From a virus, in the IMG/VR virus record IMGVR_UViG_3300047678_000666, positions 1 to 41,468 of that record: a stretch of DNA of 41,468 nucleotides. One strand, written 5' to 3'. The translations under genes and the position numbers were made by a program. Below the pieces are notes generated by a model. It was given only the letters and a program-made list of their open reading frames with translations. It searched no databases and had not been told where the DNA came from. Of this stretch, positions 1 to 41,468 are shown in pieces; position 1 is the first letter of the stretch, and every line of letters starts with the position of its first letter.

Positions 1-3
1 CAC

Positions 4-28
4 AAAAAAAGCGGCCTGTTCTGGCCGC
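4..28 (-). terminator. Rho-independent terminator of the tRNA-Met gene
   Basis: Read on the minus strand, a six-base-pair GC stem (GCGGCC/GGCCGC at 11-16 and 23-28) with a six-base loop is followed by seven T residues (4-10). It lies about 40 bases past the 3' end of the tRNA, in the right orientation to end its transcript. Confidence 0.85.
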
Positions 29-68
29 CGTTTTGGCGAATAGATTTGGAATATCAAATCGTTATGAA

Positions 69-143
69 TGGTAGCAGCGGAGGGATTTGAACCCCCGACC
101 AAGGGATTATGATTCCCCTGCTCTACCGCTGAGCTACGGTGCC
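69..143 (-). tRNA. tRNA-Met (anticodon CAT), CCA encoded
   Basis: A full cloverleaf can be drawn on the minus strand. It has a 7-bp acceptor stem, a D arm with GCTC/GAGC, an anticodon stem GGGGA/TCCCT around the loop ATCATAA (anticodon CAT), a T arm with loop TTCAAAT, discriminator A and an encoded CCA. The anticodon arm resembles elongator tRNA-Met of alphaproteobacteria. The initiator form is less likely because its three G:C pairs next to the loop are absent. A lysidine-type tRNA-Ile cannot be excluded. The acceptor stem has one C5xC68 mismatch and a G1-U72 wobble, which is unusual. The 3' end points away from the integrase. Confidence 0.88.
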
Positions 144-403
144 GCACGAGCGAGAACTTCGCACAATAGCTTTGTAAGTCAAGCTGTTGGTCGCATGTTG
201 AAGCAAAAGAATCCGCATCATTTCTAATTGCTTTGAACAGTCGCGCAGAAATGCTTTTTTCTTTGATATTTCAATAAGTTAGTTGCATTTCGGCAGGCAA
301 TTCTGGCTATGTGAACTTGTCGCATTTTCGCGCTGGTTTGCTCCCTTGTGCTTCCGTGGTGAGTCCGTGGAATGGGCGCGATGTGCGGCAGGAAAAAAGC
401 CGC

Positions 404-1837
404 ATGGCACGACTGACGAAACGCACCGTTGAAGCCGCCGAAGTTACCGGCAAGGATTACACCATCGCTGATGGTGAATTGCCCGGCTTCGCCCTGCGCG
501 TGCTGCCATCAGGCCGCAAGCTTTTCGTCCAGCAATACCGCTTCGGCACAAAATTCCGCCGCCTTACGCTGGGTCAATATCCAATTTTAAATCCTGAACA
601 GGCGCGCATCAAGGCAACAAAGGTGCTGGCCGCCATCCGCGATGGACAAGATCCCGTGGCCGAAAAACAGGCCGCCGATCAGGTTCCGCCGGTGCGTGAG
701 GTGGCGCAGCGGTTTCAGGAGCAGCATTGCGCGCCGCATCTGAAACCAGCCTCGCAGAAGCGTTATGACGACCTGCTAAGGCTTCATATTTTGCCCGCCA
801 TTGGCCATTTGAAGGTGACGGAGGTAACGCGCACGGATATCGCAAACCTGCACCACGCAATGGCCAAACGCCCGATAAACGCCAACCGCGCGCTGGCGCT
901 GCTCTCGAAAATGTTCAACCTGACCGAGCTGTGGGGGCTGCGCCCGGATGCCTCCAATCCATGCCGTCACCTTAAAAAATACAAAGAGAACAAACGCGAA
1001 AGATTTCTAACTGTTGACGAAATAGGACGCCTTGGCGAAGCGCTGCGTATGGCGGAAGAGGCCAAGCTGTGTTCGCGTTATGCCGTCGCCGCTTTTCGGC
1101 TTTTAATTCTGACCGGCGCGCGGCACAGCGAAATCCAGTTATGCAAATGGGAATATGTCGATCTGAATCGCGGTATCATCCGGCTGCCGGAATCCAAAAC
1201 AGGCGCGAAATTCATTCACCTTGGCCGTGTCGCCGTGGAATTGCTGCGCCAGTTGCCGCGCGTGGAAGGCAACCCCTACGTCATTTGTTCCGATCATAAG
1301 CTGGATGAACCGATTGCCTATCTGGAAAGCGCATGGCGCAAGCTATGCAAGTGGGCGGGGATCGAAGGCGTGCGCATTCACGACCTGCGCCATACTTTCG
1401 CTTCCAACGCGGTCGCCATGGGCATGAGCCTGCCGATGATCGGTCGCCTGCTTGGGCACACGCAAACGCAGACCACGGCACGCTATGCGCATCTTGCCAT
1501 TGATCCGGTGCTGGAAGCGGCCAGCATGGTCGCGGGTGAACTCGGCCCGATGCTGGCATTGCCTGCGCCGAACGATTCAAAAATTATTGATGTGGAGGCC
1601 GTGCCGGTGGAACCCCCGCAGCCGACCGACTTAGCATTGAAACTGGAAATCAGTGTGGCTGGAGAGTTGCCGAATTTCCTGACCTCCGAAGAGGCGGCAA
1701 AATATTTAAACGTGAAGCCGCGCCTTATGGATGATTGGCGCTGGCGCAAGAAAGGCCCAAAATTCGTGAAGGTCGGCAACAGCGTGCGCTATACGCGCAA
1801 AGCTTTGGACACTTTCGTTAGCGGCAATGCGGCTTGA
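404..1837 (+). CDS. int: Tyrosine integrase with C-terminal excisionase-like HTH domain
   Basis: This is the site-specific recombinase for integration and excision of the element. The N-terminal ~90 residues are a DUF4102-type arm-binding domain (contains TIADGELPGFALRV). A core-binding domain follows, then the catalytic domain with Arg in LTGARHSE, Lys in PESKTGAK, the HDLRHTF box, the LGHTQ histidine and the nucleophile in TARYAHL. The family usually ends near there. This protein continues through a linker into about 50 residues of HTH_17/excisionase type (TSEEAAKYLNV...DDWRWRKKGP). An in-frame GTG at 311 gives a 31-residue extension, but the ATG at 404 has AGGA about 10 bases upstream and begins MARLTKRTVEAA like other members. 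The fused HTH is related to the separate HTH proteins at 1892, 2151 and 3934. Confidence 0.93.
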   Translation: MARLTKRTVEAAEVTGKDYTIADGELPGFALRVLPSGRKLFVQQYRFGTKFRRLTLGQYPILNPEQARIKATKVLAAIRDGQDPVAEKQAADQVPPVREVAQRFQEQHCAPHLKPASQKRYDDLLRLHILPAIGHLKVTEVTRTDIANLHHAMAKRPINANRALALLSKMFNLTELWGLRPDASNPCRHLKKYKENKRERFLTVDEIGRLGEALRMAEEAKLCSRYAVAAFRLLILTGARHSEIQLCKWEYVDLNRGIIRLPESKTGAKFIHLGRVAVELLRQLPRVEGNPYVICSDHKLDEPIAYLESAWRKLCKWAGIEGVRIHDLRHTFASNAVAMGMSLPMIGRLLGHTQTQTTARYAHLAIDPVLEAASMVAGELGPMLALPAPNDSKIIDVEAVPVEPPQPTDLALKLEISVAGELPNFLTSEEAAKYLNVKPRLMDDWRWRKKGPKFVKVGNSVRYTRKALDTFVSGNAA

Positions 1838-1891
1838 CGCACGCGGTCTATAGTCCTCCCCGCGCAATCATGCGTATGAAAAGGAGGAAAA

Positions 1892-2110
1892 ATGGATAAG
1901 TATTTAAACAGCAACGAAGTTTCCAAGCGGTGGGGCATGTCGCCACAAACCCTTGCCCGCTGGCGCTGTGAAGGCCGTGGCCCGCAATATATGAAGATCG
2001 GCGGGAAAATCCTATACCGATTGCAGGATGTCGAGCAATTTGAGCGGCAATCGATACGGCAGGAGACAAAAAAGGATGACGGCATACCTCTTGCCGCCGA
2101 AGCAGCGTAA
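1892..2110 (+). CDS. Small HTH_17/excisionase-like DNA-binding protein, copy 1
   Basis: A 72-residue protein that is little more than one winged HTH of the MerR/excisionase (HTH_17) type. It has a helix-turn-helix around SNEVSKRWGMSPQTLARW, a recognition segment with RGPQYMKIGGK and a wing ILYRLQDVEQFER. Such proteins act as recombination directionality factors or as AlpA-like regulators. The position just behind the integrase favours a role in excision control. AAGGAGG sits six bases before the ATG. It is a tandem paralogue of the next gene. Where the two relatives have WRW it reads WRC. Which copy, if either, is the real excisionase cannot be told from sequence. Confidence 0.85.
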   Translation: MDKYLNSNEVSKRWGMSPQTLARWRCEGRGPQYMKIGGKILYRLQDVEQFERQSIRQETKKDDGIPLAAEAA

Positions 2111-2150
2111 AAATCAGGCGCGCAATCACGCGCATGCAAAGGAGAAAAAC

Positions 2151-2366
2151 ATGGATAAGCACTTAGGCGGCAAGGAACTTGCCAAACGTTGGGGCATGTC
2201 GGTTAAAACCCTTGATCGCTGGCGTTGGGAGGGCCGTGGCCCGCAGCATATGAAAATCGGCGGGAAAATCCTTTACCGGCTGTCGGATGTGGAACAATTC
2301 GAACGGCAGGCGGTAAGGCAGGAAACGAAAAAGGACAATGGTATGCCTCTGAGCGAAGCGGCCTGA
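2151..2366 (+). CDS. Small HTH_17/excisionase-like DNA-binding protein, copy 2
   Basis: A 71-residue duplicate of the preceding gene with the same layout: MDKHLGGKELAKRWGMSVKTL, then DRWRWEGRGP, then the wing GGKILYRLSDVEQFER. The ATG at 2151 is chosen over an upstream in-frame start because GGAG lies six bases before it and because it matches the start of copy 1. Most differences from copy 1 are in the first 25 residues, including the recognition helix, so the two may bind related but different sites. As with copy 1, excision or early-promoter control is inferred from family and position. Confidence 0.85.
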   Translation: MDKHLGGKELAKRWGMSVKTLDRWRWEGRGPQHMKIGGKILYRLSDVEQFERQAVRQETKKDNGMPLSEAA

Positions 2367-2484
2367 GCCTTACTGGCCTGCCCGCGGTGTAATGCTCGAT
2401 CAGGTCAGCCGCCGCATTCCATGTGCTCTTGATCCACGGCAAGACGAAATGGAAGCGGCGGTATTGTCCTTCGCTTTTAGCCAT
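2367..2484 (-). pseudogene. Possible gene remnant downstream of the repressor
   Basis: Starting at an ATG 13 bases past the repressor stop, the minus strand reads MAKSEGQYRRFHFVLPWIKS and continues for about 20 plausible residues, ending near IEHYTAG. The frame then runs on antisense to the HTH gene until a stop at 2203, where the sequence no longer looks protein-like. It may be the 5' end of a gene whose rest was lost when the HTH duplication arose, or chance. There is no good ribosome-binding site. I do not recognise the family. Confidence 0.25.
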
Positions 2485-2497
2485 CGGGCTTGGTTGA

Positions 2498-3016
2498 TTA
2501 GGTCAGATTTTTTAAGGATTTTGTTGCCACGCCATGAATTATCAGTTCATCATTTCTATTAATTTCTATTGGTTTATATCGAGAATTTTCAGGCAAAAGG
2601 GAAACCTTGTCTTTTGTTTTATAAAACCGTTTTACTGTGGTCTGTCCATTAATCGACGCTACGACAATTTTCTTGCTACGCGGTTCGATACTGCGGTCGA
2701 CAAATAATAAGTCACCATCATCGATGCCTGCGTCAATCATAGAATCTCCGGTGACGCGCAGCAGAAAAGTTTCCCGTGGGTTACTAAGCAGCAGCTTAGA
2801 AAGCTCCGGCATATTAGCGATATCATTTCCAGCGGGTGATGGTGATCCTGCCGGAACACGCGACGCATACAGTGGTAGGCGATAGCCACGCGCGGCAAGA
2901 AAATCCGCTACACCTTTCACCATACTTTCCGGTATGCGCATCGGGCGTGTGGCTTCACCCCACGGGCCTTTGCCTTTCGGTCGTCCTGCGCCGCGTCTTT
3001 TTCCGCCGCTCGGCAT
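2498..3016 (-). CDS. LexA/UmuD-like S24-family autoproteolytic repressor
   Basis: A 172-residue S24 peptidase-type protein, probably the SOS-responsive lysogeny repressor. The catalytic serine is in VTGDSMIDAGIDDGD (about residue 93) and the lysine in QTTVKRFYK (about residue 128). A likely self-cleavage Ala-Gly bond lies in SRVPAGSPSP (about residues 55-57). The N-terminus is not a classical HTH. It starts with a basic GGKRRGAGRPKGKG segment and RPMRIPES, as in UmuD-like proteins associated with polymerase V, but no UmuC partner is present. It is transcribed leftward, divergent from the early genes, as expected for a phage immunity repressor. An alternative is a UmuD-like SOS accessory protein. 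Confidence 0.85.
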   Translation of the reverse strand: MPSGGKRRGAGRPKGKGPWGEATRPMRIPESMVKGVADFLAARGYRLPLYASRVPAGSPSPAGNDIANMPELSKLLLSNPRETFLLRVTGDSMIDAGIDDGDLLFVDRSIEPRSKKIVVASINGQTTVKRFYKTKDKVSLLPENSRYKPIEINRNDELIIHGVATKSLKNLT

Positions 3017-3050
3017 GTGAATATTTACCCTTTTGATGATTGACAGAATC

Positions 3051-3080
3051 TATCTAGGCAGATTAGTGTGCAGAAATCAA
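3051..3080 (-). promoter_or_regulatory. Putative repressor promoter in the divergent control region
   Basis: On the minus strand TTGATT (3075-3080) and TAGATA (3051-3056) are separated by 18 bases and lie 35-65 bases upstream of the repressor start. On the plus strand a TTGACA at 3040-3045 may be the -35 of a rightward early promoter, but its -10 is poor. A short imperfect inverted repeat (AATCT...AGATT) overlaps both. This is assignment by eye only. Confidence 0.35.
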
Positions 3081-3108
3081 ATCAATTTCCTATTGGGTTC
3101 AGCCAGCC

Positions 3109-3765
3109 ATGCCACTGCCTGATAAAGCTTATGTTTATTTGCCTCAGTTGATGCGTCGCTGGCAAACCGACATGGCCGACCTACGGGATTATGCAGAGCA
3201 AGGCCAGCTTGAAATTCAGATCTGGCTGGATGAATCCATCGTCAAGGTTTATCGCTTAAAGAAAACGGAAGATGGGGAAATTGCACCGGTGTCGACCGGG
3301 ATCATAAATTACAAAGGCTATGTTATTTTAGAGCCATTCAAGGTGCGGAGAATTTTCCGCGAACAAAAAGCCATGATCCATAAATTCACGTCACTTGATC
3401 GCAAAGAGCTTTTCAAGCTGCCGCAAAGTGAAGGCTGTCCTGTATCAGTAGATGACCTGATGGTCAGTCGCGCAGAACGCGACCGCTTCGAGATCGCAAA
3501 TCAAATCACGCCAATAAACGGTTCATATTATCCCGGTATATCTCCCGATACGAAAACCGGCATCGTGCCGATCTCTGCCGGGCGGCCCAGCATTATGAAA
3601 CGAATTACTGAACAGCATTTGGCGCGCGTGGCCAAAGGCGAGGCTTTATCGCCCATGACGGCAGAAGCCAGGTATTTGCGCGGCTGGGCGCGCGACGCCA
3701 TACCGGGCGCGCAAATTCCCGCCGCTAAGACGATTCTCAATAATCTGTCTTCCAAAGCCGTCTAA
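3109..3765 (+). CDS. Hypothetical early protein, probable DNA-binding regulator
   Basis: A 218-residue protein, first gene rightward of the repressor. I do not recognise the N-terminal two thirds, which begin PLPDKAYVYLPQLMRRW and include a segment that looks like the MerR-type wing. The C-terminal ~60 residues (GRPSIMKRITEQHLARVAKG...AARYLRGWA-like...KTILNNL) resemble a short module that ends many alphaproteobacterial phage proteins and follows the pattern A-P-x-K-T-I-x-N. The position between the repressor and a dense operator-like array suggests an early regulator, possibly of its own downstream region. That function is inferred from context only. Confidence 0.6.
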   Translation: MPLPDKAYVYLPQLMRRWQTDMADLRDYAEQGQLEIQIWLDESIVKVYRLKKTEDGEIAPVSTGIINYKGYVILEPFKVRRIFREQKAMIHKFTSLDRKELFKLPQSEGCPVSVDDLMVSRAERDRFEIANQITPINGSYYPGISPDTKTGIVPISAGRPSIMKRITEQHLARVAKGEALSPMTAEARYLRGWARDAIPGAQIPAAKTILNNLSSKAV

Positions 3766-3768
3766 GGC

Positions 3769-3881
3769 TTCCCGAAATTATTCCTGAAATCTTCCCGATA
3801 TTTCGGGAAACCAAAACTACCGTCATTTTCTTCGCGCCGCCGCGCCTGAATTTCAGGAAAATTTCAGGCGTATATCGGGAA
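3769..3881 (+). promoter_or_regulatory. Array of seven operator-like 10-mers with ~11-bp phasing
   Basis: The non-coding stretch between 3765 and 3934 carries the half-site TTCCYGAAAT in forward orientation at 3769, 3781 and 3792 (last copy TTCCCGATAT). The reverse orientation (ATTTCRGGAA type) is at 3800, 3850, 3861 and 3872, with some deviation in the last two. Copies are spaced 11 or 12 bp within each group, so they face the same side of the helix. Sites at 3792 and 3800 form an 18-bp palindrome, and 3843-3870 forms an inverted repeat CGCCTGAA/TTCAGGCG. It looks like a cooperative operator or iteron array controlling the early operon that starts at 3934. Confidence 0.75.
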
Positions 3882-3933
3882 GAAGAAATGCGTTCCTTAA
3901 AGAGCCTCGACGCAGTAACGCGAGGAGGCGACA

Positions 3934-4155
3934 TTGGAAACCAACCATCTCAATCAAAACGAATTAGCAAAGCGCTGGAAATTATCCGAGCGAACTCTTG
4001 AGCGCTGGCGCTGGCTGGGCGTTGGGCCAACTTATCTCAAGCTTGGCGGTCGTGTCGTTTACCGGCTCTCCGATATAGAGGAATTCGAAAAGAAAAACGC
4101 TAAGCAAATCGAAAGCGACGCATCAGCTTTTGCGGAAAAGGCAGGTGTCGCATGA
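3934..4155 (+). CDS. Small HTH_17/excisionase-like protein, third separate copy
   Basis: A 73-residue winged-HTH protein of the same family as 1892 and 2151: NQNELAKRWKLSERTLERW, WLGVGPTYLKLGGR, then VVYRLSDIEEFEKK. It starts at TTG 3934, supported by AGGAGG five bases upstream. The same frame has no better ATG. Its stop overlaps the start of the nuclease gene (ATGA), so the two are translationally coupled. It lies directly downstream of the operator-like array and is probably the first gene of the replication/recombination operon, where it could autoregulate. Confidence 0.85.
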   Translation: METNHLNQNELAKRWKLSERTLERWRWLGVGPTYLKLGGRVVYRLSDIEEFEKKNAKQIESDASAFAEKAGVA

Positions 4156-4928
4156 ACGCCTTTCAGCATTACGGCATCAGCCATCTTTCCGCATCCTCCC
4201 TCAATCTTTACGCCGCTGAACCCGCTTTGTGGCTTCTGGAACGCCTGCTTGGCTACAAGCACGGCAGCAGCGCCGTCATGGCGCGTGGCAAGGCGGTCGA
4301 AGCCGGTGTGCATCTCGGCCTTAATCAACCCCTCCTGTCCGTCGAGGCCAGCATCGGCAAAGCCGAACAGGAATACGACCGCGAAATGGCGCTGGTGCCG
4401 GACGAGCGCCGCGCTGATGAGCGCAAAAACATTCCGGGTTATGTCACGCACGCGCTGGCCGAGCTGCGGCAGTACGGCGCGCCAACCGCCTATCAGGAGA
4501 AAATCGAAATCCGCCTGCCTGATCTTTCGGTTCCACTGATCGGTTATATCGATTGGCGGTTTGATCAGCACGGCATCGTTGTCGATCTCAAAACCAGCGA
4601 ACGGTTGCCCGGCGGCATTTCCGACCCGCACGCTCGGCAGGGCGCAATCTATGCCACGGCGCATGGCAATTACGGCATGCGCTTTTGCTACGCCAAACCG
4701 GTGCCGGGCAAGAAAGACGGCAGAGCGGTTGCCGTTTATGAAATGTCCGGTGACGAAGTGCAGCGGCACCTGATTGCGCTCGGCATCATCGCCAAGAAAC
4801 TTGAACGCTTTCTGTCGCTGTCACGCGACGCGCGGGAACTCGCGGCCATTCTCTGTCCCAACTACGAAAGCTTTTTTTGGTCAAACCCCGAGGCCAGAGC
4901 CAATGGCCGCGCGGTTTTCGGTTTCTAA
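4152..4928 (+). CDS. PD-(D/E)XK phage-type exonuclease (RecB/Cas4-like fold)
   Basis: A 258-residue nuclease. The conserved pieces are a helix with MARGKAVEAGVHLGL (the GxxxH region), the core IGYIDWRF then GIVVDLKTSER (Asp, then D-x-K), and a QGAIYA glutamine motif. This is the layout of phage exonucleases that resect double-stranded DNA for recombination or genome processing. It overlaps the upstream HTH gene by four bases and precedes a probable ssDNA-binding protein, so the pair resembles a Red-type exonuclease plus partner module. Exact polarity and substrate cannot be read from the sequence. Confidence 0.85.
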   Translation: MNAFQHYGISHLSASSLNLYAAEPALWLLERLLGYKHGSSAVMARGKAVEAGVHLGLNQPLLSVEASIGKAEQEYDREMALVPDERRADERKNIPGYVTHALAELRQYGAPTAYQEKIEIRLPDLSVPLIGYIDWRFDQHGIVVDLKTSERLPGGISDPHARQGAIYATAHGNYGMRFCYAKPVPGKKDGRAVAVYEMSGDEVQRHLIALGIIAKKLERFLSLSRDARELAAILCPNYESFFWSNPEARANGRAVFGF

Positions 4929-4958
4929 CAGTTCATCAACCAGCAGAGGAGAAGTCAC

Positions 4959-5594
4959 ATGCCATTAAATATCGGTGCATCCGGAACCATCAGACCCTAC
5001 GCCAAATACAATTCCAAGGCCGACAAATGGTTCGCCAAAGGGCCGGAAGGCGACGTGGAAATTGGCCGCCCTGCCTTCGTGGCGGATTTCGCCAACATTG
5101 CCACCGGCTGGCTGCTGTTCCGCGAAGGCCAAGCGCCGGAGCGTGTCATTGATCCATCGCTTGATCATTCCGCGCCGTCGCCCGGCGAAGGCTTCAAGCG
5201 CGGCTTTGTTCTTGCCGTGTTTAGCCCGAAGTTTTTTGGCGGCATGGCGGAATTGTCGTCGGCTTCCATCCATTTCTGTAACGCCCTCCGCGAGGTCTAT
5301 CAGAAATTCGAGGAAGACCGCGCCAGTCATCCCGGCCAGTTGCCGGTGATCGCCTGCACCGGCTCGGAAGCGATGAAGGACAAGTACGGCACCAACTACA
5401 AGCCGAAGCTTGAAATCAGCAAATGGGTGGATCGCCCGGTCGAGCTGCCGGATCAAAGCCCGGTTGACCCGACCGACATTTGGAAAGGTTCAAACGCACC
5501 CGCCAAGGCCCAGCAAGGCACGGCTGTTGCGCCGCCCGCTCCGAAACCCGCGCCGCAACCAGCGGGAAATCCGCTGGCTGAAGCCGAATTCTGA
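4959..5594 (+). CDS. Conserved phage protein, putative ssDNA-binding/recombination partner
   Basis: A 211-residue protein of a family I recall from phages next to exonuclease or primase genes, usually left as hypothetical. The recognisable parts are IRPYAKYNSKADKWF at the N-terminus, RPAFVADFANIATGW, a serine-rich middle with MAELSSASIHFCNAL, and the strongly conserved KDKYGTNYKPKLEISKWV. The last ~45 residues are an Ala/Pro-rich linker ending in LAEAEF, an acidic-hydrophobic tip like that of SSB proteins. Ssb-like function is inferred from that tip and from the neighbouring exonuclease and primase-helicase. AGAGGAG lies about ten bases before the ATG. Confidence 0.65.
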   Translation: MPLNIGASGTIRPYAKYNSKADKWFAKGPEGDVEIGRPAFVADFANIATGWLLFREGQAPERVIDPSLDHSAPSPGEGFKRGFVLAVFSPKFFGGMAELSSASIHFCNALREVYQKFEEDRASHPGQLPVIACTGSEAMKDKYGTNYKPKLEISKWVDRPVELPDQSPVDPTDIWKGSNAPAKAQQGTAVAPPAPKPAPQPAGNPLAEAEF

Positions 5595-5605
5595 TCCTTC
5601 CTCCC

Positions 5606-7846
5606 ATGCAGACGTTACGGGCCATTTCACGCGTGCAGCCGTTGATCGAACCTTCTTTGGAAATGATGCAGCGGCATCTGGAACACCTGTTCGGCGGGTT
5701 TCTTGACGGCTGCCATGATGGCCTTATCGAAATTGCCCATACGGATACGCATGACCGCAAGCTGAAACATGCCCGCCTCTTCGGCACCGATGAAATCGAA
5801 AAGGCGGCGCAGTTTGCTTTCGAGCAAAACCGGTTGCCGGGTCAGAATGTTTATGTTGGCGCGGCCTTGAGAAAACCCGAAGCGCCACGCGACCGGCGCG
5901 CCAGCGACGATGACGTGCTGTGCCTGCCAGCTTTCTACACAGATCTTGATCAGGATGAAGCGGCCAAGCTGGCAAAGCAGCGTTATCGCGGCTGCCCGCC
6001 CACCTGCGTAGTGGTGACAGGCCGTAAGCCGCATGTCCGCGCGCAGTTATGGTGGCTTCAGGAAGCGCCGGAGCGCGATCCCGCGCGCATTCGCCAGCAG
6101 AACGCGGCGCTGGCCGCTGCGCTTGGCGGCGACAGCACGGTTGTTAACCCGTCGCGCGTCATGCGCCTTGCCGGTTCAATCGCGTGGCCGCATAAGCCAG
6201 GTCGCGTGCTAGAACGCACGGAATTGCAATCTTTCACGGATGGCCGCCCGCGCAGCTATGCCGAAGGCCAGCTTGCGAAAGCCTTCCCCGCGGTTGAAGA
6301 AAAGTCTGCGCCGCCGAAGCCAACACCTACGCTTAACATCGGCACGCCTGATCCGCTATCGGTCGAGGCCGCACTACAAGCGGTCAAGTCGGGTTATCAA
6401 TGGCACAATAACCTTCTGCGCCTTGTCGCTCACTGGGTTGCGCGCAACTGGTCGGACGCTGAAATCATCGCCGCGACCGAAAGCCTGACGCTGCCCGGCT
6501 ACAGGGCAGATCAAACGCGCCGAGAGGTTTTGCAGATGATCCTCGGCGCGCGCGCCAAATGGGCCATCCCAGATCCAGCCAACAAGCTTGATGAAATCTC
6601 CAGCTCGCCGCTGCTGATTTCTTTTGTCCACGATCTCAATATCGCCATGCTGCCGCAGCGAAAATGGATGTTGGGGCGTTGCCTTCTATGCGGCCATTTA
6701 AGCCTGCTGGTTGCGCCGCCGGGCGTTGGAAAATCCACACTTTGTATCGCCCTTGGCGTGGCCGTGGTCACCGGCAAGAATATCACCGGCCATACCGTGC
6801 ATCAGTCCGGCAAGGTATGGATTTACAACAACGAAGATGACGAAGACGAGCTGAAGCGCCGCCTTGCCGCCGTGCTTCAGCATCATGGCCTGACGCTGGA
6901 CGACATCAAGGACAGGCTGGCCATCAACAGCGGATCAGACCGGCCATTGCTTTTCGCCAAGACGCAAACCAATGGCGGCGTGCTGCGCCTGCCGGATGTC
7001 GAAGCCTGCATCGCCCACATCAAGGCTAACGACATCAAGGTTTTTATTGCCGATCCCTTTGTTGAAACCCATGAGGTCGAGGAAAACAGCAATGAGCAAA
7101 TAAAAGTCGTGGCGCAGATGTTCCGCGAGATCGCGCGCCGCACAGGTTGCGCCGTTCTGTTGGTGCATCACACGGCCAAACCGCCGCAAGGATCGTCGGA
7201 CGGCCATGCCGGAAATATGCACACGGCGCGCGGCGCAAGCGCGCTTGTCGGCGTTGCGCGCGTGGTGGTGACGCTGTTTGGCATGAGCAACCGCGATGCC
7301 GAGCGCTATAGCGTGCGAGACGAAGACCGGCACCTTTACGCCCGCCTTGATGATGCCAAAGCCAATTTGAGCCTCGCTTCACCTAACGCCCTGTGGTTCA
7401 GGCGGGCCAGCGTCACCATCGCCAATGGCGATGAGGTAGGCGTGTTGGAAACGGTCGAACTGGCTTCCGCTCCCAAACCGGACAGCCACGAAGAGGATGA
7501 GCGGAAAACCGTCATCGCTTGCTTGCTGGCGCAAATTCAGGAACCGGAAATCTCCCTCAACGCGGCGGCAAAGCAGTTGGCATGGAGCGGTGACGAACGC
7601 TTCGCCCAATACCGCCAGACCGACGACAAAGGCAACCGCCGCGCCTCGCGCACGTTGCGCGAAATCATCGTCACGGCCTGCCGCATGAACACCGTCATCG
7701 TCAATGACGGCATGGTGTCCGGCTTCACGGCGAACATGGCCAAAAAACCGGTCACGCTAAAGCGTTTCTCACGCGCCTTCGGCACGCCGGAGCTGGCCGC
7801 TTCCGCACCTGAACTTTGGCCCGAAACGGAGGATATGGATGACTAA
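5606..7846 (+). CDS. Primase-helicase fusion (AEP-type primase plus RepA-like AAA ATPase)
   Basis: A 746-residue replication protein. Residues ~1-230 carry an archaeo-eukaryotic-type primase: DLD in AFYTDLDQDEA, a histidine in TGRKPHVRAQLWW and an aspartate in LGGDSTVVNPSRVMRLAG. After a linker and a helical domain, residues ~345-560 form a RepA/RecA-like hexameric helicase with Walker A APPGVGKST, Walker B KVFIADPF and the sensor VLLVHHTAK. The C-terminal ~140 residues may bind DNA. It would prime and unwind the phage origin, perhaps the repeat-rich stretch right after its stop. The ATG at 5606 has only a weak ribosome-binding site, and a start at residues 20-21 (MM) is possible. Confidence 0.88.
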   Translation: MQTLRAISRVQPLIEPSLEMMQRHLEHLFGGFLDGCHDGLIEIAHTDTHDRKLKHARLFGTDEIEKAAQFAFEQNRLPGQNVYVGAALRKPEAPRDRRASDDDVLCLPAFYTDLDQDEAAKLAKQRYRGCPPTCVVVTGRKPHVRAQLWWLQEAPERDPARIRQQNAALAAALGGDSTVVNPSRVMRLAGSIAWPHKPGRVLERTELQSFTDGRPRSYAEGQLAKAFPAVEEKSAPPKPTPTLNIGTPDPLSVEAALQAVKSGYQWHNNLLRLVAHWVARNWSDAEIIAATESLTLPGYRADQTRREVLQMILGARAKWAIPDPANKLDEISSSPLLISFVHDLNIAMLPQRKWMLGRCLLCGHLSLLVAPPGVGKSTLCIALGVAVVTGKNITGHTVHQSGKVWIYNNEDDEDELKRRLAAVLQHHGLTLDDIKDRLAINSGSDRPLLFAKTQTNGGVLRLPDVEACIAHIKANDIKVFIADPFVETHEVEENSNEQIKVVAQMFREIARRTGCAVLLVHHTAKPPQGSSDGHAGNMHTARGASALVGVARVVVTLFGMSNRDAERYSVRDEDRHLYARLDDAKANLSLASPNALWFRRASVTIANGDEVGVLETVELASAPKPDSHEEDERKTVIACLLAQIQEPEISLNAAAKQLAWSGDERFAQYRQTDDKGNRRASRTLREIIVTACRMNTVIVNDGMVSGFTANMAKKPVTLKRFSRAFGTPELAASAPELWPETEDMDD

Positions 7847-7857
7847 AACCGGTTCTA

Positions 7858-8022
7858 TGTTTCAAACGCGAAATTCAGAGGAACACATTGATATATTTCA
7901 GTGTTTCCGTGTTTCGCATTTTAGGCGAAACATCCATGCGCTAACTGTTTGTTTTTGGCTCGTGTTTCGGAGTTTCAGGTGTTTCCCCCTATTAGGGGGC
8001 ATGGCATGCGAAACACGCATGC
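7858..8022 (+). promoter_or_regulatory. Repeat-rich non-coding region, candidate replication origin or control site
   Basis: Between the primase-helicase stop and the next gene, TGTTTC occurs at 7858, 7902, 7910, 7963 and 7980, and inverted (GAAACA) at 7927 and 8010. Three hairpins follow each other: GTTTCGC/GCGAAAC at 7911-7931, a perfect palindrome CCCCCTAtTAGGGGG at 7985-7999, and GCATGCG/CGCATGC at 8004-8022. The stretch 7860-7960 is AT-richer than its surroundings. Iterons plus AT-rich DNA next to a primase-helicase gene suggest an origin. A regulatory leader is the alternative. Confidence 0.5.
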
Positions 8023-8044
8023 CCGCCACCCTATGGGGGCGGCC

Positions 8045-8569
8045 ATGACCGCCGCCAATCCGGCTTTGGCCCGGCAGGCAACCGTTGACGGTCTGGATTA
8101 CCTTGCGCGTGAAATGGAAAACCGCTGGGGCGTAGGACGCCTTCGGCTTTTGGTTGGCGATTTTCTGCGCATGAAGTTTGACGCGCAGAGCGAAAAACTC
8201 AACGCCGCCTTGCAGGAAGGTAATTCGGAATTCATCGCCGTGCAGGCCGAGGGGATGCGCCGCGCATGGGCGTATCTCGATAAGGCGGCGCGCGAAGCTG
8301 GCCACAGGCCGCTTGATCCGACCGTCTGGGAAATCACGCTGCCCAGCGCCGGTATCGCCGTCGCGCTAGTGCGCAACGAGGCCGAGGCACACGCCATCGG
8401 CAAAGACCGCGTCGTGTTCACGACCAAGGAAATCGGCCTGCTGCTGGAAAAACTCCCTGAAGCGATCCGCCGCGTGAAGGAACATTTTCCGGGCGCGTTC
8501 ATCACCAGTTTCCGATCCAAAACCCCCAAGCCTTTTGACTGGTCAAAGGGCGACGACATTCCGTTCTGA
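8045..8569 (+). CDS. Conserved phage protein with SSB-like C-terminal tip
   Basis: A 174-residue, mostly helical protein, of a type I know from alphaproteobacterial prophages without assigned function. The N-terminal part has GVGRLRLLVGDFLRMKF, the middle has MRRAWAYLDKAAREAGH and PTVWEI. The final residues SKGDDIPF are nearly identical to the SSB C-terminal tip that docks replication and repair proteins. No OB-fold pattern is evident, so this may be a partner that mimics SSB. The start is uncertain: ATG 8045 follows GGGGG at short spacing, and an in-frame ATG at 8006 follows AGGGGG, which would add 13 residues. Confidence 0.65.
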   Translation: MTAANPALARQATVDGLDYLAREMENRWGVGRLRLLVGDFLRMKFDAQSEKLNAALQEGNSEFIAVQAEGMRRAWAYLDKAAREAGHRPLDPTVWEITLPSAGIAVALVRNEAEAHAIGKDRVVFTTKEIGLLLEKLPEAIRRVKEHFPGAFITSFRSKTPKPFDWSKGDDIPF

Positions 8570-8581
8570 CGAGAAAGAAGC

Positions 8582-8773
8582 ATGCAGTGGCATCCCCGCA
8601 ATTTTGGTGGCAAACGCCCCGACCCGGAAAGCATCAAGCGCGAGGGCTGGAATGCTGACGGCATCCTTGTCGTCAAGGCTGACGATGAACGGCTGTCATG
8701 GCCGGAACAGGAACAGGTCAAGCAGATCGGGGAAAAACTCTACGGCAAGCGCGATAAGGACGGCCAAGCATGA
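8582..8773 (+). CDS. Small hypothetical protein
   Basis: A 63-residue protein beginning MQWHPRNFGGKRPDPESIKR with a charged C-terminal half (WPEQEQVKQIGEKLYGKR). I see no known motif. It is accepted as a gene because it fills the space between two phage genes exactly: it starts 12 bases after the previous stop and overlaps the next start in an ATGA junction. Similar small proteins sit before DUF6362-type genes in related prophages as far as I remember. Confidence 0.6.
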   Translation: MQWHPRNFGGKRPDPESIKREGWNADGILVVKADDERLSWPEQEQVKQIGEKLYGKRDKDGQA

Positions 8774-9153
8774 AGAAACGATGGACGCCCTCACTTGTCG
8801 CCGATCAGCTTGAAGAAGCTATCTCCACGCTGCGCCGCCTGCCGCCCGAAAAGGTGCGGGGCTATTTCAACGTCTGGCCTCCCGTTCAGCACACCGAAAT
8901 GGAAAAGCTTCAGATGGAAAAGCAGCCGATCAAGCTGCGCGCGCAGCCGGATGCTATCTCGCGGCTGGAGCAAACGCTTGGCTGGATGAAGTGGCTGGAG
9001 GTCGAGGAACGGAAGATCTTGTGGAAGCGCGCGGCCAACGTGCGTTGGAAAGCTATCTGCTGGGAATTCGGATGCGACCGCTCGACCGCGTGGCGCAAGT
9101 GGGTGTTCGCGCTCGCCAAGGTCAGTTCGATGTTAAACGCTTGTAAGAAATAG
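8770..9153 (+). CDS. DUF6362-like phage protein with C-terminal HTH
   Basis: A 127-residue protein matching my recollection of the DUF6362 pattern. The opening is WTPSLVADQLEEAISTLRRL, then GYFNVWPPV, AISRLEQTLGWMKWLEVEE, and a sigma-region-4-like HTH with NVRWKAICWEFGCDRSTAWRKW followed by ALAKVSSMLNA. The HTH suggests DNA binding. Its place at the end of the early operon and before the packaging genes makes it a candidate late-gene activator. That role is an inference. It overlaps the upstream gene by four bases. Confidence 0.75.
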   Translation: MKKRWTPSLVADQLEEAISTLRRLPPEKVRGYFNVWPPVQHTEMEKLQMEKQPIKLRAQPDAISRLEQTLGWMKWLEVEERKILWKRAANVRWKAICWEFGCDRSTAWRKWVFALAKVSSMLNACKK

Positions 9154-9479
9154 AAAATCACTGCAACACTTTTCCATGCGACAGATGCAACAGAATCTGA
9201 CATCTTTTCCGGCATGATCGCGGGTGGTGCGCATGAAGCGTTCGCACCGCGATTAACTCAAGCGTTTCAAAGACTTCGGCGGTTCCTTTCCGGCCAGAAG
9301 CTTAAGCGGGCGGGCGAGGCCCGCTAATCCGCTAGTGACAGAAACAAAAACGAGGTTCGCACCCGCTCGCTTTTGCGGCGTGCGGCGAAACCGCTGACAA
9401 CGCGCCAACTTATTAATTTCATCGGTGCGCACAGCCATGCGCACAGTGCGCACGTCGTGCGCAGTTAAACAGGAACTCA
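9154..9479 (+). promoter_or_regulatory. 326-bp intergenic region with two hairpins and TGCGCA repeats
   Basis: No credible gene is seen on either strand. It holds a hairpin at 9217-9253 (ATCGC and GGTGCG pairing with CGCACC and GCGAT, with a 4-base bulge), a second GC hairpin at 9305-9325 (AGCGGGC/GCCCGCT) without a T tract, and four TGCGCA palindromes at 9426-9463 just before the MTase start. Being the largest gap between early and late genes, it is the likely place for late-gene control. Confidence 0.55.
9426..9463 (+). repeat. Four TGCGCA repeats upstream of the MTase gene
   Basis: TGCGCA, itself a palindrome, occurs at 9426, 9438, 9447 and 9458, mostly extended to TGCGCAC. The last copy ends 17 bases before the ATG of the ParB-MTase gene, so a bound protein would sit over its promoter or ribosome-binding site. 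Possible operator. Confidence 0.6.
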
Positions 9480-10787
9480 ATGCCAGAGAATATTTTCCGC
9501 GACCGCGCTATCGAGCGCTGGCCGATTGAACGGCTGTTGCCTTACGCCAGCAACGCCCGTACCCATTCGGATGATCAGGTGGCGCAGCTGGCGGGGTCGC
9601 TGGTCGAATTCGGCTGGACGAATCCAGTGTTGGTCGATCAGGACGGCGTGATCGTTGCCGGGCATGGCCGCGTGCTGGCAGCGCGCCAGCTTGGCCTGAC
9701 CGATATCCCGATCATCCGCCTTGGCGATTTGTCGCCCGCGCAGATCCGCGCCTACCGGTTGGCTGATAATCAGTTGGCGCTTAACGCGGACTGGGACGAA
9801 AAGATGCTGGCGGCGGAACTCGCCCGCTTGCAGGAAGAAGATTTTGACCTGGCCTTGACCGGTTTCCCGACCGACGAGCTTGACCGGTTGCTGGCCGAAA
9901 CCGGCCAAGGCGGAAACGAAAACGCGGGCGAGGACAGCGCGCCGGAGCCGCCCGTAACGCCTGTCAGCCAGACCGGCGATCTGTGGTTGCTGGGCCGCCA
10001 CCGCCTGCAATGCGGCGACAGCACCAGCGCGGAAGACATCAACCGGCTGATGGACGGCAAAAAGGCCAAGCTGTTTTCAACTGATCCGCCCTATCTGGTC
10101 GATTACACCGGTGCCAACCGGCCCGGCTGTTTCGAGACGCGCGACTGGTCAGACCTTTACCGCGAAATCGACATCAAGGATGCGGAAGGTTTTCTGCGCG
10201 GGTTGTTTTCGGTCGGGCTGCAAGTCTGCGAAGAAAATTCCGCTTGGTATTGCTGGCACGCGCACAAGCGCGCGTCGCTGATTGAAAAAATCTGGCACGA
10301 GCTGGGCGTTCTCAATCACCAGCAGATCATCTGGGTAAAGCCGGTCTTTGTGCAGTCCTTCAGTTTTTATCCGTGGCAGCACGAACCTTGCCTGATGGGC
10401 TGGAAACAGGGTTTCAAGCCGGAGCATGACGGCGACAATTCATCCGTCACTTCGGTTTGGCAACTCGACTGGGAAGGCCGCGCGCGGCCTGTCGGTGCCG
10501 AGCATCCAACCATGAAGCCGATTGAAATTTTTGCCATACCGATGCGCAAGCACACCAAGCCCGGCGATATTTGTTACGAGCCTTTCAGCGGTTCCGGATC
10601 GCAGATCATGGCCGGTGAGAAAACCGGGCGCTGCGTTTACGCGAATGAAATTCAGCCAGCCTTTGTGGATGTCGCCATCCGCCGGTGGCAGGAAGCGGCG
10701 GGCGAAGATGCCGTGCTGGCCGCGACAGGAGAAAGCTATACGAAAACGGCGGCGGCCAGAGGGGTTGACCCGCAAGCCGCCGCCTGA
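9480..10787 (+). CDS. ParB-like domain fused to DNA methyltransferase (beta class)
   Basis: A 435-residue protein. Residues ~1-150 form a ParB/sulfiredoxin-like domain (IERLLPYASNARTHS, then VAGHGRVLAARQLG, then AYRLADNQLAL). The C-terminal half is an N6-adenine or N4-cytosine methyltransferase with motif IV DPPY (about residue 203) before the AdoMet motif PFSGSGSQ (about residue 362), the beta-class order. Such fusions are common in phages and modify phage DNA against host restriction, or regulate packaging. There is no cognate nuclease next to it, so it is an orphan. AGGA sits six bases before the ATG, and four TGCGCA repeats lie directly upstream. Confidence 0.9.
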   Translation: MPENIFRDRAIERWPIERLLPYASNARTHSDDQVAQLAGSLVEFGWTNPVLVDQDGVIVAGHGRVLAARQLGLTDIPIIRLGDLSPAQIRAYRLADNQLALNADWDEKMLAAELARLQEEDFDLALTGFPTDELDRLLAETGQGGNENAGEDSAPEPPVTPVSQTGDLWLLGRHRLQCGDSTSAEDINRLMDGKKAKLFSTDPPYLVDYTGANRPGCFETRDWSDLYREIDIKDAEGFLRGLFSVGLQVCEENSAWYCWHAHKRASLIEKIWHELGVLNHQQIIWVKPVFVQSFSFYPWQHEPCLMGWKQGFKPEHDGDNSSVTSVWQLDWEGRARPVGAEHPTMKPIEIFAIPMRKHTKPGDICYEPFSGSGSQIMAGEKTGRCVYANEIQPAFVDVAIRRWQEAAGEDAVLAATGESYTKTAAARGVDPQAAA

Positions 10788-10795
10788 ACGAAAGA

Positions 10796-11158
10796 TTATT
10801 TTTCGGTTTTGATGCGATAACGCTTCACGCCATCCTTGTCCTGTTCGGTGATGATGGTGTGGCCGAGAACTTTCCGCACCTGTCGGCTAAGGAAGCTGCG
10901 CAGCGTGTGCGGCAGCCAGCCGGTCGCCTCTTGCATTTCAGCGTGGGTTGCGCCGCCCGCTTTCTGCAAAAGCGACACGACAATGTCGCCCTTGCCGGTC
11001 TTTTTCTCGCGGGCGGCTTTTGATTTCTTGCCGGGCATGGCTGCGACAGCAGCCAGCGCGGTTTCCATCGGGGTCTGTTTTGCCTTGCCGTTCGGCTTGG
11101 CGGCTTTGCCCTTCTTGGCGGACGCTTTGGCTTTCGCCGGTTTTTTCTTGCTGCTCAT
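10796..11158 (-). CDS. DUF3489-type protein with Lys/Ala-rich tail
   Basis: A 120-residue leftward gene between two rightward phage genes. The N-terminal half is lysine- and alanine-rich like histone H1 tails (KKKPAKAKASAKKGKAAK). The C-terminal ~65 residues match the DUF3489 pattern: DIVVSLLQKAGGATHAEMQ, ATGWLPHTLRSFLSRQ, then a variant of LGHTIITE and VKRYRI, a winged-HTH-like fold. It probably binds DNA. Of two neighbouring ATGs (11164 and 11158) the inner one has GGAG at nine bases and is chosen. Its stop lies nine bases from the stop of the converging MTase gene, so it looks like an inserted independent unit. Confidence 0.8.
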   Translation of the reverse strand: MSSKKKPAKAKASAKKGKAAKPNGKAKQTPMETALAAVAAMPGKKSKAAREKKTGKGDIVVSLLQKAGGATHAEMQEATGWLPHTLRSFLSRQVRKVLGHTIITEQDKDGVKRYRIKTEK

Positions 11159-11270
11159 AATCATCTTCTCCTTGGTTCGGGTTTTAAGGGATGTGACATG
11201 AGCCAGAGAACGCGGCGCATCTCCACTGAATAGAGCGGCCTTTGCTTACAATCAGCTTCAGTTAACCATC

Positions 11271-11813
11271 ATGGGATTATCACGCCGCGCTTACGCCGCC
11301 CGGATCGGCAAATCCGAGGCCTATATCCGCAAGATGATTGCGCAAGGGCGCATCAAGCCGGAAGAGGACGGCACCCTCGATCCTGACAAGGCCGATGCCG
11401 CGCTTGGCGCGGAGAACGGCAAAGCGCCTAAAGCCGAAGGCCGCTTGCGCCCGGTGCCGGAAGTGGCCGTGGACAGCGTGCGTGAAACCTTGCGCGAAAA
11501 CGGCTTGCCGCCCACCGCTGGCGGCATGACTTATTTGCAGGCGCGCACGGCCAACGAAGTTTTGAAGGCGCAGGAGCGCCGCTTGCGCTTGCAGCGCCTG
11601 AAAGATGAACTGGTCGACCGCAACCGCGTCATCGCCCATGTGTTTTCGCTGGCGCGCGCCGAGCGCGATGCATGGATCGGCTGGCCCGCCCGCGTCGCGG
11701 CGCTGATGGCCGCTGAACTTGGGGTCGATGCCCACCAACTTGAACAACTGATGCTCGCGCATGTGCGGGCGCATCTCGAAACTTTAGCCGAGCCAAGGAT
11801 TGACCTTCGCTGA
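11271..11813 (+). CDS. Terminase small subunit (Nu1-like)
   Basis: A 180-residue DNA-packaging protein. The N-terminus is a winged HTH as in lambda Nu1 (LSRRAYAARIGKSEAYIRKM, then IAQGRIKPEEDGTLDPDKAD). A linker and a long charged helix follow (ANEVLKAQERRLRLQRLKDE, then LVDRNRVIAHVFSLARAERD), ending with WPARVAALMAAELGV. It recognises the packaging site and loads the large subunit. The order small terminase, large terminase, gpW, portal, protease repeats that of lambda. No strong ribosome-binding site precedes ATG 11271. A TACAAT at 11247 may be a -10 element. Confidence 0.88.
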   Translation: MGLSRRAYAARIGKSEAYIRKMIAQGRIKPEEDGTLDPDKADAALGAENGKAPKAEGRLRPVPEVAVDSVRETLRENGLPPTAGGMTYLQARTANEVLKAQERRLRLQRLKDELVDRNRVIAHVFSLARAERDAWIGWPARVAALMAAELGVDAHQLEQLMLAHVRAHLETLAEPRIDLR

Positions 11814-13716
11814 TGAATATGACGGGCGTCCGGAAATCCTGCGGACATGGCGGCAAGGCTTCAAGCCCGATCCGCTGTTGCGGGTTTCGACATGGGCGGA
11901 TCGCTACCGCGTTCTGACGTCGCGCGCGGCCAGCGAGCCGGGCCGTTACCGCACCGAACGCACGCCTTACATGCGGGAGATCATGGATCGGCTGTCGCCG
12001 TCCGATCCCGCCGAGAAAATTGTTCTTATCAAGGGCGCGCAGATCGGCGCGACGGAAGCGGCCAACAACGCGGTCGGCTACTGGATGCACCAAACGCCGG
12101 GGCCGATCCTGCTGGTGCAGCCCACGGTCGAGCTGGCGAAACGCAACAGCCAGCAGCGCATCGACCCGCTGATCGAGGATTGCACGGAGCTTCGCGCCAT
12201 CGTCAAACCGGCGCGCTCAAGGGACAGCGGCAACACCGTTCTCTCGAAAGAATTCACGGGCGGATTGCTGGTGCTGACCGGCGCGAACAGCGCGGTCGGC
12301 CTGCGATCCATGCCCGCGCGCTTTCTGGTCTTGGATGAAGTGGATGCCTATGAAGCTGACATTGACGGCGAAGGCGATCCGGTTTCGCTGGCGGAAGCCC
12401 GCACGCGCACCTTCGGCCACCGGCGCAAGATTTTTATGCTTTCGACGCCGACCATCGAAGGCTTTTCCCGCATCGCGGCGGAATTCGAGGGCAGCGATAA
12501 GCGGTATTATTTTATTCCATGCCCGCATTGCCAGCACATGCAGTGGCTTCGCTTCGAGCGGCTGCGCTGGGAAAAAGGTAAACCCGAAACGGCGGCCTAT
12601 TTTTGCGAAAGCTGCGAAAAGCCCTTTTACGATCACCACAAGGCCAGGTCATTGGGTCTCGGTGAATGGCGGCCCACGGCGCTTTCCAGTCACGCCCGGC
12701 TTTACGGCTATCACATCTCCGCGCTGTACGCGCCGACCGGCTGGATAAGCTGGCCCGACATCGCGCGCGAATGGGAAGCGGCGCAGGAATCCGATGCACG
12801 GATCAAGGCAGCGAAGAATACATTGCTAGGTGAAACATGGACGGAGCGCGGCGAAGCGCCGGATTGGCAACGGCTTTATGACCGGCGCGAAGATTACCGC
12901 ATCGGCACTGTGCCTGAAGGCGGCCTGATCTTGACGGCTGGCGTCGATGTGCAGAAAGACCGGCTGGAAGTCGAGATCGTGGCATGGGGCCGTGACCGCG
13001 AAAGCTGGTCAATCGATTACCGCGTTTTGCAGGGCGATCCGTACAAAAAAGATGTTTGGGAAGATCTGGACGAAGTGCTGGCCGAAAGCTTCCGCACAAA
13101 GCGCGGCGGCTACCTGCAAATTGCCCGCATGGGCATCGATACCGGTTATGCCACGCAGGCGGTTTACGACTGGACGCGAAAACATCCGGGCCGCGCCATC
13201 GCTGTCAAAGGCTTTGACCGGTTGCCGCTGGCCATCGGTGCCGTGCGGAAAGCGGATGTGTCAGTCAATGGCAAGCGCCTCAAGCGCGGCATGGTGCTAT
13301 GGCAGGTCGGCACCGGCTTTTTGAAGTCGGAACTTTATGGCTTGCTGCGCAAGGAAAAACCAACCGACGAAAATCTGGCCACTGGAGAGGCGTTTCCTTC
13401 CGGTTACTGCCATTTCCCGAAATACGGAGAGGAATTTTTTAAGCAGCTGGCGGCAGAACGGCTTGTCACCGTCAAGGACAAGCGCGGCTATCCCCGCAGC
13501 GAATGGCGCAAGCTGCGCGAACGCAACGAGGCGCTGGACTGCCGCATCTATGCCCGCGCCACGGCGGCGGCGGTCGGCATCGACCGCTTTAGCGATATGG
13601 CTTGGCAGAAAATGGAAAACGCTATTGCGCCGGTTTCCGAACCGCAACAGGCGCAAAGCGATAAACAGAAACCGGCGTCTTCCGAACGGCGCATCATCAA
13701 GAGCAATTATGTATGA
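11800..13716 (+). CDS. Terminase large subunit, GpA family
   Basis: A 638-residue ATPase-nuclease that cuts and packages the concatemeric genome. The ATPase part has KGAQIGATEAANN in the Walker A position, a non-canonical form typical of GpA, and Walker B FLVLDEVDAY. A zinc-ribbon-like insert follows (CPHC...CESC, about residues 234-268). The nuclease part begins TAGVDVQKDRLEVEIVAWG. The length fits the family. An in-frame stop at 11785 leaves TTG 11800 as the practical start. This overlaps the small subunit by 14 bases, implying translational coupling. Confidence 0.95.
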   Translation: MTFADEYDGRPEILRTWRQGFKPDPLLRVSTWADRYRVLTSRAASEPGRYRTERTPYMREIMDRLSPSDPAEKIVLIKGAQIGATEAANNAVGYWMHQTPGPILLVQPTVELAKRNSQQRIDPLIEDCTELRAIVKPARSRDSGNTVLSKEFTGGLLVLTGANSAVGLRSMPARFLVLDEVDAYEADIDGEGDPVSLAEARTRTFGHRRKIFMLSTPTIEGFSRIAAEFEGSDKRYYFIPCPHCQHMQWLRFERLRWEKGKPETAAYFCESCEKPFYDHHKARSLGLGEWRPTALSSHARLYGYHISALYAPTGWISWPDIAREWEAAQESDARIKAAKNTLLGETWTERGEAPDWQRLYDRREDYRIGTVPEGGLILTAGVDVQKDRLEVEIVAWGRDRESWSIDYRVLQGDPYKKDVWEDLDEVLAESFRTKRGGYLQIARMGIDTGYATQAVYDWTRKHPGRAIAVKGFDRLPLAIGAVRKADVSVNGKRLKRGMVLWQVGTGFLKSELYGLLRKEKPTDENLATGEAFPSGYCHFPKYGEEFFKQLAAERLVTVKDKRGYPRSEWRKLRERNEALDCRIYARATAAAVGIDRFSDMAWQKMENAIAPVSEPQQAQSDKQKPASSERRIIKSNYV

Positions 13717-13720
13717 TGTT

Positions 13721-14329
13721 TCAAGGTTTTGTTTCCAGATGCTCTTGTCGCGCTGCCTGCCAAACTTCGCGCGCGGCGCTGGCATTCATGACTGCGATGC
13801 CTAAACCGACGATCAAATCCGGCCAAGCCGACACCGTATAGGCGGTCAGGAGTCCGGCTGCAATGATAGCGACATTCGCCAGCGTGTCATTGCGGGCCGA
13901 GAGAAAGGCAGCTTTTGTGAGGCTGCCACCATGTTTGCGATAGCGTGCCAGAATAAAAGCGCAGGTCAGGTTGACTGCAAACGCGCCCGCGCCCGTGAGG
14001 GAAAGCGATACCGGATCGGGCGGAACGGGAAGATTGAATTTTTCCCAAGCCATCCACAATGCGGCGAGACCGGGAATTAGCAGAATACCCGCAAGCCCCA
14101 TGCCCAAACGCGCTCGCCATCGTGTTGTCCAGCCGAGCGCGACAAAGATGAGAAGGTTGATCGAAGCATCCTCAAGAAAATCGATGCTGTCGGCGAATAG
14201 GGAAACCGAGCCGATGGCAATAGCGACGGCAAACTCCACGCCGAAATAGGCGAGGTTCAGCAACGCCACGATCAAAACGGCGCGGCGAAGTGGTTTATCG
14301 GAAGATTCAAAATCTAGCTTATCGCTCAC
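13721..14329 (-). CDS. Cation diffusion facilitator (CDF)-type efflux protein, moron
   Basis: A 202-residue membrane protein with about six hydrophobic segments. It belongs to the cation efflux family: TM1-2 reads LNLAYFGVEFAVAIAIGSVS then LFADSIDFLEDASIN with the acidic TM2 metal-site residues, and TM5 has SARNDTLANVAIIAAG, where the Asp is kept but the usual His four residues earlier is not. The C-terminal cytoplasmic domain of full-length CDFs (about 300 residues) is absent. It would export divalent metal from the lysogen. It starts at GTG with AAGGAG nine bases upstream. It is wedged leftward between terminase and gpW, its stop four bases from the terminase stop, so it is cargo. Confidence 0.8.
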   Translation of the reverse strand: MSDKLDFESSDKPLRRAVLIVALLNLAYFGVEFAVAIAIGSVSLFADSIDFLEDASINLLIFVALGWTTRWRARLGMGLAGILLIPGLAALWMAWEKFNLPVPPDPVSLSLTGAGAFAVNLTCAFILARYRKHGGSLTKAAFLSARNDTLANVAIIAAGLLTAYTVSAWPDLIVGLGIAVMNASAAREVWQAARQEHLETKP

Positions 14330-14345
14330 GAGGCATATCTCCTTA

Positions 14346-14552
14346 ATGACTTACACCTTAACACAGCGCGATGCCTTGAAACAGGCCATCGCCAGTGGCG
14401 TGCTGCGCATCAGCTATGACGGCAAGACGGTGGAATACCGCAGCATGGCCGAACTGAAGCAGGCGCTGAACGAGGTTGAAAAAGCGCTCAGCCAGGATTC
14501 CGGCGAACCCATCACGCGGCGCGTCAAAATCTACGCGGAAAAAGACCTGTAA
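14346..14552 (+). CDS. gpW-like head-tail joining protein
   Basis: A 68-residue protein in the exact position of lambda W, between terminase and portal. The pattern fits the family: a first helix (LTQRDALKQAIASGVLRISY), the beta hairpin DGKTVEYRS, then MAELKQALNEVEKAL. gpW plugs the connector after packaging. The start lies 16 bases from the divergent CDF gene and has almost no plus-strand ribosome-binding site, so insertion of the CDF gene may have removed the original leader. Confidence 0.75.
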   Translation: MTYTLTQRDALKQAIASGVLRISYDGKTVEYRSMAELKQALNEVEKALSQDSGEPITRRVKIYAEKDL

Positions 14553-14557
14553 AGCAC

Positions 14558-16063
14558 ATGAATATTTTCTCACGCATCGGCGCGGCCATCGGCTTCGCCG
14601 CCACCGGACGCTTGTCCGCATCCGCCGTCGCCAGCGGCTTTGAAGGGGCCATGCAACAGCGCCGCCTTCTGGCATGGCGGGCGACGCAGGAAAACATCAA
14701 CAGCCTGCTTTCCGCAGGCGGTGATTTGTTGCGTGCGCGGGCGCGACAGATTGTCCGTTCCAACCCTTACGCCGCCAACGCTTGCGAAAGCTTCGTGGCC
14801 AACGCGGTCGGCTGCGGCATCAAGCCGTCTGTTCTGGTGCAAGACGCCGCTTTGCGCGATGACCTGCAAAAGCTGTGGCTGCGCTGGACGGATGAAGCCG
14901 ACGCGGATGGGCTTACTGATTTTTACGGCCTTCAGGCGCTGGCGGCGCGCGCCATGTTCGAAGCGGGCGAATGCTTTGTTCGTTTCCGCCCGCGCAGGCC
15001 GGATGACGGGTTTTCAGTTCCATTGCAGGTGCAGCTTCTGGAAGCCGAACAGCTTCCGCTGACGCGCAACGAGGTTACATCTTACGGCAACACTATTCGC
15101 TGCGGCATCGAGTTTGACCGCATCGGCGCGCGCGCTGCCTATCACTTTTATCGCAGCCATCCGGGCGACAGCACGGATCAGACCGGCAACAAGGGCGAAA
15201 CCGTCCGGGTTCCGGCTTCCGAAGTGCTGCATATCTACAAACCCATGCGGCCCGGCCAAATTCGCGGCGTGCCGTGGGTATCGCCCGCGCTGGTGAAGCT
15301 TTATCTGCTCGATCAATATGACGATGCCGAGCTTGACCGCAAAAAGGTCGCGGCGTTGTTTGCCGGTTTCATCACCAAGAACGCGCCGGAGGATAATCTT
15401 CTCGGCGAAGGCGCAGCCGAAGCGGACGGCTCGGCGCTGGCGGGCCTGTCGCCCGGCACCATGCAGGTGCTGCTGCCCGGCGAGGACATCAAATTTTCTA
15501 ATCCCGCCGATGTCGGCGGCAGCTATGAACCGTTCCAATATCGCACGTTGCTGGCCGTCTGCGCCGCAATGGGCGTGCCTTACACGAATGTGACCGGCGA
15601 TCTGCGCGCGGCGAATTATTCCAGCACGCGCGCTGGCACCGTCGAATTCCGCAGGCGCTTAAATCAATTCCAGCACGACACGCTGGTATTTCAACTGTGC
15701 AGGCCGGTGTGGGAACGCTGGCTGGCCGCCGCCGCGCTTTCGGGCGCAGCGCCCATGCCCGGTTTCGCCCGCGATCCTTCGCGCTACACGCCGGTCAAAT
15801 GGATTACGCCGAAATGGGAATGGGTTGATCCCCTTAAAGACCGGCAAGCGGAGAAGATCGCGCAAGAAATGGGCTGGAAAGCGCCCAGCGATATTATTCA
15901 GGGCGAAGGCGAGGACGTGGAAGAAACCTACCGTCGCATCGCTGCCGACCAAAAACTTGCCGACGATTTGAATATCCGTTTCGCCAACGCGGATGGCAAA
16001 GAACCGCCGCTGCCAACACCGGCACCGGAAGACCAGCCACCACCGCAACCACAGCAGGAATAA
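14558..16063 (+). CDS. Portal protein, lambda family
   Basis: A 501-residue portal that forms the dodecameric ring for DNA entry and tail attachment. It matches the lambda B type: RARARQIVRSNPYAANACES near residue 60, FVANAVGCGIKPS, LQVQLLEAEQLPL, VLHIYKPMRPGQIRGVPW, SPALVKLYLLDQYDDAEL, and YSSTRAGTVEFRRRL near the end. The C-terminus is acidic and proline-rich. It begins five bases after the gpW gene, and its TAA overlaps the protease start (TAAATGA context), so it belongs to one head operon. Confidence 0.95.
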   Translation: MNIFSRIGAAIGFAATGRLSASAVASGFEGAMQQRRLLAWRATQENINSLLSAGGDLLRARARQIVRSNPYAANACESFVANAVGCGIKPSVLVQDAALRDDLQKLWLRWTDEADADGLTDFYGLQALAARAMFEAGECFVRFRPRRPDDGFSVPLQVQLLEAEQLPLTRNEVTSYGNTIRCGIEFDRIGARAAYHFYRSHPGDSTDQTGNKGETVRVPASEVLHIYKPMRPGQIRGVPWVSPALVKLYLLDQYDDAELDRKKVAALFAGFITKNAPEDNLLGEGAAEADGSALAGLSPGTMQVLLPGEDIKFSNPADVGGSYEPFQYRTLLAVCAAMGVPYTNVTGDLRAANYSSTRAGTVEFRRRLNQFQHDTLVFQLCRPVWERWLAAAALSGAAPMPGFARDPSRYTPVKWITPKWEWVDPLKDRQAEKIAQEMGWKAPSDIIQGEGEDVEETYRRIAADQKLADDLNIRFANADGKEPPLPTPAPEDQPPPQPQQE

Positions 16064-17284
16064 ATGACCGTAACCCCACATATCGCGGCACGTCTCTTTG
16101 GCGCGCCGTGGCTGATCTCGCGTGCCAAGTTTGAAACCATCCTTGGCGTGATGATGCCGAAATTGAAGGGCGATGCCATGCCCTTCGGTGCAGCGCCGCA
16201 GCAGGAAAATGATATCCGCATTGATAGCGGCGTTGCCATCTTGCCGATTACCGGCACGCTGGTGAAGCGCCATCACGGCCTTAGCGCCGAAAGTGGCCTC
16301 ACCAGTTATGGCGACATCGCAGATCAGTTTGATCGGCTGGTGGCTGATACTTCCGTCAAGGCGATCCTCTTGGATGTTGACAGTCCGGGTGGGGAAGCAG
16401 GCGGCGTGTTCGACTTGGCTGACCGCATCTTTGCTGCACGCGATAAGAAGCCCGTTTGGGCCATCGCCAATGACGACGCTTTGAGCGCCGCCTATGCCAT
16501 CGCTTCATCAGCAACAAGGCTTTATCTCACGCGCACCGGATCGGTCGGCAGCATCGGTGTGATCGCCATACATCTTGATCAGTCGCAGGCCGACAAGGAA
16601 GCGGGTCTAAAATACACGCCTATTTTCGCGGGCGCACACAAGAACGATCTTTCGACGCATCAGCCTTTGAGCGATCCGGCGAAAGAAAGCATCCAGCAGG
16701 AAGTTGACCGGATTTACGGACTGTTCGCGGCCAGTGTCGCGCGCAACCGGCGCATGCCGGAAGAAGGCGTCCGCGCAACCGAAGCAAAAATCCTCACTGG
16801 CGACGACGCCTTGCGCCTCGGCCTCGCCGACCGCATCGGCACGCAACAGATGGCGCTAGATGAACTTCGCGCGATTGCCCTCGCGCCAGCTTCTTTTTCC
16901 GCAAATTCCACCCGTTCCACCAACCATCTCAGAAAGGAGAACCGCATGGAACAATCCCAGCAACCGGTGTCAGAGGCGGCAACGCCAACAGCACCAGCCC
17001 CCGATGTCGCGGCCATTGAAGCCAAGGCCAAACAGGAAGCGATGGCCTACGTCACCGAGGTCAATGATCTTTGCCTGCTGGCCGGAATGCCGGACAAGGC
17101 GGCGCAATTTTTCGCCAAGGCCACGCCTGTGGCTGACGTACGCAAAGCGCTGGTCGAAGCCAAGGCCCGCGAAGCCGAGGCAACCGCCATCGCCAATCAA
17201 GCTCCCGCCAACGCCAAAACCGCAGCGGAACCGCAGATCGACACGGCGGCGATCTACGCGGCCCGCAACAAGAAAGGAAACTGA
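16064..17284 (+). CDS. Capsid maturation protease (S49/ClpP-like, lambda C-type) with scaffold tail
   Basis: A 406-residue protein. Residues ~45-285 are an S49 peptidase: VAILPITGTLV, LLDVDSPGGEAGG, then ALSAAYAIASSATRLYL with the expected nucleophilic serine, and GSVGSIGVI. The serine peptidase trims capsid and scaffold during head assembly. The last ~110 residues are a separate, helical, charged region that equals the nested scaffold gene described next, as in lambda C/Nu3. It directly abuts the portal gene. Confidence 0.92.
   Translation: MTVTPHIAARLFGAPWLISRAKFETILGVMMPKLKGDAMPFGAAPQQENDIRIDSGVAILPITGTLVKRHHGLSAESGLTSYGDIADQFDRLVADTSVKAILLDVDSPGGEAGGVFDLADRIFAARDKKPVWAIANDDALSAAYAIASSATRLYLTRTGSVGSIGVIAIHLDQSQADKEAGLKYTPIFAGAHKNDLSTHQPLSDPAKESIQQEVDRIYGLFAASVARNRRMPEEGVRATEAKILTGDDALRLGLADRIGTQQMALDELRAIALAPASFSANSTRSTNHLRKENRMEQSQQPVSEAATPTAPAPDVAAIEAKAKQEAMAYVTEVNDLCLLAGMPDKAAQFFAKATPVADVRKALVEAKAREAEATAIANQAPANAKTAAEPQIDTAAIYAARNKKGN
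16946..17284 (+). CDS. Nested scaffold protein (Nu3-like), in-frame internal start
   Basis: Inside the protease gene, AAAGGAGA at 16933-16940 lies six bases before an in-frame ATG at 16946. This would give a 112-residue protein beginning MEQSQQPVSEAATP, rich in Ala, Glu and Lys and helical, with an Ala/Pro linker before IEAKAKQEAMAYVTEVND. This mirrors lambda, where scaffold Nu3 is made from an internal start in gene C. The strong ribosome-binding site in the middle of a coding frame is the main evidence. Confidence 0.75.
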   Translation: MEQSQQPVSEAATPTAPAPDVAAIEAKAKQEAMAYVTEVNDLCLLAGMPDKAAQFFAKATPVADVRKALVEAKAREAEATAIANQAPANAKTAAEPQIDTAAIYAARNKKGN

Positions 17285-17285
17285 C

Positions 17286-17924
17286 ATGACCACGCTTACC
17301 GAAGGCCAACACGCCGCCGAATTCATTGCATCGGAGGCGAACGGCAGCCTCTCGCGCGAGAGCATCACCGTTCTCGCCGATCAGGTGCTTCAGCCCGGCC
17401 ATGTGCTTGGCAAAGTCATGGTCGGGGCCGCAACCGGCGCGGCTGTTGCCGGGAATACCGGCACCGGCGCGATTTCTGCGGTCAGCGCGGGATCTACCGC
17501 CAAGCCGGGCGTCTATCAGGCGATCTGCATCGAACCTGCCGCTGATGCTGGCACGTTCGAAGTGGAAGACCCGGATGGCGTGATCATCGGCAAGGCCACG
17601 GTCGGCGTCGCCTTCACCGGCCCGGTGAATTTCACCATTGGCGACGCGACGGATTTCGTCGCGGGCGACCGCTTCACCATCACTGTCGCGGCGGGTTCCG
17701 GCAAATACAAGGAATACAACCCCGCCAATACGGACGGCAGCCAAATGGCGGTCGCGCTTCTGCTGGATGCCGTCAATGCCACCGGTGCCGACAAGCCCGG
17801 AGTGGCCATCGCACGGCAGGCGGAAGTCAACGCCGCCGAACTCATCTGGTTTTCGGGCGCAACCGACAACCAGAAAGCAGCCGGTGCCGACCAGCTGCGC
17901 CTGCAATCCATCATCGCTCGCTAA
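17286..17924 (+). CDS. Head decoration protein (gpD/HDPD-like)
   Basis: A 212-residue protein between scaffold and capsid, the place of lambda D. The N-terminal ~60 residues hold the usual decoration pattern (TEGQHAAEFIASEANGSLSR, ITVLADQVLQPGHVLGKV). The middle is beta-rich with GPVNFTIGDATDFVAGDRF, and the end has MAVALLLDAVNATGADKPG and IARQAEVNAAELIWF. It would stabilise expanded capsids. The ATG at 17286 is chosen because it follows the protease stop by one base with AAAGGAAA upstream. Longer in-frame starts would lie inside the protease gene. Confidence 0.88.
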   Translation: MTTLTEGQHAAEFIASEANGSLSRESITVLADQVLQPGHVLGKVMVGAATGAAVAGNTGTGAISAVSAGSTAKPGVYQAICIEPAADAGTFEVEDPDGVIIGKATVGVAFTGPVNFTIGDATDFVAGDRFTITVAAGSGKYKEYNPANTDGSQMAVALLLDAVNATGADKPGVAIARQAEVNAAELIWFSGATDNQKAAGADQLRLQSIIAR

Positions 17925-17942
17925 CCTCAAGGAGAATAGCCC

Positions 17943-18959
17943 ATGCCTACGCTTGATATTTTTAACAACAACGCCTTTTCGATGGTGTCGCTCACCGACG
18001 CCATCAACAAGGTTCCCTTCGTACCCGGACGCATCGGGCAACTGGGAATTTTCGATGAAATGGGTGTTTCCACCACCAGCGTGATGATCGAAGAGCGCGA
18101 AGGTTCCCTCTCGCTCATCGAAACCAGCGCGCGCGGCGCACCCGCACAGCAAAACCAGCACAACAAACGCAAAGCGCGTTCGCTGGTCGTGCCGCATATC
18201 GCGCTGGAGGACACCATTCTCGCTGACGAAGTGCAGAATGTTCGCGCCTTCGGTTCGGAAGCTTTGCTTGACGGCGTGCAAAACGTGGTTCAGCTCCGCC
18301 TTGCGGAGATGGCGCGCAAGCATGACGCCACGCTGGAGCATCTGCGCGTCGGCGCGATCAAGGGCCAAATCCTTGATGCCGATGGCACCACGGTGCTTTA
18401 CGATCTGTTCACGGAATTCGGCGTCAGCCAGTATTCCGAGATCGACTTTGACCTTGATAACGCCAGCCCCGCCGCCGGTGCGGTCAAGAAAAAGTGCCAC
18501 GATGTCCGGCGCAAGATCGAAGATGAACTGGGTGCGGCCCCTTATGACCACATCCACGCTTTTTGTTCGCAAAGCTTCTTCGATGACCTTGTGGCGCATC
18601 CCGAAGTCACCAAATCCTATGACCGCTATCAGGAAAGCATTTTCCTGCGCACCGGTCAGGCGCGCGGTTCCTTCGAATACGCCAACATCACCTTCGAGGA
18701 ATATCGCGGCAAGGTCGGCAGCGTGGATTTCATTCCCGCTGACAAGGCCTATTTCCTCCCTGTCGGCGTGCCGGGCCTGTTCCGCCAATACAATGCGCCC
18801 GCCGATTTCGTGGAAACGGCAAACACCATCGGCCTGCCGCGCTACGCGAAACAGGCGATTGATCAGCAGTTCGCGCGCTGGGTTAAACTGCACACGCAGT
18901 CGAACCCGTTGCCTATCTGCACGCGCCCTCGCGTGTTGATCAAGGCGAAGCGCACCTGA
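17943..18959 (+). CDS. Major capsid protein E (lambda gpE family)
   Basis: A 338-residue HK97-fold capsid protein of the Phage_cap_E family. Typical parts are NAFSMVSLTDAINKVPFVPG at the start, TSVMIEEREGSLSLIETSAR, VVPHIALEDTILADEVQNVR, LRLAEMARKHDATLEHLRVG, FTEFGVSQ, and VDFIPADKAYFLPVGVPGLF near the end. The length equals that of lambda gpE. AAGGAGA stands before the ATG. The stop overlaps the next start (TGATG). Confidence 0.96.
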   Translation: MPTLDIFNNNAFSMVSLTDAINKVPFVPGRIGQLGIFDEMGVSTTSVMIEEREGSLSLIETSARGAPAQQNQHNKRKARSLVVPHIALEDTILADEVQNVRAFGSEALLDGVQNVVQLRLAEMARKHDATLEHLRVGAIKGQILDADGTTVLYDLFTEFGVSQYSEIDFDLDNASPAAGAVKKKCHDVRRKIEDELGAAPYDHIHAFCSQSFFDDLVAHPEVTKSYDRYQESIFLRTGQARGSFEYANITFEEYRGKVGSVDFIPADKAYFLPVGVPGLFRQYNAPADFVETANTIGLPRYAKQAIDQQFARWVKLHTQSNPLPICTRPRVLIKAKRT

Positions 18960-19267
18960 TGTTTGCGGATATGGTGGCGGCGCTTTTCGCCGATCCGGTG
19001 CTGTCGAAGCCCGCCATCTATCAGCCTCAAGGCAGCGCCGAAACCTTGCTGATCAGGGTGATGACAAAGCAGCCGGATGTGCTGACCGGCTTCGGCGACG
19101 GCCAGATCCATACCGCCACATCGCTTTTCGATGTTCAGGCCAAGGATGTGGCGCAGCCCGCGGTTGGCGATCAGCTCACGGTCGGCGACATCGCTTATGT
19201 CGTGCAGTCCGAGCCGGTTGCCGACCGCGAAAGGCTGATCTGGACGCTGAATGTGAAACCGGCATGA
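18959..19267 (+). CDS. Head-tail attachment protein (FII-like)
   Basis: A 102-residue protein following the capsid gene. It begins MFADMVAALFADPVLSKPA and continues LIRVMTKQPDVL, ATSLFDVQAKDVAQPAVGD, DIAYVVQSEPVADRERLIW, the pattern of small head-tail joining proteins of the lambda FII / phage_attach type. It overlaps both neighbours by a few bases. Confidence 0.75.
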   Translation: MFADMVAALFADPVLSKPAIYQPQGSAETLLIRVMTKQPDVLTGFGDGQIHTATSLFDVQAKDVAQPAVGDQLTVGDIAYVVQSEPVADRERLIWTLNVKPA

Positions 19268-19911
19268 AGCTTCTGGCCGCTCTGCAAGGCAACCTGAAAT
19301 CCGTGATGGCCGCCGAAGTTAAAGCAGCGGAACAAGCGGTGATGCAGGGCGTGCGGCAGGCGACGGACGGCCTCAAACTGGAGCTGCGCGGTCAGGTAAC
19401 AGGCGCGGGCCTCGGCACGCGCCTTTCAAATACCTGGCGCGGCGACGTTTATCCGAAAGGAACGCAAAGCGTCAATGCCGCAGGGTTTGTCTGGAGCAAA
19501 GCGCCGCAGATTATCGGCGCGTTCGATGAAGGCGTAACCATCCGCAGCAAGCGCGGGCGGTTTCTCGCCATCCCGACGCAATACGTCATTCGCAGGCGTA
19601 ATAAGCGCGTTTCGCCCGCCGATTTTGAGGAAGCCGGAATTCCGCTGCGCTATATCCCGCCGCTGGGCGCGCGCCGTGTCGGACTTCTGGTCGTTGATAA
19701 TTTCCGCGTCACGAAAAAAGGCCGGGCGCGTGTGGCTTCACCCACTGCGCTTCGCACCGGGCGCGGCCTGACCACCATCGTCATGTTCATTCTGGTGCCG
19801 CAGGTGAGCATTACCAAACGCTTTGACATCGACACCGCATCCCGCAAATGGATCGACCGGTTGCCGCAACTGGTCGTGGCGGGCTGGCCGGATGAAAAGG
19901 AAACAGCATGA
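19264..19911 (+). CDS. DUF6441-like protein, probable tail completion (gpZ-like)
   Basis: A 215-residue protein. Features include GLKLELRGQVTGAGLGTRLS, NTWRGDVYPKG, FDEGVTIRSKRGRFLAIPT, PLRYIPPLGARRVGLLVVDN and a C-terminal WIDRLPQLVV. I associate this with DUF6441, found in alphaproteobacterial siphophages between the head-tail connector and the tail terminator. By position it equals lambda Z. The specific function is inferred from synteny. It overlaps both neighbours in ATGA-type junctions. Confidence 0.7.
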   Translation: MKLLAALQGNLKSVMAAEVKAAEQAVMQGVRQATDGLKLELRGQVTGAGLGTRLSNTWRGDVYPKGTQSVNAAGFVWSKAPQIIGAFDEGVTIRSKRGRFLAIPTQYVIRRRNKRVSPADFEEAGIPLRYIPPLGARRVGLLVVDNFRVTKKGRARVASPTALRTGRGLTTIVMFILVPQVSITKRFDIDTASRKWIDRLPQLVVAGWPDEKETA

Positions 19912-20339
19912 CGACCGCGCGCGAAAACATTTTGCAGGCGTTATTCGAAGTTCTGCAAACCGTCACAGGGCCGGTTGTGCTGCGAAATGAAGTGTTGCCG
20001 GAGAAAATACCGAACGGCGGGTTGATCATCCTGCGCGACGGCGATCCGGGCGAAGCGGAAGTGACGCTGTCGCCGCTTTCTTATTACTGGCAGCACCGGG
20101 CGGTGTTGGAAGTCATCGTCACCGGCGCGGACGCGGCGGCAAGGGATACGGCGCTGGATGATCTCTTCGCGTCGATTTCGACCGCCATCAATGCCGACCG
20201 CACGCTAGGCGGGGTTTGCGATCTGGTAACGCCGCAAGCGCCTGACACCAGCGCGCTTGCCATCGAAGGTGCCGCAGGCATCAAGGCCGCGACTGTCGCG
20301 GTTGAACTGATTTACGTCACAGCCGACCAGCTCGGCTGA
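19908..20339 (+). CDS. Tail terminator-like protein (gpU-like)
   Basis: A 143-residue protein. The pattern RENILQALFEVLQTVTGPVV, LPEKIPNGGLIILRDGDPGE, RAVLEVIVTGADAA, LDDLFASISTAINADRTLGG and AATVAVELIYVTAD is typical of minor tail/tail terminator proteins of the gpU position, often labelled acyl-CoA transferase in databases by an old misannotation. It would cap the tail tube after elongation and join it to the head. Confidence 0.75.
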   Translation: MTTARENILQALFEVLQTVTGPVVLRNEVLPEKIPNGGLIILRDGDPGEAEVTLSPLSYYWQHRAVLEVIVTGADAAARDTALDDLFASISTAINADRTLGGVCDLVTPQAPDTSALAIEGAAGIKAATVAVELIYVTADQLG

Positions 20340-20363
20340 TCTTTCACAACAAGGGAGGCTTAC

Positions 20364-21305
20364 ATGGCACGCGCTTACGGCGCTAACGCCCAGCTTTTGG
20401 GCAAATTTGAATCCGCGTATGGCACGGTGCCTAGCGGCAACTTCATCAAATTTCCTTTCGTTTCATCCGAACTCGGATCGGAACAGGGATTGATCGCGTC
20501 CGACCTTCTGGGTCAGGGCCGCGATCCAGCACAGCCGATCCGCGACGTGATCAAGGTAACCGGCGATGTTGTGGTGCCGGTCGATGCACGGAATTTCGGC
20601 CACTGGCTGAAGGCGCTCTTGGGCGCGCCCGTGACCACCGGCACCGATCCTTACACGCATACCTACAAATCCGGCGCTTCCAGCCTACCCAGCATCGCGC
20701 TTGAGGTCGGCATGCCGGATATTCCCGCTTACTTCATGAATGCGGGTGTGCGCGTCAATTCGGCGCAGTTGAGCTTTGCCCGGTCGGGCGCAGCCAACGC
20801 CACGCTGAATTGCATTGCGCAAGGCGAGGATCGCGGCGGCAGCAGTGATGGCGGCACGCCGACCTCAGCGGCGCTCACGCGCTTCAACCAGTTTCAGGGT
20901 TCGGTCAAGAAAGACGGAACGCAGCTCGGCAATGTTACCGGCGCACAGCTGACCTACACCAACAACCTTGAAACCATCGAAACCATCCGTGCAGACGGCA
21001 AGATCGATGGCGCTGATCCCACCATCGCGGCGCTGACCGGCACCATCGATGTGCGCTTCGCCGATACCGCGCTGATCGATGCGGCAACCGACAACACGCC
21101 GGTTGAATTGGCTTTTGCCTACACGATTGATGCCGATACGCATCTGATCTTTACGGCGCACGAAGTTTATTTGCCGAAACCGAAGCTGGCGATCAGCGGG
21201 CCGGGCGGCGTGCAAGCCAGTTTCAACTGGCAGGCCGCCAAGAACACGACCGCTGGCTGCATGCTGACGGTTGAACTTCTGAACGATGTGGAGACTTACG
21301 CATGA
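20364..21305 (+). CDS. Major tail tube protein
   Basis: A 313-residue beta-rich protein. Conserved stretches are MARAYGANAQLLGKFESAYG, VSSELGSEQGLIASDLLGQG, VTGDVVVPVDARNFGHWLKA, LLGAPVTTG, YTHTYKSG and a C-terminal FNWQAAKN. It lies between the terminator-like protein and the tail chaperone, as lambda V does. AGGGAGG sits seven bases before the ATG, one of the strongest ribosome-binding sites in the late operon, as expected for the most abundant tail protein. Confidence 0.88.
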   Translation: MARAYGANAQLLGKFESAYGTVPSGNFIKFPFVSSELGSEQGLIASDLLGQGRDPAQPIRDVIKVTGDVVVPVDARNFGHWLKALLGAPVTTGTDPYTHTYKSGASSLPSIALEVGMPDIPAYFMNAGVRVNSAQLSFARSGAANATLNCIAQGEDRGGSSDGGTPTSAALTRFNQFQGSVKKDGTQLGNVTGAQLTYTNNLETIETIRADGKIDGADPTIAALTGTIDVRFADTALIDAATDNTPVELAFAYTIDADTHLIFTAHEVYLPKPKLAISGPGGVQASFNWQAAKNTTAGCMLTVELLNDVETYA

Positions 21306-21649
21306 TCCGGCTTGATTTGAAACGCGAAGCTTACTGGCTCGACCTTCCCTATGGCGTGCGCCTCAATGTGCGCCCGGCTACAACCGCTTTTGTCATGTCC
21401 GCCCGCGTGCAGGTACTGAAAGACCTGCAAGGCGAAGATGACACGGCGGTGCGCAGCGCAGCGCTGCTGAAAAATCTCGCCCAGCAATCCGTTATCGCGT
21501 GGGAAGGCGTCGGCGACAGCGAAGGCAACCCCGCCGAGGTTACGCCGGAGGCCGTGGCCGCATTGATGGATTTGTGGCCGCTTGCCGATGCCTTTGAACG
21601 GCTTTATCTCGGCCCGGCGCTGATACTGGAACAGGAAAAAAACGCCTGA
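21302..21649 (+). CDS. Tail assembly chaperone, short form (gpG-like)
   Basis: A 115-residue protein overlapping the tail tube gene by four bases. It has YGVRLNVRPATTAFVMSARV, AALLKNLAQQSVIAWEGVGD and VAALMDLWPLADAFERLYLG, the layout of small phage tail chaperones whose gene ends in a slippery sequence. It binds the tape measure protein during tail assembly. The last codons GAA AAA AAC contain the heptamer A AAA AAC at 21637-21643, just before the stop. A fraction of ribosomes would slip to make the long form. Confidence 0.82.
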   Translation: MIRLDLKREAYWLDLPYGVRLNVRPATTAFVMSARVQVLKDLQGEDDTAVRSAALLKNLAQQSVIAWEGVGDSEGNPAEVTPEAVAALMDLWPLADAFERLYLGPALILEQEKNA

Positions 21650-21999
21650 CGGCTCGCTGCCGCTGGCATTTTGGCGGCGGGCCGGATTATTGCGGCGCTT
21701 GCGCGGACGCGCAATTGCCATGTTCAAAAGGCGAAGCCAGCGCCGAAGGGCAGCGCTGCCCCTATGCCGAACATGAGCCGCACACGCACGAAGGTTGGGA
21801 AGCGTGGGACATCGCTTTGCGCTGCGCCGGACAATTGCGCATGACGCAGTTGGCCGTTATCGGAATGGATTTTTCCGCTGCCTTCGCGCTGATCGATGCG
21901 CTGGGCTATGACCGGATTAGCGCGGCGAACTTTTTGCCCGCCTGCGAAGACGGCATGGCGGCAGCGATTAATGAGAAAATTTCTGCCGGTTTGAAGTGA
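21302..21999 (+). CDS. Tail assembly chaperone, long form by -1 frameshift (gpGT-like)
   Basis: If ribosomes slip back one base at A AAA AAC (21637-21643), translation passes the 21647 stop and continues in the -1 frame to 21999, adding about 118 residues. The extension has a Cys/His-rich start (PDYCGACADAQLPC, RCPYAEHEPHTHEGWEAWD), then LRCAGQLRMTQLAVIGMDFS and AANFLPACEDGM. The -1 frame has no good start codon of its own near the junction, only a weak TTG at 21715. In lambda the same arrangement gives G and GT, needed in a fixed ratio for tail assembly. Confidence 0.8.
21637..21643 (+). promoter_or_regulatory. -1 programmed frameshift site A AAA AAC
   Basis: This canonical X XXY YYZ heptamer is in phase with the zero frame of the short chaperone, two codons before its stop. 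A possible stem, GCCGC/GCGGC at about 21655-21675, begins 12-15 bases downstream and could stimulate slippage. Confidence 0.8.
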
Positions 22000-22510
22000 T
22001 AAAATGATGGGCTCTTGCACAATATTTCTGGCAGAAATTTATGAATGCCCATTGTTTAGTGACTTCCCATTCTCTCTTTAAGAGATAACGGGCCTGATTG
22101 ACTGCATCGGCGGCGTGGTTATCCCAATCGACGCGCCAGTTTCTGGGGTCAAGCTTGCCGATATTGATGAGGTCGGAGATACTCTGAAGAAACTGATCAT
22201 CTTCTTTTTTGTGCGGATTTTCGTCCTTTGGATTTAGGCGCATTTGAATGCGCCGAAGAATTATCAGCGTTTCAGACCTCAATTTATCGTGATCGGCAAC
22301 CAGCTTCGGTTTTTCTTCGTCAGAACGGTCGTTTGTCCGTTCCCAGCTGCTCATCAGTTCTTCCGCCTTGGAAAGATAGTTGGCGATATCGTTTCGCAAC
22401 TCGTTAATCCACGCTTGCCGGAATTCAGAAATCTTTGTGCTTCTTCCAATAAGGCCAGCAACCGTGGCTCCGGCTATGCCGCCAATAAGAACTGCAACTA
22501 TGTCTGCCAT
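21968..22510 (-). CDS. Membrane-anchored protein of unknown function, moron
   Basis: A 180-residue leftward gene between tail chaperone and tape measure. It starts MADIVAVLIGGIAGATVAGL, a glycine-rich N-terminal transmembrane helix, followed by a charged helical cytoplasmic or periplasmic part with EFRQAWINELRNDIANYLSK, SWERTNDRSDEEKPKL, RSETLIILRRIQMRLNPKD and a basic end. I know similar N-terminal-anchor plus FRqxWInxLR proteins in many bacteria and phages without assigned function. GGGAG about ten bases upstream supports ATG 22510 over an in-frame GTG at 22543. Its 3' end overlaps the chaperone gene by 32 bases. Confidence 0.7.
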   Translation of the reverse strand: MADIVAVLIGGIAGATVAGLIGRSTKISEFRQAWINELRNDIANYLSKAEELMSSWERTNDRSDEEKPKLVADHDKLRSETLIILRRIQMRLNPKDENPHKKEDDQFLQSISDLINIGKLDPRNWRVDWDNHAADAVNQARYLLKREWEVTKQWAFINFCQKYCARAHHFITSNRQKFSH

Positions 22511-22551
22511 CGTCTTTGTCTCCCAGTTAAAAGCAATCTTCACAGGATACC

Positions 22552-25086
22552 ATGACCGAACGTAACCTTGCCATCCGCCTTACCGTTATCGACGGCGGCA
22601 AGGTCAAGGCGGAATTGCAGGACATTGGTGATAAGGGCCAGAAGTCGCTACAAAAGATCGAATTGGCCGCGCAACCGGCGTCGAAAGGCCTTCAGGCACT
22701 GGATGCCGCCGCCTCAAACGTCAAAGGACGGGTGGAAGAACTGGCAAGCGGCCTTGGGCCGCTGGGTTCGGCCATGCGCACGCTTGGGCCTGCCGGTTTG
22801 GCAGCGGGCGCAGCGCTGGCTATCGTTTCAATTGGCATCACCAAAAGCATTGAAGAAGCGGCGCAGGCAGAACAGGCCTATAACCGCCTTCAGGCCGTGC
22901 TGAAAGCGACCGGGGAATCCTCCGGCCTTACGGGCAGTCAGATTGCCGGATTTGCCGACCAACTGGAATCGTCCACCCTCACGACAAAAGAAAAGGTGGA
23001 GGAAGCCGCAGCTGTACTGGCGACCTTCCGTTCCGTTTCTGGCGATACGTTCACGCGCGCGTTGACGCTGGCGCAGGATATGTCGGCTGTCTTTGGGCAG
23101 GATTTAGCCAGCAGCGCCACGCGGCTTGGCCGGGCGCTGGAAGACCCGGTTGAAGGCTTGAGCGCCTTGCGCCGCGTCGGCGTGGTGTTCACGCAAAGCC
23201 AGCGCGATCTGATTCAGAGCCTTGCCGATACCGGCAAAGCCGCCGAGGCGCAGAAAGTTATTCTCGACGCGCTGGAAGCGAAAATCGGCGGGGCCGGTGC
23301 GGCGGAAGCAAGCGGCCTTACGGGCGCCTCGCATAATCTTTCCATCTCATGGAAGAATATGCTGGAAGCCATCGGCCAGACGCGCGCCGTATCGGGCGGA
23401 GCGGAACTGGCGCTGAATGGCTTGGCCTCGGCGGTCAAGGCGGTCACCAGCCTATTTGAAAAAGCGCCGATTTCGGAACAGTTGACGGAAGCCAAAGCCA
23501 GCCTGCTTGAAGCGCAGCAAGTTCTTCAGAACCTGCAAAACTTCAAACCGAGCGTCGCCTTTACCGACATCACGCCGTTTCTGGAAAAACAGAAAGCCAA
23601 GGTTGCGGATCTGCGCAAGGAGGTTGATGCGCTGACTGCCGACGCAAAGAAAGAAATCGACGACAAGGCCAATGCCGTTGCTGGGCAGCAAGCCGCCGCG
23701 CGTGACCAGCGTACCGAAGCTTTGGCGCAGCAACGCAAAAAGTTGGATGAATCTCTGGATAAGCTTGTCACCGATCCCTCGGACAAGATCGCCAAGATCA
23801 ACCAACAGCTGGAAGTCACCAAGCAGCGCATCGAAGCCTTGCGCGAAAGCGACGGCAGCAACAACGCGGCAGTTGATGCGGCGCTGAAAAAAGCCAATGA
23901 GGTTGCCAATGCGCAGATTGACGCCATCCAAAAGCCGATTGATGAGGCCGCCAAGCGCGCAGCGGAAGGTAACCAGAAGATTATTGACGATTTACAGCGG
24001 CAACTGCTTGGTTTTGCCGATAAACGGCAAGCCTTTATTGATCAGGCGATTAGCCGACTGTCCGATAAGGCGGGCGATGCCGAACGCGATCAAACCCGTA
24101 AGTTGGCGGCCCGGCTATTTGATCAGCAGGCCTTCACTGAAGCGCAAAAGGTTGTCGATGATCTGAATCAGCAGCTCGAAAAGCTAACTGACAAGCGACA
24201 GGCCTTTATCGATGCGGCGGTCGAGCGCTTGCCATCGGCAGCATCCAATCAGCAGATCGCCGAAACCGAGCAACTTGCGGCAGCGCTGTTTGATCAGACA
24301 CAAGCACAGGAAAAGCTTAATAAGCTTCAGCAGGAAGGCAAGCGCGTCACCGATGAAACGAAAGGCGCGACAGAATCCTACGCCGCAAGGATTGCCCAGC
24401 TCAAGGAACTGCTGGATGCCGGTGCGATCAGCCAGAACGTCTATAATCTCGCGCTGCAAAAGGCGACCAAGGATAATTTAGCGGCGCGTACAGACCCAGA
24501 AGCTGGCGCGCTTCGCGCTTTTCAAAAATACCGGGACGAAGCGGAAGATTCCGCCTCGGCAGTTGAAAAGGCGTTCACCAGCGCCATGAAGGCGACGGAT
24601 GACGCGATTGTCGATCTGGTGACTTCAGGCGGCCAAGGCCTGAAAAGCTTGAACGATCTAGCTCAATCGGTGGTGGCTGATATCACCCGCATGGTGGTGC
24701 AGAAATCTATTACCGGCCCACTGTTCAATGCCATTGGCGGAAGTATCGGCGGCGGTGGCGGTGGATTTTTTGACGATCTGTTCGGTTCCATCTTTCATGA
24801 AGGTGGCGTTGCGGGCGAAGCTGCGCCCAAGCGGCGCGTTCCCGCCTATGTCTTCGCCGGTGCGCCGCGCTATCACGGCGGCGGCATTGCCGGGCTGATG
24901 CCGGATGAAATTCCGGCCATTCTTCAACGCGGTGAAGTCGTGTTGCCCAAGGATGCCCGCTCTGCTTCGCCGGTGAATGTCGTCATGAACATCACGACAC
25001 AGGACGCAAACAGCTTCCGCGCCAGTCAGGCCCAGATCGCGGCGGAAGCTGCGCGCGGCATCAAGCGGGCGAACCGGAATTTGTAG
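22552..25086 (+). CDS. Tail tape measure protein
   Basis: An 844-residue protein that sets tail length and is ejected into the host. The N-terminus has LAIRLTVIDGGKVKAELQDI and a hydrophobic helix (GPAGLAAGAALAIVSIGITK). Residues ~120-260 hold a conserved tape-measure domain (AAAVLATFRSVSGDTFTRAL, DMSAVFGQDLASSATRLGRA, LSALRRVGVVFTQSQRDLI). The middle is coiled coil with a tandem repeat at about 482-595. The C-terminus has MVVQKSITGPLFNAIGGSIG, HEGGVAG and LQRGEVVLPKDAR, as in lambda H-like proteins. By the rule of about 1.5 angstrom per residue the tail would be roughly 120 nm. Confidence 0.93.
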   Translation: MTERNLAIRLTVIDGGKVKAELQDIGDKGQKSLQKIELAAQPASKGLQALDAAASNVKGRVEELASGLGPLGSAMRTLGPAGLAAGAALAIVSIGITKSIEEAAQAEQAYNRLQAVLKATGESSGLTGSQIAGFADQLESSTLTTKEKVEEAAAVLATFRSVSGDTFTRALTLAQDMSAVFGQDLASSATRLGRALEDPVEGLSALRRVGVVFTQSQRDLIQSLADTGKAAEAQKVILDALEAKIGGAGAAEASGLTGASHNLSISWKNMLEAIGQTRAVSGGAELALNGLASAVKAVTSLFEKAPISEQLTEAKASLLEAQQVLQNLQNFKPSVAFTDITPFLEKQKAKVADLRKEVDALTADAKKEIDDKANAVAGQQAAARDQRTEALAQQRKKLDESLDKLVTDPSDKIAKINQQLEVTKQRIEALRESDGSNNAAVDAALKKANEVANAQIDAIQKPIDEAAKRAAEGNQKIIDDLQRQLLGFADKRQAFIDQAISRLSDKAGDAERDQTRKLAARLFDQQAFTEAQKVVDDLNQQLEKLTDKRQAFIDAAVERLPSAASNQQIAETEQLAAALFDQTQAQEKLNKLQQEGKRVTDETKGATESYAARIAQLKELLDAGAISQNVYNLALQKATKDNLAARTDPEAGALRAFQKYRDEAEDSASAVEKAFTSAMKATDDAIVDLVTSGGQGLKSLNDLAQSVVADITRMVVQKSITGPLFNAIGGSIGGGGGGFFDDLFGSIFHEGGVAGEAAPKRRVPAYVFAGAPRYHGGGIAGLMPDEIPAILQRGEVVLPKDARSASPVNVVMNITTQDANSFRASQAQIAAEAARGIKRANRNL

Positions 25087-25108
25087 TCAAGAAAACGCTG
25101 TTTTGTGA

Positions 25109-25441
25109 TCAATCGGGGTTCTTGCCTTCAGCCGCATTTTCAAGAACTGCTCCGCTTTGCGCATCAACACCAATTTCGTATGTTGTCTTTGCGTTTTTAA
25201 TATCGAATGAATAACGGAGACCACTACCGCCTTTTTCTTTTTCTAATTCCTCATCGGTAACTTTTCCGGGATGCGCCTTAAGAGCAATCGCGCGAGCGTC
25301 AACTAAATTTATTTTGGCGTCCTTTGCCAATTCCTCGCCGGTATAGGCTTGCGCCAAACTTGCTGCCCCGATGAGGGCGGTGCAAAGAAAAGCGGAGCTA
25401 AGAATTTTACCAAATGAGAAGCTTTGTGAGGCATGAGACAT
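25109..25441 (-). CDS. PepSY-domain secreted protein, moron
   Basis: A 110-residue protein with a signal peptide (KILSSAFLCTALIGAASLAQA, cleavage probably after AQA near residue 32) and one PepSY domain (LVDARAIALKAHPGKVTDEE, GSGLRYSFDIKNAKTTYEIG, VDAQSGAVLEN). PepSY modules are periplasmic and found with peptidases, redox proteins and metal-related membrane proteins. It lies behind the DUF347 gene on the same strand with a 125-base gap and its own AAGGA ribosome-binding site. Codon use is more AT-rich than in the tail genes, pointing to separate acquisition. Confidence 0.85.
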   Translation of the reverse strand: MSHASQSFSFGKILSSAFLCTALIGAASLAQAYTGEELAKDAKINLVDARAIALKAHPGKVTDEELEKEKGGSGLRYSFDIKNAKTTYEIGVDAQSGAVLENAAEGKNPD

Positions 25442-25566
25442 TTTATTTTCCTTTTAGTTGTCGGAGATAACCACTGCTGCTTGTCAGTCGAACTGCGGGG
25501 CACAAGCTTGTGGAAAAAACAACATCAGCTCTAACTAAGTTTTTAATGCGTCATTTTGTAGAAGTT

Positions 25567-26322
25567 TTAGTGTTGCTTTCCAGCTTTTTGTCTGGAGATC
25601 AAGATACAAGTCACCATAAATAAGAGGAGCGCAGCCGACGCAGAATAACGACTTAACGCTAGTCCACCTGACGCTAAAGGTTTGTCAAGAAAATCGCCCA
25701 GCGTAGCGCCAAGAGGACGCGTTAAGATGAAAGCCGCCCAAAACAAAAAGGTTCGAGAAATTCTTGTCCAAAAATAGGCGGCAACAACGAGTGCAAGTAA
25801 AATGCTGAATACGACTGCCCCACCCACATATCCTAGGCCTGCCGTGTCCGCCGTCCAGTCGCCCAGCGCGGTGCCTAAGGTTTGGGAAAACATGATCGTT
25901 ACCCAATAAAACATTTCGGCTTTTGGTGAATTGATGGCGCTGACCGACACGGTACCAAGCGACTTATACCAAATCGTCAAAGATGCAGCTAACAGGCAAA
26001 GCAATAATGTAGATCCTCCTGCATAGCCAATTCCAAGCGAACGATCCGCGAAATCCGCCAACGTTGTTCCAACGGTTGTCGTTGCAATAATAGTTGCCCA
26101 ATAAAGAAACGGATGAAATTTCTTTGCTTTAATTTGGGCGACTACGGCAACCAGAAAAATAACCGCAAAAATAGCCGTTCCGATCAAATATCCGAGATTC
26201 ATCGACATAGAAACAGCATCGCCGCCGGTCTCACCTAATGTGGTAGCAGCGATCTTGATAATCCAGAAAGCCAGCGTGACTTGGGGAACCTTGCTTAAAC
26301 GTGCTTCAGATGTCGCACTCAT
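25567..26322 (-). CDS. DUF347/COG4705-type multi-repeat membrane protein, moron
   Basis: A 251-residue integral membrane protein with about eight transmembrane segments. Four internal repeats follow a TLGxxxGD pattern: KIAATTLGETGGD, TTTVGTTLADFADRSLGIGY, SQTLGTALGDWTADTAGLGY and TRPLGATLGDFLDKPLASGG. This is the DUF347 (COG4705) family, of unknown or metal-linked function, often next to PepSY genes. Repeated acidic residues inside the membrane suggest ion handling. It reads divergently from the DUF2460 tail gene, and AGGT precedes the ATG. An AT-rich stretch upstream (TTACATTTTATAGG on the minus strand) may hold its promoter. Confidence 0.85.
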   Translation of the reverse strand: MSATSEARLSKVPQVTLAFWIIKIAATTLGETGGDAVSMSMNLGYLIGTAIFAVIFLVAVVAQIKAKKFHPFLYWATIIATTTVGTTLADFADRSLGIGYAGGSTLLLCLLAASLTIWYKSLGTVSVSAINSPKAEMFYWVTIMFSQTLGTALGDWTADTAGLGYVGGAVVFSILLALVVAAYFWTRISRTFLFWAAFILTRPLGATLGDFLDKPLASGGLALSRYSASAALLLFMVTCILISRQKAGKQH

Positions 26323-26363
26323 GATTTTACCTATAAAATGTAACGTGTAGTAACAGGTATAGC

Positions 26364-26963
26364 ATGACCTTCCACGAAATCCAGTTCCCGCCTGATATTG
26401 CCTATGGCGCGCAAGGCGGGCCGCAATATCTGACGACCGTGGTAGCTACCGCTTCCGGCTTTGAACAGCGCAATGCAAGCTGGACGGCCTCGCGCGGCAG
26501 TTGGAACGTAGCTTCTGGCCTTAAAAATCAGACGCAACTTAATACGCTGGTTTCGTTTTTCCGCGCGCGAAAGGGGCGGGCCTATGGTTTCCGCTTCAAA
26601 GACTGGACGGATTATCAGGCGACGGCGCAAGCGCTCGGCACCGGCGATGGCTCAAATAAGAACTTCCAGCTGGTGAAGGTTTATACGTCCGGCCCGGCCG
26701 GGGAAACGCGCACCATCAAAAAGCCAGTGTTAGGCACCGTGAAGCCTTACCTGAATGGCGTGCAGCAAATGTCCGGCTGGTCGATCAATACCACTACCGG
26801 CATTCTAAGTTTTGTCAGTGCGCCGGGCAGCGGCGTTGCTGTTACCGCTGATTTTGAATTCGATGTGCCGGTGCGTTTTGATACCGACAGCATGGCCGTG
26901 ACCATTGAGCAGATCAATCTGCACCAATGGTCGGGCATTCCCATTATTGAAATCCGGGTCTGA
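26364..26963 (+). CDS. DUF2460 tail protein (GTA ORFG12-like, distal tail)
   Basis: A 199-residue tail protein with FHEIQFPPDIAYGAQGGPQY, the strongly conserved RARKGRAYGFRFKDWTDYQA, FQLVKVY, RTIKKPVLGTV and the C-terminal pattern QINLHQWSGIPIIEIRV. This is the DUF2460 family, the distal tail protein of the alphaproteobacterial GTA. It begins 42 bases from the divergent DUF347 gene with no good ribosome-binding site, so the moron insertion probably replaced its leader. Confidence 0.92.
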   Translation: MTFHEIQFPPDIAYGAQGGPQYLTTVVATASGFEQRNASWTASRGSWNVASGLKNQTQLNTLVSFFRARKGRAYGFRFKDWTDYQATAQALGTGDGSNKNFQLVKVYTSGPAGETRTIKKPVLGTVKPYLNGVQQMSGWSINTTTGILSFVSAPGSGVAVTADFEFDVPVRFDTDSMAVTIEQINLHQWSGIPIIEIRV

Positions 26964-27805
26964 TGAAATCTGCCTCCACAGCCCTTGCCGCGCATGTCGC
27001 GGGCGAGACGATGACGCTTGCCACCTGCTGGAAGGTGACGCGCCGCGACGGAACCGTTCTTGGATTCACAGATCACGATCAGGATATCACTTTTTCTAGC
27101 CAGCTTTATCAGGCCAGCACCGGCTATACGCGCTCGGCGATCCATACCATCGCCAATCTGTCGGTCGATAATCTGGACATCGAAAGCGCGCTAAACAGCG
27201 ACACGCTGGATGCCGCAGATTTGCGCGCGGGATTGTGGGACGGGGCCGAAGTCGAAATCTTTCTGGTCAATTGGCAAAATCTCGGCCAAGGCAAGGTTAC
27301 ACTCAAGCGCGGCACCATAGGCCAGGTCGAGCTGAAGGATACAGTTTTCCGCGCTGAACTGCGCGGCCTGACGCAGGCGCTGCAACAGCAGATCGTCGAA
27401 CTTTATACGCCGGACTGCCGGGCTGATCTGGGCGATGCGCGCTGCACGATTGATCTTGCCGCCATGACCGTAACCGGCACGGTTACGTCATCAATCGACC
27501 GACACGGCTTTACCGATACCTCGCGTGCGGAGGCAGCGGGATTTTGGAATGGCGGTCTGGTGGAATGGACAAGCGGGGCTAATCAGGGCCGCAAGATGGA
27601 AGTCAAAAGTTTTTCAGGCGGCGTCTTCACGTTGTTTCTGCCGATGCCGGGCATTATCGCGGCGGGCGATGATTACAGCTTGCAGCCCGGCTGCGACAAG
27701 AGCTTTGCCACTTGCAAGAACCGCTACAACAACGTTCTGAATTTTCGCGGCGAACCGAATGTTCCCGGCACCGATAAAACCCTCGTATATCCGGACTCAA
27801 AGTGA
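26963..27805 (+). CDS. DUF2163 tail hub protein (GTA ORFG13-like)
   Basis: A 280-residue protein of the DUF2163 family, which forms the hub of the GTA-type baseplate. Conserved features are TLATCWKVTRRDGTVLGFTD, HDQDITF, NLDIESAL, AELRGLTQALQQQIVELYTP and the cysteines in TPDCRADLGDARC and GCDKSFATCKNRYNNVLNFR. These cysteines probably bind an Fe-S cluster or zinc, as reported for GTA hub proteins. Start and stop overlap both neighbours. Confidence 0.92.
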   Translation: MKSASTALAAHVAGETMTLATCWKVTRRDGTVLGFTDHDQDITFSSQLYQASTGYTRSAIHTIANLSVDNLDIESALNSDTLDAADLRAGLWDGAEVEIFLVNWQNLGQGKVTLKRGTIGQVELKDTVFRAELRGLTQALQQQIVELYTPDCRADLGDARCTIDLAAMTVTGTVTSSIDRHGFTDTSRAEAAGFWNGGLVEWTSGANQGRKMEVKSFSGGVFTLFLPMPGIIAAGDDYSLQPGCDKSFATCKNRYNNVLNFRGEPNVPGTDKTLVYPDSK

Positions 27806-28248
27806 CGCTCACTCGCATGGATGCCGTGGCGGAAGCCAGAACATGGCTTGATACGCCATTCAAGCATCAAGGTTCCCTGAAAGGCGCGGCGTGTGATTGC
27901 ATCGGATTGATCAAGGGCGTCGGAATTGCGCTCGGGCTTGTCGATTACGACGAAACCGGCGAAAAGGCGAAGCAGTTCCGCAGCTATTCGATGATGCCGG
28001 ACAGCCGCATGATGCGCAAAGGCCTTGCCACATGGCTGGTGCCGATCCCGGTGCCGGAGGCTTTGCCCGCCGACATTCTATTTCTGGCATGGACGCGCGA
28101 GCCGCAGCATGTGGCCTTGCGCACGGATCACGGCATCATTCACAGCTATTCCGGCGTCGGCAAAGTCGTGGAACACGGATTTGATGAGCGCTGGCAGAAG
28201 CGCGTGACGGCTGCTTACCGTTACCCATACTTTGTGGAACATCCTTAA
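27802..28248 (+). CDS. NlpC/P60 cell wall hydrolase of the tail tip (GTA ORFG14-like)
   Basis: A 148-residue NlpC/P60 peptidase. The catalytic cysteine is in AACDCIGLIKGV (about residue 33) and the histidine in EPQHVALRTDHGIIHSY (about residue 94). It would cut peptidoglycan peptides during DNA entry. The GTG start at 27802 overlaps the DUF2163 stop. The stop overlaps the next start in TAATG. Confidence 0.92.
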   Translation: MTLTRMDAVAEARTWLDTPFKHQGSLKGAACDCIGLIKGVGIALGLVDYDETGEKAKQFRSYSMMPDSRMMRKGLATWLVPIPVPEALPADILFLAWTREPQHVALRTDHGIIHSYSGVGKVVEHGFDERWQKRVTAAYRYPYFVEHP

Positions 28249-31200
28249 TGGCAATTCTTGCTCTCGGCATCGCCGGTGCCGGTCTGACTTCGGCTATCGG
28301 CATCGGTGCCAGCGTCGGATGGCTGGGCGGCGTGCTGATCGGCAATCTGCTGTTTGGCGGCAACAAGGGGCAGACGCAGGAAGGCCCGCGCCTTGACGAT
28401 CTCTCGGTGCAGACTTCCACCTATGGCGCGCCGATCCCGCTGGTTTACGGCACCATGCGGCTTTCGGGAAACGTCATCTGGTCAACCGACCTGAAGGAAA
28501 CGCGCCACGAGGAGCACAGCGGTGGTGGCGGCAAAGGCGGGGGCGGCGGCGGTTCAACGCAAGTCAGTTACAGTTATTCGGTTTCCTTTGCGGTGGGCTT
28601 GTGCGTCGGGCCGGTTTCGACCGTGCGGCGCATCTGGGCCGATACGAAACTTGTTTATGACGCGACATCCAGCAATACGCAGGCGACGGAGAAATATCCG
28701 GGCGTTGTCCGCATCCATTTGGGCGATGAAAGCCAGCTGCCGGACAGCACCATCGAAATGGCGCTGGGTGCTGGCAATGTGCCTGCCTATCGCGGCATGT
28801 GCTATCTGGTTTTCACCGACCTGCAACTGGCGGACTTTGCCAACCGCATTCCAAATATCAGCGCCGAGGTTGTGGCATCGGGCGGCCCGCAATGCACACC
28901 CGTTATCCTGCCGGATGTGCCGCATTCGACCCGCGACGGCGGCTGGATTGATCCGGCCCGCGGCACGCTGATCGGCACCACGGTTGATCATGTCATTTAT
29001 AAATACGACCTGATCAACAGCACGCTTTTGTTGACCGCGCCGGTGGTGAGCGATCCCTACGGCGATCTGTGCGGCATTGATAGCCAAGGTTATTACTATC
29101 ACGCCGCTTTCGACAGCGGCGTCGGCATGCAACTTGTCAAACGCCATCCGGACACGCTGGCGATTGTGAAGCGCGGCGTGCCGGGCATTCCGCTTGCGCC
29201 GGGCGGCATCGTGCGGCGGGACAAGATTTTCTCCTATTTCGCGCGCGAGGTTTACAATCTCGATCTTGAACTGATTGCCGACCTTTCCGATGTGTTCCCA
29301 TCGCACGCCTCGCCGGGTTCGCCCATGTGCGACGATCCGGACGGCAATTACTGGCAGGTGGATTCCGCCAAGATCAGGCGCTATGACGGCGGCCTGACGG
29401 AATGGAATATTTCGGCATGGTCGGGCGGCGAAGGCCCGCGCACCATCTTTTGGGATGATTACACTGGCCATCTTTACTTCACCTTTGGCTTGGGCAGCCG
29501 CGTCGTCAAATGGCATCCCTATGATGGCTTCGCCGGTTATGTGGATGATGTCGCCATCGCCGCAGGCCACGGGCTTCAGTCGGATGCCAACCTGCCGATC
29601 AATGGCCGCTTATGGGCCGCCACCGGCTTCGATGTGACACTGGTTGATCTGGTTTCGATGCGGCTTGAGAAGACGATTGATCTTGCGCCTTTCGCGCCGA
29701 CCTTCGCCACACATTTCGGCGGTGTCTACGAGAAGTTCACCAACAGTGTCGTCATCATGACCGATGACGGCGAAGTGAAATATCCGCTGGAACGCTATGG
29801 CTCGAATACCGTAGCGCTATCCGATGTGCTGGCCGACCTTTGCCAAAAGGCGGGCATGGAGCCGACCGATGTTATCACCGGCGCGGTCAGTCAGGCGCTG
29901 CGTGGCTATGTCGTCAGCAGCCGCATGGCGGCGCGCGAGGCGCTGGAACCTTTGCTCGGCACTTTCTTTATTGATGCCGTCGAAACGGACGGCGTGCTGA
30001 ATTTCGTACCGCGTGGCGGCGCTTCGGTTGCCACGGTTGAATACGATGACCTGGGCGCGGTGGAAGGCGCGTCAAATGACACGCCGCTGCGCCTTGATGA
30101 AACCCGCACGCAGGACGTTGAATTGCCGCTGCGGATCGACCTTACCCATATCGATCCGGACAGGGATTACCAGACCAACACCCAGCACGCGGCGCGCATC
30201 GCCAACGCGGTCGGCACGCAGGATCTGCAAACCGTTCAGCTTTCCATCGTGCTTTCGGCGAGTGAAGCGGCGCAGGTGGCGCAGCGCACGCTGACCAATG
30301 CGTGGATCGAGCGCAACGCCTATAAATTCAACTTGCCGCCTTCTTATCTGCGGCTTGATCCCGCCGATGTGATGACGGTTGAAACGCCGGACGCCACTTT
30401 CACGCTGCGGCTCAATCAGGTTGATTTTGGCGGCAACAACATTGTCGCCTGTCAGGCCGTGGCCGAAGACGAAGCGTCCTATGTTTCGAATGCCACAGGC
30501 ACAAGCGTGGCTATTCCATCTTCGCCGATCCGGCTGGCAACGCCGATCAACCTGTTCCTGATGGATTTGCCCATGCTGCGGGCCGGTGACGATAATATCG
30601 GCCTCTATTATGGTTTCGGGCTGCGCAGCGCGGGCAGCGCCGCACTTTATCGTTCGCCGGATCAACTGGCATGGAGCATTATCGGCACCGGCACCGAAGG
30701 CCCGGCCTTTGGCTGGGCGGCAAACGCGCTTGGCAATACGGCGCGCCCGTGGGTATGGGATGAAACCAACACCGTGCAAATTGCCTTGGCGCACGGAACG
30801 CTGGACAGCAAGACGGCGCTTGAAATTCTGAACTGGAACAACGTCGCGCTGCTGGGCGAGGAAATCATTCAGTGGCGCGATGCTACGCTGCTTTCGGATA
30901 ATCTTTACCAGTTGTCCGGGCTGTTGCGCGGACGGCGCGGCACCGAGGATAAAACCGGCACACACCAAATTGGCGAAGGTTTCGTTGTGCTGGCGGCAAA
31001 CGGGCTTTACCGCATGCCGTTGCCCGCCACTGAAATCGACCATTCATCTTATTACAAAGCTTTGCTGACGGGCGGCAACTGGGATGACGCGCCCGTTATT
31101 CCTTTTACTTTTGAAGGTCGCAGCCTGCGCTGTTTTTCGCCTGTTCAGATCAAGGGCAGCCGTGACGGCAGCGGCAATCTTTCCCTCAACTGGCACCGGC

Positions 31201-31451
31201 GCACGCGCTGGTATGGGGAATGGGTGGATAACGTGGATGTGCCGCTATTCGAGGACAGCGAAGCCTATGAGATCGATATTCTTTCCGGCGATGACGTGGT
31301 GCGCACGCTTGCCACATCCAGTCAATCGGCGTCCTACAGCGCCGCGCAGCAGACCACCGATTTCGGCGCGCCGCAATCCGCGCTGGAGATCGAAGTTTAC
31401 CAGCTTAATTCCATCATTGGCCGGGGCGAACCCGGAAGAGCGGTTCTATGA
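28248..31451 (+). CDS. Tail tip/host-specificity protein (gpJ / GTA ORFG15-like)
   Basis: A 1067-residue tail tip protein. The N-terminal ~90 residues include a Gly-rich hydrophobic segment and the conserved DLSVQTSTYGAPIPLVYGTM, then LSGNVIWSTDLKET and a glycine-rich run. Residues ~220-500 read like a beta-propeller-type insert (repeated D-G and W patterns). Residues ~525-760 carry the phage-tail hub domain (VLADLCQKAGMEPTDVITGA, YVVSSRMAAREALEPLL). LSGLLRGRRGTEDKTGTHQI lies in the C-terminal part. It contacts the cell surface and sets host range. The GTA ORFG15 TIM barrel is not obvious here and seems replaced by the insert. Confidence 0.9.
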   Translation: MAILALGIAGAGLTSAIGIGASVGWLGGVLIGNLLFGGNKGQTQEGPRLDDLSVQTSTYGAPIPLVYGTMRLSGNVIWSTDLKETRHEEHSGGGGKGGGGGGSTQVSYSYSVSFAVGLCVGPVSTVRRIWADTKLVYDATSSNTQATEKYPGVVRIHLGDESQLPDSTIEMALGAGNVPAYRGMCYLVFTDLQLADFANRIPNISAEVVASGGPQCTPVILPDVPHSTRDGGWIDPARGTLIGTTVDHVIYKYDLINSTLLLTAPVVSDPYGDLCGIDSQGYYYHAAFDSGVGMQLVKRHPDTLAIVKRGVPGIPLAPGGIVRRDKIFSYFAREVYNLDLELIADLSDVFPSHASPGSPMCDDPDGNYWQVDSAKIRRYDGGLTEWNISAWSGGEGPRTIFWDDYTGHLYFTFGLGSRVVKWHPYDGFAGYVDDVAIAAGHGLQSDANLPINGRLWAATGFDVTLVDLVSMRLEKTIDLAPFAPTFATHFGGVYEKFTNSVVIMTDDGEVKYPLERYGSNTVALSDVLADLCQKAGMEPTDVITGAVSQALRGYVVSSRMAAREALEPLLGTFFIDAVETDGVLNFVPRGGASVATVEYDDLGAVEGASNDTPLRLDETRTQDVELPLRIDLTHIDPDRDYQTNTQHAARIANAVGTQDLQTVQLSIVLSASEAAQVAQRTLTNAWIERNAYKFNLPPSYLRLDPADVMTVETPDATFTLRLNQVDFGGNNIVACQAVAEDEASYVSNATGTSVAIPSSPIRLATPINLFLMDLPMLRAGDDNIGLYYGFGLRSAGSAALYRSPDQLAWSIIGTGTEGPAFGWAANALGNTARPWVWDETNTVQIALAHGTLDSKTALEILNWNNVALLGEEIIQWRDATLLSDNLYQLSGLLRGRRGTEDKTGTHQIGEGFVVLAANGLYRMPLPATEIDHSSYYKALLTGGNWDDAPVIPFTFEGRSLRCFSPVQIKGSRDGSGNLSLNWHRRTRWYGEWVDNVDVPLFEDSEAYEIDILSGDDVVRTLATSSQSASYSAAQQTTDFGAPQSALEIEVYQLNSIIGRGEPGRAVL

Positions 31452-32176
31452 CACAAACTCCTAATCTGCTGATCGATCATATCGCCGCAAACCAGTCGCA
31501 AAAAGAGGTGACAGCGAATGCCGCTTTTGATGCGCTTGATCAGGCTCTTTGCCAGCCGTCATCCATCGCCATTGCCGATGCCAACCTGACGCTGACGGAT
31601 GCCCAGATGCTCGGCATGCTGTCGGCGAAATTTACCGGCACCTTGACGGCGGCGCGCACGGTTACCGCGCCAGCTCATGCAAAACTGCTTCTGGTAGAGA
31701 ATGGAACCACAGGCGGCTTTGCGGTCAATGTGAAAACGCCTTCCGGTTCTCCCATCGCTGTCAATTCCAACGACCGGAAACTGCTTTATTGCGACGGCAC
31801 CACTTTCAAGATCGTGGCTGAAACATCGTCGGCGGGAAACCCTTACGACATCGGCGCTTCGCTTACCGGACAACCGGCTTCGGGCGCGATCATTCTTCGC
31901 TATCCCTTGCCGCGCGCCGTGCGGTTCCCTGCCAGCTTGCCTAACAGTAAAGGCGTGGTAGCCACAAGCGCGGCTGCCACTGCCACTTTTTCACTGAAAA
32001 AGAACGGCACCCAGTTCGCCACTATGCAATTTGCCGCCAGCGCCACAACCGCGACTTTCACGGCGGCATCCGACACGGATTTCGCGGCGGGCGACGTGCT
32101 GACGATTGTTGCCCCCACGCCAAACGATACATCGCTTGCCGATCTCGGCGTGGCGCTGGCAGGCGTTCGCCTCTAA
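31448..32176 (+). CDS. DUF2793-like tail fibre protein
   Basis: A 242-residue protein. The N-terminus LLIDHIAANQSQKEVTANAA matches the start of DUF2793-type fibre proteins, in which this helix docks on the tail tip. The rest is beta-rich with many Ala, Thr and Ser, typical of fibre shafts (TAARTVTAPAHAKLLLVENG). The end VLTIVAPTPNDTSLADLGVA resembles a carbohydrate-binding head of phage fibres. It overlaps the tail tip gene by four bases. Confidence 0.75.
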   Translation: MTQTPNLLIDHIAANQSQKEVTANAAFDALDQALCQPSSIAIADANLTLTDAQMLGMLSAKFTGTLTAARTVTAPAHAKLLLVENGTTGGFAVNVKTPSGSPIAVNSNDRKLLYCDGTTFKIVAETSSAGNPYDIGASLTGQPASGAIILRYPLPRAVRFPASLPNSKGVVATSAAATATFSLKKNGTQFATMQFAASATTATFTAASDTDFAAGDVLTIVAPTPNDTSLADLGVALAGVRL

Positions 32177-32187
32177 AGGAGTTTATT

Positions 32188-33201
32188 ATGGCCTTACGTT
32201 TTATGGACGGCTTCGAACATTACGCCATCCCCGGCAATCTTTCGCAGAAATGGACAAGCTACAGCGATACGGGCGGCGGGAACGGCATCACCACCACGAC
32301 CGGGCGGCGCGGCAGCACATTGGCTATTCTGATGCGCGCGCTGAACGACAATATCGCGCTCGTTCTCGATGATCAGCAGACGTGGATCGTCGGCTTCGCC
32401 ATGTATCTTTACGGCACGGAAACCGGCGACATTGTCCGTTTTTACGATAACGGCAATAACATCCAAATCCAGATCACCCTGACTTCCGCGGGTGTCATTC
32501 AAATCCAGCGCAACGGCACCTTAATTGCTACATCGGCTGGCGCGCTGGCGATCAACACTTGGAATTATATTGAAATCAAAATCACTATCGCCGACAGCGG
32601 CGGCCTTGCCGAAGTGCGAGTGAACGAAACCGTTTTTGTGACTTTTACCGGCGATACAAAATTCTCCAGCACGCTAAATACCGCCAACCGCATCCAGTTC
32701 ATTTCGCGGAATACCGATGTTGCTTTCGACGATCTCTATATTTGCGATGGCACAGGTTCTGCCAACAACACTTACCTCGGCGATTGCCGCGTTGATACCT
32801 TGAAGCCTGCCGCTGCGGGCAACTACGCGGAATTCTCAACGCAAGGCAGCGGCAATAATTGGGACAACGTCGATGACCAGCCAAACGATGGCGACACCAG
32901 CTACAATTACGCCAATGTGACGGGCAAGCGTGACAGCTTCGATTGCACGAATTTGGCCGCCGTCAGCGGCTCGATTTTCGGGGTGCAGGTGGCGCTTTCC
33001 GCGCGCAAGGATGATGCCGGATCGCGCACGGTGCGAACGCTCACCCGCATCAGCAGCACCGATTACGAGGGAGCAAGCAAGAATTTAAGCACTGATTACC
33101 GGTTCTGCCTGCAAATCATGGAGCAGAACCCGAACACATCGGCGGGATGGGTGGATACGGGAATCAACGCCGCCGAATTCGGTTACAAGTTGCAAGCCTG
33201 A
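32188..33201 (+). CDS. Tail-associated protein, lectin-like fold likely
   Basis: A 337-residue protein beginning LRFMDGFEHYAIPGNLSQKW. It is beta-rich, with GFAMYLYGTETGDIVRFYD, AGVIQIQRNGTLI, NTWNYIEIKITIADSGG and AEVRVNETVFVTFTGD, the alternation seen in concanavalin-like lectin/LamG folds. The pattern VAFDDLYICDGTGSANNTYL is common to phage proteins in this position. It probably binds surface sugars next to the fibre. AAAGGAG precedes the ATG. Confidence 0.75.
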   Translation: MALRFMDGFEHYAIPGNLSQKWTSYSDTGGGNGITTTTGRRGSTLAILMRALNDNIALVLDDQQTWIVGFAMYLYGTETGDIVRFYDNGNNIQIQITLTSAGVIQIQRNGTLIATSAGALAINTWNYIEIKITIADSGGLAEVRVNETVFVTFTGDTKFSSTLNTANRIQFISRNTDVAFDDLYICDGTGSANNTYLGDCRVDTLKPAAAGNYAEFSTQGSGNNWDNVDDQPNDGDTSYNYANVTGKRDSFDCTNLAAVSGSIFGVQVALSARKDDAGSRTVRTLTRISSTDYEGASKNLSTDYRFCLQIMEQNPNTSAGWVDTGINAAEFGYKLQA

Positions 33202-33202
33202 T

Positions 33203-34033
33203 ATGCCGAAACTTTATCTTTCCAGCGGACAAGCCGGTTATGTCCCGGCAACCATTCGCGGCGGATGGGAGCGCACGACCGATCATCTGGCGCGCGCGAT
33301 GTTTATCTCGCCGGATGCTGCTGAACTTGGCGCGCCGCAGTCAGTTACTTCAGCGGAAAGCTCGGCTAGCGCGAATTTCGACGTTTTGCTTTTGCGCGGC
33401 GTTTCAGCGCCCTTGGCGGCAAACTGGACGTTTTCCGGCACGCTTAATTTGATGCTGGCGGCGGCGGAAAGCCTCAACGATGCCGATTTTGCATATTACC
33501 TGCATGTTTTTGTCACGCAGGGCGATAGCGACACCGTGCGCGGCACGCTCCTTGCCAATTACGCCGATCCGTCCACGAACGAATGGGCGCAGACCACGGC
33601 AACCGGCAAGGCTTTATCCGCCACGCAAAGCCTATCTTCGGTCGCGGCGCTGACCGGCGACCGGATTGTCGCCGAAATTGGTTATCGCGCTTACAATACA
33701 ATCACCGGCAGCCGCACCGGCACGCTCTTTTACGGCGGCAACGGTTCTGATCTTGCCAGCGGCGGCGGTTCCTCAAGCGGCGTGGGCTTTCTGAACTTTT
33801 CGGATGCCTTCACGCTTGTCGATAATGCGACATTGCGCGTCAGCCAGGTCGCCGTTGAAACCCTTTACCGTCCGTCAAATGCCGCATTGCGCATCTCGCA
33901 ATTGGCGGTCGAAGCCTTGATCCATCCCGTGCCGGCACTGCGCGTCAGCCAAGCTGCCATCGAAGTGTTGCGCACGAACGGCACTGTTATTTCCGCCAGC
34001 CAGCAAGGCGGGATGATCGTCGTCGCCACCTAA
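33203..34033 (+). CDS. Structural protein with C-terminal RVSQ repeats
   Basis: A 276-residue beta-rich protein beginning MPKLYLSSGQAGYVPATIRG. The C-terminus has three copies of a short repeat: LRVSQVAVETLYRP, LRISQLAVEALIHP and LRVSQAAIEVLRTN. I know such repeats from the ends of phage structural proteins near fibres, function unclear. It lies one base after the preceding stop and probably forms part of the tail tip or fibre complex. Confidence 0.7.
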   Translation: MPKLYLSSGQAGYVPATIRGGWERTTDHLARAMFISPDAAELGAPQSVTSAESSASANFDVLLLRGVSAPLAANWTFSGTLNLMLAAAESLNDADFAYYLHVFVTQGDSDTVRGTLLANYADPSTNEWAQTTATGKALSATQSLSSVAALTGDRIVAEIGYRAYNTITGSRTGTLFYGGNGSDLASGGGSSSGVGFLNFSDAFTLVDNATLRVSQVAVETLYRPSNAALRISQLAVEALIHPVPALRVSQAAIEVLRTNGTVISASQQGGMIVVAT

Positions 34034-34099
34034 CCAGCCATGAACAACAACCCGCATCGGCAACTCGCACTTCAACTGCGGGAACAGGAGGAGTCTGTC

Positions 34100-34330
34100 A
34101 TGAACGAACCAGAATATTTCCGCGCTATCGGCAGGCTGGAAGGACAGGTTGCCAGCCTTGCCAGCTCGATCTCCGAACTAAAAACCAAGGTCGACCAAAT
34201 TGATGTGCGCCTTGATCAGCTCGACCGGATGGCAAATCGCTGGAAGGGCGGTTTTGCCGTGGTTCTCGCTCTTGGCGCGCTGGCCGGTTTCGTTCTCGAC
34301 AACCTTTTTAAATGGTTTTTACCCCGCTGA
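34100..34330 (+). CDS. Small coiled-coil membrane protein, putative holin (XhlA-like)
   Basis: A 76-residue protein. It starts NEPEYFRAIGRLEGQVASLA, continues as a coiled coil (SISELKTKVDQIDVRLDQLD) and ends in one transmembrane helix (GFAVVLALGALAGFVLDNLF) with a short basic tail. This shape is that of XhlA-type lysis proteins and of small phage holins. AGGAGG nine bases before ATG 34100 favours this start over an in-frame ATG at 34040. It opens the lysis cassette. Confidence 0.65.
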   Translation: MNEPEYFRAIGRLEGQVASLASSISELKTKVDQIDVRLDQLDRMANRWKGGFAVVLALGALAGFVLDNLFKWFLPR

Positions 34331-34345
34331 TCACAGGAGGAAAAC

Positions 34346-35005
34346 ATGACAGCAGAAAACTCTCGCGGCATCCGCAATAACAATCCCGGCAATATTCGTC
34401 GGTCAAACGACCCGTGGCAGGGGCTGGCACAGCAGCAGACAGATAAGGATTTTCTTGTCTTCCAAAACCCTGTTTATGGCATCCGCGCGCTGGCGCGAAC
34501 GCTAATCGCCTATCAGGACAAGCATGGCCTGCGCAGCATTCGTCAGATCATCAGCCGCTGGGCGCCAGCGACAGAAAACAATACCGAAGCCTATGTGCAG
34601 GCCGTGGCAAAAAATACTGGCTTCAATCCCGATCAGAAACTGGACATGCACAGCTTTGCAGATCTGAAGCCGGTGGTCGTGGCAATCATCCAGCATGAAA
34701 ACGGCCAGCAGCCTTATACCGACGCCCAGCTAACCAAGGCGCTTGTGCTGGCTGGTGTCGAGCCGGAAAAGCCCAGCCTACAGGCCAGCCGCACCGTGAA
34801 GGGCGGACAGGCCGCTACGGCGGCCACGGTAGGCGTCGGCGTGGTGGAAGCGGTCAAGGAGGCCATTGATCCAGCGCAGGCCGCGCTGCTCACCCTTGCG
34901 CCTTATCTGGAAGTAGCCAAATGGCTGCTGCTGATTGTTACGCTGATCGGCATCGGCGTGATGATTTGGGCCCGGATCGACGACCGCCAGAAGGGCATTA
35001 ACTGA
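34346..35005 (+). CDS. P5-type endolysin with C-terminal membrane anchor
   Basis: A 219-residue protein. Residues ~1-130 match the structural protein P5 lysozyme-like family: RGIRNNNPGNIRRSNDPWQG, DFLVFQNPVYGIRALARTL, IAYQDKHGLRSIRQIISRWA and PATENNTEAYVQAVAKNTG. It would cut peptidoglycan glycan strands. The C-terminus has an Ala/Val-rich region and a clear transmembrane helix (YLEVAKWLLLIVTLIGIGVM) followed by charged residues. The membrane tail is unusual for a soluble endolysin. AGGAGG lies just upstream of the ATG. Confidence 0.82.
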   Translation: MTAENSRGIRNNNPGNIRRSNDPWQGLAQQQTDKDFLVFQNPVYGIRALARTLIAYQDKHGLRSIRQIISRWAPATENNTEAYVQAVAKNTGFNPDQKLDMHSFADLKPVVVAIIQHENGQQPYTDAQLTKALVLAGVEPEKPSLQASRTVKGGQAATAATVGVGVVEAVKEAIDPAQAALLTLAPYLEVAKWLLLIVTLIGIGVMIWARIDDRQKGIN

Positions 35006-35244
35006 TGTGGGCGCTTTTCACCAGCTGGCTGTCCGGCAATGCCATGCGGCTGCTCGGCTGGGCGGCAGCTGGCCTGTCGGTTCTTGCCGTCTTGTCCGGC
35101 GCGCGGCAGGCCGGGCGCAACGCCGAGCGCGCCGATCAACTCAAAAAAGCCTTGGAGGTTAAAGATGCGCAACTTCGTGCCACGCTGGATGCTCCTCGCA
35201 CTCGCGGTGAGCTTGTTGACCGCCTGCGCGACGGGAAATTCTGA
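35005..35244 (+). CDS. Inner-membrane spanin (Rz-like)
   Basis: A 79-residue protein with one N-terminal transmembrane helix (LLGWAAAGLSVLAVLSG) followed by a charged coiled coil (AERADQLKKALEVKDAQLRA). It overlaps the endolysin stop (TGATG), and an Rz1-like lipoprotein gene starts inside it in another frame. The pair would span the periplasm and fuse the membranes at lysis. It is shorter than lambda Rz but within the range of small spanins. Confidence 0.78.
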   Translation: MWALFTSWLSGNAMRLLGWAAAGLSVLAVLSGARQAGRNAERADQLKKALEVKDAQLRATLDAPRTRGELVDRLRDGKF

Positions 35245-35407
35245 TCCCGCCTGCGTCTGCCCGCCGGTCAGGGAATATGACCGAGACTTTCAGCGAAAGT
35301 TGGCGGTAGAGATACAAGCGGCCCCGGCAAATGCGGTATTTCCGACTGCGTTGCAGGATTACGCATCTCTTCGCATTCAAATAAGATTATGTAGGGGCAA
35401 ATTATAA
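35165..35407 (+). CDS. Outer-membrane spanin lipoprotein (Rz1-like)
   Basis: An 80-residue lipoprotein encoded +1 relative to the Rz-like gene and overlapping its last 80 bases. The signal peptide is RNFVPRWMLLALAVSLLTAC, with the lipobox LTAC and the acylated cysteine at residue 21. CVCPPVREYDRDFQRKLAVE follows. GGAGG seven bases before ATG 35165 supports the start. The stop is adjacent to the stop of the convergent HTH gene, so the phage late operon ends here. Confidence 0.8.
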   Translation: MRNFVPRWMLLALAVSLLTACATGNSDPACVCPPVREYDRDFQRKLAVEIQAAPANAVFPTALQDYASLRIQIRLCRGKL

Positions 35408-35728
35408 TTCACCTCGCTGTATATCCCTGAGTGCATTGTCGACAGTCTCTTTGGCGAGATCTAAAGCACATTTGGCTTCCTCCAGCGCACGAATAGCGCG
35501 GTGTGCGGCACGACCCGAAGAATATGGCCCTGGCGGCGGAAGTTCTGATGTGTCAGCGGCAAAAATGTCCTCATAGGATATTCCTTGTTTGATTTCCGCT
35601 ATGCGGCCTTGATTCACACCGAACCAAGCCGCTATGTCGTGGTGCCTGTCTCCACGGTTGAGCATTCCTTTTACAACAGAAGCATCTTGAGCAGTAAGCT
35701 TTCTACCGCTTGGTTCTGCACGAGTCAT
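35402..35728 (-). CDS. Small HTH protein in operon with the Z1 gene
   Basis: A 108-residue protein. The N-terminal half is an HTH of the transposase/regulator kind (LTAQDASVVKGMLNRGDRHH, then DIAAWFGVNQGRIAEIKQG). The C-terminal half has a Pro/Gly linker and a helix (AHRAIRALEEAKCALDLAKE). ATG 35728 has AAGGAG eight bases upstream, while longer in-frame starts would run into the Z1 gene. It begins ten bases after the Z1 stop, so the two are co-transcribed. It is probably a regulator of the island. Confidence 0.72.
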   Translation of the reverse strand: MTRAEPSGRKLTAQDASVVKGMLNRGDRHHDIAAWFGVNQGRIAEIKQGISYEDIFAADTSELPPPGPYSSGRAAHRAIRALEEAKCALDLAKETVDNALRDIQRGEL

Positions 35729-35738
35729 GAACCGCTCC

Positions 35739-37883
35739 TTACGCTGCGTTCGCATAAACGCAAGGTTTCGCCGCTGATGGCGCAACAAACACAGGCCACC
35801 AGAATGGAAAACCACCCCATCCTTTTTCCTTATCGCCGGACTCTTCGAACAGCATAAAGATAGGGTCGTTTACCGCAAACTTTTGCTGGATGTTTCTGTC
35901 CTTATCAGAGTCATCTGGCTTATCGGCATAACGGCCTGATGGACGAACTCTCCGGATTCCTCTTCCTGTGTTTGCGAGCAGATAAAGTTTTTTTGAGGAT
36001 CCTTCAATCTGGCTGGCCTTGCAGTAATAGTCTATGGCTGTGTGCATGGCATCCCAATTCCATGCGGTATCTTCAATTTCAAACGTTTCTTGTATCAGGT
36101 CGAGAATCTGATGACACAGTTGTGAATCTACAAGCAATGGCCTGTCCGTATCTACGCATTCATTCGGCAACAAATCTCTGATGCGCGCGACTGTTTTCTC
36201 GATCTTATATTTTGGTAAAGATTGAAAACCTACCGGCAACAGGCGTCCGCCCGGCTTAATGGAATAAACCTCGGACATTTTGATCTTGGATGGGGCGCAA
36301 GGCATGATTTGTCGCGCAGCATCAGTTTGGATAAAGACAACACCCCTGTCATGCGCGCCAGTTTCAAAGGCATGCCGTAACATTTCCTCAAGCTCATGAA
36401 TCTTTTTCAGTCGGTCATAAACAATTCGTGATGTGTAAAATCTGGTCACGGCAAGATCAGACCTGTCACGATTGCCATACATGCGGGAATGCTGGAGCAC
36501 CGTGTCGGCTTGCATCGTTTTCGGATTACGCCCGTAATAAAACCCCATAAGGTTTGGAACGGTAATGCCACGATCAAGAATATTTCCACCGATGAAAATG
36601 TTGAACGGTGTCCTGAGCTTAAGTTCGCTATTCTCATCCAGCAGCGCGCTGACCTGTTGATCTGAATTGACACGTTCCTTCATAACGTCACCGCCGATAA
36701 GCGCTTTACACACCTCACCGAAACACAAATTTGCCGAAGGCATATTGCCCTTATTGGCCGTGACAGATTGTTTAAGGTTTTCGTAACACTCATCAAATAA
36801 TGCGCGCAGATCAGCAGCTTTAGTTTCCGCTCTCTTGGCAAACAGATCAAGAAGTTTACCTACCGTTTCCCATTGGTAATCGTGCGCTTTTCGCTGCGTA
36901 TCATTATGTATGATCAGGGAGAATTTTTTGTTGGGGCGCTCACCAGCTTCTTTGAGCTGCCAGTGCCGGACAACGACTGCTGTAATGAAATTTAGGAGTG
37001 CAAATCTCAACATTCTAACTTTTGGCGAGGTCATCAGGTGTTCAGTGCGCGTTTGCCTACCGTCAATCGCGCGCAGAACATCCTGCTCGTCGAGTGGCAC
37101 TTCCATATACAAGAACGATCTATGATTGGTATCGTCAAAGTCACCAAAATAATCCTCACCGCCAACATACTTTGAATGGATCGGCAACAGCTCGGTGAAG
37201 GCGGGCTTCTTTGGCAAAAAGACATATTCGTTCGGGCCTTGCGCCGTATATGCATCGGGCTGTAGATATAACGCGTAAGGTGTTGCCGTCACTTGCAGGA
37301 AAGCCATAGAGGCAACGATATGCCGAAGGTTATCAATCTGCTGGGCAATTTTACCCTGATCGATGTCATCCTCGTCCTTCTTCTTCACAAATCTAACGCT
37401 GGCCAAATCGGCCTCGTCATCCACGAGAAGAACCCTTCTCTTGCTAAAGGTAGGCTGGTCTGACTCAAACAGTTTGAGTATCCGTTCCAGATTTTTGTGC
37501 TGTTTCTTAGCAACGAAAATAAGTTTTTGGCGCGTCTCGAAGCTGGTCAGTTCTTGAGGCATGCTCATAATATCGAAGATTTTTAATTCATCTTCCTTAT
37601 CGAAATCCTGATAATCTTTTTTCAATCGGCTGACCGTCTGAGCCGATAAGGCCTTGGTGCCTTTCGTCAGGACGATGGCAATATCAAATCCCTCATCAAA
37701 AGCTTTTGCGATGATGCCAAGAAAGGCCATCGTTTTGCCGGACTGAATTTTTCCGAGCAGCATGCCCGGCTGCCCCAGTGAGGTTGTCGTTTTCGACAGA
37801 TGTCGGACAACATTTTCAATGCAGTTTTTTAACTCGGGGGTGTCACCGCGTTTTTCGCTTAACCTAGAGTAAAGAGTATTCAT
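35739..37883 (-). CDS. Z1-domain superfamily 2 helicase-like protein
   Basis: A 714-residue protein with helicase-type motifs: Walker A LGKIQSGKTMAFLG (about residue 45), the Walker B box VLLVDDEADLAS (about 152), TATPYALYLQP, the Z1-typical FIGGNILDRGITVPNLMGFY (about 430) and motif VI VLQHSRMYGNRD (about 468). Z1-domain proteins are found in defence gene clusters with methyltransferases, MutL-like ATPases and nucleases (work by Aravind and co-workers). They are thought to remodel DNA using ATP. No nuclease motif is seen in this protein. Nuclease activity could be supplied by a partner. It is divergent from the RHH-MTase-Res operon. Confidence 0.88.
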   Translation of the reverse strand: MNTLYSRLSEKRGDTPELKNCIENVVRHLSKTTTSLGQPGMLLGKIQSGKTMAFLGIIAKAFDEGFDIAIVLTKGTKALSAQTVSRLKKDYQDFDKEDELKIFDIMSMPQELTSFETRQKLIFVAKKQHKNLERILKLFESDQPTFSKRRVLLVDDEADLASVRFVKKKDEDDIDQGKIAQQIDNLRHIVASMAFLQVTATPYALYLQPDAYTAQGPNEYVFLPKKPAFTELLPIHSKYVGGEDYFGDFDDTNHRSFLYMEVPLDEQDVLRAIDGRQTRTEHLMTSPKVRMLRFALLNFITAVVVRHWQLKEAGERPNKKFSLIIHNDTQRKAHDYQWETVGKLLDLFAKRAETKAADLRALFDECYENLKQSVTANKGNMPSANLCFGEVCKALIGGDVMKERVNSDQQVSALLDENSELKLRTPFNIFIGGNILDRGITVPNLMGFYYGRNPKTMQADTVLQHSRMYGNRDRSDLAVTRFYTSRIVYDRLKKIHELEEMLRHAFETGAHDRGVVFIQTDAARQIMPCAPSKIKMSEVYSIKPGGRLLPVGFQSLPKYKIEKTVARIRDLLPNECVDTDRPLLVDSQLCHQILDLIQETFEIEDTAWNWDAMHTAIDYYCKASQIEGSSKKLYLLANTGRGIRRVRPSGRYADKPDDSDKDRNIQQKFAVNDPIFMLFEESGDKEKGWGGFPFWWPVFVAPSAAKPCVYANAA

Positions 37884-37924
37884 TGCGCGCCTCGGTTGAT
37901 TATAATGAAATAGCTGTTAATCTC

Positions 37925-37958
37925 AAATTCCGTGGTGCACAATACACCATAAATTCCG
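37925..37958 (+). promoter_or_regulatory. Operator-like inverted repeat within direct repeats, divergent promoter region
   Basis: In the 111-bp divergent region between the Z1 and RHH genes, TGGTG/CACCA (37933-37949, 7-base loop) is bracketed by two direct repeats AAATTCCG at 37925 and 37951. An RHH protein encoded next to it is the natural candidate to bind. A TATAAT-like TTATAAT lies about 25 bases to the left. Confidence 0.6.
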
Positions 37959-37994
37959 ACCTTCAAAACAGTTACCCTTCAGAGATATCAGAAA

Positions 37995-38183
37995 ATGCCC
38001 GTGACTGAAAAAAAGCGCGTTCGCACCTCCGTCATTCTACCGGGTGATGTATACGAAAAAGTCGCCAGTTTAGCGGAAAAGAACGATATTTCAGTCGCGT
38101 GGGTAATCCGGCAGGCTATCATCCGTTTCCTGAAAGATCAGGGCAATACCAAGCACCTAAAGCTTGATAAGAAAGCTGAATAA
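37995..38183 (+). CDS. Ribbon-helix-helix (CopG-type) regulator
   Basis: A 62-residue protein with the RHH pattern: a beta strand VRTSVILP, then helix DVYEKVASLAEKNDIS and helix VAWVIRQAIIRFLKDQ, and a basic tail. Such small proteins form dimers that repress their own operon. It starts 36 bases past the palindrome in the divergent promoter region and lies 23 bases ahead of the MTase gene, so it likely controls expression of the restriction-modification genes, perhaps also of Z1. Confidence 0.82.
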   Translation: MPVTEKKRVRTSVILPGDVYEKVASLAEKNDISVAWVIRQAIIRFLKDQGNTKHLKLDKKAE

Positions 38184-38206
38184 CGCAATGTGTGAGGAGC
38201 TAAAGA

Positions 38207-40747
38207 ATGCCAAGAATTAAAGCGGCCAATAAGGCCGCCGGTAAAGCGGAGAAAAAACGTGAAATCGGCGCTTACACGCATGAAGATAAAACGCGGGCTT
38301 ATAACCCGCCGGTGGGTCTCGTGACCCCGGATACCGACCAAGACAGCGATAAAAAATCCTACGCCTATGATCCCCATCTCGACCCTCAGTTGGTCTGGGC
38401 TGGAAAGGCGGAACATACCTCGTTCGAGGTTCCGACAGTGTCACTGCATGTGCATGAGCGAATCGACCCTAAAACCATCATTCAATCTGTTAAGAAAAAG
38501 AACGGCGGTGGTCAGTCGGATTTGTTCCATTGGGCTGAGGAAGCGCGACCGATCCGTGAAGCAATTGAGTTTTACAAACACAAAAACAATTGGTCGAACC
38601 GCCTGATCGCTGGTGACAGCCTGCTGGTTATGAACAGCCTGCTGGAAAAAGAAGGCATGGCCGGTCAGGTACAGATGGTCTATATCGACCCACCCTATGG
38701 AATTAAATATGGTTCAAACTTTCAGCCGTTTACAAATAATAAAAATGTTAAGGATGGCAGTGATGAAGATTTAACTTCTGAGCCAGAAACCGTAAAGGCT
38801 TTTCGAGACACATGGGAACTTGGCATTCATTCTTATTTGGCTTATTTGCGAGACCGGCTACTGCTGACGCGCGATCTCCTAACTGATAGTGGGAGTGTCT
38901 TTGTTCAGATAAGTGACGAGAATATCCATCTAGTAAGAAGTGTGCTTGATGAAGTTTTTAACAAAGAAAACTTTGTAAGTTTAATTAGTTTTGCAACCAC
39001 ACGAGGGTTTGCCTCAACAACTATATCGCGGGCTGGCGATTATTTGTGCTGGTATTGTAAAGATAAATCGAAGGTCAAATATCGCCCGCTTTATCGAGAA
39101 AAAAGTCTTGAACAGGGCATAGGAACTTCCTACTACGAGTTTGTTGAGCTAAGCGATGGTGTTTGTCGTCGTTTAACGGCAGACGAAATAGCAAACCCAA
39201 CAATTATTCCTGGCGGGTCAAAAGTTTATAGCCAAAGCAATCTATCTGCAAAAGGGCTGCCAAGCTCCTCTCAGCCATTTGAATTCAAAGGAAAGAAATT
39301 TTATCCGAATTCAGGATGCCACTGGAAAGTCAAATATCCAGAGGGATTGGAACGTCTTGCTCAACTTAACCGAATTGAAATTGTAGGAAACACCTTAAAG
39401 TTCAAAAAGTATTTACAGGATGCTCCGATCGTTCAGATTAACAACTTATGGTCTGAACAGATGTCCGAGCAGAACAAAGATTATGTTGTGCAAACATCTA
39501 CAAAGGTTCTGCAGCGCTGCCTTTTGATGACCACGGATCCTGGGGATCTGGTATTTGATCCAACGTGTGGTAGTGGCACGACCGCTTATGTGGCCGAGCA
39601 GTGGGGGCGACGTTGGACTACTTGTGACACATCGCGCGTAGCCCTGACTTTAGCAAAACAACGTCTAATGACTTGTAATTTTGATTATTTTGAATTGGCC
39701 CGTCGTGCAGAGGGAATAGCTGGAGGATTCGAGTATAAAACAGCCCCTCACATTACTTTAGGCTCTATAGCAAACAACGAGCCTTCTCCAAATGAAGCCT
39801 TATATGACCAGCCTAAAATAGACAAAGCTAAAGCAAGGGTATCTGGCCCATTTACAGTTGAGGCTGTGCCAGCACCAATAGTGAAATCGCTTGATGATAT
39901 TAAGGAGCAGCCTGTTGGCGATATAAGCATATCACGTTCAGGAGAGACGCTGCGTCAAGCTGACTGGCAAGATGAGCTCCTAAAAGCAGGTATTCGCGGC
40001 AAGGGTGGCCAACGGATCGACTTCTCACGGGTTGAACCGCTTGCAGGCACACGTTACTTACATGCCGACGCCGAAACCAAAGGTGCCTCACCTGAACGGG
40101 TCGTGATTTCCTTTGGCCCTGATCATGCGCCGCTGGAGCAGCGACAGGTTGCGATGGCTTTAGAAGAAGCGCAACGCCTCGTGCCAAAACCTAAGATCGT
40201 TGTTTTTGCGGCGTTCCAGTTTGATCCAGAAGCAGCCAAAGACATTGACGAAACTAACTGGCCGGGCGTCACCTTGCTCAAAGCGCAAATGAATGCCGAC
40301 CTTCTCACTGAAGATTTGAAAAAGAAACGTGCCAGCAACGAAAGCTTCTGGCTGATTGGTCAGCCGGACGTCAAAGCTTTAGCCATCGATAAAGGTGAAG
40401 ATAAGGGTAAGTTTAAAGTCGAGGTCATGGGTTTTGATTATTACGATACCCGCACAGGTGAAATCGTCTCCGGCGGTTCGGATAGAATCGCTATGTGGCT
40501 ACTCGACACTGATTACGATGGCCGGAGCTTGTTTCCACGTCAGGTTTTCTTCCCTATGGCCGGTAGCGGTGAAGGATGGGGGAGACTGTCGAAAAACCTG
40601 AGAGCCGAGATCGATGAAGAAAAAATCGAAGCTTTCTACGGCACGATCTCTATTCCTTTCGATGTTGGCGAACACAAACGCGTAGCCGTCAAAATCATTG
40701 ATGATCGCGGCATTGAAAGCCTAAAGATTATCGAACTGCAGAGTTAA
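38207..40747 (+). CDS. Type III-like site-specific DNA methyltransferase (Mod)
   Basis: An 846-residue adenine methyltransferase. The catalytic motif IV is in VYIDPPYGIKYGSNF (about residue 165) and the AdoMet motif in LVFDPTCGSGTTAYVAEQW (about residue 448), the beta-class order used by type III Mod proteins. The ~280 residues between them are the likely target recognition domain. The C-terminal ~270 residues (from about VGDISISRSGETLRQADWQD) are a separate conserved domain of this family. GAGGAG eight bases upstream supports the ATG. Base composition is markedly more AT-rich from about 38700 to 39950, covering the recognition domain, than in the ends of the gene. It pairs with the helicase-nuclease gene that follows. 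Confidence 0.9.
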   Translation: MPRIKAANKAAGKAEKKREIGAYTHEDKTRAYNPPVGLVTPDTDQDSDKKSYAYDPHLDPQLVWAGKAEHTSFEVPTVSLHVHERIDPKTIIQSVKKKNGGGQSDLFHWAEEARPIREAIEFYKHKNNWSNRLIAGDSLLVMNSLLEKEGMAGQVQMVYIDPPYGIKYGSNFQPFTNNKNVKDGSDEDLTSEPETVKAFRDTWELGIHSYLAYLRDRLLLTRDLLTDSGSVFVQISDENIHLVRSVLDEVFNKENFVSLISFATTRGFASTTISRAGDYLCWYCKDKSKVKYRPLYREKSLEQGIGTSYYEFVELSDGVCRRLTADEIANPTIIPGGSKVYSQSNLSAKGLPSSSQPFEFKGKKFYPNSGCHWKVKYPEGLERLAQLNRIEIVGNTLKFKKYLQDAPIVQINNLWSEQMSEQNKDYVVQTSTKVLQRCLLMTTDPGDLVFDPTCGSGTTAYVAEQWGRRWTTCDTSRVALTLAKQRLMTCNFDYFELARRAEGIAGGFEYKTAPHITLGSIANNEPSPNEALYDQPKIDKAKARVSGPFTVEAVPAPIVKSLDDIKEQPVGDISISRSGETLRQADWQDELLKAGIRGKGGQRIDFSRVEPLAGTRYLHADAETKGASPERVVISFGPDHAPLEQRQVAMALEEAQRLVPKPKIVVFAAFQFDPEAAKDIDETNWPGVTLLKAQMNADLLTEDLKKKRASNESFWLIGQPDVKALAIDKGEDKGKFKVEVMGFDYYDTRTGEIVSGGSDRIAMWLLDTDYDGRSLFPRQVFFPMAGSGEGWGRLSKNLRAEIDEEKIEAFYGTISIPFDVGEHKRVAVKIIDDRGIESLKIIELQS

Positions 40748-40757
40748 GAGGAACAGG

Positions 40758-41468
40758 ATGGCTGAGGGCATTAAACAGCTGATCATAAACTCCCCTTATG
40801 TGGAGCCACAGCAGTATCACGAGTATGACCGCGAAAGCCGATCATTTGTACTGCGTCAGGGACGACGTGCGGCTGGCTATGTCGTTGCTTCTGCAGATTC
40901 AAAGTCCTTCGATGATCCGGGGCAGTTTGTCGAAATCCCCCTTGTCAATCAGATACGCCCGCGCGTGAAGAAATGGCGCGACGATAGTTATCCCGGCAGC
41001 ACAGGGGTTTCCAAACGACTTCTGGAATATTGGTACGACAAAAACGAACGGCAATTTCCATTCTTCTATTGCCAACTTGAAGCCATCGAAACTCTGATCT
41101 GGCTAGTTGAGGCGCCGGAGACAGATAAAATTGGCATTGCTATTCCTTCTGACGGCGGTGTGTTCCAGCGTATCTGTTCAAAAATGGCGACCGGAACTGG
41201 TAAGACCGTAGTCATGAGCATGGTCATTGCGTGGCAAGTCCTAAACAAGGTGGCATATCCTCAGGACGGCAGGTTTTCAAAAAATATCTTTGTGGTCGCG
41301 CCGGGCCTCACAGTGAAAAGCCGTCTGAGCGTTTTAGTCCCATCGGCACCGGGCAACTATTTTGAGGAATTTAGTATTATTCCTCCCGCGATGCTCGACA
41401 AGCTGCGGCAGGGAAAGGTTATGGTGCGCAACTGGCATGCTCTGGCTTGGGAAACGAGCGAGAAGCTG
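40758..41468 (+). CDS. Type III-like restriction subunit (BPTD_3080-like), 5' part
   Basis: The first 237 residues of a large protein cut by the window edge. It has VEPQQYHEYDRESRSFVLRQ, GRRAAGYVVAS, VEIPLVNQIRPRVKKW, LEYWYDKNERQFPFFYCQLE and AIETLIWLVEAPETDKIGIA, then the Walker A box KMATGTGKTVVMSMVIAW and NIFVVAPGLTVKSRLSVL. This matches the opening of BPTD_3080-type restriction endonucleases, which carry an SF2 helicase and a C-terminal nuclease. The nuclease part is not visible. AGGAACAGG precedes ATG 40758, ten bases after the MTase stop, so it is one operon. Confidence 0.88.
   Translation, partial: MAEGIKQLIINSPYVEPQQYHEYDRESRSFVLRQGRRAAGYVVASADSKSFDDPGQFVEIPLVNQIRPRVKKWRDDSYPGSTGVSKRLLEYWYDKNERQFPFFYCQLEAIETLIWLVEAPETDKIGIAIPSDGGVFQRICSKMATGTGKTVVMSMVIAWQVLNKVAYPQDGRFSKNIFVVAPGLTVKSRLSVLVPSAPGNYFEEFSIIPPAMLDKLRQGKVMVRNWHALAWETSEKL

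What the first reader, a model, noticed from the sequence alone, without database searches (positions are those of the whole stretch)
3769..3881. Helically phased array of 10-bp half-sites ahead of the early operon
Seen: TTCCYGAAAT-type half-sites at 3769, 3781, 3792 in one direction and 3800, 3850, 3861, 3872 in the other, spaced 11-12 bp within groups. Same-face spacing implies cooperative binding of a protein along DNA. The two groups point toward each other across about 40 bp, which would suit looping. The arrangement is not the usual three-operator repressor region, and the adjacent genes (an unrecognised protein at 3109 and an HTH protein at 3934) are candidate binders.
Basis: seen in the sequence. 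Interest (0 to 1): 0.7.

Follow-up and report, generated by a model that had tools for sequence, protein, structure and literature searches.

The report
Phased operator array, phage early promoter
The repeated 10-base sites ahead of this prophage's early genes are real, and related phages keep the same layout with changed letters and often repeat it beside the integrase gene, so they look like a row of docking sites for one phage DNA-binding protein that sets both early gene expression and integration or excision.

Summary
The array is real and not chance. It has seven half-sites (3769-3881, TTTC-oriented consensus ATTTCRGGAA), spaced 11-12 bp within groups, in the intergenic space before the early operon (HTH_17 gene, exonuclease, a conserved 211-aa gene, helicase-primase). 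It is conserved in position and phasing but not in letters: L025, with the same gene order, has ATTTCGTGCA sites, and about 20 rhizobial-type relatives have TTTCNGCC sites at mostly 10-bp spacing. The last site lies 62 bp before the start codon in window and L025, and 74-78 bp before it in most relatives. Arrays go with the neighbouring 218-aa protein X (3109-3765; phrog_13283, unknown function), not with the HTH_17 gene alone: 17 of 21 X loci, 0 of 8 X-less loci. In at least seven relatives the same array also lies 70-122 bp upstream of the integrase gene. This matches dual-purpose excisionase/regulators such as Apl of phage 186, P2-type Cox and RdfS. The window's own integrase region has no such array. 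Best reading: a head-to-tail, cooperatively bound operator for a phage-encoded regulator, with X slightly favoured over the HTH_17 protein. Binding itself is inferred. The S24 repressor and a replication-origin role are less likely.

The parts
3769..3809 (.). Distal cluster: three half-sites in TTCCYGAAAT orientation (3769, 3781, 3792) and one opposite (3800), the last two forming an 18-bp palindrome
3850..3881 (+). Proximal cluster: three direct half-sites ATTTCAGGAA, ATTTCAGGCG, ATATCGGGAA at 11-bp spacing, ending 52 bp before the early operon's first start codon
   Evidence: same orientation and the same 62-bp site-to-start distance as L025
3109..3765 (+). Protein X, 218 aa, phrog_13283 family (function unknown): predicted N-terminal wHTH-like domain, beta region, C-terminal three-helix domain; favoured binder of the array
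   Evidence: co-occurrence with arrays
3934..4155 (+). HTH_17 (excisionase-type wHTH) protein, first gene of the early operon; alternative binder
4152..7846 (+). Early operon downstream of the array: PD-(D/E)XK exonuclease (4152-4928), conserved 211-aa protein (4959-5594), helicase-primase (5606-7846)
2498..3016 (-). S24/UmuD-like peptidase-repressor, divergent from X; less likely binder

Best explanation
The array is an operator for a phage-encoded, excisionase-type regulator. Its monomers bind head to tail on half-sites one helical turn apart and so coat the stretch just upstream of the early-operon start, controlling early transcription, most likely by repression. In many relatives a second array of the same half-sites upstream of int lets one protein couple early gene expression to integrase expression or excision, as Apl does in phage 186. 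X (3109-3765) is the slightly favoured binder (about 50%), the HTH_17 protein at 3934 the main alternative (about 35%). Shown: the array, its conserved position and phasing with drifting letters, its co-occurrence with X, and the second array at int in relatives. Inferred: binding, cooperativity, sign of regulation, and which protein binds. In the window itself only the early array is seen.
For: Non-randomness. L025 has the same gene order and a phased array of a related half-site in the same gap. Rhizobial-type relatives: phased TTTCNGCC arrays at the same place, spacings 10 bp x40, 11 bp x11, 12 bp x7, with the last site 74-78 bp before the start in 16 of 18 measured loci. Association with X: 17 of 21 X loci have a phased chain of 3 or more, against 0 of 5 X-less loci with kilobases of upstream sequence (p=0.002) and 0 of 8 counting truncated ones (p=0.0001) (X searched with a profile). 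On the exonuclease tree X-less, array-less L017 sits inside the window/L025 clade and L065 inside the rhizobial-type clade. Integrase arrays: L037, L053, L066, L067, L078, L083, L087 and, weaker, L097; in a profile scan of 1606 windows the top 17 were all early or integrase arrays. Record G011 (L087) keeps X and an integrase array but has no HTH_17 domain. The hth recognition segment RTLERWRW is identical in window, L025 and array-less L016/L017 although half-sites differ. Precedent: PMC7498355, PMC11963761.
Against: No binding data. Nearly every array locus carries both X and an HTH_17 gene, so they are confounded; L087 is one, possibly incomplete, record. L098 has both genes but no clear array; L099 and L074 have X without an array noticed. 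The window's integrase region has no significant site. X-less loci may have had the whole regulatory region swapped. X's fold matched nothing with significance. No sigma-70-like promoter was found by a simple scan, so the array's relation to a promoter is not shown. Loci are related, so the Fisher p values overstate independence.
Confidence: 0.7

Rival explanations
1. [quoted passage not shown] X is a bystander or partner.
For: HTH_17 resembles excisionase families. It is the first early gene and the array is always directly upstream of it. Apl, Cox and RdfS have a similar gene position or site layout. Most array loci with int also have this gene.
Against: Eight loci with closely related HTH_17 genes but no X lack arrays. 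Its recognition segment is the same between loci with different half-sites and between loci with and without arrays. G011 has an int array and no HTH_17.
Confidence: 0.35
2. The array is the operator of the S24/UmuD-like repressor (2498-3016), giving SOS-controlled repression of the early operon.
For: It lies next door, and S24 repressors commonly control phage early promoters (general knowledge). L025 shares it at 51% identity.
Against: Most relatives with arrays have no such S24 gene; L053, for example, has an XRE/ImmA pair and L073 a WYL regulator. No half-site occurs in the S24-X divergent promoter. The protein has only a short N-terminal arm and no recognised HTH.
Confidence: 0.08
3. The array is a set of initiator iterons, a replication origin for the downstream helicase-primase.
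For: Phased repeats beside replication genes; L025 has a perfect DnaA box inside its array.
Against: No exact DnaA box in the other 22 regions examined. The same array recurs upstream of int, where an origin is not expected. Some rhodobacteral relatives have separate repeats about 23 bp apart that look more like iterons.
Confidence: 0.06
4. The inverted sites act as RNA: a terminator or hairpin after gene X.
For: The transcript folds better than shuffles (z -4.3), through the palindromes.
Against: No T-run terminator was found there. Relatives have mostly direct, not inverted, repeats, which cannot make the hairpin.
Confidence: 0.03

Closest known systems
Apl protein and its operators, bacteriophage 186 (PMC7498355)
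   Same: Direct repeats 10-11 bp apart; one set at the early switch region and, in the relatives, one set near att/int; an excisionase-type gene opens the early operon.
   Different: In the window there is no int array and some sites are inverted; the best-correlated protein is X, an unrelated two-domain family; binding not shown.
RdfS of ICEMlSym R7A (PMC11963761)
   Same: Alphaproteobacterial wHTH directionality factor that binds attP and its own promoter and oligomerises.
   Different: RdfS sites show no consensus motif; here there is a clear half-site in each phage.
P2-type Cox and lambda Xis arrays (as described in PMC7498355)
   Same: Cooperative head-to-tail binding to repeats one helical turn apart.
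   Different: Lambda Xis is described there at att sites; Cox-type sites lie between face-to-face promoters, which are not demonstrated here.

Membership tests
Excisionase-type dual regulator system (Apl/Cox-like) | Direct repeats spaced one helical turn apart | tested here: met
   Window 11-12 bp; relatives mostly 10 bp; the window's distal cluster is partly inverted
Excisionase-type dual regulator system (Apl/Cox-like) | Sites at the early switch region | tested here: met
   Fixed position before the early operon in window and relatives
Excisionase-type dual regulator system (Apl/Cox-like) | Similar sites at att/int | tested here: inconclusive
   Met in relatives (L037, L053, L066, L067, L078, L083, L087, weakly L097), not met in the window itself
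Excisionase-type dual regulator system (Apl/Cox-like) | HTH excisionase-type protein as first gene of the early operon | tested here: met
   HTH_17 at 3934-4155
Excisionase-type dual regulator system (Apl/Cox-like) | Cooperative binding, DNA bending, stimulation of excision | not testable with these tools
   needs purified protein and recombination assays
Lambdoid cI/cro three-operator region | Three spaced palindromic operators between divergent repressor and early promoters | tested here: not met
   Half-sites at one-turn spacing; the S24 gene is 750 bp away across gene X
Iteron replication origin | DnaA box near iterons | tested here: not met
   None in the window; exact box only in L025
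phrog_13283 (protein X) | Profile match | tested here: met
   Window protein E=0.0022; all 18 aligned members match, best 3e-81

The most novel reading that the evidence does not exclude
Family X (phrog_13283) is a previously uncharacterised class of phage master regulator that coats one-turn-phased half-sites at both the early promoter and the integrase promoter/att arm, with binding letters that drift between phage lineages while phasing and distance to the start codon stay fixed.
Probability: 0.45. Interest if true: 0.62.

Novelty: new variant of a known kind. Interest (0 to 1): 0.5.

Why it matters
It gives a first, testable role to an unknown phage protein family found in the early regions of alphaproteobacterial prophages, and a set of natural half-site variants (GGGAA, GTGCA, NGCC) on one conserved scaffold. 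That set could be used to map which residues read the DNA and to ask how a regulator's specificity changes while its cooperative geometry is kept.

Tried and rejected
A DNA-pattern search of viral contigs with the exact half-site pair gave 13 hits; the two examined in detail (L006, L007) were in unrelated contexts. Single-protein searches with the window's X found no relative in viral contigs, genome contigs or phage and plasmid records; relatives came only through neighbouring genes and then an X alignment. No X relative was found in the phage record collection. Searching bacterial relatives by taxonomy was not possible because the window is a virus record. A first profile comparison of X families included the window itself; it was redone without it (E=1.7e-8, 95%). 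Structure searches of two X models gave no significant match; BldC and Pukovnik Xis appear only as weak hits (E about 1 and above). Origin, terminator and S24-operator readings were tested and ranked low.

Full report
Observation. Written in one orientation they are ATTTCGGGAA, ATTTCAGGAA, ATATCGGGAA (distal cluster, - strand), ATTTCGGGAA (3800, +), then ATTTCAGGAA, ATTTCAGGCG, ATATCGGGAA (proximal cluster, +). An unbiased count that does not use this motif finds 6 related 9-mers here. That is the highest of all 140-bp windows in the record, and 2000 dinucleotide shuffles of the stretch never gave more than 4. Elsewhere in the 41 kb the motif occurs only singly.

Context. The array fills the gap between gene X (3109-3765) and an operon that begins with an HTH_17 protein (3934) and continues with a PD-(D/E)XK exonuclease, a conserved 211-aa protein and a helicase-primase. 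Leftward of X lies a divergent S24/UmuD-like gene. The integrase gene at 311 follows a tRNA-Met.

Relatives. Searches with the helicase, the 211-aa protein and the exonuclease brought in relatives. L025 has the same order S24, X (41%), gap, HTH_17, exonuclease, 211-aa protein, helicase. Its gap holds phased ATTTCGTGCA sites, so position and phasing are kept and three of the ten letters differ. About 20 further relatives form a separate clade, which I call rhizobial-type (the label is my guess at the hosts; these contigs carry no organism names). In L053, read in full, an XRE/ImmA pair stands in place of S24, with X as the third gene of that leftward operon. Upstream of their HTH_17 gene these phages carry TTTCNGCC repeats. 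Adjacent repeats are 10 bp apart 40 times, 11 bp 11 times and 12 bp 7 times. The last one starts 74-78 bp before the start codon in 16 of 18 loci measured. In window and L025 that distance is 62 bp in both. Many of these arrays are bipartite, with clusters 92-95 bp apart.

Which protein goes with the array. With a motif-free test (chain of at least three related 8-mers 10-13 bp apart within 350 bp of the HTH_17 start) 17 of 21 X loci score, and the other four carry shorter runs of similar sites. None of 5 X-less loci with kilobases of upstream sequence, and none of 8 counting truncated ones, score. The background rate of such chains is 15 in 550 stretches, and at least one of those 15 (L053 1-350) turned out to be an integrase array described below. 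Two loci with arrays but no X detected (L046, L056) are cut off before X could appear. On the exonuclease tree X-less L017 nests with window and L025, and X-less L065 nests among the rhizobial-type phages. That makes simple common descent of the array with the exonuclease unlikely, although these phages may have swapped the whole regulatory block. Within loci that have a window-type HTH_17 gene the split is 2 of 2 with X against 0 of 8 without (p=0.02). The HTH_17 recognition segment is the same in window, L025, L016 and L017, so it does not track the half-site.

Protein X. X matches phrog_13283, unknown function, in all 18 aligned members. A profile comparison made without mixing the families gives E=1.7e-8 over 117 N-terminal columns. 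AlphaFold models (pLDDT 78 and 81) show N-terminal helices followed by a long beta hairpin (read here as wHTH-like), a beta region, a low-confidence linker and a C-terminal three-helix domain. No solved or viral structure matches significantly. A weak alignment of the X N-terminus to the HTH_17 family exists and is a lead only.

Second array at int. Scanning relatives showed the same half-sites 70-122 bp upstream of the integrase gene in L037 (four sites at 10 bp), L053, L066, L067, L078, L083 and L087, and weaker in L097 and L075. In L037 the array lies between what reads as a tRNA-Met end and int. A profile from early arrays, with the tested clade left out, scored these at empirical p 0.002-0.012; the background includes the arrays themselves, so these p values are conservative. 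In 1606 background windows the 17 highest scores were all early or integrase arrays. The window's own int region and that of L098 have none. Record G011 (L087) keeps X and an integrase array while lacking any HTH_17 domain, and has lost its early array to a replacement of the early region.

Interpretation. Repeats one helical turn apart, at the early switch and at the integrase/att region, are the hallmark of excisionases that double as regulators: Apl of phage 186, and Cox of the P2-like phages, are encoded by the first early gene and bind head to tail with high cooperativity (PMC7498355). RdfS binds attP and its own promoter (PMC11963761). The window array most likely works this way at the early promoter. 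The gene position of the HTH_17 protein fits Apl best; the presence pattern and G011 fit X better. I give X about 50%, HTH_17 about 35%. Binding, cooperativity and repression are inferred from geometry and precedent.

Verdict. The feature is real, conserved in geometry, of a known mechanistic kind, and tied to an uncharacterised protein family. The looping idea remains possible but is not specifically supported.

Noticed in passing
311-1837: The integrase carries a C-terminal HTH_17 (excisionase-like) domain at residues 456-505, an unusual fusion.
   Followed up: no
1892-2110 and 2154-2366: Two tandem, closely similar HTH_17 genes right after the integrase, possibly the window's own excision factors, which might explain the missing int array.
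   Followed up: partly
2498-3016: UmuD-like S24 protein with a short GRPKGKGPWGE...RIPES arm and no recognised HTH, conserved in L025.
   Followed up: partly
L053 5190-5215 and other rhizobial-type loci: Conserved ATGTTC-type repeats near the start of the ImmA-like gene, perhaps the operator of the XRE repressor, separate from the X-associated array.
   Followed up: no
L073 3088-3234, L075 4131-4218, L097 3865-3942, L098 1620-1769: Other short repeats, often about 23 bp apart, in rhodobacteral-type relatives; in L073 they lie inside an HTH-protein gene, so they may be iterons of a replication origin.
   Followed up: no
L053 107-117, L037 about 2388-2400, L066 about 1850-1862: Conserved GAGCATCTTGC between the integrase-upstream array and the int start in several relatives.
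   Followed up: no
L087 1882-4176: An ATPase-like gene stands where the early array and HTH_17 gene would be, and the ImmA-like gene is truncated, while X and the integrase array remain.
   Followed up: partly
35739-40747: Large minus-strand protein at 35739-37883 and a probable DNA methyltransferase at 38207-40747 on the plus strand, which look like restriction or defence cargo (by eye).
   Followed up: no
13721-14329 and 25567-26322, minus strand: Two membrane-protein ORFs, one resembling a cation-efflux transporter, set against the direction of the structural genes (possible cargo genes; by eye).
   Followed up: no
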